Shown here piece after piece: positions 1-36,564 of a DNA stretch of 36,564 nucleotides. The first letter of the stretch is position 1, and every line of letters begins with the position of its first letter. Origin of the DNA: Akkermansiaceae bacterium (GTDB lineage: Bacteria > Verrucomicrobiota > Verrucomicrobiia > Verrucomicrobiales > Akkermansiaceae); the NCBI GenBank assembly GCA_947491475.1, contig CANLKN010000033.1, positions 1-36,564 on the forward strand. Reading direction: 5' to 3'. The translations under genes were made by a program, and so were the position numbers. A model generated the notes under the pieces. That model had not been told where the DNA came from. It saw only the letters and a program-made list of their open reading frames with translations, and ran no database searches.

Positions 1-997
1 CAAGGACCGAGACGCTCTATCATCTTGGATTCACCGAGCCGGTTGCAAAATCCACACTCGCCGATGCCAACGAAACGAGAGACTGGCGGATCTGGGAGGA
101 ACTCGCCAAGAGTTTGATGAAGAAGGCCAGACCGCTCTATGCGGGCGAGGATCTTGGCTTGGATTTGGACAACACGATCTACGCGCTCGACTCCACGACC
201 ATCGACTTGTCGCTGACGCTTTTTCCATGGGCCGATTTCCGTCAAACCAAGGCGGGCATCAAGCTTCATACTCAAATCGATCTGCGCGGGCCGATTCCGA
301 CCTGCATCTGCATTACCGGTGCGCGGCAGCACGATGTGGGCTGGCTGGACAGTCTGTTGTTCGAAGCAGGAGCCTTCTATCTGATGGATCGCGGCCACAT
401 GGATTTCAGCCGGCTCATCCTGATAGCCAACGCGGGGGCTTTCTTCGTGACTCGTGCAAAGAGCAACCTCCAGTTCACTCGGCATTACTCGAAGCCTGTG
501 GATCGATTCACCGGCCTGCGCAGCGATCATGTTGGAAAACCCACATTGACCAAATCCCGAAATGCATTTCCCGTTTTGTTGCGCAAGGTCAGATACTACG
601 ATTCGGAAACCAGCAGGGAACTCGTTTTTCTGACCAACAACTTGGAAATACCCGCCCTGACCGTCGCCATGCTTTACAAGGCGCGATGGAGCATCGAGTT
701 GTTCTTCCGCTGGATCAAAGGACATCTGCGTATCAAGCATTACTACGGCACAAGTCCCAACGCGGTGAAGACGCAAATCTGGATTGCCGTGTCCACCTAC
801 CTGATAATCGCAATCCTCCACAAGCAGCTCAAGCTGCCCGGCACGCTCCACAGAACTTTGCAGCTTTTGAGCGTTCATCCGTTCGAAAAAGTCACTCTAA
901 ATGAGCTACTTATGGAAACTGACCACAGAAATTTCATCAACTCTGATCCTAACCAATTGAATTTGTTTTAGTTACAACCGGACACTTGTGGTTTAGC
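1..997 (+). mobile_element. Right part of an IS4-family insertion sequence
   Basis: The element contains the transposase and a short non-coding tail (972-997) that should hold its right inverted repeat. The left end is outside the window, so terminal repeats and target duplication cannot be checked. The right boundary is set only by the start of the intron-like sequence at about 998 and could be off by tens of bases. Confidence 0.55.
3..971 (+). CDS. IS4-type DDE transposase (5' end outside window)
   Basis: The frame is open from the first bases of the window, so the N-terminus is missing. The first visible in-frame Met (base 114) is internal, because the preceding codons already read as transposase, including the motif NETRDWRIWEELA. 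The DDE residues of an RNase H-fold transposase can be placed: first Asp in YALDSTTIDLSL, second in YLMDRGHMDF, and the Glu in ARWSIELFFRWIKGHLRIK, the YREK-like signature of IS4 transposases. The C-terminus continues through a hydrophobic helix to a normal stop, so the visible part looks intact. It catalyses cut-and-paste movement of its own element. About 320 residues are visible. The family is secure; the exact IS group is not. Confidence 0.9.
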   Translation, partial: RTETLYHLGFTEPVAKSTLADANETRDWRIWEELAKSLMKKARPLYAGEDLGLDLDNTIYALDSTTIDLSLTLFPWADFRQTKAGIKLHTQIDLRGPIPTCICITGARQHDVGWLDSLLFEAGAFYLMDRGHMDFSRLILIANAGAFFVTRAKSNLQFTRHYSKPVDRFTGLRSDHVGKPTLTKSRNAFPVLLRKVRYYDSETSRELVFLTNNLEIPALTVAMLYKARWSIELFFRWIKGHLRIKHYYGTSPNAVKTQIWIAVSTYLIIAILHKQLKLPGTLHRTLQLLSVHPFEKVTLNELLMETDHRNFINSDPNQLNLF

Positions 998-1072
998 ATT
1001 AAGGTAGGGACGTCAGTTGCCTGATACCCCACCCTCGTAGATCCCGGCGTGCGGAATTACCGCCCCGGGCTC
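998..1072 (-). mobile_element. Group II intron 3' end (domains V and VI), remnant
   Basis: Read on the minus strand, 1072-1040 folds like group II intron domain V. It has 33 nt, begins GAGCCCGG with the AGC triad, has a GCGG/CCGC upper stem, the two-base AC bulge, and closes with CCGGGATC. It is followed by a domain VI-like hairpin (about 1035-1003) with a GCAA loop and the segment TCCCTACC. The A complementary to base 1005 would be the bulged branch point. A 3' splice end ending in AT would fall at about 998. No maturase gene is recognisable upstream on the minus strand, so this is probably a truncated intron. The call rests on sequence and fold resemblance read by eye. Confidence 0.55.
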
Positions 1073-1406
1073 CTCAGGAATGCGCGCAGGTGGAACTTCG
1101 ATCATGGTTGGCGTTTCTGTCGGTAGATGGTTTCATATCGTGCTGTGTTCGGCTTGTCGAGCTTGCGGCCAGGGTTTCTCCACAACGCAGGGCATCGGGA
1201 TTTTCCAGCGCTCCCAGGCTTCCATGTCGGGCTTTGGTCGAAGCCGTGGAGATCGCGATTCGGGAGGTTTGGTCGCGGGTTTACCCGCACGTAGCAGCGA
1301 GTCCATGACCGCTGCTAACTGGCCCGGGGGAGATTCAGCCGCCATGATAGCCTTTGCAAAAGAGCATGGAATCAAGTGACTGAAACGCCCACTTTGGGGC
1401 GCTCGA
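1073..1406. other. Gene-free stretch beside intron remnant
   Basis: About 330 bases without a convincing gene. Short open frames run on both strands, but none shows a recognisable domain or a good start. The minus-strand frame ending at 1133 is the longest relic and could be decayed intron or IS sequence. A small hairpin at 1386-1401 lies just after the glycosidase stop. Confidence 0.5.
1386..1401 (-). terminator. Weak terminator after glycosidase gene
   Basis: Minus-strand stem CGCCC/GGGCG with a six-base loop, followed by only three T residues, just past the stop codon at 1407. It is short, so efficiency is doubtful. Confidence 0.35.
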
Positions 1407-3410
1407 TCAATCGCTGCGTTTCGGGGTTTTAGGTTGAAAGGAAATGTCGTGTTGCCGCAGCTGGCCGTCGGCATCGATTTCTAACAGCAGCGATTGGTGC
1501 GGAGAAAATACCAGCGTTGTTTCGACGTTTGCGTTTCCGGCATGGATGCGCACCGGAATGCTGAGGGTTTCCGCAGTGAGTGATTGTCCGTAAGCCATCG
1601 GATGCTTCATGTTCTTTGCCAGCGGATGGGCGAAAAATATGATATGAGTTCCGTTTTCCACGCGGCACCAGTAATCAGGCAAATCAACGCCCTCGACCAA
1701 GGGTGGGCGCGCGGCGGTTTTCGCGAATGAGTCGGAAACCTTGGGCAGTGCGAACAGGGCATCGAGGTTGCTCTTGAAGGAATCACACTTGTTTTTTCCC
1801 GCCTGAAGCGGTCGGCGTTTCATGCACACCGGCAGTCCCTGGCGCGCGAGATCGAGGATGGTGGCAAGCACCTCGTCGCCGAGGTGCTCCGCATCCACCA
1901 GCAGCGAGGAGAACGTGAGTGCTCCGGCATGAAGCAGGCCGTTTTCAAAGCGGGCCTCTTTCAGGAAACGATGATTGATCCACAGCGGATGGTGGCCGCG
2001 CAGTTCGGGCGCGTGTTTCTCGTAGCGCAGTTCATAAGTGCCCCACGACCACTTGAGGCGCTTTTCCTCGGGATAAAGCCCGGCCATCCACGCGTCTTCG
2101 AGCGGCAGGTATTGCGCCACTCCCGAATAAGTGCGGCCGCGCTTCATCGCGGTGGAAACCTTTTCCATGTAACCGTTGAAGGCTGGCAACTCCTCCGCCA
2201 GCGGGCTGTCCGGACCGACATGCACCGAGGCGTAGAACTCCACCTGGTCGCTGCCTTGAGGGTTGAACGGCTTGCCGTGCCAGACGACGTGGTTCACGCC
2301 GTTGGCAAAAAGCGAATCCGCGAGCAGCTTGAGATCCGCCGTTTGCTCCTGGCGCATCTTCTCGCGAGGAAATCCATAGATGCAGGTGAATGTCTCACAT
2401 GAGACATCGCCGTGGCCGGCGAGCGCGGCGGCGGATGCGGCGATGCGGCCGAAGTTCGGCTCGTAAAGCAGGGCCTCGGTTTCCGGCACATCCACGGCGG
2501 CGTAGGCATCGATCAGGTCGGTGGGCGAGCCGTGGCATTGCACGCGGCTGAAGGCTCCGAGTTCGTGGCTCTTGGCGGTGAATGGCTGATAGAAATTTTT
2601 TAATACATGTTCGGAAACGAGCAACATGTAATCATGGCGCGCGTCCTTGTCGTCACCGGTGAAAATTTCCTCCATGAACGGCTCGATCTCGTAGCCGAAG
2701 CGCGCCTTGAACGCCTCGCCGAAACCATTGGTCCAGATGCGGTCGGTCTCCACTTCCCATGAATCGCAGAACAGCCCGGAGCGCGGACCCTTCAAGCCCT
2801 CGGCAAGCGCCGCAGCAAGCCGCCCGGCATATCTTTCGAAGGCGGGCTTGCTCATGTGATCGATGATGTGGCCCTGAGTCGGATATTCCCACGGGATCAG
2901 GTTTAGTTGTTTGAACTCCGGATTGCCGAAAACCTGGGTCGCGTCTTCCGCCGGCACGCCGCCGTCGCCGAAGGGCCAGGCCATGCCGAAAGTGAAATCG
3001 CACTGCAGGCCCAGGCGGCTGGCGCTGCGCTTGGCATGAGCGACGATTTCCGACCACTCGGGCGACAGCCACTCCTGGCGCGGCGTGCGGTTTTTGCGCT
3101 CCTCCTCGCTGATCCATGGGTAAAAGCGCGTGTAGCGCTCGATGTTGAGCGGATACATCCAGGCGATCTCGACGCCGCCGAAGCCGTTGGCCTTGAGCCA
3201 TTCGAGCTGGGCGTCGATGTCCTCCTCCCGGATCATCGAGGCAAACCACCACCAGCGGGTCATCGGGCGAGAATCGGGCAGGAAATGACGGCATTTTTCC
3301 GAAGTTGCGGTTCTCTCTGCGGCGGGCGGGGTGTCGGCAAGCGCGCCTCCACAAGCAATGACGGCAGCAAGGGGAAGCGCAGCCGCGGAAGCGCTGGATG
3401 TGATTTTCAT
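1407..3410 (-). CDS. Secreted GH106-like glycosidase (alpha-L-rhamnosidase type)
   Basis: Predicted exported glycoside hydrolase. The start chosen (ATG at 3410) opens MKITSSASAAALPLAAVIAC, a signal peptide ending near ALADTPP. The open frame continues upstream to 3578, but that extension adds a second hydrophobic segment and looks spurious. The mature N-terminus has the family landmarks FLPDSRPMTRWWWFASMI, WLKANGFGGVEIAW and FGMAWPFGDGG, followed by FCDSWEVE and CHGSPTDLIDAY segments rich in acidic and aromatic residues. GH106 enzymes remove terminal L-rhamnose from plant or algal polysaccharides. At 667 residues it is shorter than many GH106 proteins of roughly 900-1,100, so C-terminal beta domains may be missing. 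The upstream same-strand neighbour is a DUF2452 gene. The superfamily is likely; the sugar specificity is inference. Confidence 0.75.
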   Translation of the reverse strand: MKITSSASAAALPLAAVIACGGALADTPPAAERTATSEKCRHFLPDSRPMTRWWWFASMIREEDIDAQLEWLKANGFGGVEIAWMYPLNIERYTRFYPWISEEERKNRTPRQEWLSPEWSEIVAHAKRSASRLGLQCDFTFGMAWPFGDGGVPAEDATQVFGNPEFKQLNLIPWEYPTQGHIIDHMSKPAFERYAGRLAAALAEGLKGPRSGLFCDSWEVETDRIWTNGFGEAFKARFGYEIEPFMEEIFTGDDKDARHDYMLLVSEHVLKNFYQPFTAKSHELGAFSRVQCHGSPTDLIDAYAAVDVPETEALLYEPNFGRIAASAAALAGHGDVSCETFTCIYGFPREKMRQEQTADLKLLADSLFANGVNHVVWHGKPFNPQGSDQVEFYASVHVGPDSPLAEELPAFNGYMEKVSTAMKRGRTYSGVAQYLPLEDAWMAGLYPEEKRLKWSWGTYELRYEKHAPELRGHHPLWINHRFLKEARFENGLLHAGALTFSSLLVDAEHLGDEVLATILDLARQGLPVCMKRRPLQAGKNKCDSFKSNLDALFALPKVSDSFAKTAARPPLVEGVDLPDYWCRVENGTHIIFFAHPLAKNMKHPMAYGQSLTAETLSIPVRIHAGNANVETTLVFSPHQSLLLEIDADGQLRQHDISFQPKTPKRSD

Positions 3411-3574
3411 GCGGCTTGGATCAGGATTTAGCCTGCGGCTGTCAAGAGCGGTAAATTCAATCGGCGGCAGACTGACTCCGGCTATCACCGCAGCGCCGAT
3501 GCCAATGAAAAGCCAATGAGTGAGTGTAAAGCGCTCCGCATTCGTCATTTGGGCTGTCATGCTTGGCAGGCCTC

Positions 3575-4066
3575 TCACATCACTCCGAAAAGCTCCGCCG
3601 ACCCGATGCCCTTCCCAGTTTCAACCACCAGCCACTGGCGGTCGTAATTCAGACGCACGGTGGCAAGATGACGGTGTGGCCACTGGTCCGGAGAAATCAT
3701 CGAAAGCGCGCGGCGGCCATCGCCCATGTCGTAGAGGTGATAGATCTCGCCGACTACCGGTTCGAAGCGGATTTCCGCCTCATAAACCAGTTTGTTCCAG
3801 TTGAAGTGGTCGATCGCACGCAGGTAGTCCTCGCGGATTTCGGAGAGCTTCTGCTGCATATCGCGCTCGATCTGGGAAATTCCGCGGGTTTTGAAGGAAG
3901 TCAGATCGTTCGGAACGATCGGCGGGCTCAGCGTGGATACCGGATAGGGCATGAAAGCCCGCGACGGCTGCGCGGAAAGTTCGGGAATCGTGGTGATTTC
4001 GCTCATGGGGAATTGCGTGCGATCCATCGCCCATGATTGAGGCTGCGGCAACCCCAAAAATTCCAT
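3575..4066 (-). CDS. DUF2452 (C1orf50-like) protein
   Basis: Small soluble protein of unknown function with the DUF2452 pattern: an amphipathic helix (DLTSFKTRGISQIERDM, then QQKLSEIREDYLRAIDHF), then EIRFEPVVGEIYHLYD, then ALSMISPDQWP and a C-terminal RLNYDRQWLVVE. The YHLY...SMISPxxW core is the family hallmark, also seen in eukaryotic C1orf50. Start choice: the ATG at 4066 has AAGGGG about eight bases upstream; ATGs at 4105, 4025 and 4006 are in frame and 4006 is also plausible. The gene diverges from tex with only about 60 bases between starts, so the two promoters must overlap. No role is known for the family. Confidence 0.75.
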   Translation of the reverse strand: MEFLGLPQPQSWAMDRTQFPMSEITTIPELSAQPSRAFMPYPVSTLSPPIVPNDLTSFKTRGISQIERDMQQKLSEIREDYLRAIDHFNWNKLVYEAEIRFEPVVGEIYHLYDMGDGRRALSMISPDQWPHRHLATVRLNYDRQWLVVETGKGIGSAELFGVM

Positions 4067-4123
4067 AGCGCCGCCCCTTGCCGGATCGGTGAAACCTGCT
4101 TTCATCGCCGCTCTTCACCCGCC

Positions 4124-6394
4124 ATGACCCACCACCTTGAAACCATCGCCCGCGAGACGGGCATCTCGCTTTCCTCCGTTTCCTCGACCGCCAAGCTTCT
4201 CGCCGAGGGCGGAACGGTTCCCTTCATTTCCCGTTATCGCAAGGAACAGACCGGTTCGCTCGACGAAGTCCAAATCACCACCATCCGCGACCGCATGCTG
4301 CAACTCGCCGAGCTCGATACGCGGCGCTCCGCCATCCTCAAGTCGCTCGAAGAACGCAATCTGCTCACGCCCGAGTTGAAAAAGAAAGTCGAGGCAGCCG
4401 CCATGCTCGCCACCCTTGAGGACGTCTTCGCGCCCTTCCGTCCGAAACGCCAGACACGCGCCACCAAGGCCATCGAACGCGGACTCACCCCACTCGCCGA
4501 TTGGCTACTGGAAAACCAAAGTGCCGATCCCGCTGATGAGGCTGCAAAATACATCGATGCCGAAAAGGAAGTCCCCGCTGCCGCCGACGCACTGGCCGGT
4601 GCCCGCGACATTATCGCCGAACGCGTGGCTGATGACGCATCGCTGCGCGGTCGTGTGAGAAAAATCTACGAAGAAGATGCCACCGTTTCCTCCAAGGTCA
4701 TGTATGGCAAGGAAGAGGAAACCGACGCACAGAAATTCCGTGATTACTTCGAGTGGAGCGAACCGCTCAAATCCATTCCGTCCCACCGCATGCTCGCCAT
4801 CCGCCGCGGCGAGAAGGACGGCTTCCTTCTCATGCGCGTAGAGGTGCCGCTCGAGCGCGTGACCCAACAAGCGCTGCCCGATTGGGTGAAATCCAACGCC
4901 GAGGCTGGCAAACAAGTCGCCCTCGCCGTGGAAGACGGCTGCAAGCGCCTGCTCATGCCGTCGATGGAAACCGAAGCCCGCCTCATGGCGAAAAAACGCG
5001 CGGACGAAACCGCAATTTCCGTCTTTGGAGAAAACCTGCGCGAGCTTCTGTTAGCCTCGCCGCTCGGTGAGAAACGCCTGCTCGCCATCGACCCCGGATT
5101 CCGCACCGGCTGCAAAACCGTGGTTCTCGACCGTTCCGGAAAGCTCCTTCACCACACTGTGCTTTACTGCACTGCCGGGTCTAACAACCAGCTCTACGAA
5201 GCCGCCGTCGAACTCACCACGCTCCTTAAGAAATACGACATCGAAGCCATCGCCATCGGCAACGGCACGGCCTCCCGCGAGACCGAGACATTTGTCAAAA
5301 AACTCAAAGTCACGCTGCCTATCATCATGGTCAACGAAAGCGGTGCCTCCATCTACTCCGCCTCCGATGTGGCGCGCGAGGAATTCCCCAACGAGGACGT
5401 CACCGTGCGCGGCGCGGTTTCCATCGGCCGCCGCCTGATGGACCCGCTCGCAGAGTTGGTGAAGATCGATCCCAAGTCCATCGGTGTCGGCCAATATCAA
5501 CACGATGTGGACGCACGCGCCCTCAAGAACAACCTCGATGGCACCGTCGAATCCTGTGTCAACGCCGTGGGCGTGGAACTGAATACCGCTTCCAAACAAT
5601 TGTTAGCTTATGTCTCCGGTCTTAACTCCACCCTTGCGGAAAACATCGTTTCCTTCCGCAACGAAAACGGAGCCTTCGTTTCCCGCGACCAGTTGAAAAA
5701 AGTCCCACGCCTCGGCGAAAAAGCCTTCGAACAAGCCGCCGGCTTCCTCCGCGTCCGCGGCGGGGCACATGCGCTCGATTCATCCGCCGTGCACCCGGAA
5801 CGCTATGCACTCGTCGAACAAATGGCCGCCGATGTCGGATGCAAACTTGAGGAACTTCTTAACAACGACGCCGCCCGCAAAAAAATCGACCTAAAAAAAT
5901 ATGTCAGCGCCGATGTCGGCCTGCCCACGCTTCAGGATATTCTGTTAGAACTCGCCAAACCCGGCCGCGATCCCCGGAAACAATTTGAGTTGTTCTCCTT
6001 TCAAGACGGCGTGGAAAAACCCTCCGACCTGCAAGTCGGCATGAAGCTCCCCGGCATCGTCACCAACGTCACCGCCTTCGGTGCGTTCGTCGATGTCGGC
6101 GTCCATCAGGACGGCCTCGTCCACGTCAGCCAGCTCTCGGATCAATTCGTAAGAGACGCTTCCGAAGTCGTCAAAGTCGGCCAGAAAGTGCAGGTCACCG
6201 TCATGGAGGTCGATCTCAAGCGCAACCGCATCGCGCTCTCCATGAAATCCAAACCCGACCACGAAGAACGCCGCTCAGCCCCCGGCGATCGGAACGTGGC
6301 TGCGGCGTCGCGCCACAACAACCCTCGCCAACCCTCAGCCGCACCGACCAACGACTGGTTTTCCCAGGCGATGAACCAAGCAAAGAAGAAATAA
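4124..6394 (+). CDS. tex: Tex-family S1 RNA-binding protein
   Basis: Cytosolic nucleic-acid-binding protein of 756 residues, the usual length of the Tex/Spt6-like family, which affects transcription and toxin expression in other bacteria. The N-terminal helical Tex_N region (MTHHLETIARETG...) is followed by a helix-turn-helix-like part. A YqgF/RNase H-like domain begins at LLAIDPGFRTGCKTVVLD, then come helix-hairpin-helix repeats (LPRLGEKAFEQAAGFLR-like, near residue 535) and a C-terminal S1 domain (GIVTNVTAFGAFVDVG, about residues 640-715). The tail is low complexity. The frame is open upstream to 4037, but MTHHLETIA matches family N-termini. The last 39 bases of the gene are repeated at 7610-7648, bounding a foreign-looking cassette. 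Confidence 0.95.
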   Translation: MTHHLETIARETGISLSSVSSTAKLLAEGGTVPFISRYRKEQTGSLDEVQITTIRDRMLQLAELDTRRSAILKSLEERNLLTPELKKKVEAAAMLATLEDVFAPFRPKRQTRATKAIERGLTPLADWLLENQSADPADEAAKYIDAEKEVPAAADALAGARDIIAERVADDASLRGRVRKIYEEDATVSSKVMYGKEEETDAQKFRDYFEWSEPLKSIPSHRMLAIRRGEKDGFLLMRVEVPLERVTQQALPDWVKSNAEAGKQVALAVEDGCKRLLMPSMETEARLMAKKRADETAISVFGENLRELLLASPLGEKRLLAIDPGFRTGCKTVVLDRSGKLLHHTVLYCTAGSNNQLYEAAVELTTLLKKYDIEAIAIGNGTASRETETFVKKLKVTLPIIMVNESGASIYSASDVAREEFPNEDVTVRGAVSIGRRLMDPLAELVKIDPKSIGVGQYQHDVDARALKNNLDGTVESCVNAVGVELNTASKQLLAYVSGLNSTLAENIVSFRNENGAFVSRDQLKKVPRLGEKAFEQAAGFLRVRGGAHALDSSAVHPERYALVEQMAADVGCKLEELLNNDAARKKIDLKKYVSADVGLPTLQDILLELAKPGRDPRKQFELFSFQDGVEKPSDLQVGMKLPGIVTNVTAFGAFVDVGVHQDGLVHVSQLSDQFVRDASEVVKVGQKVQVTVMEVDLKRNRIALSMKSKPDHEERRSAPGDRNVAAASRHNNPRQPSAAPTNDWFSQAMNQAKKK
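6356..6394 (+). repeat. 39-bp direct repeat, copy 1 (3' end of tex)
   Basis: This is the coding 3' end of tex including its stop codon. It matches 7610-7648 at 38 of 39 positions, in the same orientation. The single difference is A versus G in the AAG codon run near the end. Sequence similarity stops abruptly on both sides. Confidence 0.95.
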
Positions 6395-6443
6395 CGTGGT
6401 GGAAATTCTCAACCGCCAGACGCTTTATCTCCAAGCCGGGGGA

Positions 6444-6641
6444 TCAGTCCTCCTGAATCAGCGGTCGAAAATCCGGAAACGCCAACAAAAGCCTCATGCC
6501 TGTTTGCTTATGTGCCTCCAAAGCACCGCCCATCTGGCGGAAACGGTAGGAGGACTCCTTCGGCGCGGCATCCAGTCGGCCAATAGTAAACCAAGCCCGG
6601 ACGGGGGCTGGCGACTGCCAACCGAGGAAAAGCGTTTTCAC
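6444..6641 (-). pseudogene. Truncated HIRAN-family protein, N-terminal fragment
   Basis: A GTG-started frame of 65 codons coupled to the preceding gene by a GTGA overlap. The sequence VKTLFLGWQSPAPVRAWFTI, then GRLDA, YRFRQMGGALEAHKQTGM and LLLAFPDF resembles the N-terminus of HIRAN-domain proteins, which run to about 200 residues or more. Here the frame stops at LIQED, about 50 bases before the tex stop, and the HIRAN domain itself is absent. The downstream part was probably lost when the cassette joined the tex end. A short functional peptide cannot be excluded. The family match is from memory of conserved motifs. Confidence 0.6.
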
Positions 6642-6862
6642 TGTGAATCCACGGTGGCTTGCCACGGGCAATTCACCCCGTGAAATCGTTGGAAAAACCG
6701 GCCTCTTTTTTCCTCCGTGGTCCCTTCGGTGCCAATTCCGCTCCAGACCATTTCCCGGGCGGTGGCCATCATGTCGAATCCCATGAGCAGTCGCTCCTCC
6801 TGCGTCTTGCGCATCATCGCGGTGAAGATCATGGCGTTGACCTCTGGCGGAGTGTCCTTCAC
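6638..6862 (-). CDS. Small helical protein of nucleotidyltransferase module
   Basis: 74-residue protein starting with GTG inside the stop codon of the nucleotidyltransferase gene (GTGA overlap). An ATG frame exists from 6910, but it would overlap the upstream gene by about 50 bases, so the GTG is preferred. The core MMRKTQEERLLMGFDMMATA followed by RGRFFQRFHG resembles a small family in which a K-T-x-E-E-R-L-x-M-G helix and a C-terminal R-F-x-G motif are conserved and which I recall beside nucleotidyltransferase genes in several phyla. No signal peptide or membrane segment is present. By position it could be a partner or antidote of the transferase. That is inference; no function has been assigned to the family that I know of. 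Confidence 0.65.
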   Translation of the reverse strand: MKDTPPEVNAMIFTAMMRKTQEERLLMGFDMMATAREMVWSGIGTEGTTEEKRGRFFQRFHGVNCPWQATVDSQ

Positions 6863-7398
6863 GGCAAAACCCGTGTCAGCGTATCTGTCAGGTTCAATGC
6901 GGCTGACCATGTCCTTAAGTAGTCGGTGTCGCAGCCGGTCGCAATCAAGTTTTCCACATCCGCGAGCTGCCGCTCCGATCCTGATTCCCGCGCCCAGTGC
7001 AGCTTGGAAAGAATGAGATCCTCCTTGCTCACCACCCAGACTTCAAAATCCGACACTTTCAGCCGCTGCCGCCGGGCGAACTCATGCAGGCGGTAGTCCT
7101 CCCGCTTGCGCACCATGAAATCCACCTTGATCAGCGTGGTCTGGTGGATCGCATTGAAACAGCTCCGATTCAATACCGCCTCCCGTGCGGCGTGTGCCGA
7201 GACATAGTAGTCCTGCCCCATAACCTCCTCTATCCGCGCCACGTCCTCCAACTGAAAGGCCACCACCAGATCGATGTCGCGCGTCATGCGCGGCTGGGCG
7301 TAGCAATTCAGCGCCACCGAACCGGTGAGCATGTAGTCGATGCCTGCCGCATCCAGCCGGGCCACGATGTCTCGAAGGAGTTGCAGTTCTTCAGTCAT
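6859..7398 (-). CDS. Nucleotidyltransferase-fold protein (MNT/AbiEii-like)
   Basis: 179-residue protein with a polymerase-beta-type nucleotidyltransferase core. The motif GSVALNCYAQPRMTRDID gives the G-S turn and the two Asp residues that bind metal, and a third acidic position lies in LIKVDFMVRK. The C-terminal half (VVSKEDLILSKLHWARE) matches the helical part of AbiEii/DUF6036-like transferases. Such proteins act as toxins in type IV toxin-antitoxin and abortive-infection systems, or as MNT antitoxins that modify HEPN partners by AMP or NMP transfer. No HEPN gene is adjacent. It overlaps its upstream neighbour by ATGA and its downstream one by GTGA, so all are probably translated together. 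The fold is secure; the role as toxin, antitoxin or neither is open. Confidence 0.85.
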   Translation of the reverse strand: MTEELQLLRDIVARLDAAGIDYMLTGSVALNCYAQPRMTRDIDLVVAFQLEDVARIEEVMGQDYYVSAHAAREAVLNRSCFNAIHQTTLIKVDFMVRKREDYRLHEFARRQRLKVSDFEVWVVSKEDLILSKLHWARESGSERQLADVENLIATGCDTDYLRTWSAALNLTDTLTRVLP

Positions 7399-7610
7399 GA
7401 TTTGAAGAATTCCATTCCCTCAGCCTCCCCCTCTTCAATCGCCACTTCCACGGCGCGTTCGGCTTTGGCGAGGAGAGCTTGGACTTCTTGGGGGGCGGGC
7501 GCGAAGAATTTGAAATCCAAGCTTTCTGCGGCAATAGCTTCGGAAGCGCTGCGAGTGTAGGTCAAAAGCTCCGGCGGTTGCCAGTTTTCCAAGCCGAGGG
7601 CTTCTAACAT
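7395..7610 (-). CDS. Small unknown protein, first gene of nucleotidyltransferase module
   Basis: 71-residue acidic protein starting MLEALGLENWQPPELLTY. The open frame continues upstream into the duplicated tex end, but that part is just the repeat read backwards, so the ATG at 7610 is taken. It is predicted to have a long C-terminal helix (about residues 38-65: APQEVQALLAKAERAVEVAI). It ends with an ATGA overlap into the transferase gene. No family is recognised. Size, acidity and first position would fit an antitoxin or a regulatory subunit, which is speculation. No promoter is visible between it and the TPR gene upstream, so it may rely on read-through from there. Confidence 0.6.
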   Translation of the reverse strand: MLEALGLENWQPPELLTYTRSASEAIAAESLDFKFFAPAPQEVQALLAKAERAVEVAIEEGEAEGMEFFKS

Positions 7611-7648
7611 GGTTTTCCCAGGCGATGAACCAAGCGAAGAAGAAATAA
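7610..7648 (+). repeat. 39-bp direct repeat, copy 2 (duplicated tex end)
   Basis: Second copy of the tex 3' end, lying six bases before the TPR gene's stop codon. It starts on the last base (7610) of the minus-strand ATG of the cassette's first gene, so on that strand it forms the gene's immediate 5' leader. Without the cassette, tex and the TPR gene would be convergent neighbours about six bases apart. Confidence 0.95.
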
Positions 7649-7654
7649 GGAGCC

Positions 7655-8422
7655 TCACTGGTCCACCACATCTTCTTCGCCGTAGAAGCTCTTAATGTAG
7701 CCGTATTCGACGAGGGTGTCCTGCCATGGGCCGAGGACGTTGGGATCGCGGAAGATCCGGCCGGCCCGAGCCAGCCATTCCTCGGCCTTGATCAGATCCT
7801 TTTTGTCATAAGCCAGAGCGGCCTGAGCGTAGTAATAATACGGTGAATCGTCGAGGAAATCGTATTTTTCAGCGAGAATGGTGACCTCGTCAGCCATGCC
7901 GAGCTTTTTCTTGCTCAGCAGGATCTTGAACTCCACCAACCTGCCCAGCGCCATATTTTCGGGTGGCAGTATCTTCAGGACGTTTTCGAAGACATCGAGC
8001 GCCTTCTGCCATTGCTTGGTGACAAAGTTCACCTCGCCGATGTTGAAGAGGATGCTGGGATTGTCTTTCGACAACGCCAACGCCTTGTCGAACTCCGCCA
8101 GCGCTTTGTCGAAAGAGCGTATCTCGACATAACAACTGCCGCGCAGGTTGTGGATTTCCGAGCTGTCCTGGAAAATGGCCGCAGCTTTGTCAATTTCCTC
8201 AAGGGTTTCAAAAATCCGCTTTTGTTGGAAGATGCGGTTCGCCTCGCTGAGTTGTTTGATAAACTCGTTGCGCCTTTCTTCAGGAAGATTGAGGAAGGCC
8301 TGCTGGTTGGGCAGCAGCGCGGGGGTTTCGGGAGCGGCCTCTGCGGCAGCGGGCGCGGACTCGTTCTGTGCCATCAGCGGCGTGAGAAGAACGAACATCG
8401 AGAGAAGGGTAATGGACTTCAT
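7655..8422 (-). CDS. Secreted TPR-repeat protein
   Basis: 255-residue exported protein. The ATG at 8422 gives MKSITLLSMFVLLTPLMAQN, a typical signal peptide. The longer open frame (to 8596) reads through the 17-bp tandem repeats and is rejected. After an Ala/Pro/Glu-rich linker come at least three tetratricopeptide repeats, for example RIFQQKRIFETLEEIDKAAA, RSFDKALAEFDKALALSKD and KQWQKALDVFENVLKILPP, and a C-terminal helical pair (YYYYAQAALAYDKKDLIKAE). TPR proteins mediate protein-protein contacts; the partner is unknown. It is convergent with tex, from which it is separated by the inserted cassette. Confidence 0.8.
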   Translation of the reverse strand: MKSITLLSMFVLLTPLMAQNESAPAAAEAAPETPALLPNQQAFLNLPEERRNEFIKQLSEANRIFQQKRIFETLEEIDKAAAIFQDSSEIHNLRGSCYVEIRSFDKALAEFDKALALSKDNPSILFNIGEVNFVTKQWQKALDVFENVLKILPPENMALGRLVEFKILLSKKKLGMADEVTILAEKYDFLDDSPYYYYAQAALAYDKKDLIKAEEWLARAGRIFRDPNVLGPWQDTLVEYGYIKSFYGEEDVVDQ

Positions 8423-8761
8423 GGCAAATGGGGCGGGAAATGATTGCTTGGGCACCCTAAACAGCAAATCCGCAGACGGCAAGCCGTCGTTTCGTGACAG
8501 CCGTCGTTTCGTGACAGCCGTCGTTTCGTGACTGTTTCGGTGCCAATCGCCGCTTTGAAAGCATATTGGAGAATGAACGGAAGCGTCGCGGGACACGATC
8601 CCCGTGACCCCATCCGATGTGGAGCGACCCGTAGCGAATGTTGCTGTGACCGGGTGCCCTGTTTTTCCGGCAATCGTTTTTTCTCATGGAAAAAATTGGC
8701 CGAAAAAATCCTTGCCAAGGAGTTCCCGCTGTCGTTCTTTTCCGCCCGCACCGCGAACAAC
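8423..8761. other. Intergenic region with tandem repeats, no gene
   Basis: About 340 bases between the TPR gene and tRNA-Glu. It holds three 17-bp tandem repeats (8483-8532), preceded by a GACGGC-AA-GCCGTC inverted repeat at 8475-8488. The promoter for the TPR gene must lie here, but no strong -35/-10 pair stands out. Nothing else is recognised. Confidence 0.6.
8483..8532. repeat. Three tandem 17-bp repeats
   Basis: The unit GCCGTCGTTTCGTGACA occurs three times head to tail (8483-8499, 8500-8516, 8517-8532, the last lacking its final A). The copies are otherwise identical, which suggests recent expansion. They lie about 60 bases upstream of the TPR gene start and could hold regulatory sites or simply be a small minisatellite. 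Confidence 0.9.
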
Positions 8762-8836
8762 GACCCGTTCGTCTATCGGTTAGGACTCCAGATTTTCATT
8801 CTGGCAAGAAGGGTTCGACTCCCTTACGGGTCGCCA
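8762..8836 (+). tRNA. tRNA-Glu (anticodon TTC)
   Basis: A complete cloverleaf can be drawn. The acceptor stem is GACCCGT/ACGGGTC. The anticodon stem CCAGA/TCTGG encloses the loop TTTTCAT with anticodon TTC. A TTCGACT-type T loop is present. The discriminator base is G, and the 3' CCA is encoded at 8834-8836. A Rho-independent hairpin follows within about 15 bases, so it is transcribed as a single tRNA. Confidence 0.95.
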
Positions 8837-8848
8837 TCATTTTTCCAG

Positions 8849-8874
8849 CCTCCGCCCAAAGCGGGGGCCTTTTG
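8849..8874 (+). terminator. Terminator after tRNA-Glu
   Basis: Seven-pair stem CCTCCGC/GCGGGGG (one T-G pair) with loop CCAAA, then CC and TTTT. It lies between the tRNA and panB. Confidence 0.75.
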
Positions 8875-8900
8875 ATTTCAGGACATCCGCCGTATTTCCC

Positions 8901-9665
8901 GTGACAGCCCTGCAAAAAGCCGAAGCCCTCCGCGCCCGCAAAGGCGGCCGACCGATCGCCGCGCTCACCGCCTACGACTACCCTACGGCCCGACTGCTGG
9001 ATGAAGCGGGCGTGGATGTCCTTCTCGTCGGTGATTCGCTCGGCATGGTGGTGCTCGGTTTTCCGGACACCACGCACGTCACGCTCGACCACATGCTTCA
9101 CCACATTGCGGCGGTGGCTCGGGCGAAACCCAAGGCATTGTTGCTAGGCGATCTCCCGATCCACAGCTACGAAACTCCGCAACAGGCACTGGAAACCGCG
9201 CGCAAACTCGTCGCCGCTGGGGCCGAGGCGGTGAAACTCGAGGGCGGTATCCGTCAGGCGGAAAAAGTCCGTGCCATCACCGCCGCCGGAATCCCTGTGA
9301 TAGGGCATCTCGGGATGCTGCCGCAGCGCGTGCTGGAGGAGGGTGGCTACCGCAAAAAGGGAAAAACCCCCGAACAGATCGAATTCATCCGTGAGGGTGC
9401 CCTGGCGCTCATCGATGCCGGTGTGTCGGCGATTGTTTTTGAATCGATCATTCCGGAAACCGCACGACTTCTGTCCGAATCACTATCGGTTCCCACCATT
9501 GGGATCGGCTGCGGTGATCACACCTGCGACGGAGAAGTCGCCGTCATCACCGATTTGCTGGGCTCTTTTCCCTGGTTTGTCCCGCCTTTCGCCAAACCGG
9601 AAGCAGACATTGCGCAAATCATCCGCGAGGCCATTGCACGCTACCTGGCACGGGTCTCAGGTTGA
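8901..9665 (+). CDS. panB: Ketopantoate hydroxymethyltransferase
   Basis: 254-residue cytosolic enzyme that transfers a hydroxymethyl group from 5,10-methylene-tetrahydrofolate to 2-oxoisovalerate, giving ketopantoate for pantothenate and coenzyme A. Family motifs are clear: ALTAYDYPTARLLDEAGVD, LLVGDSLGMVVLG with the metal-binding Asp, the VKLEGG segment, GHLGMLPQ, and GIGCGDHTCDG near the C-terminus. The length is normal. It starts with GTG; no better in-frame ATG precedes it and MTALQKAEALRA fits family N-termini. It stands alone between the tRNA-Glu terminator and the sugar operon, with no panC or panD in the window. Confidence 0.96.
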   Translation: MTALQKAEALRARKGGRPIAALTAYDYPTARLLDEAGVDVLLVGDSLGMVVLGFPDTTHVTLDHMLHHIAAVARAKPKALLLGDLPIHSYETPQQALETARKLVAAGAEAVKLEGGIRQAEKVRAITAAGIPVIGHLGMLPQRVLEEGGYRKKGKTPEQIEFIREGALALIDAGVSAIVFESIIPETARLLSESLSVPTIGIGCGDHTCDGEVAVITDLLGSFPWFVPPFAKPEADIAQIIREAIARYLARVSG

Positions 9666-9786
9666 TGGAGATACTGCTCTCCATTCACGGCACCATGCCC
9701 CACGGACTGCCCTGAGGTGCAGGGGAGTGTGGGCGGCGTAAACATTTCTGCTTGACCTTGGCTGATCGTTTCCATCGTATTCGCTC

Positions 9787-10533
9787 ATGTTCGCTCACGA
9801 GCGTCAGCGCTTGATCCTGGACCTTCTGCGCAAGCAGCAGCGCATCGGCACCCAGGAGCTGGCAGGCCATCTGCAAGTCTCGCCCGCGACGCTGCGGCGG
9901 GACCTTGAGCAGCTCGACCGCGGCGGCGAACTCCTGCGCGTGCACGGTGGCATTATCCTGCGCAAAAACGCCATCGATGAGCCCTCGCTGCGTCAGAAGT
10001 CGGGACTCGCGACCAAGGCCAAGAAACGCATCGCCGCGCGTGTGGCGGCCGAAGTGCCGCAAGGAGCCACGGTGTTCATCGATGGCGGCACTACCTGTCT
10101 CGAAGCCGGTTTGCTGCTCCGCAAGCGCGCCGATCTGGTCATCCTCACCAACTCGCTGCCGCTGATCGCCGCCTATGACAGTTTCGAGGCGAAACTCATG
10201 GTGCTTGGCGGAGAACGCCGCGCGGTAAGCGGCGCGCTGGTCGGAAACCTGGCCATGGATGCCATCGCCCGGCTGCGGGCCGACGTGGCATTGATCGGCG
10301 CTTCCGGCCTGCACCCGCAGGATGGCCCCGGCACCACCGAGTTGCTGGAAACCGAGATCAAGCGCGAGTGGATCCACCGCGCCAGGCAGGCCTTCTTGCT
10401 CGCCGATGGCAGCAAGTGGAACCATGGCTCCACCATTCGTTTCGCCGACTGGTCCGAGTTCGCCGCCTTTTTCACCGACAAGCAGCCTCCACCATCATTC
10501 AAATCCAGAAAACTCAGAATCCTCATCGCATGA
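9787..10533 (+). CDS. DeoR-family transcriptional regulator
   Basis: 248-residue DNA-binding repressor type. The N-terminal winged helix-turn-helix (residues 1-55: RIGTQELAGHLQVSPATLRR, then DLEQLDRGGELLRVHGG) is the DeoR signature. The C-terminal ISOCOT-fold sensor domain contains FIDGGTTCLEAG, ILTNSLPL and VLGGERR, which bind phosphorylated sugars in characterised members. It is first in the sugar operon and overlaps the next gene by ATGA, so it is most likely the operon's own regulator, released by a sugar phosphate. A TTGACC -35-like element lies at 9752, and an 8-base direct repeat TTCGCTCA spans the start codon, possibly an operator. That regulatory reading is tentative. Confidence 0.93.
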   Translation: MFAHERQRLILDLLRKQQRIGTQELAGHLQVSPATLRRDLEQLDRGGELLRVHGGIILRKNAIDEPSLRQKSGLATKAKKRIAARVAAEVPQGATVFIDGGTTCLEAGLLLRKRADLVILTNSLPLIAAYDSFEAKLMVLGGERRAVSGALVGNLAMDAIARLRADVALIGASGLHPQDGPGTTELLETEIKREWIHRARQAFLLADGSKWNHGSTIRFADWSEFAAFFTDKQPPPSFKSRKLRILIA

Positions 10534-11573
10534 AACGCCTCGACCGCAAACTAACCAACATCCTCGCCGGCTCCACCTCGCCGTCGGACTTCATCATCGC
10601 CGACGCCAAGGATGCCGACATGGCCTTCGGCATCACCGCGCCCGGACCGCAATGGGGATCCTGCCGCCACGGCTACAACGAGTCGGAAGGCTGCTGGAAA
10701 ACCCTGCCTCAATACCTCGAACAAATCCGCGACGTGATCGCCCAGGACATCGTGGACATCATGCTGCTTTCCGCCTCGAATCTTGAGCGGCTCGCCATGA
10801 ATGAAGGAATCTTCCGCAATTCCGACATCACGCCCGCCGCCCGCGCCAACGACACCTCGGACGTCTGGGCCGTGCGCGGCGGCAAATATCCCACCGATCA
10901 TCCTTCGCGCTCGTTCCGTAGCGCCACCCTCGATCACATCAAATACGGCCGCCTCACCGAAAACCACGGCGTTCCTTTCTCCGGCGCGGACCTCGGCCTA
11001 TATTCAATCACCTTCACCAACAACATCGATTGGGATTACAAGGCGCTGCAGGATTTCCAGGACTTCCGCATCGAGGCCGAGCGCAAGGGCTTCCGCTACT
11101 TCCTGGAAGTGTTCAACCCGAACGTCAACCCGGGCATTCCAGACAAGAAGGTGGCGGCCTTCCTCAACGACCACATCATCCGCACGCTGGCTGGCGTGAC
11201 CGATGCCGGGCGTCCGGTTTTCCTGAAAATCCCCTACAACGGCCCCGGCCCGCTCGAGGAACTGGTTTCCTATGATCCCAAGCTCGTCGTCGGCATCCTC
11301 GGTGGCAGCGCCGGCACCACGCTCGACGCCTTCCAGTTGATCCACGACGCTCAGAAGCACGGCGCGCGCGTCGCCCTCTTCGGCCGCAAGATCAACCTAT
11401 CAGAAAGCCCGCTGGCCTTCATCGAGTTCCTGCGCCGCGTGGTGGACGGGGAGATCACGCCCACCGATGCGGTGAAAGCCTATCACTCCGTGCTCGAGCA
11501 CACCGGCATCAAGCCGCAGCGCAGTCTGCAGCAGGACATGCAACTTACCACCAACAAAATGAGTTATCGCTGA
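10530..11573 (+). CDS. Class I aldolase-like TIM-barrel protein
   Basis: 347-residue enzyme of the DeoC/LacD/FbaB-type aldolase superfamily. The second half shows VFLKIPYNGPGPLEEL, with the likely Schiff-base Lys, then VVGILGGSAGTTLDAF and GARVALFGRKINLSESP, the phosphate-binding end of the barrel. The N-terminal part (FIIADAKDADMAFGITAPGP) is less familiar. ATG at 10530 overlaps the DeoR stop by ATGA. Downstream are a lyxose-type isomerase and a PfkB kinase, so the expected job is cleavage of a ketose phosphate into dihydroxyacetone phosphate (or glyceraldehyde phosphate) plus a short aldehyde. The exact substrate cannot be read from sequence. It is not a canonical rhamnulose- or fuculose-phosphate aldolase, which are class II zinc enzymes. 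Confidence 0.75.
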   Translation: MKRLDRKLTNILAGSTSPSDFIIADAKDADMAFGITAPGPQWGSCRHGYNESEGCWKTLPQYLEQIRDVIAQDIVDIMLLSASNLERLAMNEGIFRNSDITPAARANDTSDVWAVRGGKYPTDHPSRSFRSATLDHIKYGRLTENHGVPFSGADLGLYSITFTNNIDWDYKALQDFQDFRIEAERKGFRYFLEVFNPNVNPGIPDKKVAAFLNDHIIRTLAGVTDAGRPVFLKIPYNGPGPLEELVSYDPKLVVGILGGSAGTTLDAFQLIHDAQKHGARVALFGRKINLSESPLAFIEFLRRVVDGEITPTDAVKAYHSVLEHTGIKPQRSLQQDMQLTTNKMSYR

Positions 11574-11597
11574 AATGAAACCATCCGTCCAAAATCC

Positions 11598-12170
11598 ATG
11601 AAACGCTCCGAAATCAACTCGCTCGTCGGCTCCGCCCAAACCTGCTTCGAAGCCCACGGCTGGACGCTTCCGCCCAATCCCCGCTGGGATGTCACGGACT
11701 TCGGCCTCGGCGACTGGCGCTCCTTCGGGCTCGTATTGGTCAACCTCGCCGAGCACGCCGAATACTGCGAGAAGCTGATGTATGCGCAAAAAGGCATGGC
11801 CACGCCCGCCCACTGCCACAAGCAGAAGAAGGAAGACATCATCAGCCGCTGGGGCAGCCTGCGCATCCAGTTGTGGCCCGGACCGCCTGAGGAAAGCACC
11901 GGCAAGCCGCTCTCCCTTCTGGTCAACAACAAACCGCATGAAGTGAGGGGAGGGGATTTCCTGATCCTTGAGTCCGGCCACCGCGTGACGCTCGAACCCG
12001 GCGTCTGGCATGAGTTCGCGCCCGATACCGACGAGTGCATCATCGGCGAGGTCTCCACCGCCAATGACGATGCCAATGACAACTTCTTCGCCAATCCGGA
12101 TATCGGCCGCTTTCCGGACATCGACGAGGACCAACCCGCCATTGTCAAACTCCTCAGCGACAAGCCATGA
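11598..12170 (+). CDS. D-lyxose isomerase-type sugar isomerase
   Basis: 190-residue cupin-fold sugar isomerase of the D-lyxose ketol-isomerase family (formerly DUF1498). The metal site is visible: MATPAHCHKQKKEDII supplies two His and a Glu, and GVWHEFAPDTDE supplies the third His. Characterised relatives interconvert D-lyxose and D-xylulose, and D-mannose and D-fructose. The gene lies 24 bases after the aldolase and overlaps the kinase by ATGA. It probably makes the ketose that the next gene phosphorylates. The true substrate may be another aldose with matching C2 stereochemistry. Confidence 0.88.
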   Translation: MKRSEINSLVGSAQTCFEAHGWTLPPNPRWDVTDFGLGDWRSFGLVLVNLAEHAEYCEKLMYAQKGMATPAHCHKQKKEDIISRWGSLRIQLWPGPPEESTGKPLSLLVNNKPHEVRGGDFLILESGHRVTLEPGVWHEFAPDTDECIIGEVSTANDDANDNFFANPDIGRFPDIDEDQPAIVKLLSDKP

Positions 12171-13297
12171 GCACCGGTGCCCCACTCGAACAACTTGCAA
12201 GCCTTCTGGCCGCAGGCGATCCTGCTTCGTGCCGCATTGTCACCGGTTTCGACGGCTTCGTCGATGAAATGATCACGCTTGTTGGTGAACGCCGCTCGCT
12301 CGAAGACTTCACGCCGGTGCCCGACATCGGTTCCTTCGGCACGCTGGTCAGTGCCGCAGCCGGCCACAGCAGCCTCCGCGAGATCGTCGTCAATGCCGTC
12401 CATCCCGGCGGCTGCGCGGTGAATCTTTCAGACGGGATCGCCAGCCTCGGCGTGGCAGTCGATTGCTTTGCCACGCTCGGCGAGCCAATCCACTCGGCCT
12501 TCGGCGAAATCGGGGAAAAATGCCGGACATTCCGCTCATGGGGCCGCGAACCCGGTCGCACGCTGGCCTTCGAGTTCAACGACGGCAAGCTGATGTTCAG
12601 CGCGGTGAAACAACTTGCCGATTTCACTCCGGAGTCGGTGCGCGGCTTTCTAACAGACGGCGTTTTCAGCGACGCCTGCGCGCAGGCCCAGGTCATCGCG
12701 CTCACCGACTGGACGCTCTACCCGCACATGACCGCCGTCTGGCGCATGCTGCAGGACGAGGTCTTTTCCAAGCTCACTCACCGTCCGCACATCTTCATCG
12801 ACCTGGTCGATCCATCGAGCCGTTCCGCAGCCGACATCCGCGAAGTGGCATCCATCCTGTCCGGATTTGAAGTCGCCGGTCCTCTCACACTGGGCCTTAA
12901 CGGCAATGAGGCGAACATCCTTTGCCGCCTGCATGATCTGGCGTCCGCACCAGCCGATGCCAGCCATCAGGACGCGCTCGGGCAAGCGCATGCGCTGAGG
13001 AATCTGTTAGGTGTCAGCCGTGTGGTCGTGCACCGCATCGCCTTTGCCGTCAGTTCATCGCAGGCCGGTGGTTTCACCCAGCCGGGGCCATTCTGTCCGC
13101 ACCCGAAGAAGAGTACCGGCGCTGGCGACCGCTTCAATGCCGGCTTCTGCCTCGGCCAGGCACTCGGCTTCAACGATGCCGACGCGCTCGCCCTCGGCTG
13201 CGCCACCGCCGGATTCTTCGTCCGCCACGCCCGCAGTGCCAGCCATGAGGAACTGGTGGAGTTCCTCATGCAATGGTCCACGGGAAATATCGATTGA
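12167..13297 (+). CDS. PfkB-family carbohydrate kinase
   Basis: 376-residue ribokinase-fold kinase. It has the C-terminal signature KKSTGAGDRFNAGFCLG with the catalytic Asp in GAGD (about residue 316). The N-terminal substrate-side part is RIVTGFDGFVDEMI and a Gly-Gly motif lies in VHPGGCAVNLSDG. At 376 residues it is longer than ribokinase (about 310), with extra sequence in the middle. It overlaps the isomerase gene by ATGA. In this context it should phosphorylate the ketose, probably at O1, to feed the aldolase. The phosphoryl position and donor (ATP or ADP) are not resolvable here. Confidence 0.88.
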   Translation: MSTGAPLEQLASLLAAGDPASCRIVTGFDGFVDEMITLVGERRSLEDFTPVPDIGSFGTLVSAAAGHSSLREIVVNAVHPGGCAVNLSDGIASLGVAVDCFATLGEPIHSAFGEIGEKCRTFRSWGREPGRTLAFEFNDGKLMFSAVKQLADFTPESVRGFLTDGVFSDACAQAQVIALTDWTLYPHMTAVWRMLQDEVFSKLTHRPHIFIDLVDPSSRSAADIREVASILSGFEVAGPLTLGLNGNEANILCRLHDLASAPADASHQDALGQAHALRNLLGVSRVVVHRIAFAVSSSQAGGFTQPGPFCPHPKKSTGAGDRFNAGFCLGQALGFNDADALALGCATAGFFVRHARSASHEELVEFLMQWSTGNID

Positions 13298-13303
13298 GAT
13301 ATC

Positions 13304-16243
13304 ATGAACACGATCCCCTTCGGCCAGCTGGCCTCGCGCATCACCGGAGAGCTTCACACCGGCACCACGCTGCGCCGGCTCTACGCCACCGATGCCTCGG
13401 AGTATCAGGAAATGCCCGCCGGGGTCGTGTTTCCCAAAACCGACACCGATCTTCAGGAGATCATCCGCTTCGCAAATCGCAACAAGCTCGGGCTGATCCC
13501 GCGCGCGGCGGGCACCTCGCTCGCAGGCCAGTGCGTCGGCAACGGCCTGGTGGTCGATATCTCAAAACACTTCACCCGCATCCTCACGGTGGATGCGGAA
13601 AACCGCCGCGTCCGCGTGCAGCCGGGCGTCGTGCGCAACGAGCTGAACCATTTCCTCGCCCCCCACGGACTGCTCTTCGGACCGGAAACCTCCACCGCCA
13701 ACCGGGCGATGATCGGCGGCATGGTTGGCAACAACTCCTGCGGCTCGAACTCGGTGATTTACGGCAGCACCCGCGAGCACCTCGTCTCGGTGAAAGGTTT
13801 CCTCAGCGATGGAAGCGAGGCAACCTTCCAAGCACTCACTCGTGATGAGTTCAATGCCAAGTGTGCTGGCCCCGTAACCTTGGAAACCCGCATCTATCAG
13901 AAACTTCGGGATACTCTGGCCGATCCAGAAAACCGCCGTTCCATCACGGACAACTTCCCGCTCGCATCCATTCCGCGCCGCAACACCGGCTTCGCGCTCG
14001 ACCTGCTGATGGATGCCGAGGTTTTCGATCCGGAGTCCGACAAGCCTTTCAACTTATGCAAACTGATCGCCGGCTCGGAGGGCACGCTGTTTTTCCTCAC
14101 CGAGATCGAGCTCGACTGCTCGCCGCTGCCGCCGCCACACGCCGCGCTCGTTTGCGGCCATTTCCAGTCGGTCAACGAATCGCTGCACGCCAACCTGCTC
14201 GCGCTGCCGCACGCGCCCAGCGCCTGCGAGTTGATCGACCGCCACATCCTCGAATGCACCAAGTCGAACCTCGCCCAACAGCGCAACCGTGATTTCGTGG
14301 TCGGCGATCCCGGCGCAATCCTGGTGGTGGAAATCCATCGCGACACCCGCGAGGCGGCCGAGGCGGAGGTCCGCGCGCTCATCGCCGGTTGGCAGGCTGC
14401 CGGCTACGGTTATGCCTATCCCGTGCTGTGGAATTCGGATGGCAACAAGGTCTGGGAACTGCGCCGCGCCGGCCAGGGGCTGATGAGCAATGTTGTCGGC
14501 GATGCCAAACCGCGCGAGGTTGTCGAGGATACCGCCGTGGACGTGCGCGATCTGCCGAACTACATCGCCGAGTTCGATGAACTGCTGCGCACGAAATATG
14601 GCATCGACTGTGTGTATTACGCACACGCCGGATCGGGCGAACTGCACACCCGGCCATTGTTCGATCTCAAGACGCCGGAGGGCCTGAAAATGTTCCGCGG
14701 AGTGGCCACCGACATCGCGATGCTGGTGAAAAAATACCGAGGTTCGCTCAGCGGCGAGCACGGCGACGGCCGCCTGCGCGGTGAGTTCATCCCGTTGATG
14801 GTCGGCGAACATTGTTATCAACTCATGCGCGAGGTGAAGGCGGTGTTTGATCCGGATCACATCCTCAACCCCGGCAAGATCGTGGATACTCCGCCAATGG
14901 ACAGTTCGCTGCGGCACGAGCCCGGACACCAGACTCCGGACTATGAAACGGTGTTCGATTTCAGCGAAACGCTCGGCGTGCTGCGCGCTGCTGAGAAATG
15001 CAACGGCTCCGGTGACTGCCGCAAGGGACCGCTCGCCGGTGGCACGATGTGCCCGAGTTACATGGCCACCCGCGAGGAAAAGCATACCACCCGCGCCCGC
15101 GCCAACATCCTGCGCCAGATGCTCACTCACCCGCGCGATGCCGCGCGGCCCTTCGATAGCGAGGAAATCAAGGAGGTGATGGACCTTTGCCTGTCATGCA
15201 AGGCCTGCAAATCCGAGTGCCCGTCGAGCGTGGACATCGCGAAACTCAAGGCCGAGTTCCTCCAACATTATTATGATTCAAACGGCGTGCCGCTGCGCTC
15301 GTGGATCGTCTCGCGTTTTACCGACAGCGCGCGTCTCGCCTCGCTCGCGCCATGGCTTTACAATGCCGTGCTGCAAACGCCCGCACTGCGCCGTGTCACC
15401 AACCGCATGCTCGGTTTCCACCCGGAGCGCACCATGCCGCGCCTCAACCGCATGCCGCTCCACCGTTGGTTCGCCAAGCGCACACCGCTCCGGCCGCTGC
15501 GCGCCAAACAAGGCCGCGTCCATTTGTTCTGCGACGAGTTCACCGACTACAACGACCTTGATGCCGGCATCGCCACCGTTGAGCTGCTCGAGTTGTTAGG
15601 ATATGAGGTCAACCTGCCGAACCACGTCGAGAGTGGCCGGGCGTCGTTTTCCAAAGGTCTCATCCGTCGGGCGAAATCGTTCGCCGATCAAAATGTCCGC
15701 CTGCTTGCGCCGCTTGTTTCCAAAGAAGAACCGCTCATTGGCATCGAGCCCTCGGCGATCCTCGGCTTCCGCGACGAGTATCCGGTGCTGGTCGATCCCG
15801 CGCTGCGGCCGGCCGCCCGCGAACTCGCGCCGCACTGCCTGATGCTCGACGAGTTCATCGCCCGCGAGGCGGATGCCGGGCGTATCGACGCCACGCTCTT
15901 CACCCGCGAGCCACGCGCGGTGCACCTCCACGGCCACTGCCACCAGAAGGCGCTGGCCTCGGTGGAACCGACCGCGCGCATGCTGTCATTGCCGGAAAAC
16001 TATCAGGTCACCGTGATCCCGTCCGGCTGCTGTGGCATGGCCGGTTCCTTCGGCTATGAAAAAGAGCACTACGAGGTCTCCATGAACGTCGGCGAACTCG
16101 TCCTCTTCCCCGCGGCCCGCGCGCTGCCGGACGATGCCATCCTCGCCGCCCCCGGCACCAGCTGCCGCCACCAGATCCACGATGGCACAGGCCGCGCGGC
16201 ACTGCATCCGGCGCAAGTTCTCAGGCAGGCACTCCGACGGTAG
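13304..16243 (+). CDS. FAD- and Fe-S-dependent 2-hydroxyacid dehydrogenase
   Basis: 979-residue fusion oxidoreductase of the D-lactate/glycolate dehydrogenase type. Domains in order: PCMH FAD-binding (about 35-270; GLIPRAAGTSLAGQCVGNGL); FAD-oxidase C-terminal domain with substrate-site His residues (HAGSGELHTRP, SGEHGDGRLRGEF); a ferredoxin-like segment with CNGSGDCRKGP and CLSCKACKSECPSSVD for two [4Fe-4S] clusters; and a C-terminal Cys-rich CCG-type domain (HGHCHQKA, PSGCCGMAGSFGYEKEH). It probably passes electrons to quinone at the membrane face. It is the last gene of the sugar operon, six bases after the kinase. It would oxidise the 2-hydroxyacid derived from the aldolase's aldehyde product: glycolate if the sugar is a pentose, lactate if a 6-deoxyhexose. 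Substrate is inference. Confidence 0.9.
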   Translation: MNTIPFGQLASRITGELHTGTTLRRLYATDASEYQEMPAGVVFPKTDTDLQEIIRFANRNKLGLIPRAAGTSLAGQCVGNGLVVDISKHFTRILTVDAENRRVRVQPGVVRNELNHFLAPHGLLFGPETSTANRAMIGGMVGNNSCGSNSVIYGSTREHLVSVKGFLSDGSEATFQALTRDEFNAKCAGPVTLETRIYQKLRDTLADPENRRSITDNFPLASIPRRNTGFALDLLMDAEVFDPESDKPFNLCKLIAGSEGTLFFLTEIELDCSPLPPPHAALVCGHFQSVNESLHANLLALPHAPSACELIDRHILECTKSNLAQQRNRDFVVGDPGAILVVEIHRDTREAAEAEVRALIAGWQAAGYGYAYPVLWNSDGNKVWELRRAGQGLMSNVVGDAKPREVVEDTAVDVRDLPNYIAEFDELLRTKYGIDCVYYAHAGSGELHTRPLFDLKTPEGLKMFRGVATDIAMLVKKYRGSLSGEHGDGRLRGEFIPLMVGEHCYQLMREVKAVFDPDHILNPGKIVDTPPMDSSLRHEPGHQTPDYETVFDFSETLGVLRAAEKCNGSGDCRKGPLAGGTMCPSYMATREEKHTTRARANILRQMLTHPRDAARPFDSEEIKEVMDLCLSCKACKSECPSSVDIAKLKAEFLQHYYDSNGVPLRSWIVSRFTDSARLASLAPWLYNAVLQTPALRRVTNRMLGFHPERTMPRLNRMPLHRWFAKRTPLRPLRAKQGRVHLFCDEFTDYNDLDAGIATVELLELLGYEVNLPNHVESGRASFSKGLIRRAKSFADQNVRLLAPLVSKEEPLIGIEPSAILGFRDEYPVLVDPALRPAARELAPHCLMLDEFIAREADAGRIDATLFTREPRAVHLHGHCHQKALASVEPTARMLSLPENYQVTVIPSGCCGMAGSFGYEKEHYEVSMNVGELVLFPAARALPDDAILAAPGTSCRHQIHDGTGRAALHPAQVLRQALRR

Positions 16244-16353
16244 CGTCGCTTTGCGGGGCGCGTTCCGATGAATCGAGCGGAGTTTCTTCTCATCAAAGGC
16301 TTTTTCCGCGTCTGCGGTTCTACTATATTCTTCTGGTAAAAACGAATTTTCGC

Positions 16354-16382
16354 TTGCGAATTAGGTGAGGCTAATTTATTTA
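16354..16382 (+). promoter_or_regulatory. Promoter with DtxR-like iron box before the feo operon
   Basis: The inverted repeat AATTAG-GTGAGG-CTAATT (16359-16376) sits directly upstream of the DtxR-FeoA gene. Compared by eye with the published 19-bp DtxR/IdeR consensus it matches 15 positions. It lies between a TTGCGA -35-like hexamer (16354) and an AT-rich TATTTA (16377), so a bound repressor would block RNA polymerase. The simplest reading is metal-dependent autorepression of the operon. Confidence 0.7.
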
Positions 16383-16396
16383 CCCGCGGCGTATCC

Positions 16397-17350
16397 ATGA
16401 AATTTTTCGGCAAAACCACCATCAGCACAACGAGGGTGCGGCTTGAGGACGCGTTGAAGCATTTGCTCGATTGTGATGAATCCGGGCGCGGTGCGACGGT
16501 CGATAGCCTTGCCGGTGCGCTCTCGCAGCCGCGCGGCGAGGCGGCGGAAATTTTGGGCCAACTGCGCGGACGGGGCCTGGCGACTGCCACCGGCGACGCG
16601 CATCACCTCACTGAGGACGGGCGATTGTATGCCCTGCAAGTGGTGCGTACGCACCGGCTTTATGAAACCTGGCTGGCCCGTGAAACGAGCACTCCGGCGG
16701 TCGATTGGCATCGCGAGGCGCACAAGGCGGAACATCATTTGGAAGCGGAGGCGGTTGATGCGCTTGCCGACCGTTTGAACAACCCGCGTTTCGATCCGCA
16801 CGGCGATCCGATACCCACTCGGGAAGGGCAAATGCCGCGCCGTGCGCTGGTCTCGCTGGCCTCGTGGCCGGATGGAAGTCCGGCGCGCATCGAGCACATC
16901 GAGGACGAGCCCGAGTCCTTGTTTCTCCAGGCCGAGGCACTTGGCTTCGCGCCAGCCACGCGCCTTGATGAACCCCGACACCTTGATGACGGCTCCATCG
17001 AATGTCGCGTCGAGGGACGAATCGTCACCATTCCCGCAGCAGTGGCCACGCTGATCCACGTGGCCGGGCCCGGGCCGGAGGATCAACCGCCCGCATGCCT
17101 GGCCCGCTTGTCCGACCTGCCGGTGGGGGGCGAGGCGCTGGTTTACGCGCTTGCCCCATCGTGCACCGGGTCGGAGCGCCGCCGCCTGCTGGATCTCGGC
17201 GTGGTGCCCGGCACGCGCATCCGCTGCGAGTTCGCCAGCCCCTTCGGCACACCGCGTAGTTATGACATCCGCGGCGCGCTCATCGCCCTGCGCGACCATC
17301 AGGCGGAGCGCATCCTGATCCACCAACCTGTGGCCCCAACAAGCGCATGA
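16397..17350 (+). CDS. DtxR-family metalloregulator fused to FeoA-like domains
   Basis: 317 residues. The N-terminus is a DtxR/MntR winged helix (about 10-75). The dimerisation and metal-binding domain follows, with WHREAHKAEHHLEAEAVDAL and the Pro-rich NPRFDPHGDPIPTREGQ, both typical of the family. The rest consists of one SH3/FeoA-like domain (about 145-225) and a clear C-terminal FeoA domain (about 235-310; LLDLGVVPGTRIRCEFASPF). It should sense Fe(II) or Mn(II), bind the box at 16359-16376, and supply the FeoA function to the transporter. FeoA is normally a separate small protein or fused to FeoB, so its place on the regulator is notable. The stop overlaps the FeoB GTPase start by ATGA. 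Confidence 0.88.
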   Translation: MKFFGKTTISTTRVRLEDALKHLLDCDESGRGATVDSLAGALSQPRGEAAEILGQLRGRGLATATGDAHHLTEDGRLYALQVVRTHRLYETWLARETSTPAVDWHREAHKAEHHLEAEAVDALADRLNNPRFDPHGDPIPTREGQMPRRALVSLASWPDGSPARIEHIEDEPESLFLQAEALGFAPATRLDEPRHLDDGSIECRVEGRIVTIPAAVATLIHVAGPGPEDQPPACLARLSDLPVGGEALVYALAPSCTGSERRRLLDLGVVPGTRIRCEFASPFGTPRSYDIRGALIALRDHQAERILIHQPVAPTSA

Positions 17351-18156
17351 ACACACCGGACTCTCACGAAGCGGGCGAGGCCTGCCTGGCATGCCCGTCA
17401 CGCTTCAGCCAGTTGCGAAAACTCGGGCTGCGCGTTGGGGAAAGCGATTTTGTGATCGCCCTCGCCGGAAATCCCAACACCGGCAAAACCACCGTCTTCA
17501 ATGCGCTCACCGGTCTGCGCATGCACACCGGCAATTGGCCGGGGAAAACCATCTCCCGCGCGGAAGGCGGATTTTCCTATGAAGGGAAAAACTTCAAGCT
17601 CGTCGATCTGCCGGGCACCTACTCGCTTCTATCAGCTTCGCCCGATGAGGAGGTGGCACGCACTTTCCTGCTCTTTGGCCAACCGGATGTGACGGTGATC
17701 GTGGTCGATGCCACCTGCATGGAGCGCAATCTCAACCTCGTGCTGCAAGTGCTGCAAATCACCCGCCGCGCCGTGCTTTGCCTCAACCTGATGGACGAGG
17801 CCCACGCCAATGGCATCGAAATCGACGCACGCAACCTCGCCCGCGACCTCGGCATCCCGGTGGTTCCCTGCGCCGCACGCTCGGGGAAGGGGATTCCCGA
17901 ATTGATCCGCGAAACCGCCATCATGGCCGCCCGCACCGATGCGCCGCCACCGCGCCGCCTGCCACTTGAAATCCCCGGGCTGCGCCCCGCTCTGGACCTC
18001 GTGGAGGCGGAATTGCACGAGGTTTTCCCGAACCTGCCGCAGCCGCGCTGGGTCGCCCTGCGTTTGTTGGAAGGCGACCGCGAGATCATGGAAGCCGTGC
18101 GCTCCGGCGAGATTGGAACCTTGGCCGAACCCGTGGGCGCACAACTCACATCCTGA
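17347..18156 (+). CDS. feoB: FeoB GTPase domain, separate gene
   Basis: 269-residue cytosolic half of the ferrous iron transporter FeoB. G motifs are complete: Walker A GNPNTGKTTVFNALTG, the FeoB-specific RMHTGNWPGKT switch I, DLPGTYSL (G3) and LNLMDEA (G4). A helical GDP-dissociation-type region follows (EAELHEVFPNLPQPRWVALR, then LLEGDREIM). The protein ends where canonical FeoB would continue into the first membrane helix. It overlaps the membrane gene by one base (TGATG). GTP binding and hydrolysis would gate the pore formed by the next gene product. The CxxC near the N-terminus (ACLACPSRF) may bind metal. Confidence 0.9.
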   Translation: MNTPDSHEAGEACLACPSRFSQLRKLGLRVGESDFVIALAGNPNTGKTTVFNALTGLRMHTGNWPGKTISRAEGGFSYEGKNFKLVDLPGTYSLLSASPDEEVARTFLLFGQPDVTVIVVDATCMERNLNLVLQVLQITRRAVLCLNLMDEAHANGIEIDARNLARDLGIPVVPCAARSGKGIPELIRETAIMAARTDAPPPRRLPLEIPGLRPALDLVEAELHEVFPNLPQPRWVALRLLEGDREIMEAVRSGEIGTLAEPVGAQLTS

Positions 18157-19565
18157 TGAAATCCACCGAAGATTTGCTCAAGCAAGCAGCGGAACTGCGC
18201 TGGCAGTTGCCGCAGAACCTTCACGACCGCATCGCGGAGTCGATCCACGGCGAGGCGGCGCGCATCGCCGGGCGCAGCGTCACACGCAGCGGCAGCAACC
18301 GGCGGCTGGCATGGCAGCAACGGCTCGACCACTTCCTTACCAATCCATGGACCGCCTTTCCAATCATGGTGGCGGTGCTCGGCGCGATCCTGTGGATCAC
18401 CATTGTGGGGGCGAACGTGCCCTCGAAAATGCTGGGCACGCTGCTGGTGGAGCAAGGGCACGCGCTTCTAACAGAGTGGTTCCTGGCCGCAGGATCACCG
18501 GCATGGCTCAAGGGACTGGTGGTCGATGGCATGTATCTCGCCACCGCCTGGGTGATCGCCGTGATGCTGCCGCCGATGGCGATCTTTTTCCCGTGTTTCA
18601 CCTTGTTGGAAGACTTCGGATTCCTGCCGCGCGTGGCATTCAATCTCGACCGGGTTTTTCAAAAAGCCGGAGCCCACGGCAAACAGGCGCTGACCATGGC
18701 GATGGGCCTCGGCTGCAACGCGGCGGGCGTGGTGGCCACCCGCATCATCGACTCGCCGCGCGAACGGCTCATCGCTATTATTACTAACAACTTCTCGCTC
18801 TGCAACGGCCGCTGGCCCACGCAGATCCTGATGGCTTCGGTGTTCATCGGCAGCCTCGCGCCCAAGGGCTGGGGCGGTTCGATCGCCGCACTCTCGGTCT
18901 TGGTCGTTGCGTTGTTAGGTTTCGGCTTCGCCCTGCTCACCTCATGGATGCTCGCCCGCACCGTGCTGCGTGGCGAGGCCACCAGCTTCAGCCTCGAACT
19001 GCCGCCCTACCGCCCGCCGAATTTCTGGAAAACCCTCTACACCTCGCTCATCGACCGCACCCTGATCGTTCTTTGGCGCGCGGTGGTCTTCGCCCTGCCC
19101 GCCGGGGCCGTCATCTGGCTATGCGCTAACATTCCGGTGGGTGATGTCAGCCTCGCCGCATGGTTCGTGGAACTCGCCGATCCGCTGGCATGGACGATGG
19201 GCCTCACCGGCGTGATCCTGCTCGCCTACATCGTGGCCATACCCGCCAATGAAATCGTGGTGCCCACCATCCTGATGCTCACCGTGCTGGTCACTGGCGC
19301 GGCTGGCGGTGCCGGTGCCGGCGTGATGTTCGAGGCGGACGACGCCACCGTGCGCGCTATTCTAACAGCCGGCGGCTGGACCACGCTCACCGCCGTTTGC
19401 CTGATGCTCTTCAGCCTTTGCCACAACCCGTGTTCGACCACGCTTTACACCATTTACCGGGAAACCCGCAGCGTGAAATGGACCACCGTTTCCGCTTTGT
19501 TGCCGCTGGTGATGGGTTTCCTGCTCTGCTCCATCGTTGCCTCTGTCTGGCGGGCGTTGACTTGA
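18156..19565 (+). CDS. FeoB membrane domain, separate gene
   Basis: 469-residue inner-membrane protein holding the pore of FeoB. A short amphipathic N-terminal region (LLKQAAELRWQLPQNLHDRI) matches the FeoB linker. Multiple hydrophobic helices follow, with two Gate regions: FPCFTLLEDFGFLPRVAFNL and MGLGCNAAGVVATRIIDSPR. Next is ITNNFSLCNGRWP, and a second copy-like part ends LFSLCHNPCSTTLYTIYRET. The GLGCNAAG and LCNGRWP forms differ from E. coli FeoB (GFGCNVPA type) and belong to a variant seen in other phyla. The conserved Cys residues could contact the metal. The gene starts inside the GTPase stop and is clearly translationally coupled. Metal could be Fe(II) or Mn(II). Confidence 0.88.
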   Translation: MKSTEDLLKQAAELRWQLPQNLHDRIAESIHGEAARIAGRSVTRSGSNRRLAWQQRLDHFLTNPWTAFPIMVAVLGAILWITIVGANVPSKMLGTLLVEQGHALLTEWFLAAGSPAWLKGLVVDGMYLATAWVIAVMLPPMAIFFPCFTLLEDFGFLPRVAFNLDRVFQKAGAHGKQALTMAMGLGCNAAGVVATRIIDSPRERLIAIITNNFSLCNGRWPTQILMASVFIGSLAPKGWGGSIAALSVLVVALLGFGFALLTSWMLARTVLRGEATSFSLELPPYRPPNFWKTLYTSLIDRTLIVLWRAVVFALPAGAVIWLCANIPVGDVSLAAWFVELADPLAWTMGLTGVILLAYIVAIPANEIVVPTILMLTVLVTGAAGGAGAGVMFEADDATVRAILTAGGWTTLTAVCLMLFSLCHNPCSTTLYTIYRETRSVKWTTVSALLPLVMGFLLCSIVASVWRALT

Positions 19566-19592
19566 GTTCGGAAAACCACTGACACTCGCCGC

Positions 19593-20003
19593 ATGCAAAA
19601 CCCGCTCTCCACCGAAAAGCTCGCCGCGCTCGAGCAGCGGATGGCGGCGCTCGGAATCAACGAGGGCGATTTGCTCGAAAAATTCGTCCGCGGCTCGGGT
19701 TCCGGCGGGCAGAAAATCAACAAGACTTCCAGCTGCGTGTTTCTCAAGCACCTGCCCACGGGCGTCTGCATCAAGTGCCAGATCGACCGCTCGCGCGAAC
19801 TCAACCGCTTCCTCGCCCGGCGCGAACTCTGCGAACAGCTCGAAATGATCCGTGACGGCAAGGCCTCAGCCAAAACCCAAGCCATCGAGAAACTGCGCCG
19901 CCAGAAACGCCGTCGCTCGCGCCGCTCGAAACAACGCTCGACCGCCGACAAACGCCTGCTTTCAAACAAGAAATCCCTGCGTCGTCCGCCGAGTGGCGAG
20001 TGA
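19593..20003 (+). CDS. Release-factor-like protein with GGQ motif
   Basis: 136-residue cytosolic protein of the RF-1 domain family. It has the peptidyl-hydrolysis motif in VRGSGSGGQKINKTSSCVFL and the following HLPTGVCIKCQIDRSRELNR. It lacks the codon-recognition domain of RF1 and RF2. Its C-terminus is a basic helix (KLRRQKRRRSRRSKQRS) like the tail of ArfB/YaeJ or the mitochondrial C12orf65 protein that enters the empty mRNA channel. The likely role is rescue of stalled ribosomes by hydrolysing peptidyl-tRNA. It follows the FeoB membrane gene after 27 bases and may be co-transcribed with it or with the heme genes. The choice among ArfB-like subtypes is uncertain. Confidence 0.88.
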   Translation: MQNPLSTEKLAALEQRMAALGINEGDLLEKFVRGSGSGGQKINKTSSCVFLKHLPTGVCIKCQIDRSRELNRFLARRELCEQLEMIRDGKASAKTQAIEKLRRQKRRRSRRSKQRSTADKRLLSNKKSLRRPPSGE

Positions 20004-20054
20004 TTTCTCACTTTCAGCTTTTCAGTTTTTCAGCTTTTCAGCATTTACTCCCGC

Positions 20055-20822
20055 ATGGACTACTGGTTCCTCGTCGCCGCCACCCTGTTCGCCCTGCTCG
20101 GCGCTGTCTGGGGCATGGTCGCCGTGCACCGCGGCCGACGCAGTCGCTGGACCACGGCGCTGATGCTGCTGGTGCTGCTTTGTCAGCTTGGATTTCTGGG
20201 CATGCGTGGCGAGGCGCGGGCCGCCTGCCCGCTGGCTGATCGTGGTGAGATCCTGGTTTTCCTGTCGTGGTCGCTCACCTTGTTCTACCTGCTGGTGGGA
20301 CCGGCCTACCGGATCTCGCTGTTGGGGGTCTTCACCGCGCCGGTGGTGGTGGTGTTCCAAACGATCGCCCTCATGCCCGGGGTGCTGGACAGGAATCCTC
20401 AGGAAGTCCTCGGAGGAAACGGGTGGCACGAAACGCACGCAGCCACCTCGGTGCTGGCATACGGCGCGCTGGCACTCGCCGCCGTGGCCGGGGTGATGTT
20501 CCTGGTGCTCGACCGCCAGCTCAAGGAGCAGCATTTGAAAAGCGGACTCTTCCGCAACCTGCCGCCGGTGCGTGAACTGCTTGTCTCGCTCGAACGCCTG
20601 CTCTGGATGGGCGGCGTGCTGCTGACCATCGGCATCCTCGCCGGTTTTATCATGCCGCATGACAACGCCGCGCTCGGTCACCTGATCGCCGCCGTCGCGG
20701 TCTGGATCGGATACGCGGTCCTGTTAGGCGTCAAGACCGTGCGCGGCCTGACCGGCCGGAGGCTTTCACTTGCGACGATGTTGTTGTTCATTCTTTCACT
20801 CGGGGTTTTTGCTTTCATCTGA
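20055..20822 (+). CDS. CcsA/HemX-like cytochrome c assembly membrane protein
   Basis: 255-residue integral membrane protein with about eight hydrophobic helices, of the CcsA/ResC superfamily. Characterised members present heme for cytochrome c assembly; the HemX subtype next to hemA affects glutamyl-tRNA reductase levels in Bacillus. Visible landmarks are ILVFLSWSLTLFYLLVGPAY, the conserved His in GNGWHETHAATSVLAYGALA, and a late helix with GFIMPHDN. The WWD heme signature of true CcsA is not seen, so the HemX-like subtype fits better. It overlaps hemA by one base (TGATG), tying it to the tetrapyrrole operon. The spacer before it contains short TTTTCAG repeats. Confidence 0.8.
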   Translation: MDYWFLVAATLFALLGAVWGMVAVHRGRRSRWTTALMLLVLLCQLGFLGMRGEARAACPLADRGEILVFLSWSLTLFYLLVGPAYRISLLGVFTAPVVVVFQTIALMPGVLDRNPQEVLGGNGWHETHAATSVLAYGALALAAVAGVMFLVLDRQLKEQHLKSGLFRNLPPVRELLVSLERLLWMGGVLLTIGILAGFIMPHDNAALGHLIAAVAVWIGYAVLLGVKTVRGLTGRRLSLATMLLFILSLGVFAFI

Positions 20823-21832
20823 TGGAACTTCTCTGCCTCGGCCTCAATCACAAGACCGCGCCTGTGGAAGTGCGCGAACGTTTCGCCGTGGGGCAGGGGA
20901 GGCTCGGGGAGACCGCCAGCGAGCTGCGATCCCTAACAGGCGTGACCGAGGCGGTGGTGGTTTCCACCTGCAACCGCACCGAGTTTTACCTCGCGGCGCA
21001 TGCCGCCGGTGAAACGCTGGAACTGCTGGAAATCCACCTCACGGAAAAAACCGAACTCCACGGGATCGCCGCACCGCATTTTTACCGGATGGAGAAATTC
21101 GCGGCCGCACGCCACTTGTGCCGGGTGGTGAGCGGGCTGGACTCGATGATGCTCGGCGAGACCGAGATCTTCGGCCAGGTGAAGCAGTCGTATCAAGCCG
21201 CGCTGGACGCCGGAACCACCGCCGGCGTGCTAAACCGCCTGTTCCAACGCGCTTTCGGCATCGGTAAGAAGGTCCGCACCGACACTTCCATCCAGGAAGG
21301 CTCGACTTCGGTCGGCAACGTCGCGGTGGATCTTGCCGAGAAAATTTTCGGCCATCTCAAGGACAGCGAGGTGATGATTCTCGGTGCCGGGGAAATGAGC
21401 CGCATCACCGCGCAAAGCCTCGTTTCGCGCGGTGCACGCTCGATCTTTGTGAGCAACCGCTCCTTTGACCGCGCCGAGGAATTGGCCACAGAAATGGGTG
21501 GCTCCGCCGTGCGTTTCGACGATTGGCAGCGCGTGCTCGAACGAGTGGACATCGTCATTTCATCCACTGGTTCGCCGCATGCCATCGTCCGCCGCGAACA
21601 TGTCGAACAGGCACGCCGCGCGCGCAAATACCGCCCGCTTTTCTTCATCGACATCGCCGTGCCCCGTGACATCGATCCCGCCGTGGGCGAAATCGAGGAA
21701 GTGTATCTTTATGACATCGACACCCTTGAACAACTCGCCGACGCCGCGCGCGCCAAACGCCTCAAGCAGATCGAGCAGTGCGAGCGCATCATCGATGCGG
21801 AACTGGCAAAGCTGAACTTACCAGGAATTTAA
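20822..21832 (+). CDS. hemA: Glutamyl-tRNA reductase, short form
   Basis: First committed enzyme of C5-pathway tetrapyrrole synthesis, reducing glutamyl-tRNA-Glu to glutamate-1-semialdehyde with NADPH. The catalytic domain has GLNHKTAPVEVRERFAV and the nucleophile Cys in VVSTCNRTEFY. SGLDSMMLGETEIFGQVKQS follows. The NADPH domain begins LGAGEMSRITAQSLVSRGA, with VFVSNRS-type and FIDIAVPRDIDPAVG segments. At 336 residues it ends soon after the spinal-helix start (LKQIEQCERIIDAELAKL), about 80-100 residues short of E. coli HemA, so the C-terminal dimerisation domain is missing or minimal. The stop is natural, with hemC beginning two bases later. Confidence 0.95.
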   Translation: MELLCLGLNHKTAPVEVRERFAVGQGRLGETASELRSLTGVTEAVVVSTCNRTEFYLAAHAAGETLELLEIHLTEKTELHGIAAPHFYRMEKFAAARHLCRVVSGLDSMMLGETEIFGQVKQSYQAALDAGTTAGVLNRLFQRAFGIGKKVRTDTSIQEGSTSVGNVAVDLAEKIFGHLKDSEVMILGAGEMSRITAQSLVSRGARSIFVSNRSFDRAEELATEMGGSAVRFDDWQRVLERVDIVISSTGSPHAIVRREHVEQARRARKYRPLFFIDIAVPRDIDPAVGEIEEVYLYDIDTLEQLADAARAKRLKQIEQCERIIDAELAKLNLPGI

Positions 21833-21833
21833 A

Positions 21834-22793
21834 ATGAGCGACGAATCCCTTATCCCAATCCATATCGGCACGCGCGGCAGCGAACTGGCGCTGGTGCAGG
21901 CCACCGCCACGGAGGCCGCGCTGGCCGCGATGTTTCCGGACCTGCCGCTCGAGCGGGTGATCATCAAGACCACCGGTGACCGTCGCACGGACGTCTCGCT
22001 CGCCAATGTGGCCAAGGCCGAGGGAATTTTTGACAAGGGTGTTTTCATCAAGGAGCTCGAACTGGCACTCGACGACGGCAGCATCGACATCGCCGTCCAC
22101 AGTTTGAAAGACTTGCCCACCGTGCTGGAGCCGCGCTTCGCGCTGGCGGCGGTGCTGGAGCGCGCGCCTGTCAGGGACGTGCTCGTCACCCGCGATGGCA
22201 CGAGCCTTGAGACCTTGCCTGCCGGCGCGAGGGTCGGCACCAGCAGTGTGCGGCGCGCACGGCAGGTCGAAATGCTGCGGCCGGATCTCAAGGTGGTCGA
22301 TCTCCGCGGCAACGTGCCGACCCGTTTGATGAAACTCGCCTCCGGCGAGCATCACGATGCGATCCTGCTGGCCGAGGCCGGTTTGGTGAGGCTGGGATAC
22401 CTGCCCGCGCTTGCCACTGGCGATGAGTCCGAAGCGATTGTAGGCATGCCGGAGCTGTTCGCACTGCGGCTCGATGAGAACGTGTTTTACCCGGCCGCCG
22501 GTCAAGGCGCGGTGGGCCTCGAAATCCGCGCGGGCGACGCGCGCAGCAGGGTGATTGCTGAATCCATCGGCCATGCCGAAACGTGGCTGCGGGTCACCGC
22601 CGAGCGCGAATTCCTGCGCCTGCTGGATGCCGGTTGCCACACGCCCGTCGGCGTGTTTTCCTCGCTGGCCGATGGCGAGCTCCATCTGCAGGCGCGGGTT
22701 TTTCCCGAAGCCGGCGGCGCGCCGAAATCCGGCGAAGCCCGCGGCACCGATCCCCACGCCGTCGCCCAAGTCCTTTACGAATCCCTCACATGA
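21834..22793 (+). CDS. hemC: Porphobilinogen deaminase (hydroxymethylbilane synthase)
   Basis: 319-residue cytosolic enzyme that joins four porphobilinogen molecules into hydroxymethylbilane. Motifs: IGTRGSELALVQA at the N-terminus, KTTGDRRTDVSL, FIKELELALDDGSIDIAVHS with the catalytic Asp region, SSVRRARQVEMLRPDL for substrate carboxylates, and LLDAGCHTPVGVF carrying the Cys that anchors the dipyrromethane cofactor. The length is normal. It starts two bases after hemA stops and overlaps the next gene by ATGA, so the four heme genes form one coupled unit. Confidence 0.97.
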   Translation: MSDESLIPIHIGTRGSELALVQATATEAALAAMFPDLPLERVIIKTTGDRRTDVSLANVAKAEGIFDKGVFIKELELALDDGSIDIAVHSLKDLPTVLEPRFALAAVLERAPVRDVLVTRDGTSLETLPAGARVGTSSVRRARQVEMLRPDLKVVDLRGNVPTRLMKLASGEHHDAILLAEAGLVRLGYLPALATGDESEAIVGMPELFALRLDENVFYPAAGQGAVGLEIRAGDARSRVIAESIGHAETWLRVTAEREFLRLLDAGCHTPVGVFSSLADGELHLQARVFPEAGGAPKSGEARGTDPHAVAQVLYESLT

Positions 22794-24301
22794 GCAAACC
22801 CGGAATCTGTTATCTCGTCGGCGCCGGCCCCGGCGACCTCGGCCTTGTCACACTGCGCGCCAAGGAATGCATCGAGCACGCCGACGTGCTCGTTTACGAT
22901 GCCCTTAGTAATCCCGAACTGCTGCAATGGGCCAAGCCCGGCTGCGAGAAAATCAATGCCGGCAAACGCGCCAAGGACCACGTGCTTACGCAGGATGAAA
23001 CCAACGCGCTGATCGTTGAGAAATCCAAACTGGGCAAATCCGTCGTCCGGCTCAAGGGCGGTGATCCGATGATCTTCGGGCGTGGCGGCGAAGAGGCCGC
23101 CGAACTCGCCGCAGCGGGTGTGCCCTTTGAAATCGTGCCCGGTATCAGCTCGACCATCGCCGGCCCCGCCTACGCGGGCATCCCGGTGACCCACCGCGAT
23201 CACAATACTCAGCTGACCATTTTCACCGGCCATGAAGACCCGACCAAGGGTTTCAGCTCGATCGACTACGCCCAACTCGCAAATGCACCGGGCACCAAGG
23301 TCTTCGTGATGGGCGTGGGTCGCCTGCGTGAAATCACCGGCTCCTTCATCCAACACGGTGCCGCTGCGGAAACCCCGATCGCCCTCACCCAGTGGGCCAC
23401 CACCGGCGCTCAGAAAACCATCGTTGGCACTCTCGCCGACATCGCCGACATCGCGGAGAGCGTGAATTTCGGTTCGCCAGCCGTCGCCGTCATCGGCGAT
23501 GTGGTTAGAGAGCGCGAAAAGATCAATTGGTTTGAGAAACGTCCCTTGTTTGGCAAGCGCATCGTCGTCACCCGCACCCGCGAGCAGGCCGGTGAGCTCA
23601 GCAAGGCGCTGCGCGATCTCGGCGCGGATGTCATCGAACTGCCGACCATCCGCATCGAGCATCCGGAGGACAAACAAAGCTTTGCGGAAATGGTCACCCA
23701 CGCCCACGAATACGATTGGCTCGTTTTCACCAGTCCCAACGGCGTGGAGCGCTTCTTCACTGCGTTTTTCGCAACCTATCCGGACGCACGCAGTCTCGGC
23801 AATCCGCGCATCGCCGCCATCGGTGCGGGCACCGCCCAGAAGATCCGCGAGTATCGTTTCGCCGTGGACCTGATCCCGGAGAAATTCGTGGCCGAGGGTT
23901 TGATCGATGCTTTCAAAAAAGAATCCGTCGAAAATCTGACCATGCTCTGGATCAAAGCCGCCGAATCGCGCGATGTGATTTATGACGGCCTGATCAAGCT
24001 CGGCGCGATCGTCGATGAGTGCATCGCATACCGCACCGTGCCCGAAACGGAGGACCCCACCGGAGCAAAAGCCAGACTCGCCGAACAGGGAGCGGACCTC
24101 ATCACCTTCACCTCCAGTTCCACTGCCGATCATTTCTTCGCGCTCGGTCTCGATTGGCCGGAAGGCTGTGCCGCCGCGAGCATCGGCCCGGTCACCAGCC
24201 AGACGCTGCGCAAACACGGCATGCCGCCCGCCTTCGAGGCGAATCCGCATGACATCCCCGGTTTTGTCTCGGCCATCGTGCGGCATTTCAAGAAGCGCTG
24301 A
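22790..24301 (+). CDS. Uroporphyrinogen-III methyltransferase/synthase fusion
   Basis: 503-residue bifunctional protein. Residues 1-245 are an S-adenosylmethionine uroporphyrinogen-III C-methyltransferase (CobA/SUMT): VGAGPGDLGLVTLRAKE, VRLKGGDPMIFGRGGEEA, VPGISSTIAGPAYAGIPVTH and TGHED. Residues about 255-503 are uroporphyrinogen-III synthase (HemD): KRIVVTRTREQAGELSKALR, DWLVFTSPNGVERFF and ITFTSSSTADHF. It would cyclise hydroxymethylbilane to uroporphyrinogen III and methylate part of it toward precorrin-2 for siroheme or cobalamin. Such fusions are known in several phyla. The ATG at 22790 lies in the hemC stop (ATGA). A longer open frame upstream is the shadow of hemC. Confidence 0.95.
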   Translation: MSKPGICYLVGAGPGDLGLVTLRAKECIEHADVLVYDALSNPELLQWAKPGCEKINAGKRAKDHVLTQDETNALIVEKSKLGKSVVRLKGGDPMIFGRGGEEAAELAAAGVPFEIVPGISSTIAGPAYAGIPVTHRDHNTQLTIFTGHEDPTKGFSSIDYAQLANAPGTKVFVMGVGRLREITGSFIQHGAAAETPIALTQWATTGAQKTIVGTLADIADIAESVNFGSPAVAVIGDVVREREKINWFEKRPLFGKRIVVTRTREQAGELSKALRDLGADVIELPTIRIEHPEDKQSFAEMVTHAHEYDWLVFTSPNGVERFFTAFFATYPDARSLGNPRIAAIGAGTAQKIREYRFAVDLIPEKFVAEGLIDAFKKESVENLTMLWIKAAESRDVIYDGLIKLGAIVDECIAYRTVPETEDPTGAKARLAEQGADLITFTSSSTADHFFALGLDWPEGCAAASIGPVTSQTLRKHGMPPAFEANPHDIPGFVSAIVRHFKKR

Positions 24302-24571
24302 ATGTAATAAAAAAGAAACTTGCCCGCTTCACCGGTGTTCGTTAAACAAAAGCCGCCGTTGCAAATGCGGCGTATCACGGCCACCCAGCCGATTCATGAT
24401 TTTCCAGGAACGATCCATTATTGAACACACAGCCGGCCGCTTTGGTCGGTGGGGTTTTGTTGTCCGCACAGCATGATCTGTTGCCCACCCCATCGTTCCG
24501 CATTCTTCTTCGCAGCGCACCCGCGTGACGGCTCAGGCTGTTTGCGCCGCGTTGCGTCGCATCCACCCACC
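24302..24571 (+). other. infC leader and intergenic region
   Basis: About 270 bases between the heme operon and the infC ribosome-binding site. A hairpin CCGGCC/GGTCGG with loop GCTTT near 24433-24449, followed by TGGGGTTTTGTTG, could terminate heme-operon transcripts or act as an attenuator. A second stem, GCCGC/GCGGC, lies near 24352-24371. No convincing gene is seen on either strand. Confidence 0.4.
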
Positions 24572-24587
24572 GGAGGACACCGCCATC
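24572..24587 (+). promoter_or_regulatory. Strong Shine-Dalgarno and ATC start of infC
   Basis: GGAGG at 24572-24576 is spaced eight bases from an in-frame ATC (24585-24587) that begins IAKPQKKDQNRGRYRD. It is one of the few perfect Shine-Dalgarno cores before a gene here. No ATG, GTG or TTG in this frame lies at a suitable distance. Rare AUU, AUC or AUA starts on infC are known to make IF3 limit its own translation. Confidence 0.7.
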
Positions 24588-25304
24588 GCTAAGCCACAGA
24601 AAAAAGACCAAAACAGGGGTCGCTACCGCGACATGACGCGGATCAACGACCGAATCCGCGCCCCACGAGTCCGAGTCGTCACTGCCGACGGCCAGCAGCT
24701 TGGGGTCATGACCGCCCGTGAGGCGCTTGCCAAAGCCCAGTCAGTAGGGCTCGACCTCGTCGAGATCGCCGGTCAGGCAGACCCGCCGGTCTGCAAGATC
24801 ATCGATTACGGCAAGTTCAAATACGAGCAGGCCAAGCTCAAGAAGCAGAAGTCCAAGAGCGCCACCCGCATGAAGGAAGTGAAATTCCGTGTCGGTACTG
24901 GTCAGCACGACTACAACATCAAGATGGGTCGTGCCGAGGGCTTCCTGGATACCAATCACAAGTGCCGCTTTGTATTGCAGTTCCGGGGACGCGAAAACGC
25001 CCACAAGGATTTGGGATTCGTGATGCTCAACCGCATCATCGAGGACCTCAAGACCATGGCCCAGGTGGACCAACCGCCGCGCCTCAGCGGGCGTGCCGTG
25101 GCGATGATCCTCTCACCGCTGCCGCAGCACCAGCGCAAGCGCAAGTTCCACCTTTTCCATGGCGAACTGATGGATGAGGACGACTTCGACGAAGACGAAG
25201 CACACGACGAACCGGAGTTTGATGACGAAGTTCCGGACGAAATTCCAGATGAAGTCGCAGAGACTGAGGCCAGCGGTGAAAATGCGCCGGCTCAGACATC
25301 CTGA
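24585..25304 (+). CDS. infC: Translation initiation factor IF-3, ATC start, acidic tail
   Basis: 239-residue IF-3. The N-domain (RINDRIRAPRVRVVTADGQQ, EALAKAQSVGLDLVEIA) and linker (PPVCKIIDYGKFKYEQAKLK) are followed by the C-domain (KEVKFRVGTGQHDYNIKMGR, FLQF-type core, GRAVAMILSP). It binds the 30S subunit, blocks 50S joining and rejects non-AUG starts. A GTG at 24525 opens the frame earlier, but it has no Shine-Dalgarno and its 20 extra residues do not resemble IF-3; ATC at 24585 follows GGAGG. After the normal end near HGELMDE there is an Asp/Glu/Pro-rich tail of about 45 residues, absent from most IF-3 proteins but reminiscent of the Myxococcus IF-3 Dsg. rpmI and rplT do not follow. Confidence 0.92.
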   Translation: MAKPQKKDQNRGRYRDMTRINDRIRAPRVRVVTADGQQLGVMTAREALAKAQSVGLDLVEIAGQADPPVCKIIDYGKFKYEQAKLKKQKSKSATRMKEVKFRVGTGQHDYNIKMGRAEGFLDTNHKCRFVLQFRGRENAHKDLGFVMLNRIIEDLKTMAQVDQPPRLSGRAVAMILSPLPQHQRKRKFHLFHGELMDEDDFDEDEAHDEPEFDDEVPDEIPDEVAETEASGENAPAQTS

Positions 25305-25353
25305 TCTCTAGCGGGGTTCAGATCATCATCCAGGAAATGACATGCCTTATTTT

Positions 25354-25377
25354 GGCTCCGGGCGAGGCGCCCGGGCC
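25354..25377 (+). terminator. Possible infC terminator hairpin
   Basis: Stem GGC-CCGGGC/GCCCGG-GCC (one bulged T) with a five-base loop lies between the convergent infC and repeat-protein genes. There is no good T-run on either side, so this is a candidate only. Confidence 0.35.
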
Positions 25378-25391
25378 ACTTTGGAGCTGCA

Positions 25392-26522
25392 TCACTGCGG
25401 GATCGAGTCGTAAACCTGTCCGAGTGAGAGCACGGTGAAGGCGGTGACGAGCACGGGGTTGGATTCCATCCAGCGGCCGTTGTCGTTGACCCATGAGCCG
25501 TTCTCGCGCTGCGCCGAGAGCAGCTTGCCGGCGAGTTCCTTGCGCCAATCCACTTGTTTGCCGTCGTCGAGCTTGAGCATATCGATATTGGCAGCAGTGA
25601 GCGCCTTGGACATGGTCTGATAGTAATAATACAATCCCTGCGCGCCCATGCCCGGGTTTTCATCGACAGTGTAGTTTTTGCCGAGCCATTCCTTCACTGC
25701 GATCACGCGCGGATCAGTGGGGCCGAGTTTGGCGTAGATCATCGAGAGCAGTCCGGCATAGGACATTGAGCCATACGAGCGCAGTGCCGTGCGGCCCTCC
25801 GGGGTTTCGCTCTCGCCGGCCTTGGATTCAAACGGGTTGTATGAGAAGCCGCCTTTGTTTTTCGCATCATTGGAAGCCCAGTCCTGATCGTTGGTTTCCT
25901 CGAGGTTCTGGCAGCGCGAAAGGAACTTGATGGCGGCTTCCCAATCGAGCTCCGGTTGTTCGCCGAAGTTTCCGTCTTCCACGACCTTCCTTGAGAGCGC
26001 GATGGCCTCGATGGCGAGGTAGGTGTTGGAAAGATCGGTGTGCGTGTTGTTAGAGCCGTAGCCGATGCCGCCAGCGTTCGCGTCATCGGTGTCCCATTGG
26101 TTGTCGATGAGATGCTTGCGGGCCTTGACGACCGCTGGTTCGAACTCCTTGCGGCCGGCTGCCATCAGCGCGGTCACGGCGGTGGCCGTGTTGTAAACCG
26201 AGAGTCCGCGGTTGTAGATGCCGCCATCTTCTTTCTGCTGCGCGAGCAGCCACTTGTAGCCCTTTTCGATGTGATCGGGAAACGGCGCGTTGCGATCGAG
26301 GTTGGGATCGCGCACGGCGGCGTTGAGGGCGAGCGCGGTGAGGGCGGGGAGTTGGCCGTCGTCCCAGTTGCCCTCCGGTTTTTGTTGTTCCTTGAGCCAC
26401 GCGTTGCCACGGGCGATGGACTGGCGGATTTCCTGGCGCAGTGATTCGTAGCGGTTCGGGTTTTCCACGGCGCTGGCGGAGAGCACGGTGGCGGATAGCA
26501 GGATGGGAGTGAGGATTTTCAT
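25392..26522 (-). CDS. Exported prenyltransferase/squalene-cyclase-like repeat protein
   Basis: 376 residues with a signal peptide (MKILTPILLSATVLSASAVE). The mature protein is built of alpha/alpha-toroid repeats of the prenyltransferase and squalene-oxidocyclase type: ARGNAWLKEQQKPEGNW, KGYKWLLAQQKEDGGIYNRG, WEAAIKFLSRCQN with GGFSYNPF, and ENGSWVNDNGRWMESNP. The DXDD motif of squalene-hopene cyclase is not seen, so a terpene-cyclising role is unlikely. The toroid may bind a peptide, glycan or lipid outside the cytoplasm. The start at 26522 overlaps the upstream YdjY gene by ATGA. An upstream in-frame extension lacks a signal and is rejected. Confidence 0.82.
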   Translation of the reverse strand: MKILTPILLSATVLSASAVENPNRYESLRQEIRQSIARGNAWLKEQQKPEGNWDDGQLPALTALALNAAVRDPNLDRNAPFPDHIEKGYKWLLAQQKEDGGIYNRGLSVYNTATAVTALMAAGRKEFEPAVVKARKHLIDNQWDTDDANAGGIGYGSNNTHTDLSNTYLAIEAIALSRKVVEDGNFGEQPELDWEAAIKFLSRCQNLEETNDQDWASNDAKNKGGFSYNPFESKAGESETPEGRTALRSYGSMSYAGLLSMIYAKLGPTDPRVIAVKEWLGKNYTVDENPGMGAQGLYYYYQTMSKALTAANIDMLKLDDGKQVDWRKELAGKLLSAQRENGSWVNDNGRWMESNPVLVTAFTVLSLGQVYDSIPQ

Positions 26523-27307
26523 GGTTTGGCGGGTAGGTTTGCTGGCTTGTAGGGAGCGATGACGACGGTGACATTTGTTCCGACCTCTGGCACGCGTTTG
26601 GCAAAAGGAATCCACACGGTGTCGTCGCGGTTGTCCTTGCCGGGGAAGTTGATGAGGGCGGACGGGGCGATGAAGATGGCGGCGATGTCGCCAGTGGTTT
26701 CAGGTGAATACTGGCCGTCGTAAATGAAGGAGCCGCCATAGACCCACGGCCCGAGAGGCATGGCAGTGGTTTTCACATCATGCTGGATCCAATCATTGAT
26801 GGGCACGCGCCGGGTGCGGCCGTCATCCTGCCACTCCACTTCAATGGTGATGCGGGCGGCAGCCATGATTTCCGGGGCAATTTCGGGAAATTCATCGGAG
26901 GTTCCGCCGGTGTCATTGGGCAATGGGTAAAGCTCGTGCGATGGCGGGTAGCGCAGCAAGGTGAAGGCAAGATTGAGGTGGGTGGGCGAAATGGTGGTGA
27001 CCAGCAGCGATTCGTGGATTTTGCCTTTTTCGTGGACGATGATGAATTCCAGCAATCCCTCGGTCATGTTGACGGTGGTGGAAAATCGGATCTCACGGGT
27101 TTTGCGGTCCAAGGTGACCTCTCCGATGCGTGTGCGGGTTTCGTCGAGTTTTTCGATCACTGGCACGACCGGGGCCATCGGCTGATCCGGAGCCGGCATG
27201 GTGGCGGGTTCAACGGGGGCGCGGTCCTGTGCGGTGAGGGCTTGGCCTGCGGCAAAAACGCAGAGCAGGAGCAGAATCACCGAGGATCGGATTTGGGTGG
27301 GGTGCAT
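26519..27307 (-). CDS. Exported YdjY-domain protein
   Basis: 262 residues. ATG at 27307 opens MHPTQIRSSVILLLLCVFAA, a signal peptide with likely cleavage after ALTAQ. A Pro-rich linker leads to a YdjY-like domain: TRIGEVTLDRKTREIRFSTT, LLEFIIVHEKGKIHESLLVT, PTHLNLAFTLLRYPP and a C-terminal beta-rich part with GPWVYGGSFIYDG. The function of the YdjY domain is unknown. It lies in the middle of a three-gene minus-strand operon, 59 bases after the anchored unknown protein and overlapping the toroid-repeat gene by ATGA. The three products probably act together outside the cytoplasm. Confidence 0.75.
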   Translation of the reverse strand: MHPTQIRSSVILLLLCVFAAGQALTAQDRAPVEPATMPAPDQPMAPVVPVIEKLDETRTRIGEVTLDRKTREIRFSTTVNMTEGLLEFIIVHEKGKIHESLLVTTISPTHLNLAFTLLRYPPSHELYPLPNDTGGTSDEFPEIAPEIMAAARITIEVEWQDDGRTRRVPINDWIQHDVKTTAMPLGPWVYGGSFIYDGQYSPETTGDIAAIFIAPSALINFPGKDNRDDTVWIPFAKRVPEVGTNVTVVIAPYKPANLPAKP

Positions 27308-27366
27308 GGCAGAGCTTTTTTTTGGGCAAATTAAATGGTCATGTGGATTTTGCAACCGGCAGAAAA

Positions 27367-28272
27367 TCAGCGGCTGGGGGGTCGGTTTAGCCGTGTGCCG
27401 AGTTCCAGCCAAGCGAGGCGGGTGACCAGCCATGGGCAAGGTTTGGTGGCTTGCCCATCTTCCGAGATGGCCTCGGGAACCGTTAACACGGCGGTTCTTC
27501 CCAAATAGCCGCGCAACAATTGGCACAGCGTTTCGAGGGTATCCGCCCGCAGGTTTTCTGTTGTGGCGGCAGTGAACGAGAGCACCTCGGTGGAGCGGGA
27601 ATCATCAAGCGAACCGGCAAACCACAGTGCGACGGGTGGCGGGCCGAACGAGTTTGGAATGTCACTGCCGGATGTGACTTTGGCGGAAATTTTCAGAATG
27701 CCGGAGGAGGCCTTGCTCAGTTCATCGGCGATTTCCGCCAGCAGCGGCTCAATCATGGCGGCCGTGCTTTTTCCGGTTCCCGCGTGAAGGGTGATGGCGA
27801 TCACCGTTTGCGGGTCCGCGTTCCAGTCCGAGAGGCCGGAGCGCAGCCGTTTGATGGCGGCGATTGCCGTGCGTGTCTGCTCCGGATCGGGAGGGGCGCT
27901 GTCGAGAATGCGCTCCCAGGCGAGCAGAGCGCGCTGCGGTTGGCCCGCCTCCTCGAGCTGGGCGGCCAGGCCAGCCAGCGCGGCGGCTCCCTTCCATGCT
28001 TCGGGGCGGAATTCCGCAAGGGTCGGTGGCTTGTTGAAATCGCCGGGATGAATGATCTCCTGCGGCTGCTCCGGGGATGTGGCCGTGCTCACCTCCGTAG
28101 TGTCATCCCGGTGATCCGCCGGTGGAACGGAGGCCGCCACTTTTTCCCGGATGGCGGCCAATTTTGATTCCGGCGGCGGGGTGAGAAAATCATAGCTGCG
28201 GGTGCCATGCCACCAGACGCCACTGATGACGCCGAGGCAAAGCAGGACCACCACTGGGATCGGGATGCGCAC
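27367..28272 (-). CDS. Membrane-anchored protein of unknown function
   Basis: 301 residues, no family recognised. The N-terminus MRIPIPVVVLLCLGVISGVW is a single membrane helix or uncleaved signal. Then come a Thr/Ser/Pro-rich linker (about 45-80), a helical part that could be TPR-like (AALAGLAAQLEEAGQPQRAL, LAWERILDSAPPDPEQ), and a mixed alpha/beta C-terminal half with GPPPVALWFAGSLDDSRSTE. It is the first gene of the operon with the YdjY and toroid-repeat proteins. The helix-then-linker design suggests a periplasmic or cell-surface domain tethered to the inner membrane. Confidence 0.7.
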   Translation of the reverse strand: MRIPIPVVVLLCLGVISGVWWHGTRSYDFLTPPPESKLAAIREKVAASVPPADHRDDTTEVSTATSPEQPQEIIHPGDFNKPPTLAEFRPEAWKGAAALAGLAAQLEEAGQPQRALLAWERILDSAPPDPEQTRTAIAAIKRLRSGLSDWNADPQTVIAITLHAGTGKSTAAMIEPLLAEIADELSKASSGILKISAKVTSGSDIPNSFGPPPVALWFAGSLDDSRSTEVLSFTAATTENLRADTLETLCQLLRGYLGRTAVLTVPEAISEDGQATKPCPWLVTRLAWLELGTRLNRPPSR

Positions 28273-28333
28273 GGCGGGAAACTGGAGTGGCAGATGCTAT
28301 TGTGAAAGCGGAAATCCTCAATTCCACATAAAC

Positions 28334-28368
28334 AAAACGCCCGTCTCGACGCGGGAGACGGGCGTTTT
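28334..28368. terminator. Strong terminator after tsf (works on both strands)
   Basis: A 14-pair stem (AAAACGCCCGTCTC with its complement) and a seven-base loop. The A-tract and T-tract lie at the stem ends, so it resembles a Rho-independent terminator in either direction. It separates tsf from the downstream minus-strand operon. Confidence 0.9.
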
Positions 28369-28390
28369 GAAAGAGTATGGAAACGCGGAA

Positions 28391-29257
28391 TTACTCGCCG
28401 AGCCCGAAACGGACGAAGCGCGTGACGCTGAGCGTGTCGCCGAGCTCCTTGCCCTTGGCTTCGAGCAACTGGGTGATGGTGACCTTGTCGTCCTTCACGA
28501 AGGGCTGCTCAAGGAAGCAGCTTTCGGCAAAGAACTTGTTGATCTGCCCTTTGAGGATGTTCTCGATGATGTTTTCCGGCTTGCCGCTGTCGGCCAGGCG
28601 GGCGCGGAAGATGTCCCTCTCGGCATCGACGACATCCGCAGGGATGTCATTGCGGGAAAGACCCTTGGGAGCGCAGGCGGCGATGTGCAGCGTGAGATCT
28701 TTGATGAGTTCCTTGAAGGCATCCGTGCCGGCTGTTTCCGCCTTGGTGGTGCCCACTTCAATCAGCACGCCTACCTTGCCCGGAGGATGGATGTAGGAGG
28801 CGATGACTCCGCCGGGGGCGGCATCATAGCGGACGTATTTGCGGAATTGCAGGTTCTCGCCGATTTCGACGACCTTGGCCTTGACGCTTTCCTCGATGCT
28901 GTGCCCGGCGAGGGTGACGGCAAGCGCGGCGGCGTGGTCGGCGGCGTTGGCGGCGGCCAGGGTGTCGGCAATTTGCGCGACGAAGTTTTGGAAGTTCTCG
29001 TTTTTGGAAACGAAGTCGGTCTCGCTGTTCACTTCGAGCAGGATGCCACAGGTGGCGCTGTCATGAATGCGGGCGGTGATGACTCCTTCATTGGCGGCGC
29101 GGTCGGCTTTGGCACCGGCCTTGGCGATGCCGCGCTCACGCAGCAGCTTGATGGCGGCGTCCATATCGCCATTGGTTTCGGTGAGGACTTTCTTGCAGTC
29201 CATCATGCCGGCGTTGGTTTTTTCGCGGAGTTCCTTGACGGTGGCGGCTGAGATCAT
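28391..29257 (-). CDS. tsf: Elongation factor Ts
   Basis: 288-residue nucleotide-exchange factor for EF-Tu. The UBA-like N-terminus and signature ATVKELREKTNAGMMDCKKV are present, followed by DMDAAIKLLRERGIAKAGAK. The core is represented by EVNSETDFVSKNENFQNFV and the dimerisation part by HIAACAPKGLSRNDIPADVV. ATG at 29257 is chosen because MISAATVKELRE aligns with family starts; the longer open frame upstream is spacer. It follows rpsB by 80 bases in the usual rpsB-tsf order. Confidence 0.97.
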   Translation of the reverse strand: MISAATVKELREKTNAGMMDCKKVLTETNGDMDAAIKLLRERGIAKAGAKADRAANEGVITARIHDSATCGILLEVNSETDFVSKNENFQNFVAQIADTLAAANAADHAAALAVTLAGHSIEESVKAKVVEIGENLQFRKYVRYDAAPGGVIASYIHPPGKVGVLIEVGTTKAETAGTDAFKELIKDLTLHIAACAPKGLSRNDIPADVVDAERDIFRARLADSGKPENIIENILKGQINKFFAESCFLEQPFVKDDKVTITQLLEAKGKELGDTLSVTRFVRFGLGE

Positions 29258-29337
29258 GTGTGTGATGAGTGTTCCTGAGTGATGAGATGAAAATGCCGGG
29301 CGGTGCCGGAAGGCAGCCGCCACAGCGGTGAGCAGCA

Positions 29338-30021
29338 TTAATTCTTGCGGGCGGCGACCATCGCATCCACCAGGTTTTGGAGGATGATGCGGATCGAGCG
29401 GATCGCGTCGTCGTTGCCCGGGATAGGGTAATCGATGATGGCTGGGTCGGCATTGGTATCGACCAGAGCGACGATCGGGATTCCGAGGCGGCGGGCTTCG
29501 GCTACGGCGATGGTTTCGCGGGCGGAGTCCACGATCACGACGGCATCGGGTTTGCGCTCCATATCGCGCACGCCGCGGAGGTTGCGCAGGAGTTTTTCGC
29601 GCTCACGACCGAGGGCGGCGAGTTCCTTTTTGGACATGGCCTTGAACTCGGGTTGCTTCTCGATGGTTTCGAGATACTTGAGGCGTTCGATGGATTTGCG
29701 GACGGTGAGACTGTTGGTGAGCATGCCGCCGAGCCAGCGGTGGTTGACGTAGAACTGGCCGGTGGCTTCCGCGGCTTCGCGGATGGCGTCCTGGGCTTGG
29801 CGCTTGCAGCCGACAAAGAGGACTTTTTTGCCCTTGCCGACGGTCTCGCTGAGAAAATCCGCAGCTTTATCGAGCTGCTGGACGGTTTTCTCAAGGTTGA
29901 TGATGTAGATGCCGCCTTTGTCCTTCATGAGGAAGGGCTTCATGCGCGGGTTCCATTTCTTGGTCTGGTGGCCGTAGTGGACGCCGGCGTCCACCATTTC
30001 ATTGATGAGTTCGTTGATCAT
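29338..30021 (-). CDS. rpsB: 30S ribosomal protein S2
   Basis: 227 residues, close to the family size. Motifs: [20 protein letters not shown] near the N-terminus, [59 protein letters not shown], and [20 protein letters not shown] with [20 protein letters not shown]. The coiled-coil insertion lies at [23 protein letters not shown] at 30021 fits the family; the frame upstream to 30162 is leader sequence. The 220-base divergent spacer to kdsD must hold promoters for both, though none is strong by eye. Confidence 0.97.
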
Positions 30022-30242
30022 AGGATGCTTGGTTTCCCGCCTTGAATCAGGACGGGCGATTCTTGAAGACCTGCCGCATGTGGAATTCCCCGGGATCTTC
30101 GTTGGTGATAGAGCGGCGTGAAAGGGGAGGGGCGGGGTAGGGGATGGGCCGGGACTTGGCAAGGGGAAATTCGACCCCGCCTGAATCTTTTGCGGCCCTC
30201 TCCACGCTTGCCAAGCGGGATGGGTCGCGTTTGTGATGGCGC

Positions 30243-31214
30243 ATGGACCACTTGGCCAAAGCGAGATTTGTGATCGAAACCGAGATTGAAGGCCTCCGGC
30301 GGATGGCCGCCCTGCTCGATGCCCGCTTCGTCGGTGCCGTCAATATCCTCCATGAAACTCTCGACCGCCACGGAAAAGTGGTCGTCGTCGGCGTTGGCAA
30401 GTCGGGAAACATCGGTCTGAAAATCGCCGCCACGCTCAACTCGACGGGGGCCACCGCAGTGGTGCTCGATTCGCAGAACGCGCTGCACGGAGACCTCGGA
30501 TTGCTCTCGGATGGCGATGCGGTGCTGGCGCTTTCGTATTCCGGAGAGACCCGCGAATTGCTCGATTTGCTGCCATTCATCAAACGTTTCGAGGTGAAGG
30601 TGATCTCGCTGACCGGCAACCCGCAATCCACGCTCGCGCGGCTCAGCGAGGTGACTCTGGATACCTCGGTGGAGCGCGAGGCCTGCCCGCTCAATTTGGC
30701 TCCCACATCTTCGTCCACCGCGATGCTGGCGATGGGCGATGCGCTGGCGATGGTCCTGCTGGAGGCGCGCGGATTCACCGAACAGGATTTCGCACGGTTT
30801 CATCCGGGCGGTTCTCTGGGAAGGGCTCTGCTCACACGTGTTTCGGACATCATGCGCACGGATCAGGCGTTGCCGACGGTGCTTGAGGATGCGGATGTGT
30901 ATGCCGCGCTGGATGCGATGAACCGCGCCCGTGCCGGCGCTTGTGTGATTGTCGATCCCGGCGGCGGACTTGCCGGCATCTTTACCCACGGTGATTTTGC
31001 CCGCAGTTTCCGTCTCGATCCACTTCTGGGAAACAAACCGGTGGCTTCGCTGATGACTCGCAAGCCGATCACGGTGTCCTCGGATGCCCTCGCCGTCGAG
31101 GTGCTGCGCACCATCGGCCGGAACCGCATCGACGACATCGTCGTGCTCGATGCCGGGGGCAAACCGGTCGGCCTGATCGACACCCAAGACCTGGCGCGCC
31201 TCAAAATCGTCTGA
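30243..31214 (+). CDS. kdsD: Arabinose-5-phosphate isomerase (KpsF/GutQ family)
   Basis: 323-residue cytosolic enzyme converting ribulose-5-phosphate to arabinose-5-phosphate, the first step toward Kdo for lipopolysaccharide. The N-terminal SIS domain has [40 protein letters not shown] and [12 protein letters not shown]. The linker [20 protein letters not shown] and [12 protein letters not shown] are family signatures, followed by two CBS domains (about 205-323). It implies a Gram-negative envelope. It is divergent from rpsB and convergent with acpP across a shared terminator. Confidence 0.95.
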
Positions 31215-31227
31215 AGCGGACATGAAA

Positions 31228-31258
31228 AAAGGCGGGCTCCACAAGGGAGTCCGCCTTT
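31228..31258. terminator. Shared terminator between kdsD and acpP
   Basis: Ten-pair stem GGCGGGCTCC/GGAGTCCGCC (one G-T pair), extended by A/T pairs, with loop ACAAG. A-run before and T-run after suit both convergent genes. Confidence 0.85.
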
Positions 31259-31285
31259 CTGTGTAAAGGTCTTTCGGCCAGTGAA

Positions 31286-31528
31286 TCAGCCCTGTTGGCT
31301 GGTGATGTAGGTGATCACGTCACCCACAGCTTGGAGCTTTTCGGCTTCTTCATCGGGGACTTCGATGTCGAATTCCTCTTCGAAGGCCATGACGAGTTCG
31401 ACGGTGTCGAGCGAGTCGGCGCCGAGATCTTCGACGAATTTGGCTTCAATGGTCACTTGGTCGGCGTTGACGCCGAGTTGGTCAACGATGATGTCCTTAA
31501 CACGGTCTTCGATGCTTTTATCTGACAT
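31286..31528 (-). CDS. acpP: Acyl carrier protein
   Basis: 80-residue acidic four-helix carrier for fatty acid synthesis. The phosphopantetheine Ser lies in [20 protein letters not shown], the universal DSL motif. The frame opens three codons earlier, but [15 protein letters not shown] matches typical starts. It stands alone, with no fab genes beside it in the window. Confidence 0.97.
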
Positions 31529-31649
31529 GAGTTGCAATGGTTGGTGGTTGGCGTTGGAGGTGCTTAACGGGTGCGGGGCGGACTTTGCAACCCCGAAAAA
31601 TAAACAAAAGCGGAAAAGCGGTGCGTGGCGAAATTTCCGGGCGTGTGGC

Positions 31650-32462
31650 TCAGGTCGCGCTGTCGTCGGCAGTGGCCATCAGCGGGGCATATTCAAGGAT
31701 TTCACCGCTGAAATTCGAGCGGATTCGCTGAATCAGCTGCTCGGCCAGTTCGCCATCTTCTTTTTTGAACCCCCCGTAGGTGAGGCCGTCGATGCGGATG
31801 CGGCCTTTGCCGGATGCTCCGTCGTAATCGATAAATGCCAGCCCCTTGGTCTCCCACTTGCGCAGGTCCAGCGTTTTGAAGTCCGCGTAGGGAATCTTGC
31901 GGCCCTGCTGGGTGGTGACGCCTTCGGCATCCGCGCGGATCGAGCGGCCAAGTGTGCGCAGCAAGAAAAACAGGACAATTGCCGTGAGCACCATGCAAAC
32001 CCACACGCCATACCACTGTTCGCGGATCTTGCGGGCATCGTAGGGCTCCTCGACGGGACTGGCGGGCAATCCATGCTCACCTGAATATTCCAACCACAGG
32101 TTTTTCCACTGCAACGGCTTCATCCGCTCGTAGTCATGGAGGATCTCAGGCCATGGCATCGGCAGCTTCAGGTCGGAGGGCAGCACCGAGGTGTCCTTGG
32201 GGAAAGTCACTTTCTGCTGTGCGGCGAATGCCTTCCATGCCTCCGGGGTGAGCGCACCCTCGCTATTTTTGCGTGAAAACTCGCCGCTCGCACTTTCGAA
32301 GGTTTGGTGCAGATAAAAAACCAGGTTTTTTTTCAGATAGCCGGTGGATGCGTCTAGGTAAAACCATACGGAGAAGCCTCCGAACATCACCAGCATCACC
32401 ATCGCTCGAAAAAGAAACCATGGAGTAGGCTTGCAAACAATCGTATCGGGCGCGTTCGTCAT
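31650..32462 (-). CDS. Membrane protein of unknown function
   Basis: 270 residues, no family recognised. Two membrane helices are visible: [20 protein letters not shown] (about 20-38) and [20 protein letters not shown] (about 155-173). The stretch between them is probably extracytoplasmic and begins with a charged helix (ENPUT not found; [20 protein letters not shown] seen). After the second helix is a beta-rich cytoplasmic domain ([40 protein letters not shown]) resembling small PH-like membrane-associated domains. ATG at 32462 gives [10 protein letters not shown]; 12 extra upstream codons are possible. It diverges from fbaA. Confidence 0.7.
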
Positions 32463-32584
32463 CGCGGCAAACCATGGCCATCGGGTCGCGATTTGCAAGC
32501 CAAAGCAACAGCCATGAAAATCACCGGTTTTTTCACGGATTACGTCTTGTCGGATGTCGCGGGTGCGTTTATCTGAAGTACGTT

Positions 32585-33616
32585 ATGCCAATCGCAACCC
32601 CCGCGCAATACCGCGCCATGTTGGACGCCGCCCAGAAGGGTGGCTATGCCTATCCCGCCATCAACGTCACCTCAATCATCTCCATCAACGGTGCTTTGCG
32701 CGCCTTTGCCGAGGCCAAGTCCGACGGGATCATTCAAATCTCCACCGGTGGCGGCGAATTCGCCTCCGGCACCGCAGTCAAAGACGCGGCCTTCGGTGCG
32801 ATCGTGCTCGCCGAGGCATGCCATATCCTTGCGGAAAAATACAACGTGCTCATCGCCCTCCACACCGACCACTGCCACCCCGCCAAGGTCGAGGGGTTTC
32901 TCAAGCCGCTCCTCGAAGCCTCCCGCAAGCGCATCGCCGACGGCAAGGGACCGCTTTTCCAATCCCACATGTTCGACGGCTCGGTGGTGCCCCTCGCGGA
33001 AAACCTCGAAATCTCCAAGCAACTCCTCAAGGAGTGCGCCGAACTCGGAATCATCCTTGAAGTCGAGGCCGGCTGCGTCGGCGGCGAGGAAGACGGCCAC
33101 GATACCTCCGGCCTGCCGATCGAGAAACTCTACACCACTCCCGAAGACATGCTGGAAGTCTATGAAGCCCTCCAACCGATCGGCCGCTTCCTTTTCGCCG
33201 CCACCTTCGGCAATGTCCACGGCTCCTACAAACCCGGCGCAGTGAAACTCAAGCCATCCATCCTGCGCGACGGACAAAAGGCCGTCATGGAAAAACACGG
33301 CGTGACTGCGGAAATGGACCTCGTTTTCCACGGCGGCTCCGGCACCTCCGAGAGCGACCTCCGCGAGACCCTCGACTACGGCGTGGTGAAAATGAACATC
33401 GATACCGATACCCAATACGCCTTCACTCGCCCGATCGTCACCCACATGTGCCAGAACATCGAGGGCGTGCTCAAGATCGATGGCGAAGTCGGCGACAAGA
33501 AGAACTACGACCCGCGTTCCTATCTCAAGAAGGCCGAGATCGGTCTTTGCGAGCGCATGAAAACCGCCTGCGACGACCTGCTCTCCACCGGCAAGACGAT
33601 CTTCGGCACGGTTTGA
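32585..33616 (+). CDS. fbaA: Class II fructose-bisphosphate aldolase
   Basis: 343-residue zinc enzyme of glycolysis and gluconeogenesis, cleaving fructose-1,6-bisphosphate to dihydroxyacetone phosphate and glyceraldehyde-3-phosphate. Class IIA features: YAYPAINVTSIISINGALRA, IQISTGGGEFASGTAVKDAA, the zinc site in IALHTDHCHPAKVEGFL, the EVEAGCVGGEEDGHDTSGLP segment, NVHGSYKPG, VFHGGSGTSESDLRETLDYG and VKMNIDTDTQYAFTRPI. ATG at 32585 gives MPIATPAQYRAML; the longer frame is promoter region. A strong terminator follows at 33651-33680. Confidence 0.97.
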   Translation: MPIATPAQYRAMLDAAQKGGYAYPAINVTSIISINGALRAFAEAKSDGIIQISTGGGEFASGTAVKDAAFGAIVLAEACHILAEKYNVLIALHTDHCHPAKVEGFLKPLLEASRKRIADGKGPLFQSHMFDGSVVPLAENLEISKQLLKECAELGIILEVEAGCVGGEEDGHDTSGLPIEKLYTTPEDMLEVYEALQPIGRFLFAATFGNVHGSYKPGAVKLKPSILRDGQKAVMEKHGVTAEMDLVFHGGSGTSESDLRETLDYGVVKMNIDTDTQYAFTRPIVTHMCQNIEGVLKIDGEVGDKKNYDPRSYLKKAEIGLCERMKTACDDLLSTGKTIFGTV

Positions 33617-33650
33617 TCCGGAGCGACGACTTCAGTCCGCTTCTTCCTCT

Positions 33651-33680
33651 AAAAGCGGAGCCGCGAGGCTCCGCTTTTTT
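33651..33680 (+). terminator. Terminator after fbaA
   Basis: Perfect 12-pair stem AAAAGCGGAGCC/GGCTCCGCTTTT with tetraloop GCGA, ending in a run of six T. Confidence 0.95.
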
Positions 33681-34043
33681 CGTCGCGGGTATCATCCTGC
33701 AGTGGTCCGCCAAGCAGATTGTATATGATTCAGAAAGCCCTTGGAATGACGATTGATGATTGACGATTTTTGATTGTTGATTTGACGGAACGGCCTCCCG
33801 GCATCCAAGCGGGTCGTGACGGGAAGATCACTTTCGGACCACCATGATGGGGAATCGCCGCCAGAGCGCGCAAAAGCACCCGCTCATAATGTAAGAGCGC
33901 TTGTTCATCGCGGACTCTTTGCGGTTTATCCGCAACGGGTCTGCACGCCCCATGCAAGGAAGAAATCACCGCCCGCCACGCGATTTTTCCGCCAGAATCC
34001 CCTCACAGACGAAGGCTTCGTTCCTCAGCCTTCGCGGCACCCT
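33681..34043. other. Gene-free stretch with GATTGA-rich patch
   Basis: No supported gene on either strand. At about 33746-33788 an AT-rich patch repeats variants of GATTGA/GATTGTTGATT, unlike the GC-rich surroundings. The rest is featureless to the eye. Short open frames lack start signals and recognisable motifs. Confidence 0.5.
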
Positions 34044-34598
34044 TTATTGTTCAGCCTCTGGTTTTATGCGAGTCAGCCATGGTGAAACGGGTTTTCCGGC
34101 CTCTGTCGTATAGGCAGTAACTCCACCCCTGCTCAACGATCCGGAGGCGCTCTTCGCGGCATCGCCGACAGTGTCCCAGAACCAATCACCAGAGAACTGC
34201 CCCAAAGTAGCAGTATCGGCACTCAAACGATTGATGTCCGCAGCCAGACGAGCATCGCCAAGCATCCCAGCAACAAGAACCGCGAATGCCCTCCGCTCCG
34301 GCTTCTCTTCCAACATCATCTTGCGTAAAGCCGGGATTGGGTCATCTGGCAACTGTATCAACGAGATAGCCGTGGCAAGCTGTCTATCACCATCATGGTG
34401 TGATCCGCCCGTGTAATTCTCTTCTATTACTTCGGTTGCTGTGACCTTTCCGTCACCCTTGCGCAACTTATCCCAAACAGCCTGCCGCTGACCACGAAAC
34501 GCTTCCTCCCACATCTCCGGCGGAACGGCCGCATCTTCGGCCTGCGCCTGTGGGAACGCCGCCGAGGCAGTCAATGCGAGGATGATGATCGTCTTCAT
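34044..34598 (-). CDS. Secreted protein of unknown function
   Basis: 184 residues. The signal peptide MKTIIILALTASAAFPQAQA is followed by a small mostly helical protein. KLRKGDGKVTATEVIEENY looks like a decayed EF-hand loop (Asp, Gly, Val and Glu in place, first ligands missing). DPIPALRKMMLEEKPERRAF and VLVAGMLGDARLAADI resemble a HEAT-like helical pair. No family is recognised. Base composition is less GC-rich than the conserved genes, as in the next gene upstream on the same strand, so the pair may have a different history. Confidence 0.65.
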   Translation of the reverse strand: MKTIIILALTASAAFPQAQAEDAAVPPEMWEEAFRGQRQAVWDKLRKGDGKVTATEVIEENYTGGSHHDGDRQLATAISLIQLPDDPIPALRKMMLEEKPERRAFAVLVAGMLGDARLAADINRLSADTATLGQFSGDWFWDTVGDAAKSASGSLSRGGVTAYTTEAGKPVSPWLTRIKPEAEQ

Positions 34599-34667
34599 TT
34601 ATAGCAGAACGTTAAATGTGCGCCCACCGGCGCGACTGAGAAGGAGGTTGAAAAGTGATTAAAGAGC

Positions 34668-35558
34668 TTATGGCCCGTTGGTGCGCGACGCCTTGTTCGC
34701 TTTCTGCGTTTTGACGGGCCAAGACTTGTCGCCATTTATATATGAAGACATGGCACCATTCAGTGATTCCACCGAAATCCTTCCGTTAGTTGCGCTTTCT
34801 GCGAGAGGGGCGACTTCCGAAAAATTGTGCGCGAGCGCCTTAATAAAGTCGCAGTTTGCGGCGATCGTAGGCTTAGACGGTGAGTTGACCTTGGAATGTC
34901 TCGTCAACAGCAGGGTTGTAGAGATGAGGCCACCCAGATCTCGAACATTCACATCACCGTTCGGATCCGCAATCTTAATACCCTCCACAAAAGCGATCGA
35001 GTCGAAATTATCTGCCTCAGGGTCCATTGGCGGATAGATCACGGGAAGGATTGGTGGCTCGTTGGACACGCCTTTGCCGCCTTCGGCTGCCTTGGGGTTC
35101 GGATCTGGCGGCTCCACACCTTCAGGCCGGGGAGGTCGCCCGGACATCTTGCGAGCCAAATCATCAACCTCCCGCGGAGTCCCTAGATTCGCAAGCACGA
35201 AATCTCGGCCTAGAGGTGCTTGAACCACCGGCGCGCTGGCAATACTTCCTTCGATAATGATCGCAAGACGATCTTTACCATAGAGCATTCTCTCCGTTGC
35301 TTCTTTGAGCTTTCTCGCGCCGTCGTCGGTCAGCTCTACATAAAAAGCGTTATCCAACCCATAATTTGGAACCGCACGCTTCACATCCGCATCAGATAGA
35401 AGTGACGCCTTCTCAACGAAAAGCACTTGGGCTCCTGCTTCGTATTTCATTTGCTCCGTGTTCTCTGACGCTTTGTCCGCCACTTTGGAGACGCGTAGGG
35501 TGCCCCCACAGCAAAGGTTCACTGCGGTAGAGAAGATGATGAAGGGCAAGATTTTCAT
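34668..35558 (-). CDS. Secreted protein with SecD P1-head-like domain
   Basis: 296 residues. The N-terminus MKILPFIIFSTAVNLCCGGT is a signal peptide, possibly a lipoprotein signal given the CC. The first half, FYVELTDDGARKLKEATERM, then RLAIIIEGSIASAPVVQAPL and LGTPREVDDLARKM, resembles the P1 head of SecD, where L-T-x-x-G-A/x-x-L and the I-x-x-G-x-V-x-S-A-P-V motif are conserved. No SecD membrane helices follow. Instead there is a Pro-rich linker (PPRPEGVEPPDPNPKAAEGG) and an unknown C-terminal half. It may be a stand-alone periplasmic or cell-surface relative of the SecD head. Function unknown. AT content is higher than in neighbouring conserved genes. Confidence 0.7.
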   Translation of the reverse strand: MKILPFIIFSTAVNLCCGGTLRVSKVADKASENTEQMKYEAGAQVLFVEKASLLSDADVKRAVPNYGLDNAFYVELTDDGARKLKEATERMLYGKDRLAIIIEGSIASAPVVQAPLGRDFVLANLGTPREVDDLARKMSGRPPRPEGVEPPDPNPKAAEGGKGVSNEPPILPVIYPPMDPEADNFDSIAFVEGIKIADPNGDVNVRDLGGLISTTLLLTRHSKVNSPSKPTIAANCDFIKALAHNFSEVAPLAESATNGRISVESLNGAMSSYINGDKSWPVKTQKANKASRTNGP

Positions 35559-35580
35559 TTTCAGCGAACATTGTTAATAA

Positions 35581-35592
35581 GCCGCGCGCGGC
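35581..35592. repeat. Perfect 12-bp palindrome
   Basis: GCCGCGCGCGGC, directly upstream of the SecD-head-like gene (start 35558). It could be a protein-binding site. It is near a second palindrome at 35600. Confidence 0.8.
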
Positions 35593-35599
35593 ATTTGTC

Positions 35600-35627
35600 C
35601 CGGATACATCGCGCGCGGTGTATCCGG
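35600..35627. repeat. Inverted repeat hairpin with 9-bp arms
   Basis: CCGGATACA and TGTATCCGG are perfectly complementary and enclose a ten-base GC-rich loop. No T-run follows, so it is not an obvious terminator. It lies about 40 bases upstream of the SecD-head-like gene. Confidence 0.85.
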
Positions 35628-35668
35628 TGCAGATACGGCACGGAAGGCTGCTTCTCCGGGAATTCCGT

Positions 35669-35696
35669 TCATGGGGCGGTTTTTAGACCGCCATGA
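35669..35696. repeat. Interrupted palindrome
   Basis: TCAT-GG-GGCGGT-TTTTAG-ACCGCC-ATGA: a six-pair stem extended by four more pairs after a two-base bulge. This is the third inverted repeat in 120 bases. No coding role is seen. Confidence 0.7.
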
Positions 35697-35808
35697 AGGA
35701 GCTGCCAAGCAGGAACGCGGAGCGGTTGTGGGATGGGTATTTTCGGATCGGGGAAGAAAGGGATGACTTGGGCCGCCTGCGCCAGGTCTTTGGATCACAT
35801 GCGGTGGC

Positions 35809-35988
35809 TCAGGCCATCCGGTCGAAACGGATGAGGACGTTTCCGAAGTCCATGGCGCGCTCGCCGGGGACGAGGAAGGCGGGTTCGATGGAGTAGAGGC
35901 AGCCGTAGCCGAGGCGGAGCACTCCGCTGTCGAACAGGATGGCGAGATGCTTGGAAATGCTGGTGGGAGTCCTTTGTGCCTTGGCGGT
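35809..35988 (-). pseudogene. C-terminal remnant of a helix-turn-helix regulator
   Basis: A 59-codon minus-strand frame without a start codon, closed upstream by a stop at 35989-35991. It reads PTSISKHLAILFDSGVLRLG then CLYSIEPAF and PGERAMDFGNVLIRFD. This matches the recognition helix, wing and tail of ArsR-like winged-helix proteins, which often end with a D-F-G/x-x-L-L/I-R-F motif. The N-terminal half is missing and the helicase gene begins just beyond. It is probably a truncated relic. Confidence 0.55.
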
Positions 35989-36019
35989 TCAATCTTCTTC
36001 CTCCAAGTTCGTGCCGCGC

Positions 36020-36564
36020 ATGGCCCGTCATTACACCCTTCACCGTCCGTCCCACAGCACCGCCTCCGGCATCGATTACAAGGCGGCGCTCAACGAGGAG
36101 CAATACGCGGCGGTCTCCTCTCCGCCCGGCCGCGCGCTGGTCATTGCCGGAGCCGGTTCCGGCAAAACGCGCACCCTGACCTACCGTGTGGCGTGGCTGC
36201 TCGACCATGGGATCGACGCCCGCGAGGTGCTGCTGCTCACCTTCACCAACAAGGCCGCGCGCGAAATGACCGAGCGCGTCCGCGAACTGGTCCCGCACGA
36301 CACCTCCGCGCTGTGGGCCGGCACCTTCCACTCGATCGGTTCGCGCATCCTGCGCCGCCACGCCGAGGATCTCGGCTACACCCGCTCGTTTTCCATCATG
36401 GATCGTGATGACCAGAAATCGATGATCTCGGCGGTGATCGCAAAATGCGACATCGACACCAAACAGCGCCGTTTTCCAAAACCCGATGTGCTCGCCTCGA
36501 TGTTCAGTCTGGTGGAAAACACCGGCGCATCACTCGAAGAGGTGATCGCCGCGCGCCATGATCG
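36020..36564 (+). CDS. UvrD/PcrA-type superfamily 1 DNA helicase (3' end outside window)
   Basis: The reading frame is open from ATG 36020 to the window end (181 codons). KAALNEEQYAAVSSPPGRAL is the Q-motif, VIAGAGSGKTRTLTYRVAWL the Walker A motif I, and LLLTFTNKAAREMTERVREL motif Ia. WAGTFHSIGSRILRRHAEDL is the following conserved segment of UvrD/PcrA/Rep helicases. It would unwind DNA 3' to 5' in repair or replication restart. GTG at 36011 is an alternative start three codons earlier. The start lies about 30 bases from the regulator remnant on the other strand. Motifs II-VI are outside the window. Confidence 0.93.
   Translation, partial: MARHYTLHRPSHSTASGIDYKAALNEEQYAAVSSPPGRALVIAGAGSGKTRTLTYRVAWLLDHGIDAREVLLLTFTNKAAREMTERVRELVPHDTSALWAGTFHSIGSRILRRHAEDLGYTRSFSIMDRDDQKSMISAVIAKCDIDTKQRRFPKPDVLASMFSLVENTGASLEEVIAARHD

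Follow-up and report, generated by a model that had tools for sequence, protein, structure and literature searches.

Which of three small, overlapping genes in an Akkermansiaceae genome form a functional unit, and what might that unit do? The genes encode a nucleotidyltransferase flanked by two short proteins. They lie in a window of 36,564 nucleotides, by which we mean the whole stretch of DNA analysed, and the contig derives from a 3.9-Mb source genome in 182 contigs. The relevant features, referred to below as A, B, C, tex and the direct repeat, are as follows.

7395-7610, minus strand: A, 71 aa, ATG start; hsdS remnant, joined to B by an ATGA junction
6859-7398, minus strand: B, 179 aa, ATG start; MenT1-type nucleotidyltransferase, predicted toxin
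6638-6862, minus strand: C, 74 aa, GTG start; small three-helix protein, predicted antitoxin
4037-6394, plus strand: tex (Tex/S1-type RNA-binding protein), convergent open reading frame named from sequence, start codon uncertain
6356-6394, plus strand: direct repeat copy 1, the tex 3' end; 39 nt, 97% identical to 7610-7648, with one mismatch
7610-7648, plus strand: direct repeat copy 2, a duplicated tex 3' end; the sole second tex-tail match in the source genome

The initial annotation described three small genes linked by ATGA and GTGA overlaps, and these frames and junctions are real: A and B overlap at 7398-7395, B and C at 6862-6859, all on the minus strand. It saw the unit but gave no strand and missed the bracketing 39-nt direct repeat. 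In the C family the start corresponding to this GTG is conserved (M-x-D-T-x-P-E); an upstream ATG at 6910 is also open but unnecessary. Joint recurrence in about 80 other loci, together with purifying selection on B (dN/dS 0.07/0.77) and C (0.05/0.60), both measured against locus L037, indicates that these two genes are more than chance open reading frames.

On the evidence of its modelled fold, B is a MenT1-type nucleotidyltransferase. The earlier description of an MNT/AbiEii-like transferase holds, with a Pfam AbiEii match at 2.6e-9 (37.8 bits, cut-off 22.5) and intact catalytic residues. Among PDB sequences, the sole clear match is MenT1 (8an4/8an5/8rr5), at E 1.3e-4 when B alone is the query and at 1.4e-7 with a 61-sequence profile. 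The AlphaFold model of B (pLDDT 94.6) retrieved MenT1 as all of the top five Foldseek hits (E 5.8e-9 to 9e-7), and VIA with the same model placed MenT1 at Z 17.5 (3.0 Å, 173/179 residues), ahead of ANT(2'') at Z 14.1 and MenT3 at Z 12.1. The stretch P-R-M-T39-R40-D41-I-D43 of B corresponds position by position to R37-F-T39-R40-D41-x-D43 of MenT1, and K132 and D147 are spaced by 15 residues, as are their presumed equivalents K137 and D152. Toxicity of MenT1 requires D41, K137 and D152, while T39 is its phospho-acceptor (PMC10435456; PMC11375011). Disruption of the catalytic Asp residues across homologues had been named in advance as grounds for abandoning the proposed module. The survey found the opposite: R37, T39, R40, D43, K132 and D147 are invariant among 61 B-family sequences and D41 is present in 60/61. 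The exception, L087, carries D41 changed to A beside a retained C, and is likely an inactivated toxin. Identity between B and MenT1 is only about 20%, and two MenT1 residues that contact MenA1, F28 and F38, are replaced in B by V28 and M38. Viral contigs yielded no match to B, and in plasmid records its matches were limited to distant proteins, carried by five cyanobacterial plasmids and one of Herpetosiphon.

The partnership of B with C was examined across relatives found by searching 84,980 genomes with a profile built from four B proteins. This returned 366 relatives, and the 80 best of these were inspected; they belong in the majority to Verrucomicrobiota and otherwise to Beta-, Gamma- and Deltaproteobacteria, Acidobacteria, Nitrospirae and Bacteroidetes. 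In about 80/80 of these close loci a C-family frame lies directly downstream of the nucleotidyltransferase, which bears out the initial suggestion of a small helical protein accompanying such transferases in several phyla. The two frames usually overlap by 4, 8, 13 or 20 nt, while for a handful the automatically called start of C falls just past the stop codon of the nucleotidyltransferase.

C itself is less easily placed. It had no meaningful match in Pfam, NCBIfam or PADLOC, and none in viral contigs, phage records or plasmid records. Its AlphaFold model (pLDDT 90.4) has helices at 6-17, 21-42 and 49-61; a Foldseek search with it gave no significant match, and MenA1 was not among the matches listed. 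MenA1 consists of one long and one short helix (PMC10435456). Only 2/31 C-family members match PF18993, "Rv0078B-related antitoxin" (best 8.5e-5). A profile of the 31 C proteins did align by hhalign with one of 18 MenA1-like proteins encoded upstream of distant nucleotidyltransferase relatives (94.7%, E 5.8e-8, 56 columns), and some of these upstream proteins pass the PF18993 cut-off. Neither the C profile nor this intermediate profile found the MenA1 chain in PDB sequences, so that the link from C to MenA1 runs only through intermediate short-helical families. Chance similarity comes easily in such families, as a match of the intermediate profile to an unrelated TPR-like protein at 5e-6 illustrates, and this weakens the link. 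Subject to that caution, profile-profile comparison suggests that C belongs to the Rv0078B/MenA1 antitoxin superfamily.

Degraded loci offer a further view of C. On contig 25 of genome G066 (519-829; L005/L036), the nucleotidyltransferase is cut to its last 36 residues, its catalytic front part gone, while the C frame is intact, as would be expected of a harmless partner; this C is an orphan antitoxin-like gene. In L045 and L048, C is reduced to its front part with the long helix. As residues 1-32 of MenA1 are enough for antitoxicity (PMC10435456), these shortened forms are compatible with an antitoxin role.

By analogy with MenAT1 (Rv0078A-Rv0078B) of Mycobacterium tuberculosis, we consider it likely that B and C form a MenAT1-type toxin-antitoxin pair with reversed gene order, in which B would be a toxin that blocks tRNA 3' ends and C its antitoxin. 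The initial annotation called the unit uncharacterised, which overstates the case. The modelled fold of B and the superfamily placement of C lead to a system of published structure and mechanism (PMC10435456, PMC11375011), which allows the likely toxin and its antidote to be named with fair confidence. The pair resembles MenAT1 in its full-length toxin fold, in the B equivalents of T39, D41, D43, K137 and D152, and in being a two-gene unit with a short helical predicted antitoxin of about 70 residues. It differs in the low toxin identity, the loss of the F28 and F38 contacts, the failure of the C profile to reach MenA1, and an arrangement in which the toxin comes first in overlapping frames, whereas MenA1 is encoded upstream of MenT1. 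The claim is therefore that the pair works like, and is related to, MenAT1, rather than that it is MenAT1. AbiE (AbiEi/AbiEii), a type IV toxin-antitoxin system, is a more distant comparison: B exceeds the Pfam AbiEii cut-off, but it is a shorter protein than AbiEii and bears more resemblance to MenT1, and its neighbours are C and the HsdS remnant A, neither of which matches an AbiEi model.

The difference in gene order extends to the relatives of the pair. In published cases, menA1 beside menT lies upstream, not downstream (PMC10435456), and the same holds for the short helical protein of distant nucleotidyltransferase relatives from the same phylum (24-36% identity); in the window and all close relatives, C lies downstream of B. 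In a tree of 54 nucleotidyltransferases, a single branch with support 100/99 separates the toxin-first from the antitoxin-first group, although the toxin-first sequences were fetched as close relatives of B, a sampling that favours a single clade. The source genome also holds a second nucleotidyltransferase of the family (L002, C13:30721-31212), with a short helical protein upstream in the usual MenAT1 order. The single branch and the presence of both orders in one genome make the reversal look like one event followed by wide spread.

If the homology to MenT1 extends to activity, B would transfer NTP-derived nucleotides onto the 3' acceptor end of tRNAs; for MenT1 the donor is CTP. Modified tRNAs could not be charged, and translation would halt. 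The helices of C are predicted to bind B beside its active site and exclude tRNA, and C may also drive B to phosphorylate its own T39, as MenA1 does to its toxin. Because the start codon of C overlaps the B stop codon, C is probably translated by ribosomes that have just completed the toxin message, and a scarcity of C would free B. Lying at the tails of other genes, the cassette may depend on their transcription. Phage tRNAs were suggested as a possible target by the authors of the MenAT1 paper, and any role of the present pair in phage defence would be conjectural.

The assignment of roles has to be weighed against two other readings. The pair could work in the manner of HEPN/MNT systems, in which C would be the toxin and B an antitoxin adding nucleotides to it; a small helical protein adjoins a nucleotidyltransferase in both, MntA of the HEPN/MNT system is an adenylyltransferase antitoxin (PMC7641770), and B holds all the catalytic residues such a role would need. 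We regard this as improbable. B, of MenT/AbiEii type, is closer to the MenT1 toxin than to any other solved structure, and C persists in G066 where the nucleotidyltransferase has decayed. The initial annotation had observed that the locus has neither AbiEi nor HEPN, and indeed no model of either matched. C has no HEPN match in Pfam, and the RX4-6H motif is not conserved among 31 C proteins, the RxxxxxH of the window's C not being kept and its His usually being Tyr. It is less probable still that B is a detoxifying nucleotidyltransferase of aminoglycoside or lincosamide type with C as an accessory. ANT(2'') and LnuA do rank directly behind MenT1 among the fold matches and Pfam Aminoglyc_resit falls just below its cut-off on B, yet the fold score of MenT1 is clearly higher and MenT1 alone gives a clear sequence match in the PDB. 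To our knowledge, constant pairing with a protein of the MenA1 superfamily is no feature of ANT or Lnu enzymes, which also counts against this reading.

There remains the composition of the unit, which the initial annotation took to be a module of three genes. A neighbourhood survey of three-gene co-occurrence, proposed there as the point on which that view would stand or fall, divided it: B and C co-occur and constitute the conserved unit, whereas A was found beside none of the other B homologues (best approximately 80 of 366). A matches PADLOC HsdS models at 7.8e-9. Its residues 1-52 correspond to the central region, and 38-71 to the C-terminus, of one HsdS open reading frame (L135/L138), from which it follows that the 5' part of hsdS and the second target-recognition domain are missing. 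Measured against a type I specificity subunit, A keeps the central and C-terminal helical segments and lacks both recognition domains. HsdS genes are present in the source genome, but none resembles A. A functional three-gene unit, with A as a helper built from the helical segments of HsdS, could be argued from its open frame, the in-frame fusion of the two segments and the ATGA junction with B. The chance of this is very slim: apart from the absence of A elsewhere, its start abuts the tex repeat exactly, and the ATGA overlap needs no function, as B often sits right behind the final codons of its upstream neighbour, whichever gene that is. A is probably outside the functional pair, the simplest reading being that it is the tail of a gene that once preceded the cassette.

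With B and C as the probable MenAT1-type unit, the surroundings of the pair become informative. Elsewhere, B follows unrelated co-directional genes, often overlapping them or lying within tens of bases. These include ThiC (several loci), PheS, GatB, PrmA, TypA, IlvD, ribonucleotide reductase, MsrB, a DAHP-synthase/KdsA family enzyme, homoserine dehydrogenase, part of CarB, LmuB and pAgo. Two cassettes among the closest relatives, in L041 and L047, stand directly behind the LmuB gene of a Lamassu system and the gene of a prokaryotic Argonaute, respectively. Eight other neighbours examined with these, and ten further ones, gave no convincing defence match, and we thus claim no general linkage to defence.

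We compared the 400 nt upstream of B with the 600 nt after C (threshold score >= 19) and found the tail of the neighbouring gene repeated across the pair in 16/77 loci, the window included, against 7/1925 mismatched null pairs, six of which involve thiC tails. The repeats are 24-158 nt long, the copies are mostly 66-97% identical, the target gene varies by locus, and the second copy often begins close to the C stop codon. For eight loci whose upstream gene was identified, the two copies differ at the three codon positions in the ratio 22/19/44 (44/85 at the third), a skew most evident in L083 and L098. This bias suggests that both copies were once functional gene ends, one of them from another genome. 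In L094, a sequence resembling the thiC tail follows C, yet a gene other than thiC lies upstream; the cassette may earlier have occupied a thiC site. It might be objected that the repeated tails are assembly artefacts or chance rather than traces of movement, as nearly all loci are metagenome-assembled and the tex repeat has a single mismatch. This is very unlikely, given the excess over mismatched pairs and given that misassembly would not yield diverged copies with a third-position bias.

At the window itself, the C-terminal tail of tex (NDWFSQAM..AKKK) is conserved in relatives that carry no cassette there. A search of relatives for an empty site found tex tails, but 0 loci share the window's downstream gene, and for this reason no clean before-and-after pair is available. 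The spacer at 6395-6640 has no further copy in the source genome. Further along, near the start of a TPR-protein gene (minus strand, 7655-8596), positions 8482-8532 hold three perfect 17-nt tandem copies of AGCCGTCGTTTCGTGAC.

The arrangement recalls site-specific integrative elements at gene 3' ends (attL/attR), in which a gene tail likewise stands on both sides of the insert and the gene is left whole. It departs from them in that the insert, of about 1.25 kb, has no integrase, targets and repeat lengths vary, and the copies are often diverged. Transfer may have proceeded through an unseen recombinase, or through homologous recombination for which the gene tail served as anchor, and the cassette would have moved along with pieces of gene tail such as the hsdS tail A and the tex repeat. 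Simple anchoring on tex does not explain the inverted orientation of the window's cassette, and our search of the literature on such gene-tail insertions found nothing matching. As a tentative proposal, which we rate at somewhat below even chances, a toxin-antitoxin cassette of wide distribution that encodes no recombinase may spread by settling behind unrelated genes, at their 3' ends. It would carry tail pieces of its previous or donor site, leave repeats and fossils behind (A from hsdS, the thiC tail in L094), use the transcription of its neighbour and have its antitoxin translated only after the toxin.

Overall, the analysis connects a gene pair that seemed unknown to a structurally solved toxin family, with a likely toxin and a likely antitoxin named. 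MenAT1-like pairs in toxin-first order exist as one clade across several phyla, a range much wider than that of the 21 menA1 genes in the published MenAT1 survey. Repeated gene tails, in turn, provide a testable case of small toxin-antitoxin units that may settle behind housekeeping genes without a transposase.

Follow-up and report, generated by a model that had tools for sequence, protein, structure and literature searches.

A five-gene operon from an Akkermansiaceae bacterium encoding an unnamed class I aldolase and a predicted ketose-1-phosphate pathway, with aldolase relatives encoded beside PVM microcompartment genes

In the mammalian fructose route, a ketose 1-kinase (ketohexokinase) is followed by a class I aldolase (aldolase B) that yields DHAP and an aldehyde. 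The haloarchaeal route for fructose and mannitol (Khk, FruK and FbaB1) relies on a ketohexokinase of the family PF25270, and there fructose-1-phosphate is phosphorylated again and the bisphosphate is cleaved (PMC11519228). PVM microcompartments degrade l-fucose and l-rhamnose via lactaldehyde (PMC4207490, PMC8857213) and have a class II aldolase as signature enzyme (PF00596; PMC4207490); the surveys of these microcompartments that we consulted name a class II aldolase only. The PVM microcompartment is tied to the breakdown of algal and plant polysaccharides. The operon described here has its predicted reaction scheme in common with the first system, its kinase family with the second and an aldolase relative with the third.

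The operon occupies positions 9787-16243 of the window, i.e. the whole analysed stretch of 36,564 nucleotides (contig CANLKN010000033.1 of assembly GCA_947491475.1). As a preliminary description of this DNA had stated, it consists of five genes. These are closely packed ORFs on the plus strand and encode a DeoR-type regulator, an aldolase, an isomerase, a kinase and an FAD/Fe-S dehydrogenase. The regulator and aldolase ORFs overlap by 4 bases, as do the isomerase and kinase ORFs, and gaps of 24 and 6 bases separate the aldolase from the isomerase and the kinase from the dehydrogenase, respectively. Scans for promoters and terminators gave no signal above chance. A second genome of the same genus (G385) carries all five genes in identical order (locus L187) with 65-90% identity. 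Since the flanks of the five-gene unit differ between the two genomes and dN/dS amounts to 0.09-0.21 across the five genes, the operon is more than a product of chance; all five genes are under purifying selection. The operon had also been called an orphan. This is true only insofar as the aldolase family is unnamed, for dozens of Verrucomicrobiota carry portions of the operon and the full unit is present in G385. The rhamnosidase noticed in the vicinity belongs to GH106 (positions 1407-3578, minus strand) and is thus encoded in the same window, on the strand opposite to the operon and separated from it by unrelated genes.

The first gene (9787..10533, plus strand) encodes a DeoR/GlpR-type transcriptional regulator (P0005; HTH_DeoR/DeoRC, with Pfam matches to PF00455 at 2.9e-37 and PF08220 at 7e-15). 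Its counterpart in L187 is found in the same position with 65% identity, and a DeoR gene adjoins the aldolase gene in many related loci.

The aldolase (P0001; 10530..11573, plus strand; 347 amino acids, without a C-terminal tail) is indeed unfamiliar. It reaches no Pfam family, PF01791 (DeoC/LacD) is not reported at E-values up to 0.1, and the weak resemblance to class I models lies in the C-terminal part (NCBIfam LsrF, 3.9e-5, far under the cut-off). PDB sequence searches with the single protein, a 34-row profile or the C-terminal part gave no true match; two low E-values were rejected as repeats of designed barrels. No description of the family was found in the accessible literature, which covered few papers from subscription journals and not the original PVM paper. 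Judged by its sequence, P0001 belongs to no named family. Its own family is present in 65 of the 285 sampled genomes of the class, and cultured carriers are Pelagicoccus mobilis, Cerasicoccus and Coraliomargarita.

Class I chemistry, which had been proposed before, is supported by the AF2 model (mean pLDDT 88.3). LsrF and ADH synthase are its top fold matches, the best one being the ADH synthase from M. jannaschii (2qji; Z 21.9, rmsd 3.3 over 255 residues), and further matches are the sulfohexulose-1-phosphate aldolase 8tnf (Z 20.8, rmsd 3.6 over 257 residues), 1ok6 (Z 20.7) and 3mhg (Z 20.4). According to the model, P0001 is a class I aldolase (beta/alpha)8 barrel, matched over most of its length with Z 20-22. 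The fold and, probably, the Schiff-base and phosphate elements are common to P0001 and the DeoC/LacD proteins of PF01791, archaeal FBP aldolase, ADH synthase, LsrF, YihT and 8tnf. However, the identity in structural alignments is about 10-17%, and the P0001 profile reaches no members in Pfam or PDB confidently. The residue K233 is invariant across 34 homologues and is followed, 25 residues later, by a conserved GGSAGTT motif (258-264). In the PF01791 aldolase P0008, a lysine and a GG motif occur in the same order with a spacing of 26 (hand count). K233 is probably the Schiff-base lysine, and GGSAGTT and GRK (285-287) are probably phosphate-binding elements. Since a profile comparison between the P0001 family and a PF01791 protein aligned the last 49 columns only, and with low probability, the assignment of K233 rests on motif order and spacing rather than on superposed coordinates.

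The lyxose-type isomerase (P0002; 11598..12170, plus strand) was correctly recognized as such. This cupin of the D-lyxose/D-mannose type matches Lyx_isomer (PF07385) at 3.4e-46 (157.7 bits against a cut-off of 20.8) and the d-lyxose isomerase from E. coli (3kmh) at 8.5e-26. With the latter and the Thermofilum enzyme (7nzo) it shares the family and the eight sugar and metal (Mn) ligands listed in PMC8378251, which are K59, H72, H74, K77, E79, H138, E151 and D158 in P0002 and invariant in 23 of 23 members. It differs from the known enzymes in its length of 190 amino acids and in its score of 103 bits, which is under the NCBIfam cut-off of 350 for the Gram-negative d-lyxose/d-mannose isomerase. 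On this basis, P0002 is predicted to act on d-mannose or d-lyxose.

The kinase (P0003; 12167..13297, plus strand) had been assigned to PfkB. It is a sugar kinase, but it is better named a member of the ketohexokinase family, as its match to Khk (PF25270; 1.5e-51, 176.2 bits with a cut-off of 35, nearly full-length at positions 23-364 of 365) is more specific than that to PfkB (9.6e-9). The G[AS]GD motif is found in 25 of 25 kinases, and P0003, one of three PF25270 proteins encoded in the genome, is predicted to be a ketose 1-kinase. In contrast to the haloarchaeal route with its related kinase, the operon comprises no 1-phosphofructokinase, and the aldolases are not alike by sequence search.

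The last gene (13304..16243, plus strand) encodes a fused FAD and Fe-S D-2-hydroxyacid dehydrogenase of 979 amino acids (P0004), in which FAD_binding_4 (PF01565) and FAD-oxidase_C (PF02913) are joined to an Fe-S dicluster in a GlcD-GlcF-like build. It is the only full-length copy in the genome; homologues close the operon in L187 (82% identity) and directly follow the aldolase gene in locus L073 (71% identity). An identity with YdiJ (d-2-hydroxyglutarate dehydrogenase, NF049975) was rejected, since P0004 attains 584.7 bits against a curated equivalog cut-off of 1350. Its C-terminal part matches GlpC models with 207.5 bits, under the cut-off of 278.

It is quite likely that these proteins form the chain of isomerase, kinase, aldolase and dehydrogenase put forward in the preliminary description. 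The computed basis consists of gene order, protein families, the aldolase fold, conserved residues and the conservation of the whole unit; phosphorylation at C1, the substrate, the products and an aldehyde dehydrogenase step outside the operon are what we infer from it. The substrate is more probably a hexose than a pentose, and we lean slightly towards a cytosolic pathway in which the isomerase would convert an aldose, most likely d-mannose, to d-fructose and the kinase would phosphorylate this ketose at C1. The aldolase would then form a Schiff base through K233 and cleave fructose-1-phosphate, which would give DHAP and d-glyceraldehyde. The latter would be oxidized to d-glycerate by an aldehyde dehydrogenase that the operon does not encode, and from d-glycerate the FAD/Fe-S enzyme would form hydroxypyruvate and deliver the electrons to the respiratory chain. 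The scheme is that of the mammalian route, but it is bacterial, starts with an aldose isomerase and uses an aldolase of another class I subgroup, and the aldehyde is predicted to be oxidized and not phosphorylated. If true, bacteria would possess a liver-like route that cleaves fructose-1-phosphate directly and not via the bisphosphate, and a name and a function could be given to the aldolase family.

The hexose, which had been overlooked, is favored because of beta-mannosidase-type and enolase neighbors in related operons. A GH2 protein is encoded near the aldolase in four loci (L032, L040, L044 and L082), and the copy in L082 has beta-mannosidases as best PDB match (5n6u, 6.1e-61). A kinase and an enolase are found in L056 and L057 and an enolase in L075; since the enolase adjoins the acid-forming enzyme in related operons, a conversion of glycerate to 2-phosphoglycerate is suggested. 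The aldehyde dehydrogenase, rightly reported as absent from the operon, adjoins the aldolase in L063, L078, L056 and L057. At C3 and C4, both d-fructose and d-xylulose are configured like fructose bisphosphate, on which many class I aldolases naturally act. Several points speak against mannose and fructose, however. The window encodes no mannosidase and the operon no aldehyde dehydrogenase. An oxidase for glycerate looks unnecessary because a glycerate kinase (PF02595) of the same genome could phosphorylate d-glycerate, and owing to a separate 1-phosphofructokinase, fructose-1-phosphate could also take the conventional route.

The main rival, already contained in the preliminary description and in our opinion possible but rather unlikely, is a pentose pathway from d-lyxose via d-xylulose and d-xylulose-1-phosphate to DHAP and glycolaldehyde, from which glycolate and, by the FAD/Fe-S enzyme, glyoxylate would be formed. 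For GlcD-like dehydrogenases, glycolate is no less fitting a substrate than glycerate, which favors the pentose, and an oxidase as terminal enzyme is better suited to glycolate than to glycerate. A GlcD-type dehydrogenase comes after the aldolase in L063 and L081, and the GlcD and GlcF proteins of L063 come closest to the glycolate oxidase proteins GlcD and GlcF, with 491.9 and 245.7 bits. One substrate of the isomerase family is d-lyxose, for which at least one member is nearly specific (PMC8378251). R171 of P0002 is the counterpart, present in all 23 isomerases, of R175 in the Thermofilum enzyme, which has been blamed for lyxose specificity (PMC8378251); the E. coli enzyme also has it. Against this stand the mannosidase-type and enolase neighbors, which point to a hexose. 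Besides, d-lyxose is rare in nature. The related Opitutales isolate Verruconatronum, which may or may not carry the operon, grows on mannose and not on lyxose (PMC13274419).

A 6-deoxyhexose, which the chain would convert to lactaldehyde and lactate and the FAD/Fe-S enzyme to pyruvate, had been suggested as well and fits worst of the sugars considered there; we regard it as improbable. The tailed sister clade of the aldolase sits in PVM loci, known for l-fucose and l-rhamnose degradation via lactaldehyde (PMC4207490, PMC8857213), and the window contains the GH106 gene, whose position apart from the operon weakens this argument. However, PVM loci already carry a class II aldolase for these sugars, and l-fucose and l-rhamnose give l-lactate, whereas the dehydrogenase is of the d-2-hydroxyacid group. 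The genome moreover has its own PVM locus on contig C1, of the canonical fucose/rhamnose type, which encodes a class II aldolase but lacks a class I enzyme.

Least probable of all is that the barrel enzyme is a transaldolase or thiolase-like, as its best fold matches ADH synthase and LsrF might suggest, or that its substrate is a sugar carrying a sulfonate or another modification, as 8tnf among the fold matches, the distant kinship of the X520 isomerase of related operons to sulfoquinovose isomerase (5.6e-28, under the cut-off) and sulfatases near some loci might indicate. Most stand-alone aldolase operons include a kinase and several include aldehyde and hydroxyacid dehydrogenases, which fits the release of a free aldehyde, and none of the neighboring genes examined was specific to sulfonates.

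The aldolase family comprises C-terminally tailed and untailed forms. In each of the 48 copies whose genes lie next to those of PVM microcompartments, a tail adds 41-101 residues; P0001 stops 1 residue past the conserved domain, and its clade likewise lacks the tail. The tail resembles an encapsulation peptide and probably sends the enzyme into microcompartments. Its hydrophobic moment is 0.39 compared to a shuffled mean of 0.27, a difference that does not reach significance in individual copies (mean p 0.24), and in the fold prediction of a tailed copy the last helix gives a weak indication with a pLDDT of about 76-87, in a model with a mean pLDDT of 45 and no formed barrel. Many PVM loci encode such a tailed relative together with an aldehyde dehydrogenase, PduL, acetate kinase and shell proteins, and they also hold the class II aldolase. 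In contrast, the operon in the window contains no shell genes, PduL, CoA-acylating-type aldehyde dehydrogenase or class II aldolase. We tentatively propose, with a chance that falls just short of even, that the tailed members of this new class I family are a second PVM cargo aldolase in Verrucomicrobiota and Planctomycetota, by which the organelle would accept d-sugars such as mannose or fructose in addition to fucose and rhamnose, and that the clade of P0001 is an untailed cytosolic form with the same chemistry, relying on the FAD/Fe-S dehydrogenase instead of a shell. If this is true, the PVM microcompartment, hitherto credited with one aldolase and two sugars, would gain a second aldolase and new substrates, and the occurrence of one enzyme with and without a tail would provide a natural test of the purpose of encapsulation.

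Two further candidates from the surveyed loci were dropped: a pair of small genes that follow the aldolase gene in L094, considered as shell proteins, has no Pfam match, and the c16 protein, considered as an isomerase, matches no family or structure. In the corresponding place L035 has a DUF4432 protein, and for this reason our guess is that the c16 protein might be mutarotase-like.

The five open reading frames of the sugar operon lie on the plus strand at 9787-16243, where the preliminary description had placed them, and encode a regulator, an aldolase (P0001), an isomerase, a kinase and a dehydrogenase. Their junctions are, in order, a 4-base overlap, a 24-base gap, a 4-base overlap and a 6-base gap, which suggests that the genes form one transcript. 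Two genes that by eye resemble a FeoA/FeoB pair begin 153 bases downstream, at 16397. In G385, a genome of the same genus, the five genes occur in identical order within 6.5 kb (locus L187, 4379-10884), with identities of 65% for the regulator, 90% for the aldolase, 76-77% for the isomerase, 70% for the kinase and 82% for the dehydrogenase, whereas the flanking genes of the window have no counterpart on either side of the operon in G385. The corresponding dN/dS values are 0.21, 0.09, 0.13, 0.17 and 0.11. Since the order is kept and dN/dS is low, we regard the five-gene operon as a maintained unit. Its distribution within the genus is patchy: a full-length aldolase is present in five sampled genomes and absent from at least 20 others. 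Overall, this is a real and conserved operon for sugar use, centred on an unnamed class I aldolase. A GH106 alpha-L-rhamnosidase gene is located at 1407-3578 on the minus strand, and shows no sign of a tie to the operon.

The view that the class I aldolase is unfamiliar was borne out. Sequence searches with P0001 reached no Pfam family and no solved structure, and NCBIfam class I aldolase models match it over the last third only. The model built from an alignment of 34 sequences (pLDDT 88.3) has ADH synthase 2qji as its top structural match (Z 21.9, 3.3 A over 255), together with LsrF, archaeal FBP aldolase, sulfohexulose-1-phosphate aldolase 8tnf, LacD and YihT, the best matches all being class I aldolases or near relatives. 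K233 (in FLK) is invariant in the 34 sequences and is followed by conserved GGSAGTT and GRK-I motifs at a spacing resembling that of a PF01791 aldolase. We count P0001 among the class I aldolases and place it in an unnamed family. As sampled, its relatives belong to Verrucomicrobiota, Planctomycetota and Kiritimatiellota. Three records (L101, L106, L110) carry the label Proteobacteria or Klebsiella pneumoniae but nest among the Verrucomicrobiota in the tree; they are probably mislabelled bins.

The isomerase belongs to the cupin family PF07385. The sugar and manganese ligands of the Thermofilum isomerase (K62, H75, H77, K86, E88, H143, E156 and D163; PMC8378251) align to K59, H72, H74, K77, E79, H138, E151 and D158, and all eight predicted ligands are invariant across 23 homologues. 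The kinase belongs to the prokaryotic ketohexokinase family PF25270, whose cut-off was passed in one control genome only, probably Haloferax volcanii; a haloarchaeal ketohexokinase produces fructose-1-phosphate (PMC11519228). The dehydrogenase, in which FAD and Fe-S parts are fused, is related to YdiJ but falls below the YdiJ cut-off, and it is the sole full-length copy in the genome. On contig C130 of genome G000 (L160, 3031-5553), a second ketohexokinase-family gene adjoins a c16-type protein with neither a Pfam family nor a solved-structure match, and a GH9 gene is close by, as is the gene of a GlcD-like FAD protein.

We compared the aldolase context over 121 loci. In stand-alone operons the aldolase occurs with the isomerase, with PfkB-type kinases, those of PF25270 included, and with a regulator of the DeoR or AraC type. 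The preliminary description had noted the lack of an aldehyde dehydrogenase in the operon; the gene is indeed absent there, with several aldehyde dehydrogenases encoded elsewhere in the genome, and recurrent extra genes of related operons supply the missing steps. L063 carries consecutive genes for kinase, aldolase, aldehyde dehydrogenase, GlcD and GlcF; L078 (Coraliomargarita) has regulator, aldolase, aldehyde dehydrogenase, isomerase and kinase. A fused dehydrogenase, 71% identical to that of the window, lies immediately 3' of the aldolase in L073, and L081 has a GlcD-type dehydrogenase. L056 (6476-13830) and L057 (5647-12921) encode a sulfoquinovose-isomerase-like protein (X520), a PfkB kinase, the aldolase, an aldehyde dehydrogenase, an APH-fold kinase and enolase; L075 combines aldolase, kinase and enolase. 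From a kinase placed between an acid-forming enzyme and enolase we infer a conversion of glycerate via 2-phosphoglycerate to PEP, which predicts that the APH-fold kinase is a glycerate 2-kinase. The last operon gene in L032, L040, L044 and L082 encodes a GH2 protein, the L082 copy having beta-mannosidases as best match (5n6u, 6.1e-61). In two genomes (L039, 10630-12589; L092, 2986-5076) the aldolase operon is immediately preceded by a gene for a Gfo/Idh-type oxidoreductase and by another aldolase-like gene, which in L092 belongs to PF01791.

The general sugar-cleavage chain is well supported; the identity of the substrate is a best guess. D-mannose would be isomerised to D-fructose, phosphorylated to fructose-1-phosphate and cleaved into DHAP and D-glyceraldehyde. 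We favour this route because of the aldehyde and hydroxyacid dehydrogenases, enolase and GH2/beta-mannosidase neighbours in relatives, and a hexose is somewhat more probable than not. The operon of the window itself contains no mannosidase and no aldehyde dehydrogenase, which leaves room for doubt. A glycerate oxidase would also be an odd last step next to the glycerate kinase that the genome encodes; the dehydrogenase would better fit glycolate made from a pentose. We rate a pentose as rather unlikely. The substrate may also differ between related operons.

The most surprising part of our findings is a tailed, probably encapsulated sister clade. In about 45 of the 121 loci (L043-L055, L064, L065 and many of L099-L144; for instance L047, 9048-10355), the aldolase gene belongs to a PVM microcompartment locus, generally as its final gene, after PduL, BMC-H, acetate kinase, BMC-P, aldehyde dehydrogenase, class II aldolase and a lactate/malate-type dehydrogenase. 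Such PVM loci, from Verrucomicrobiota and Planctomycetota, encode besides the known class II aldolase a second aldolase, which is of class I and tailed. The PVM survey passages considered here give the class II aldolase as signature enzyme and do not mention the present class I aldolase (PMC4207490, PMC8217296, PMC8857213). The copies in PVM loci have 41-101 additional C-terminal residues, consisting of a variable linker and the end PDFxxMTxxQRxAYHxxRLxRxFG or, in a few, another helix-like end such as QNIRKRLGE; in the single exception, L035, the aldolase is untailed and its operon stands alone, with a PVM locus merely nearby. The tail is present in 48/48 copies adjoining PVM genes (within 4 kb, same strand) versus 16/71 others (Fisher 9.5e-20, relatedness not removed). 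On the aldolase tree it requires 2 changes, compared to 38.5 with shuffled labels; the tail is therefore a property of clades and the copy counts are not independent. The aldolase of the window belongs to the clade without a tail. Written as a regular expression, the tail pattern matches 53 aldolases and one other open reading frame among about 1,000 unlabelled neighbours. Other PVM cargo of these loci has helix-like but different ends, at the N-terminus of the aldehyde dehydrogenase and the C-terminus of the class II aldolase. The tail resembles an encapsulation peptide. Some tailed copies (L042, L094, L145) come from operons of isomerase, kinase and aldolase that lack shell genes, an arrangement that would suit a satellite operon.

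Among 285 genomes of the class, PduL is present in 55/65 with the aldolase versus 43/220 without it (Fisher 9e-22, relatedness uncorrected). The genome of the window has a canonical PVM locus, without a class I aldolase, on contig C1. Away from the main PVM locus, an open reading frame on contig C36 of G000 (L152, 11652-12299) has BMC shell-domain matches, two in one stretch.
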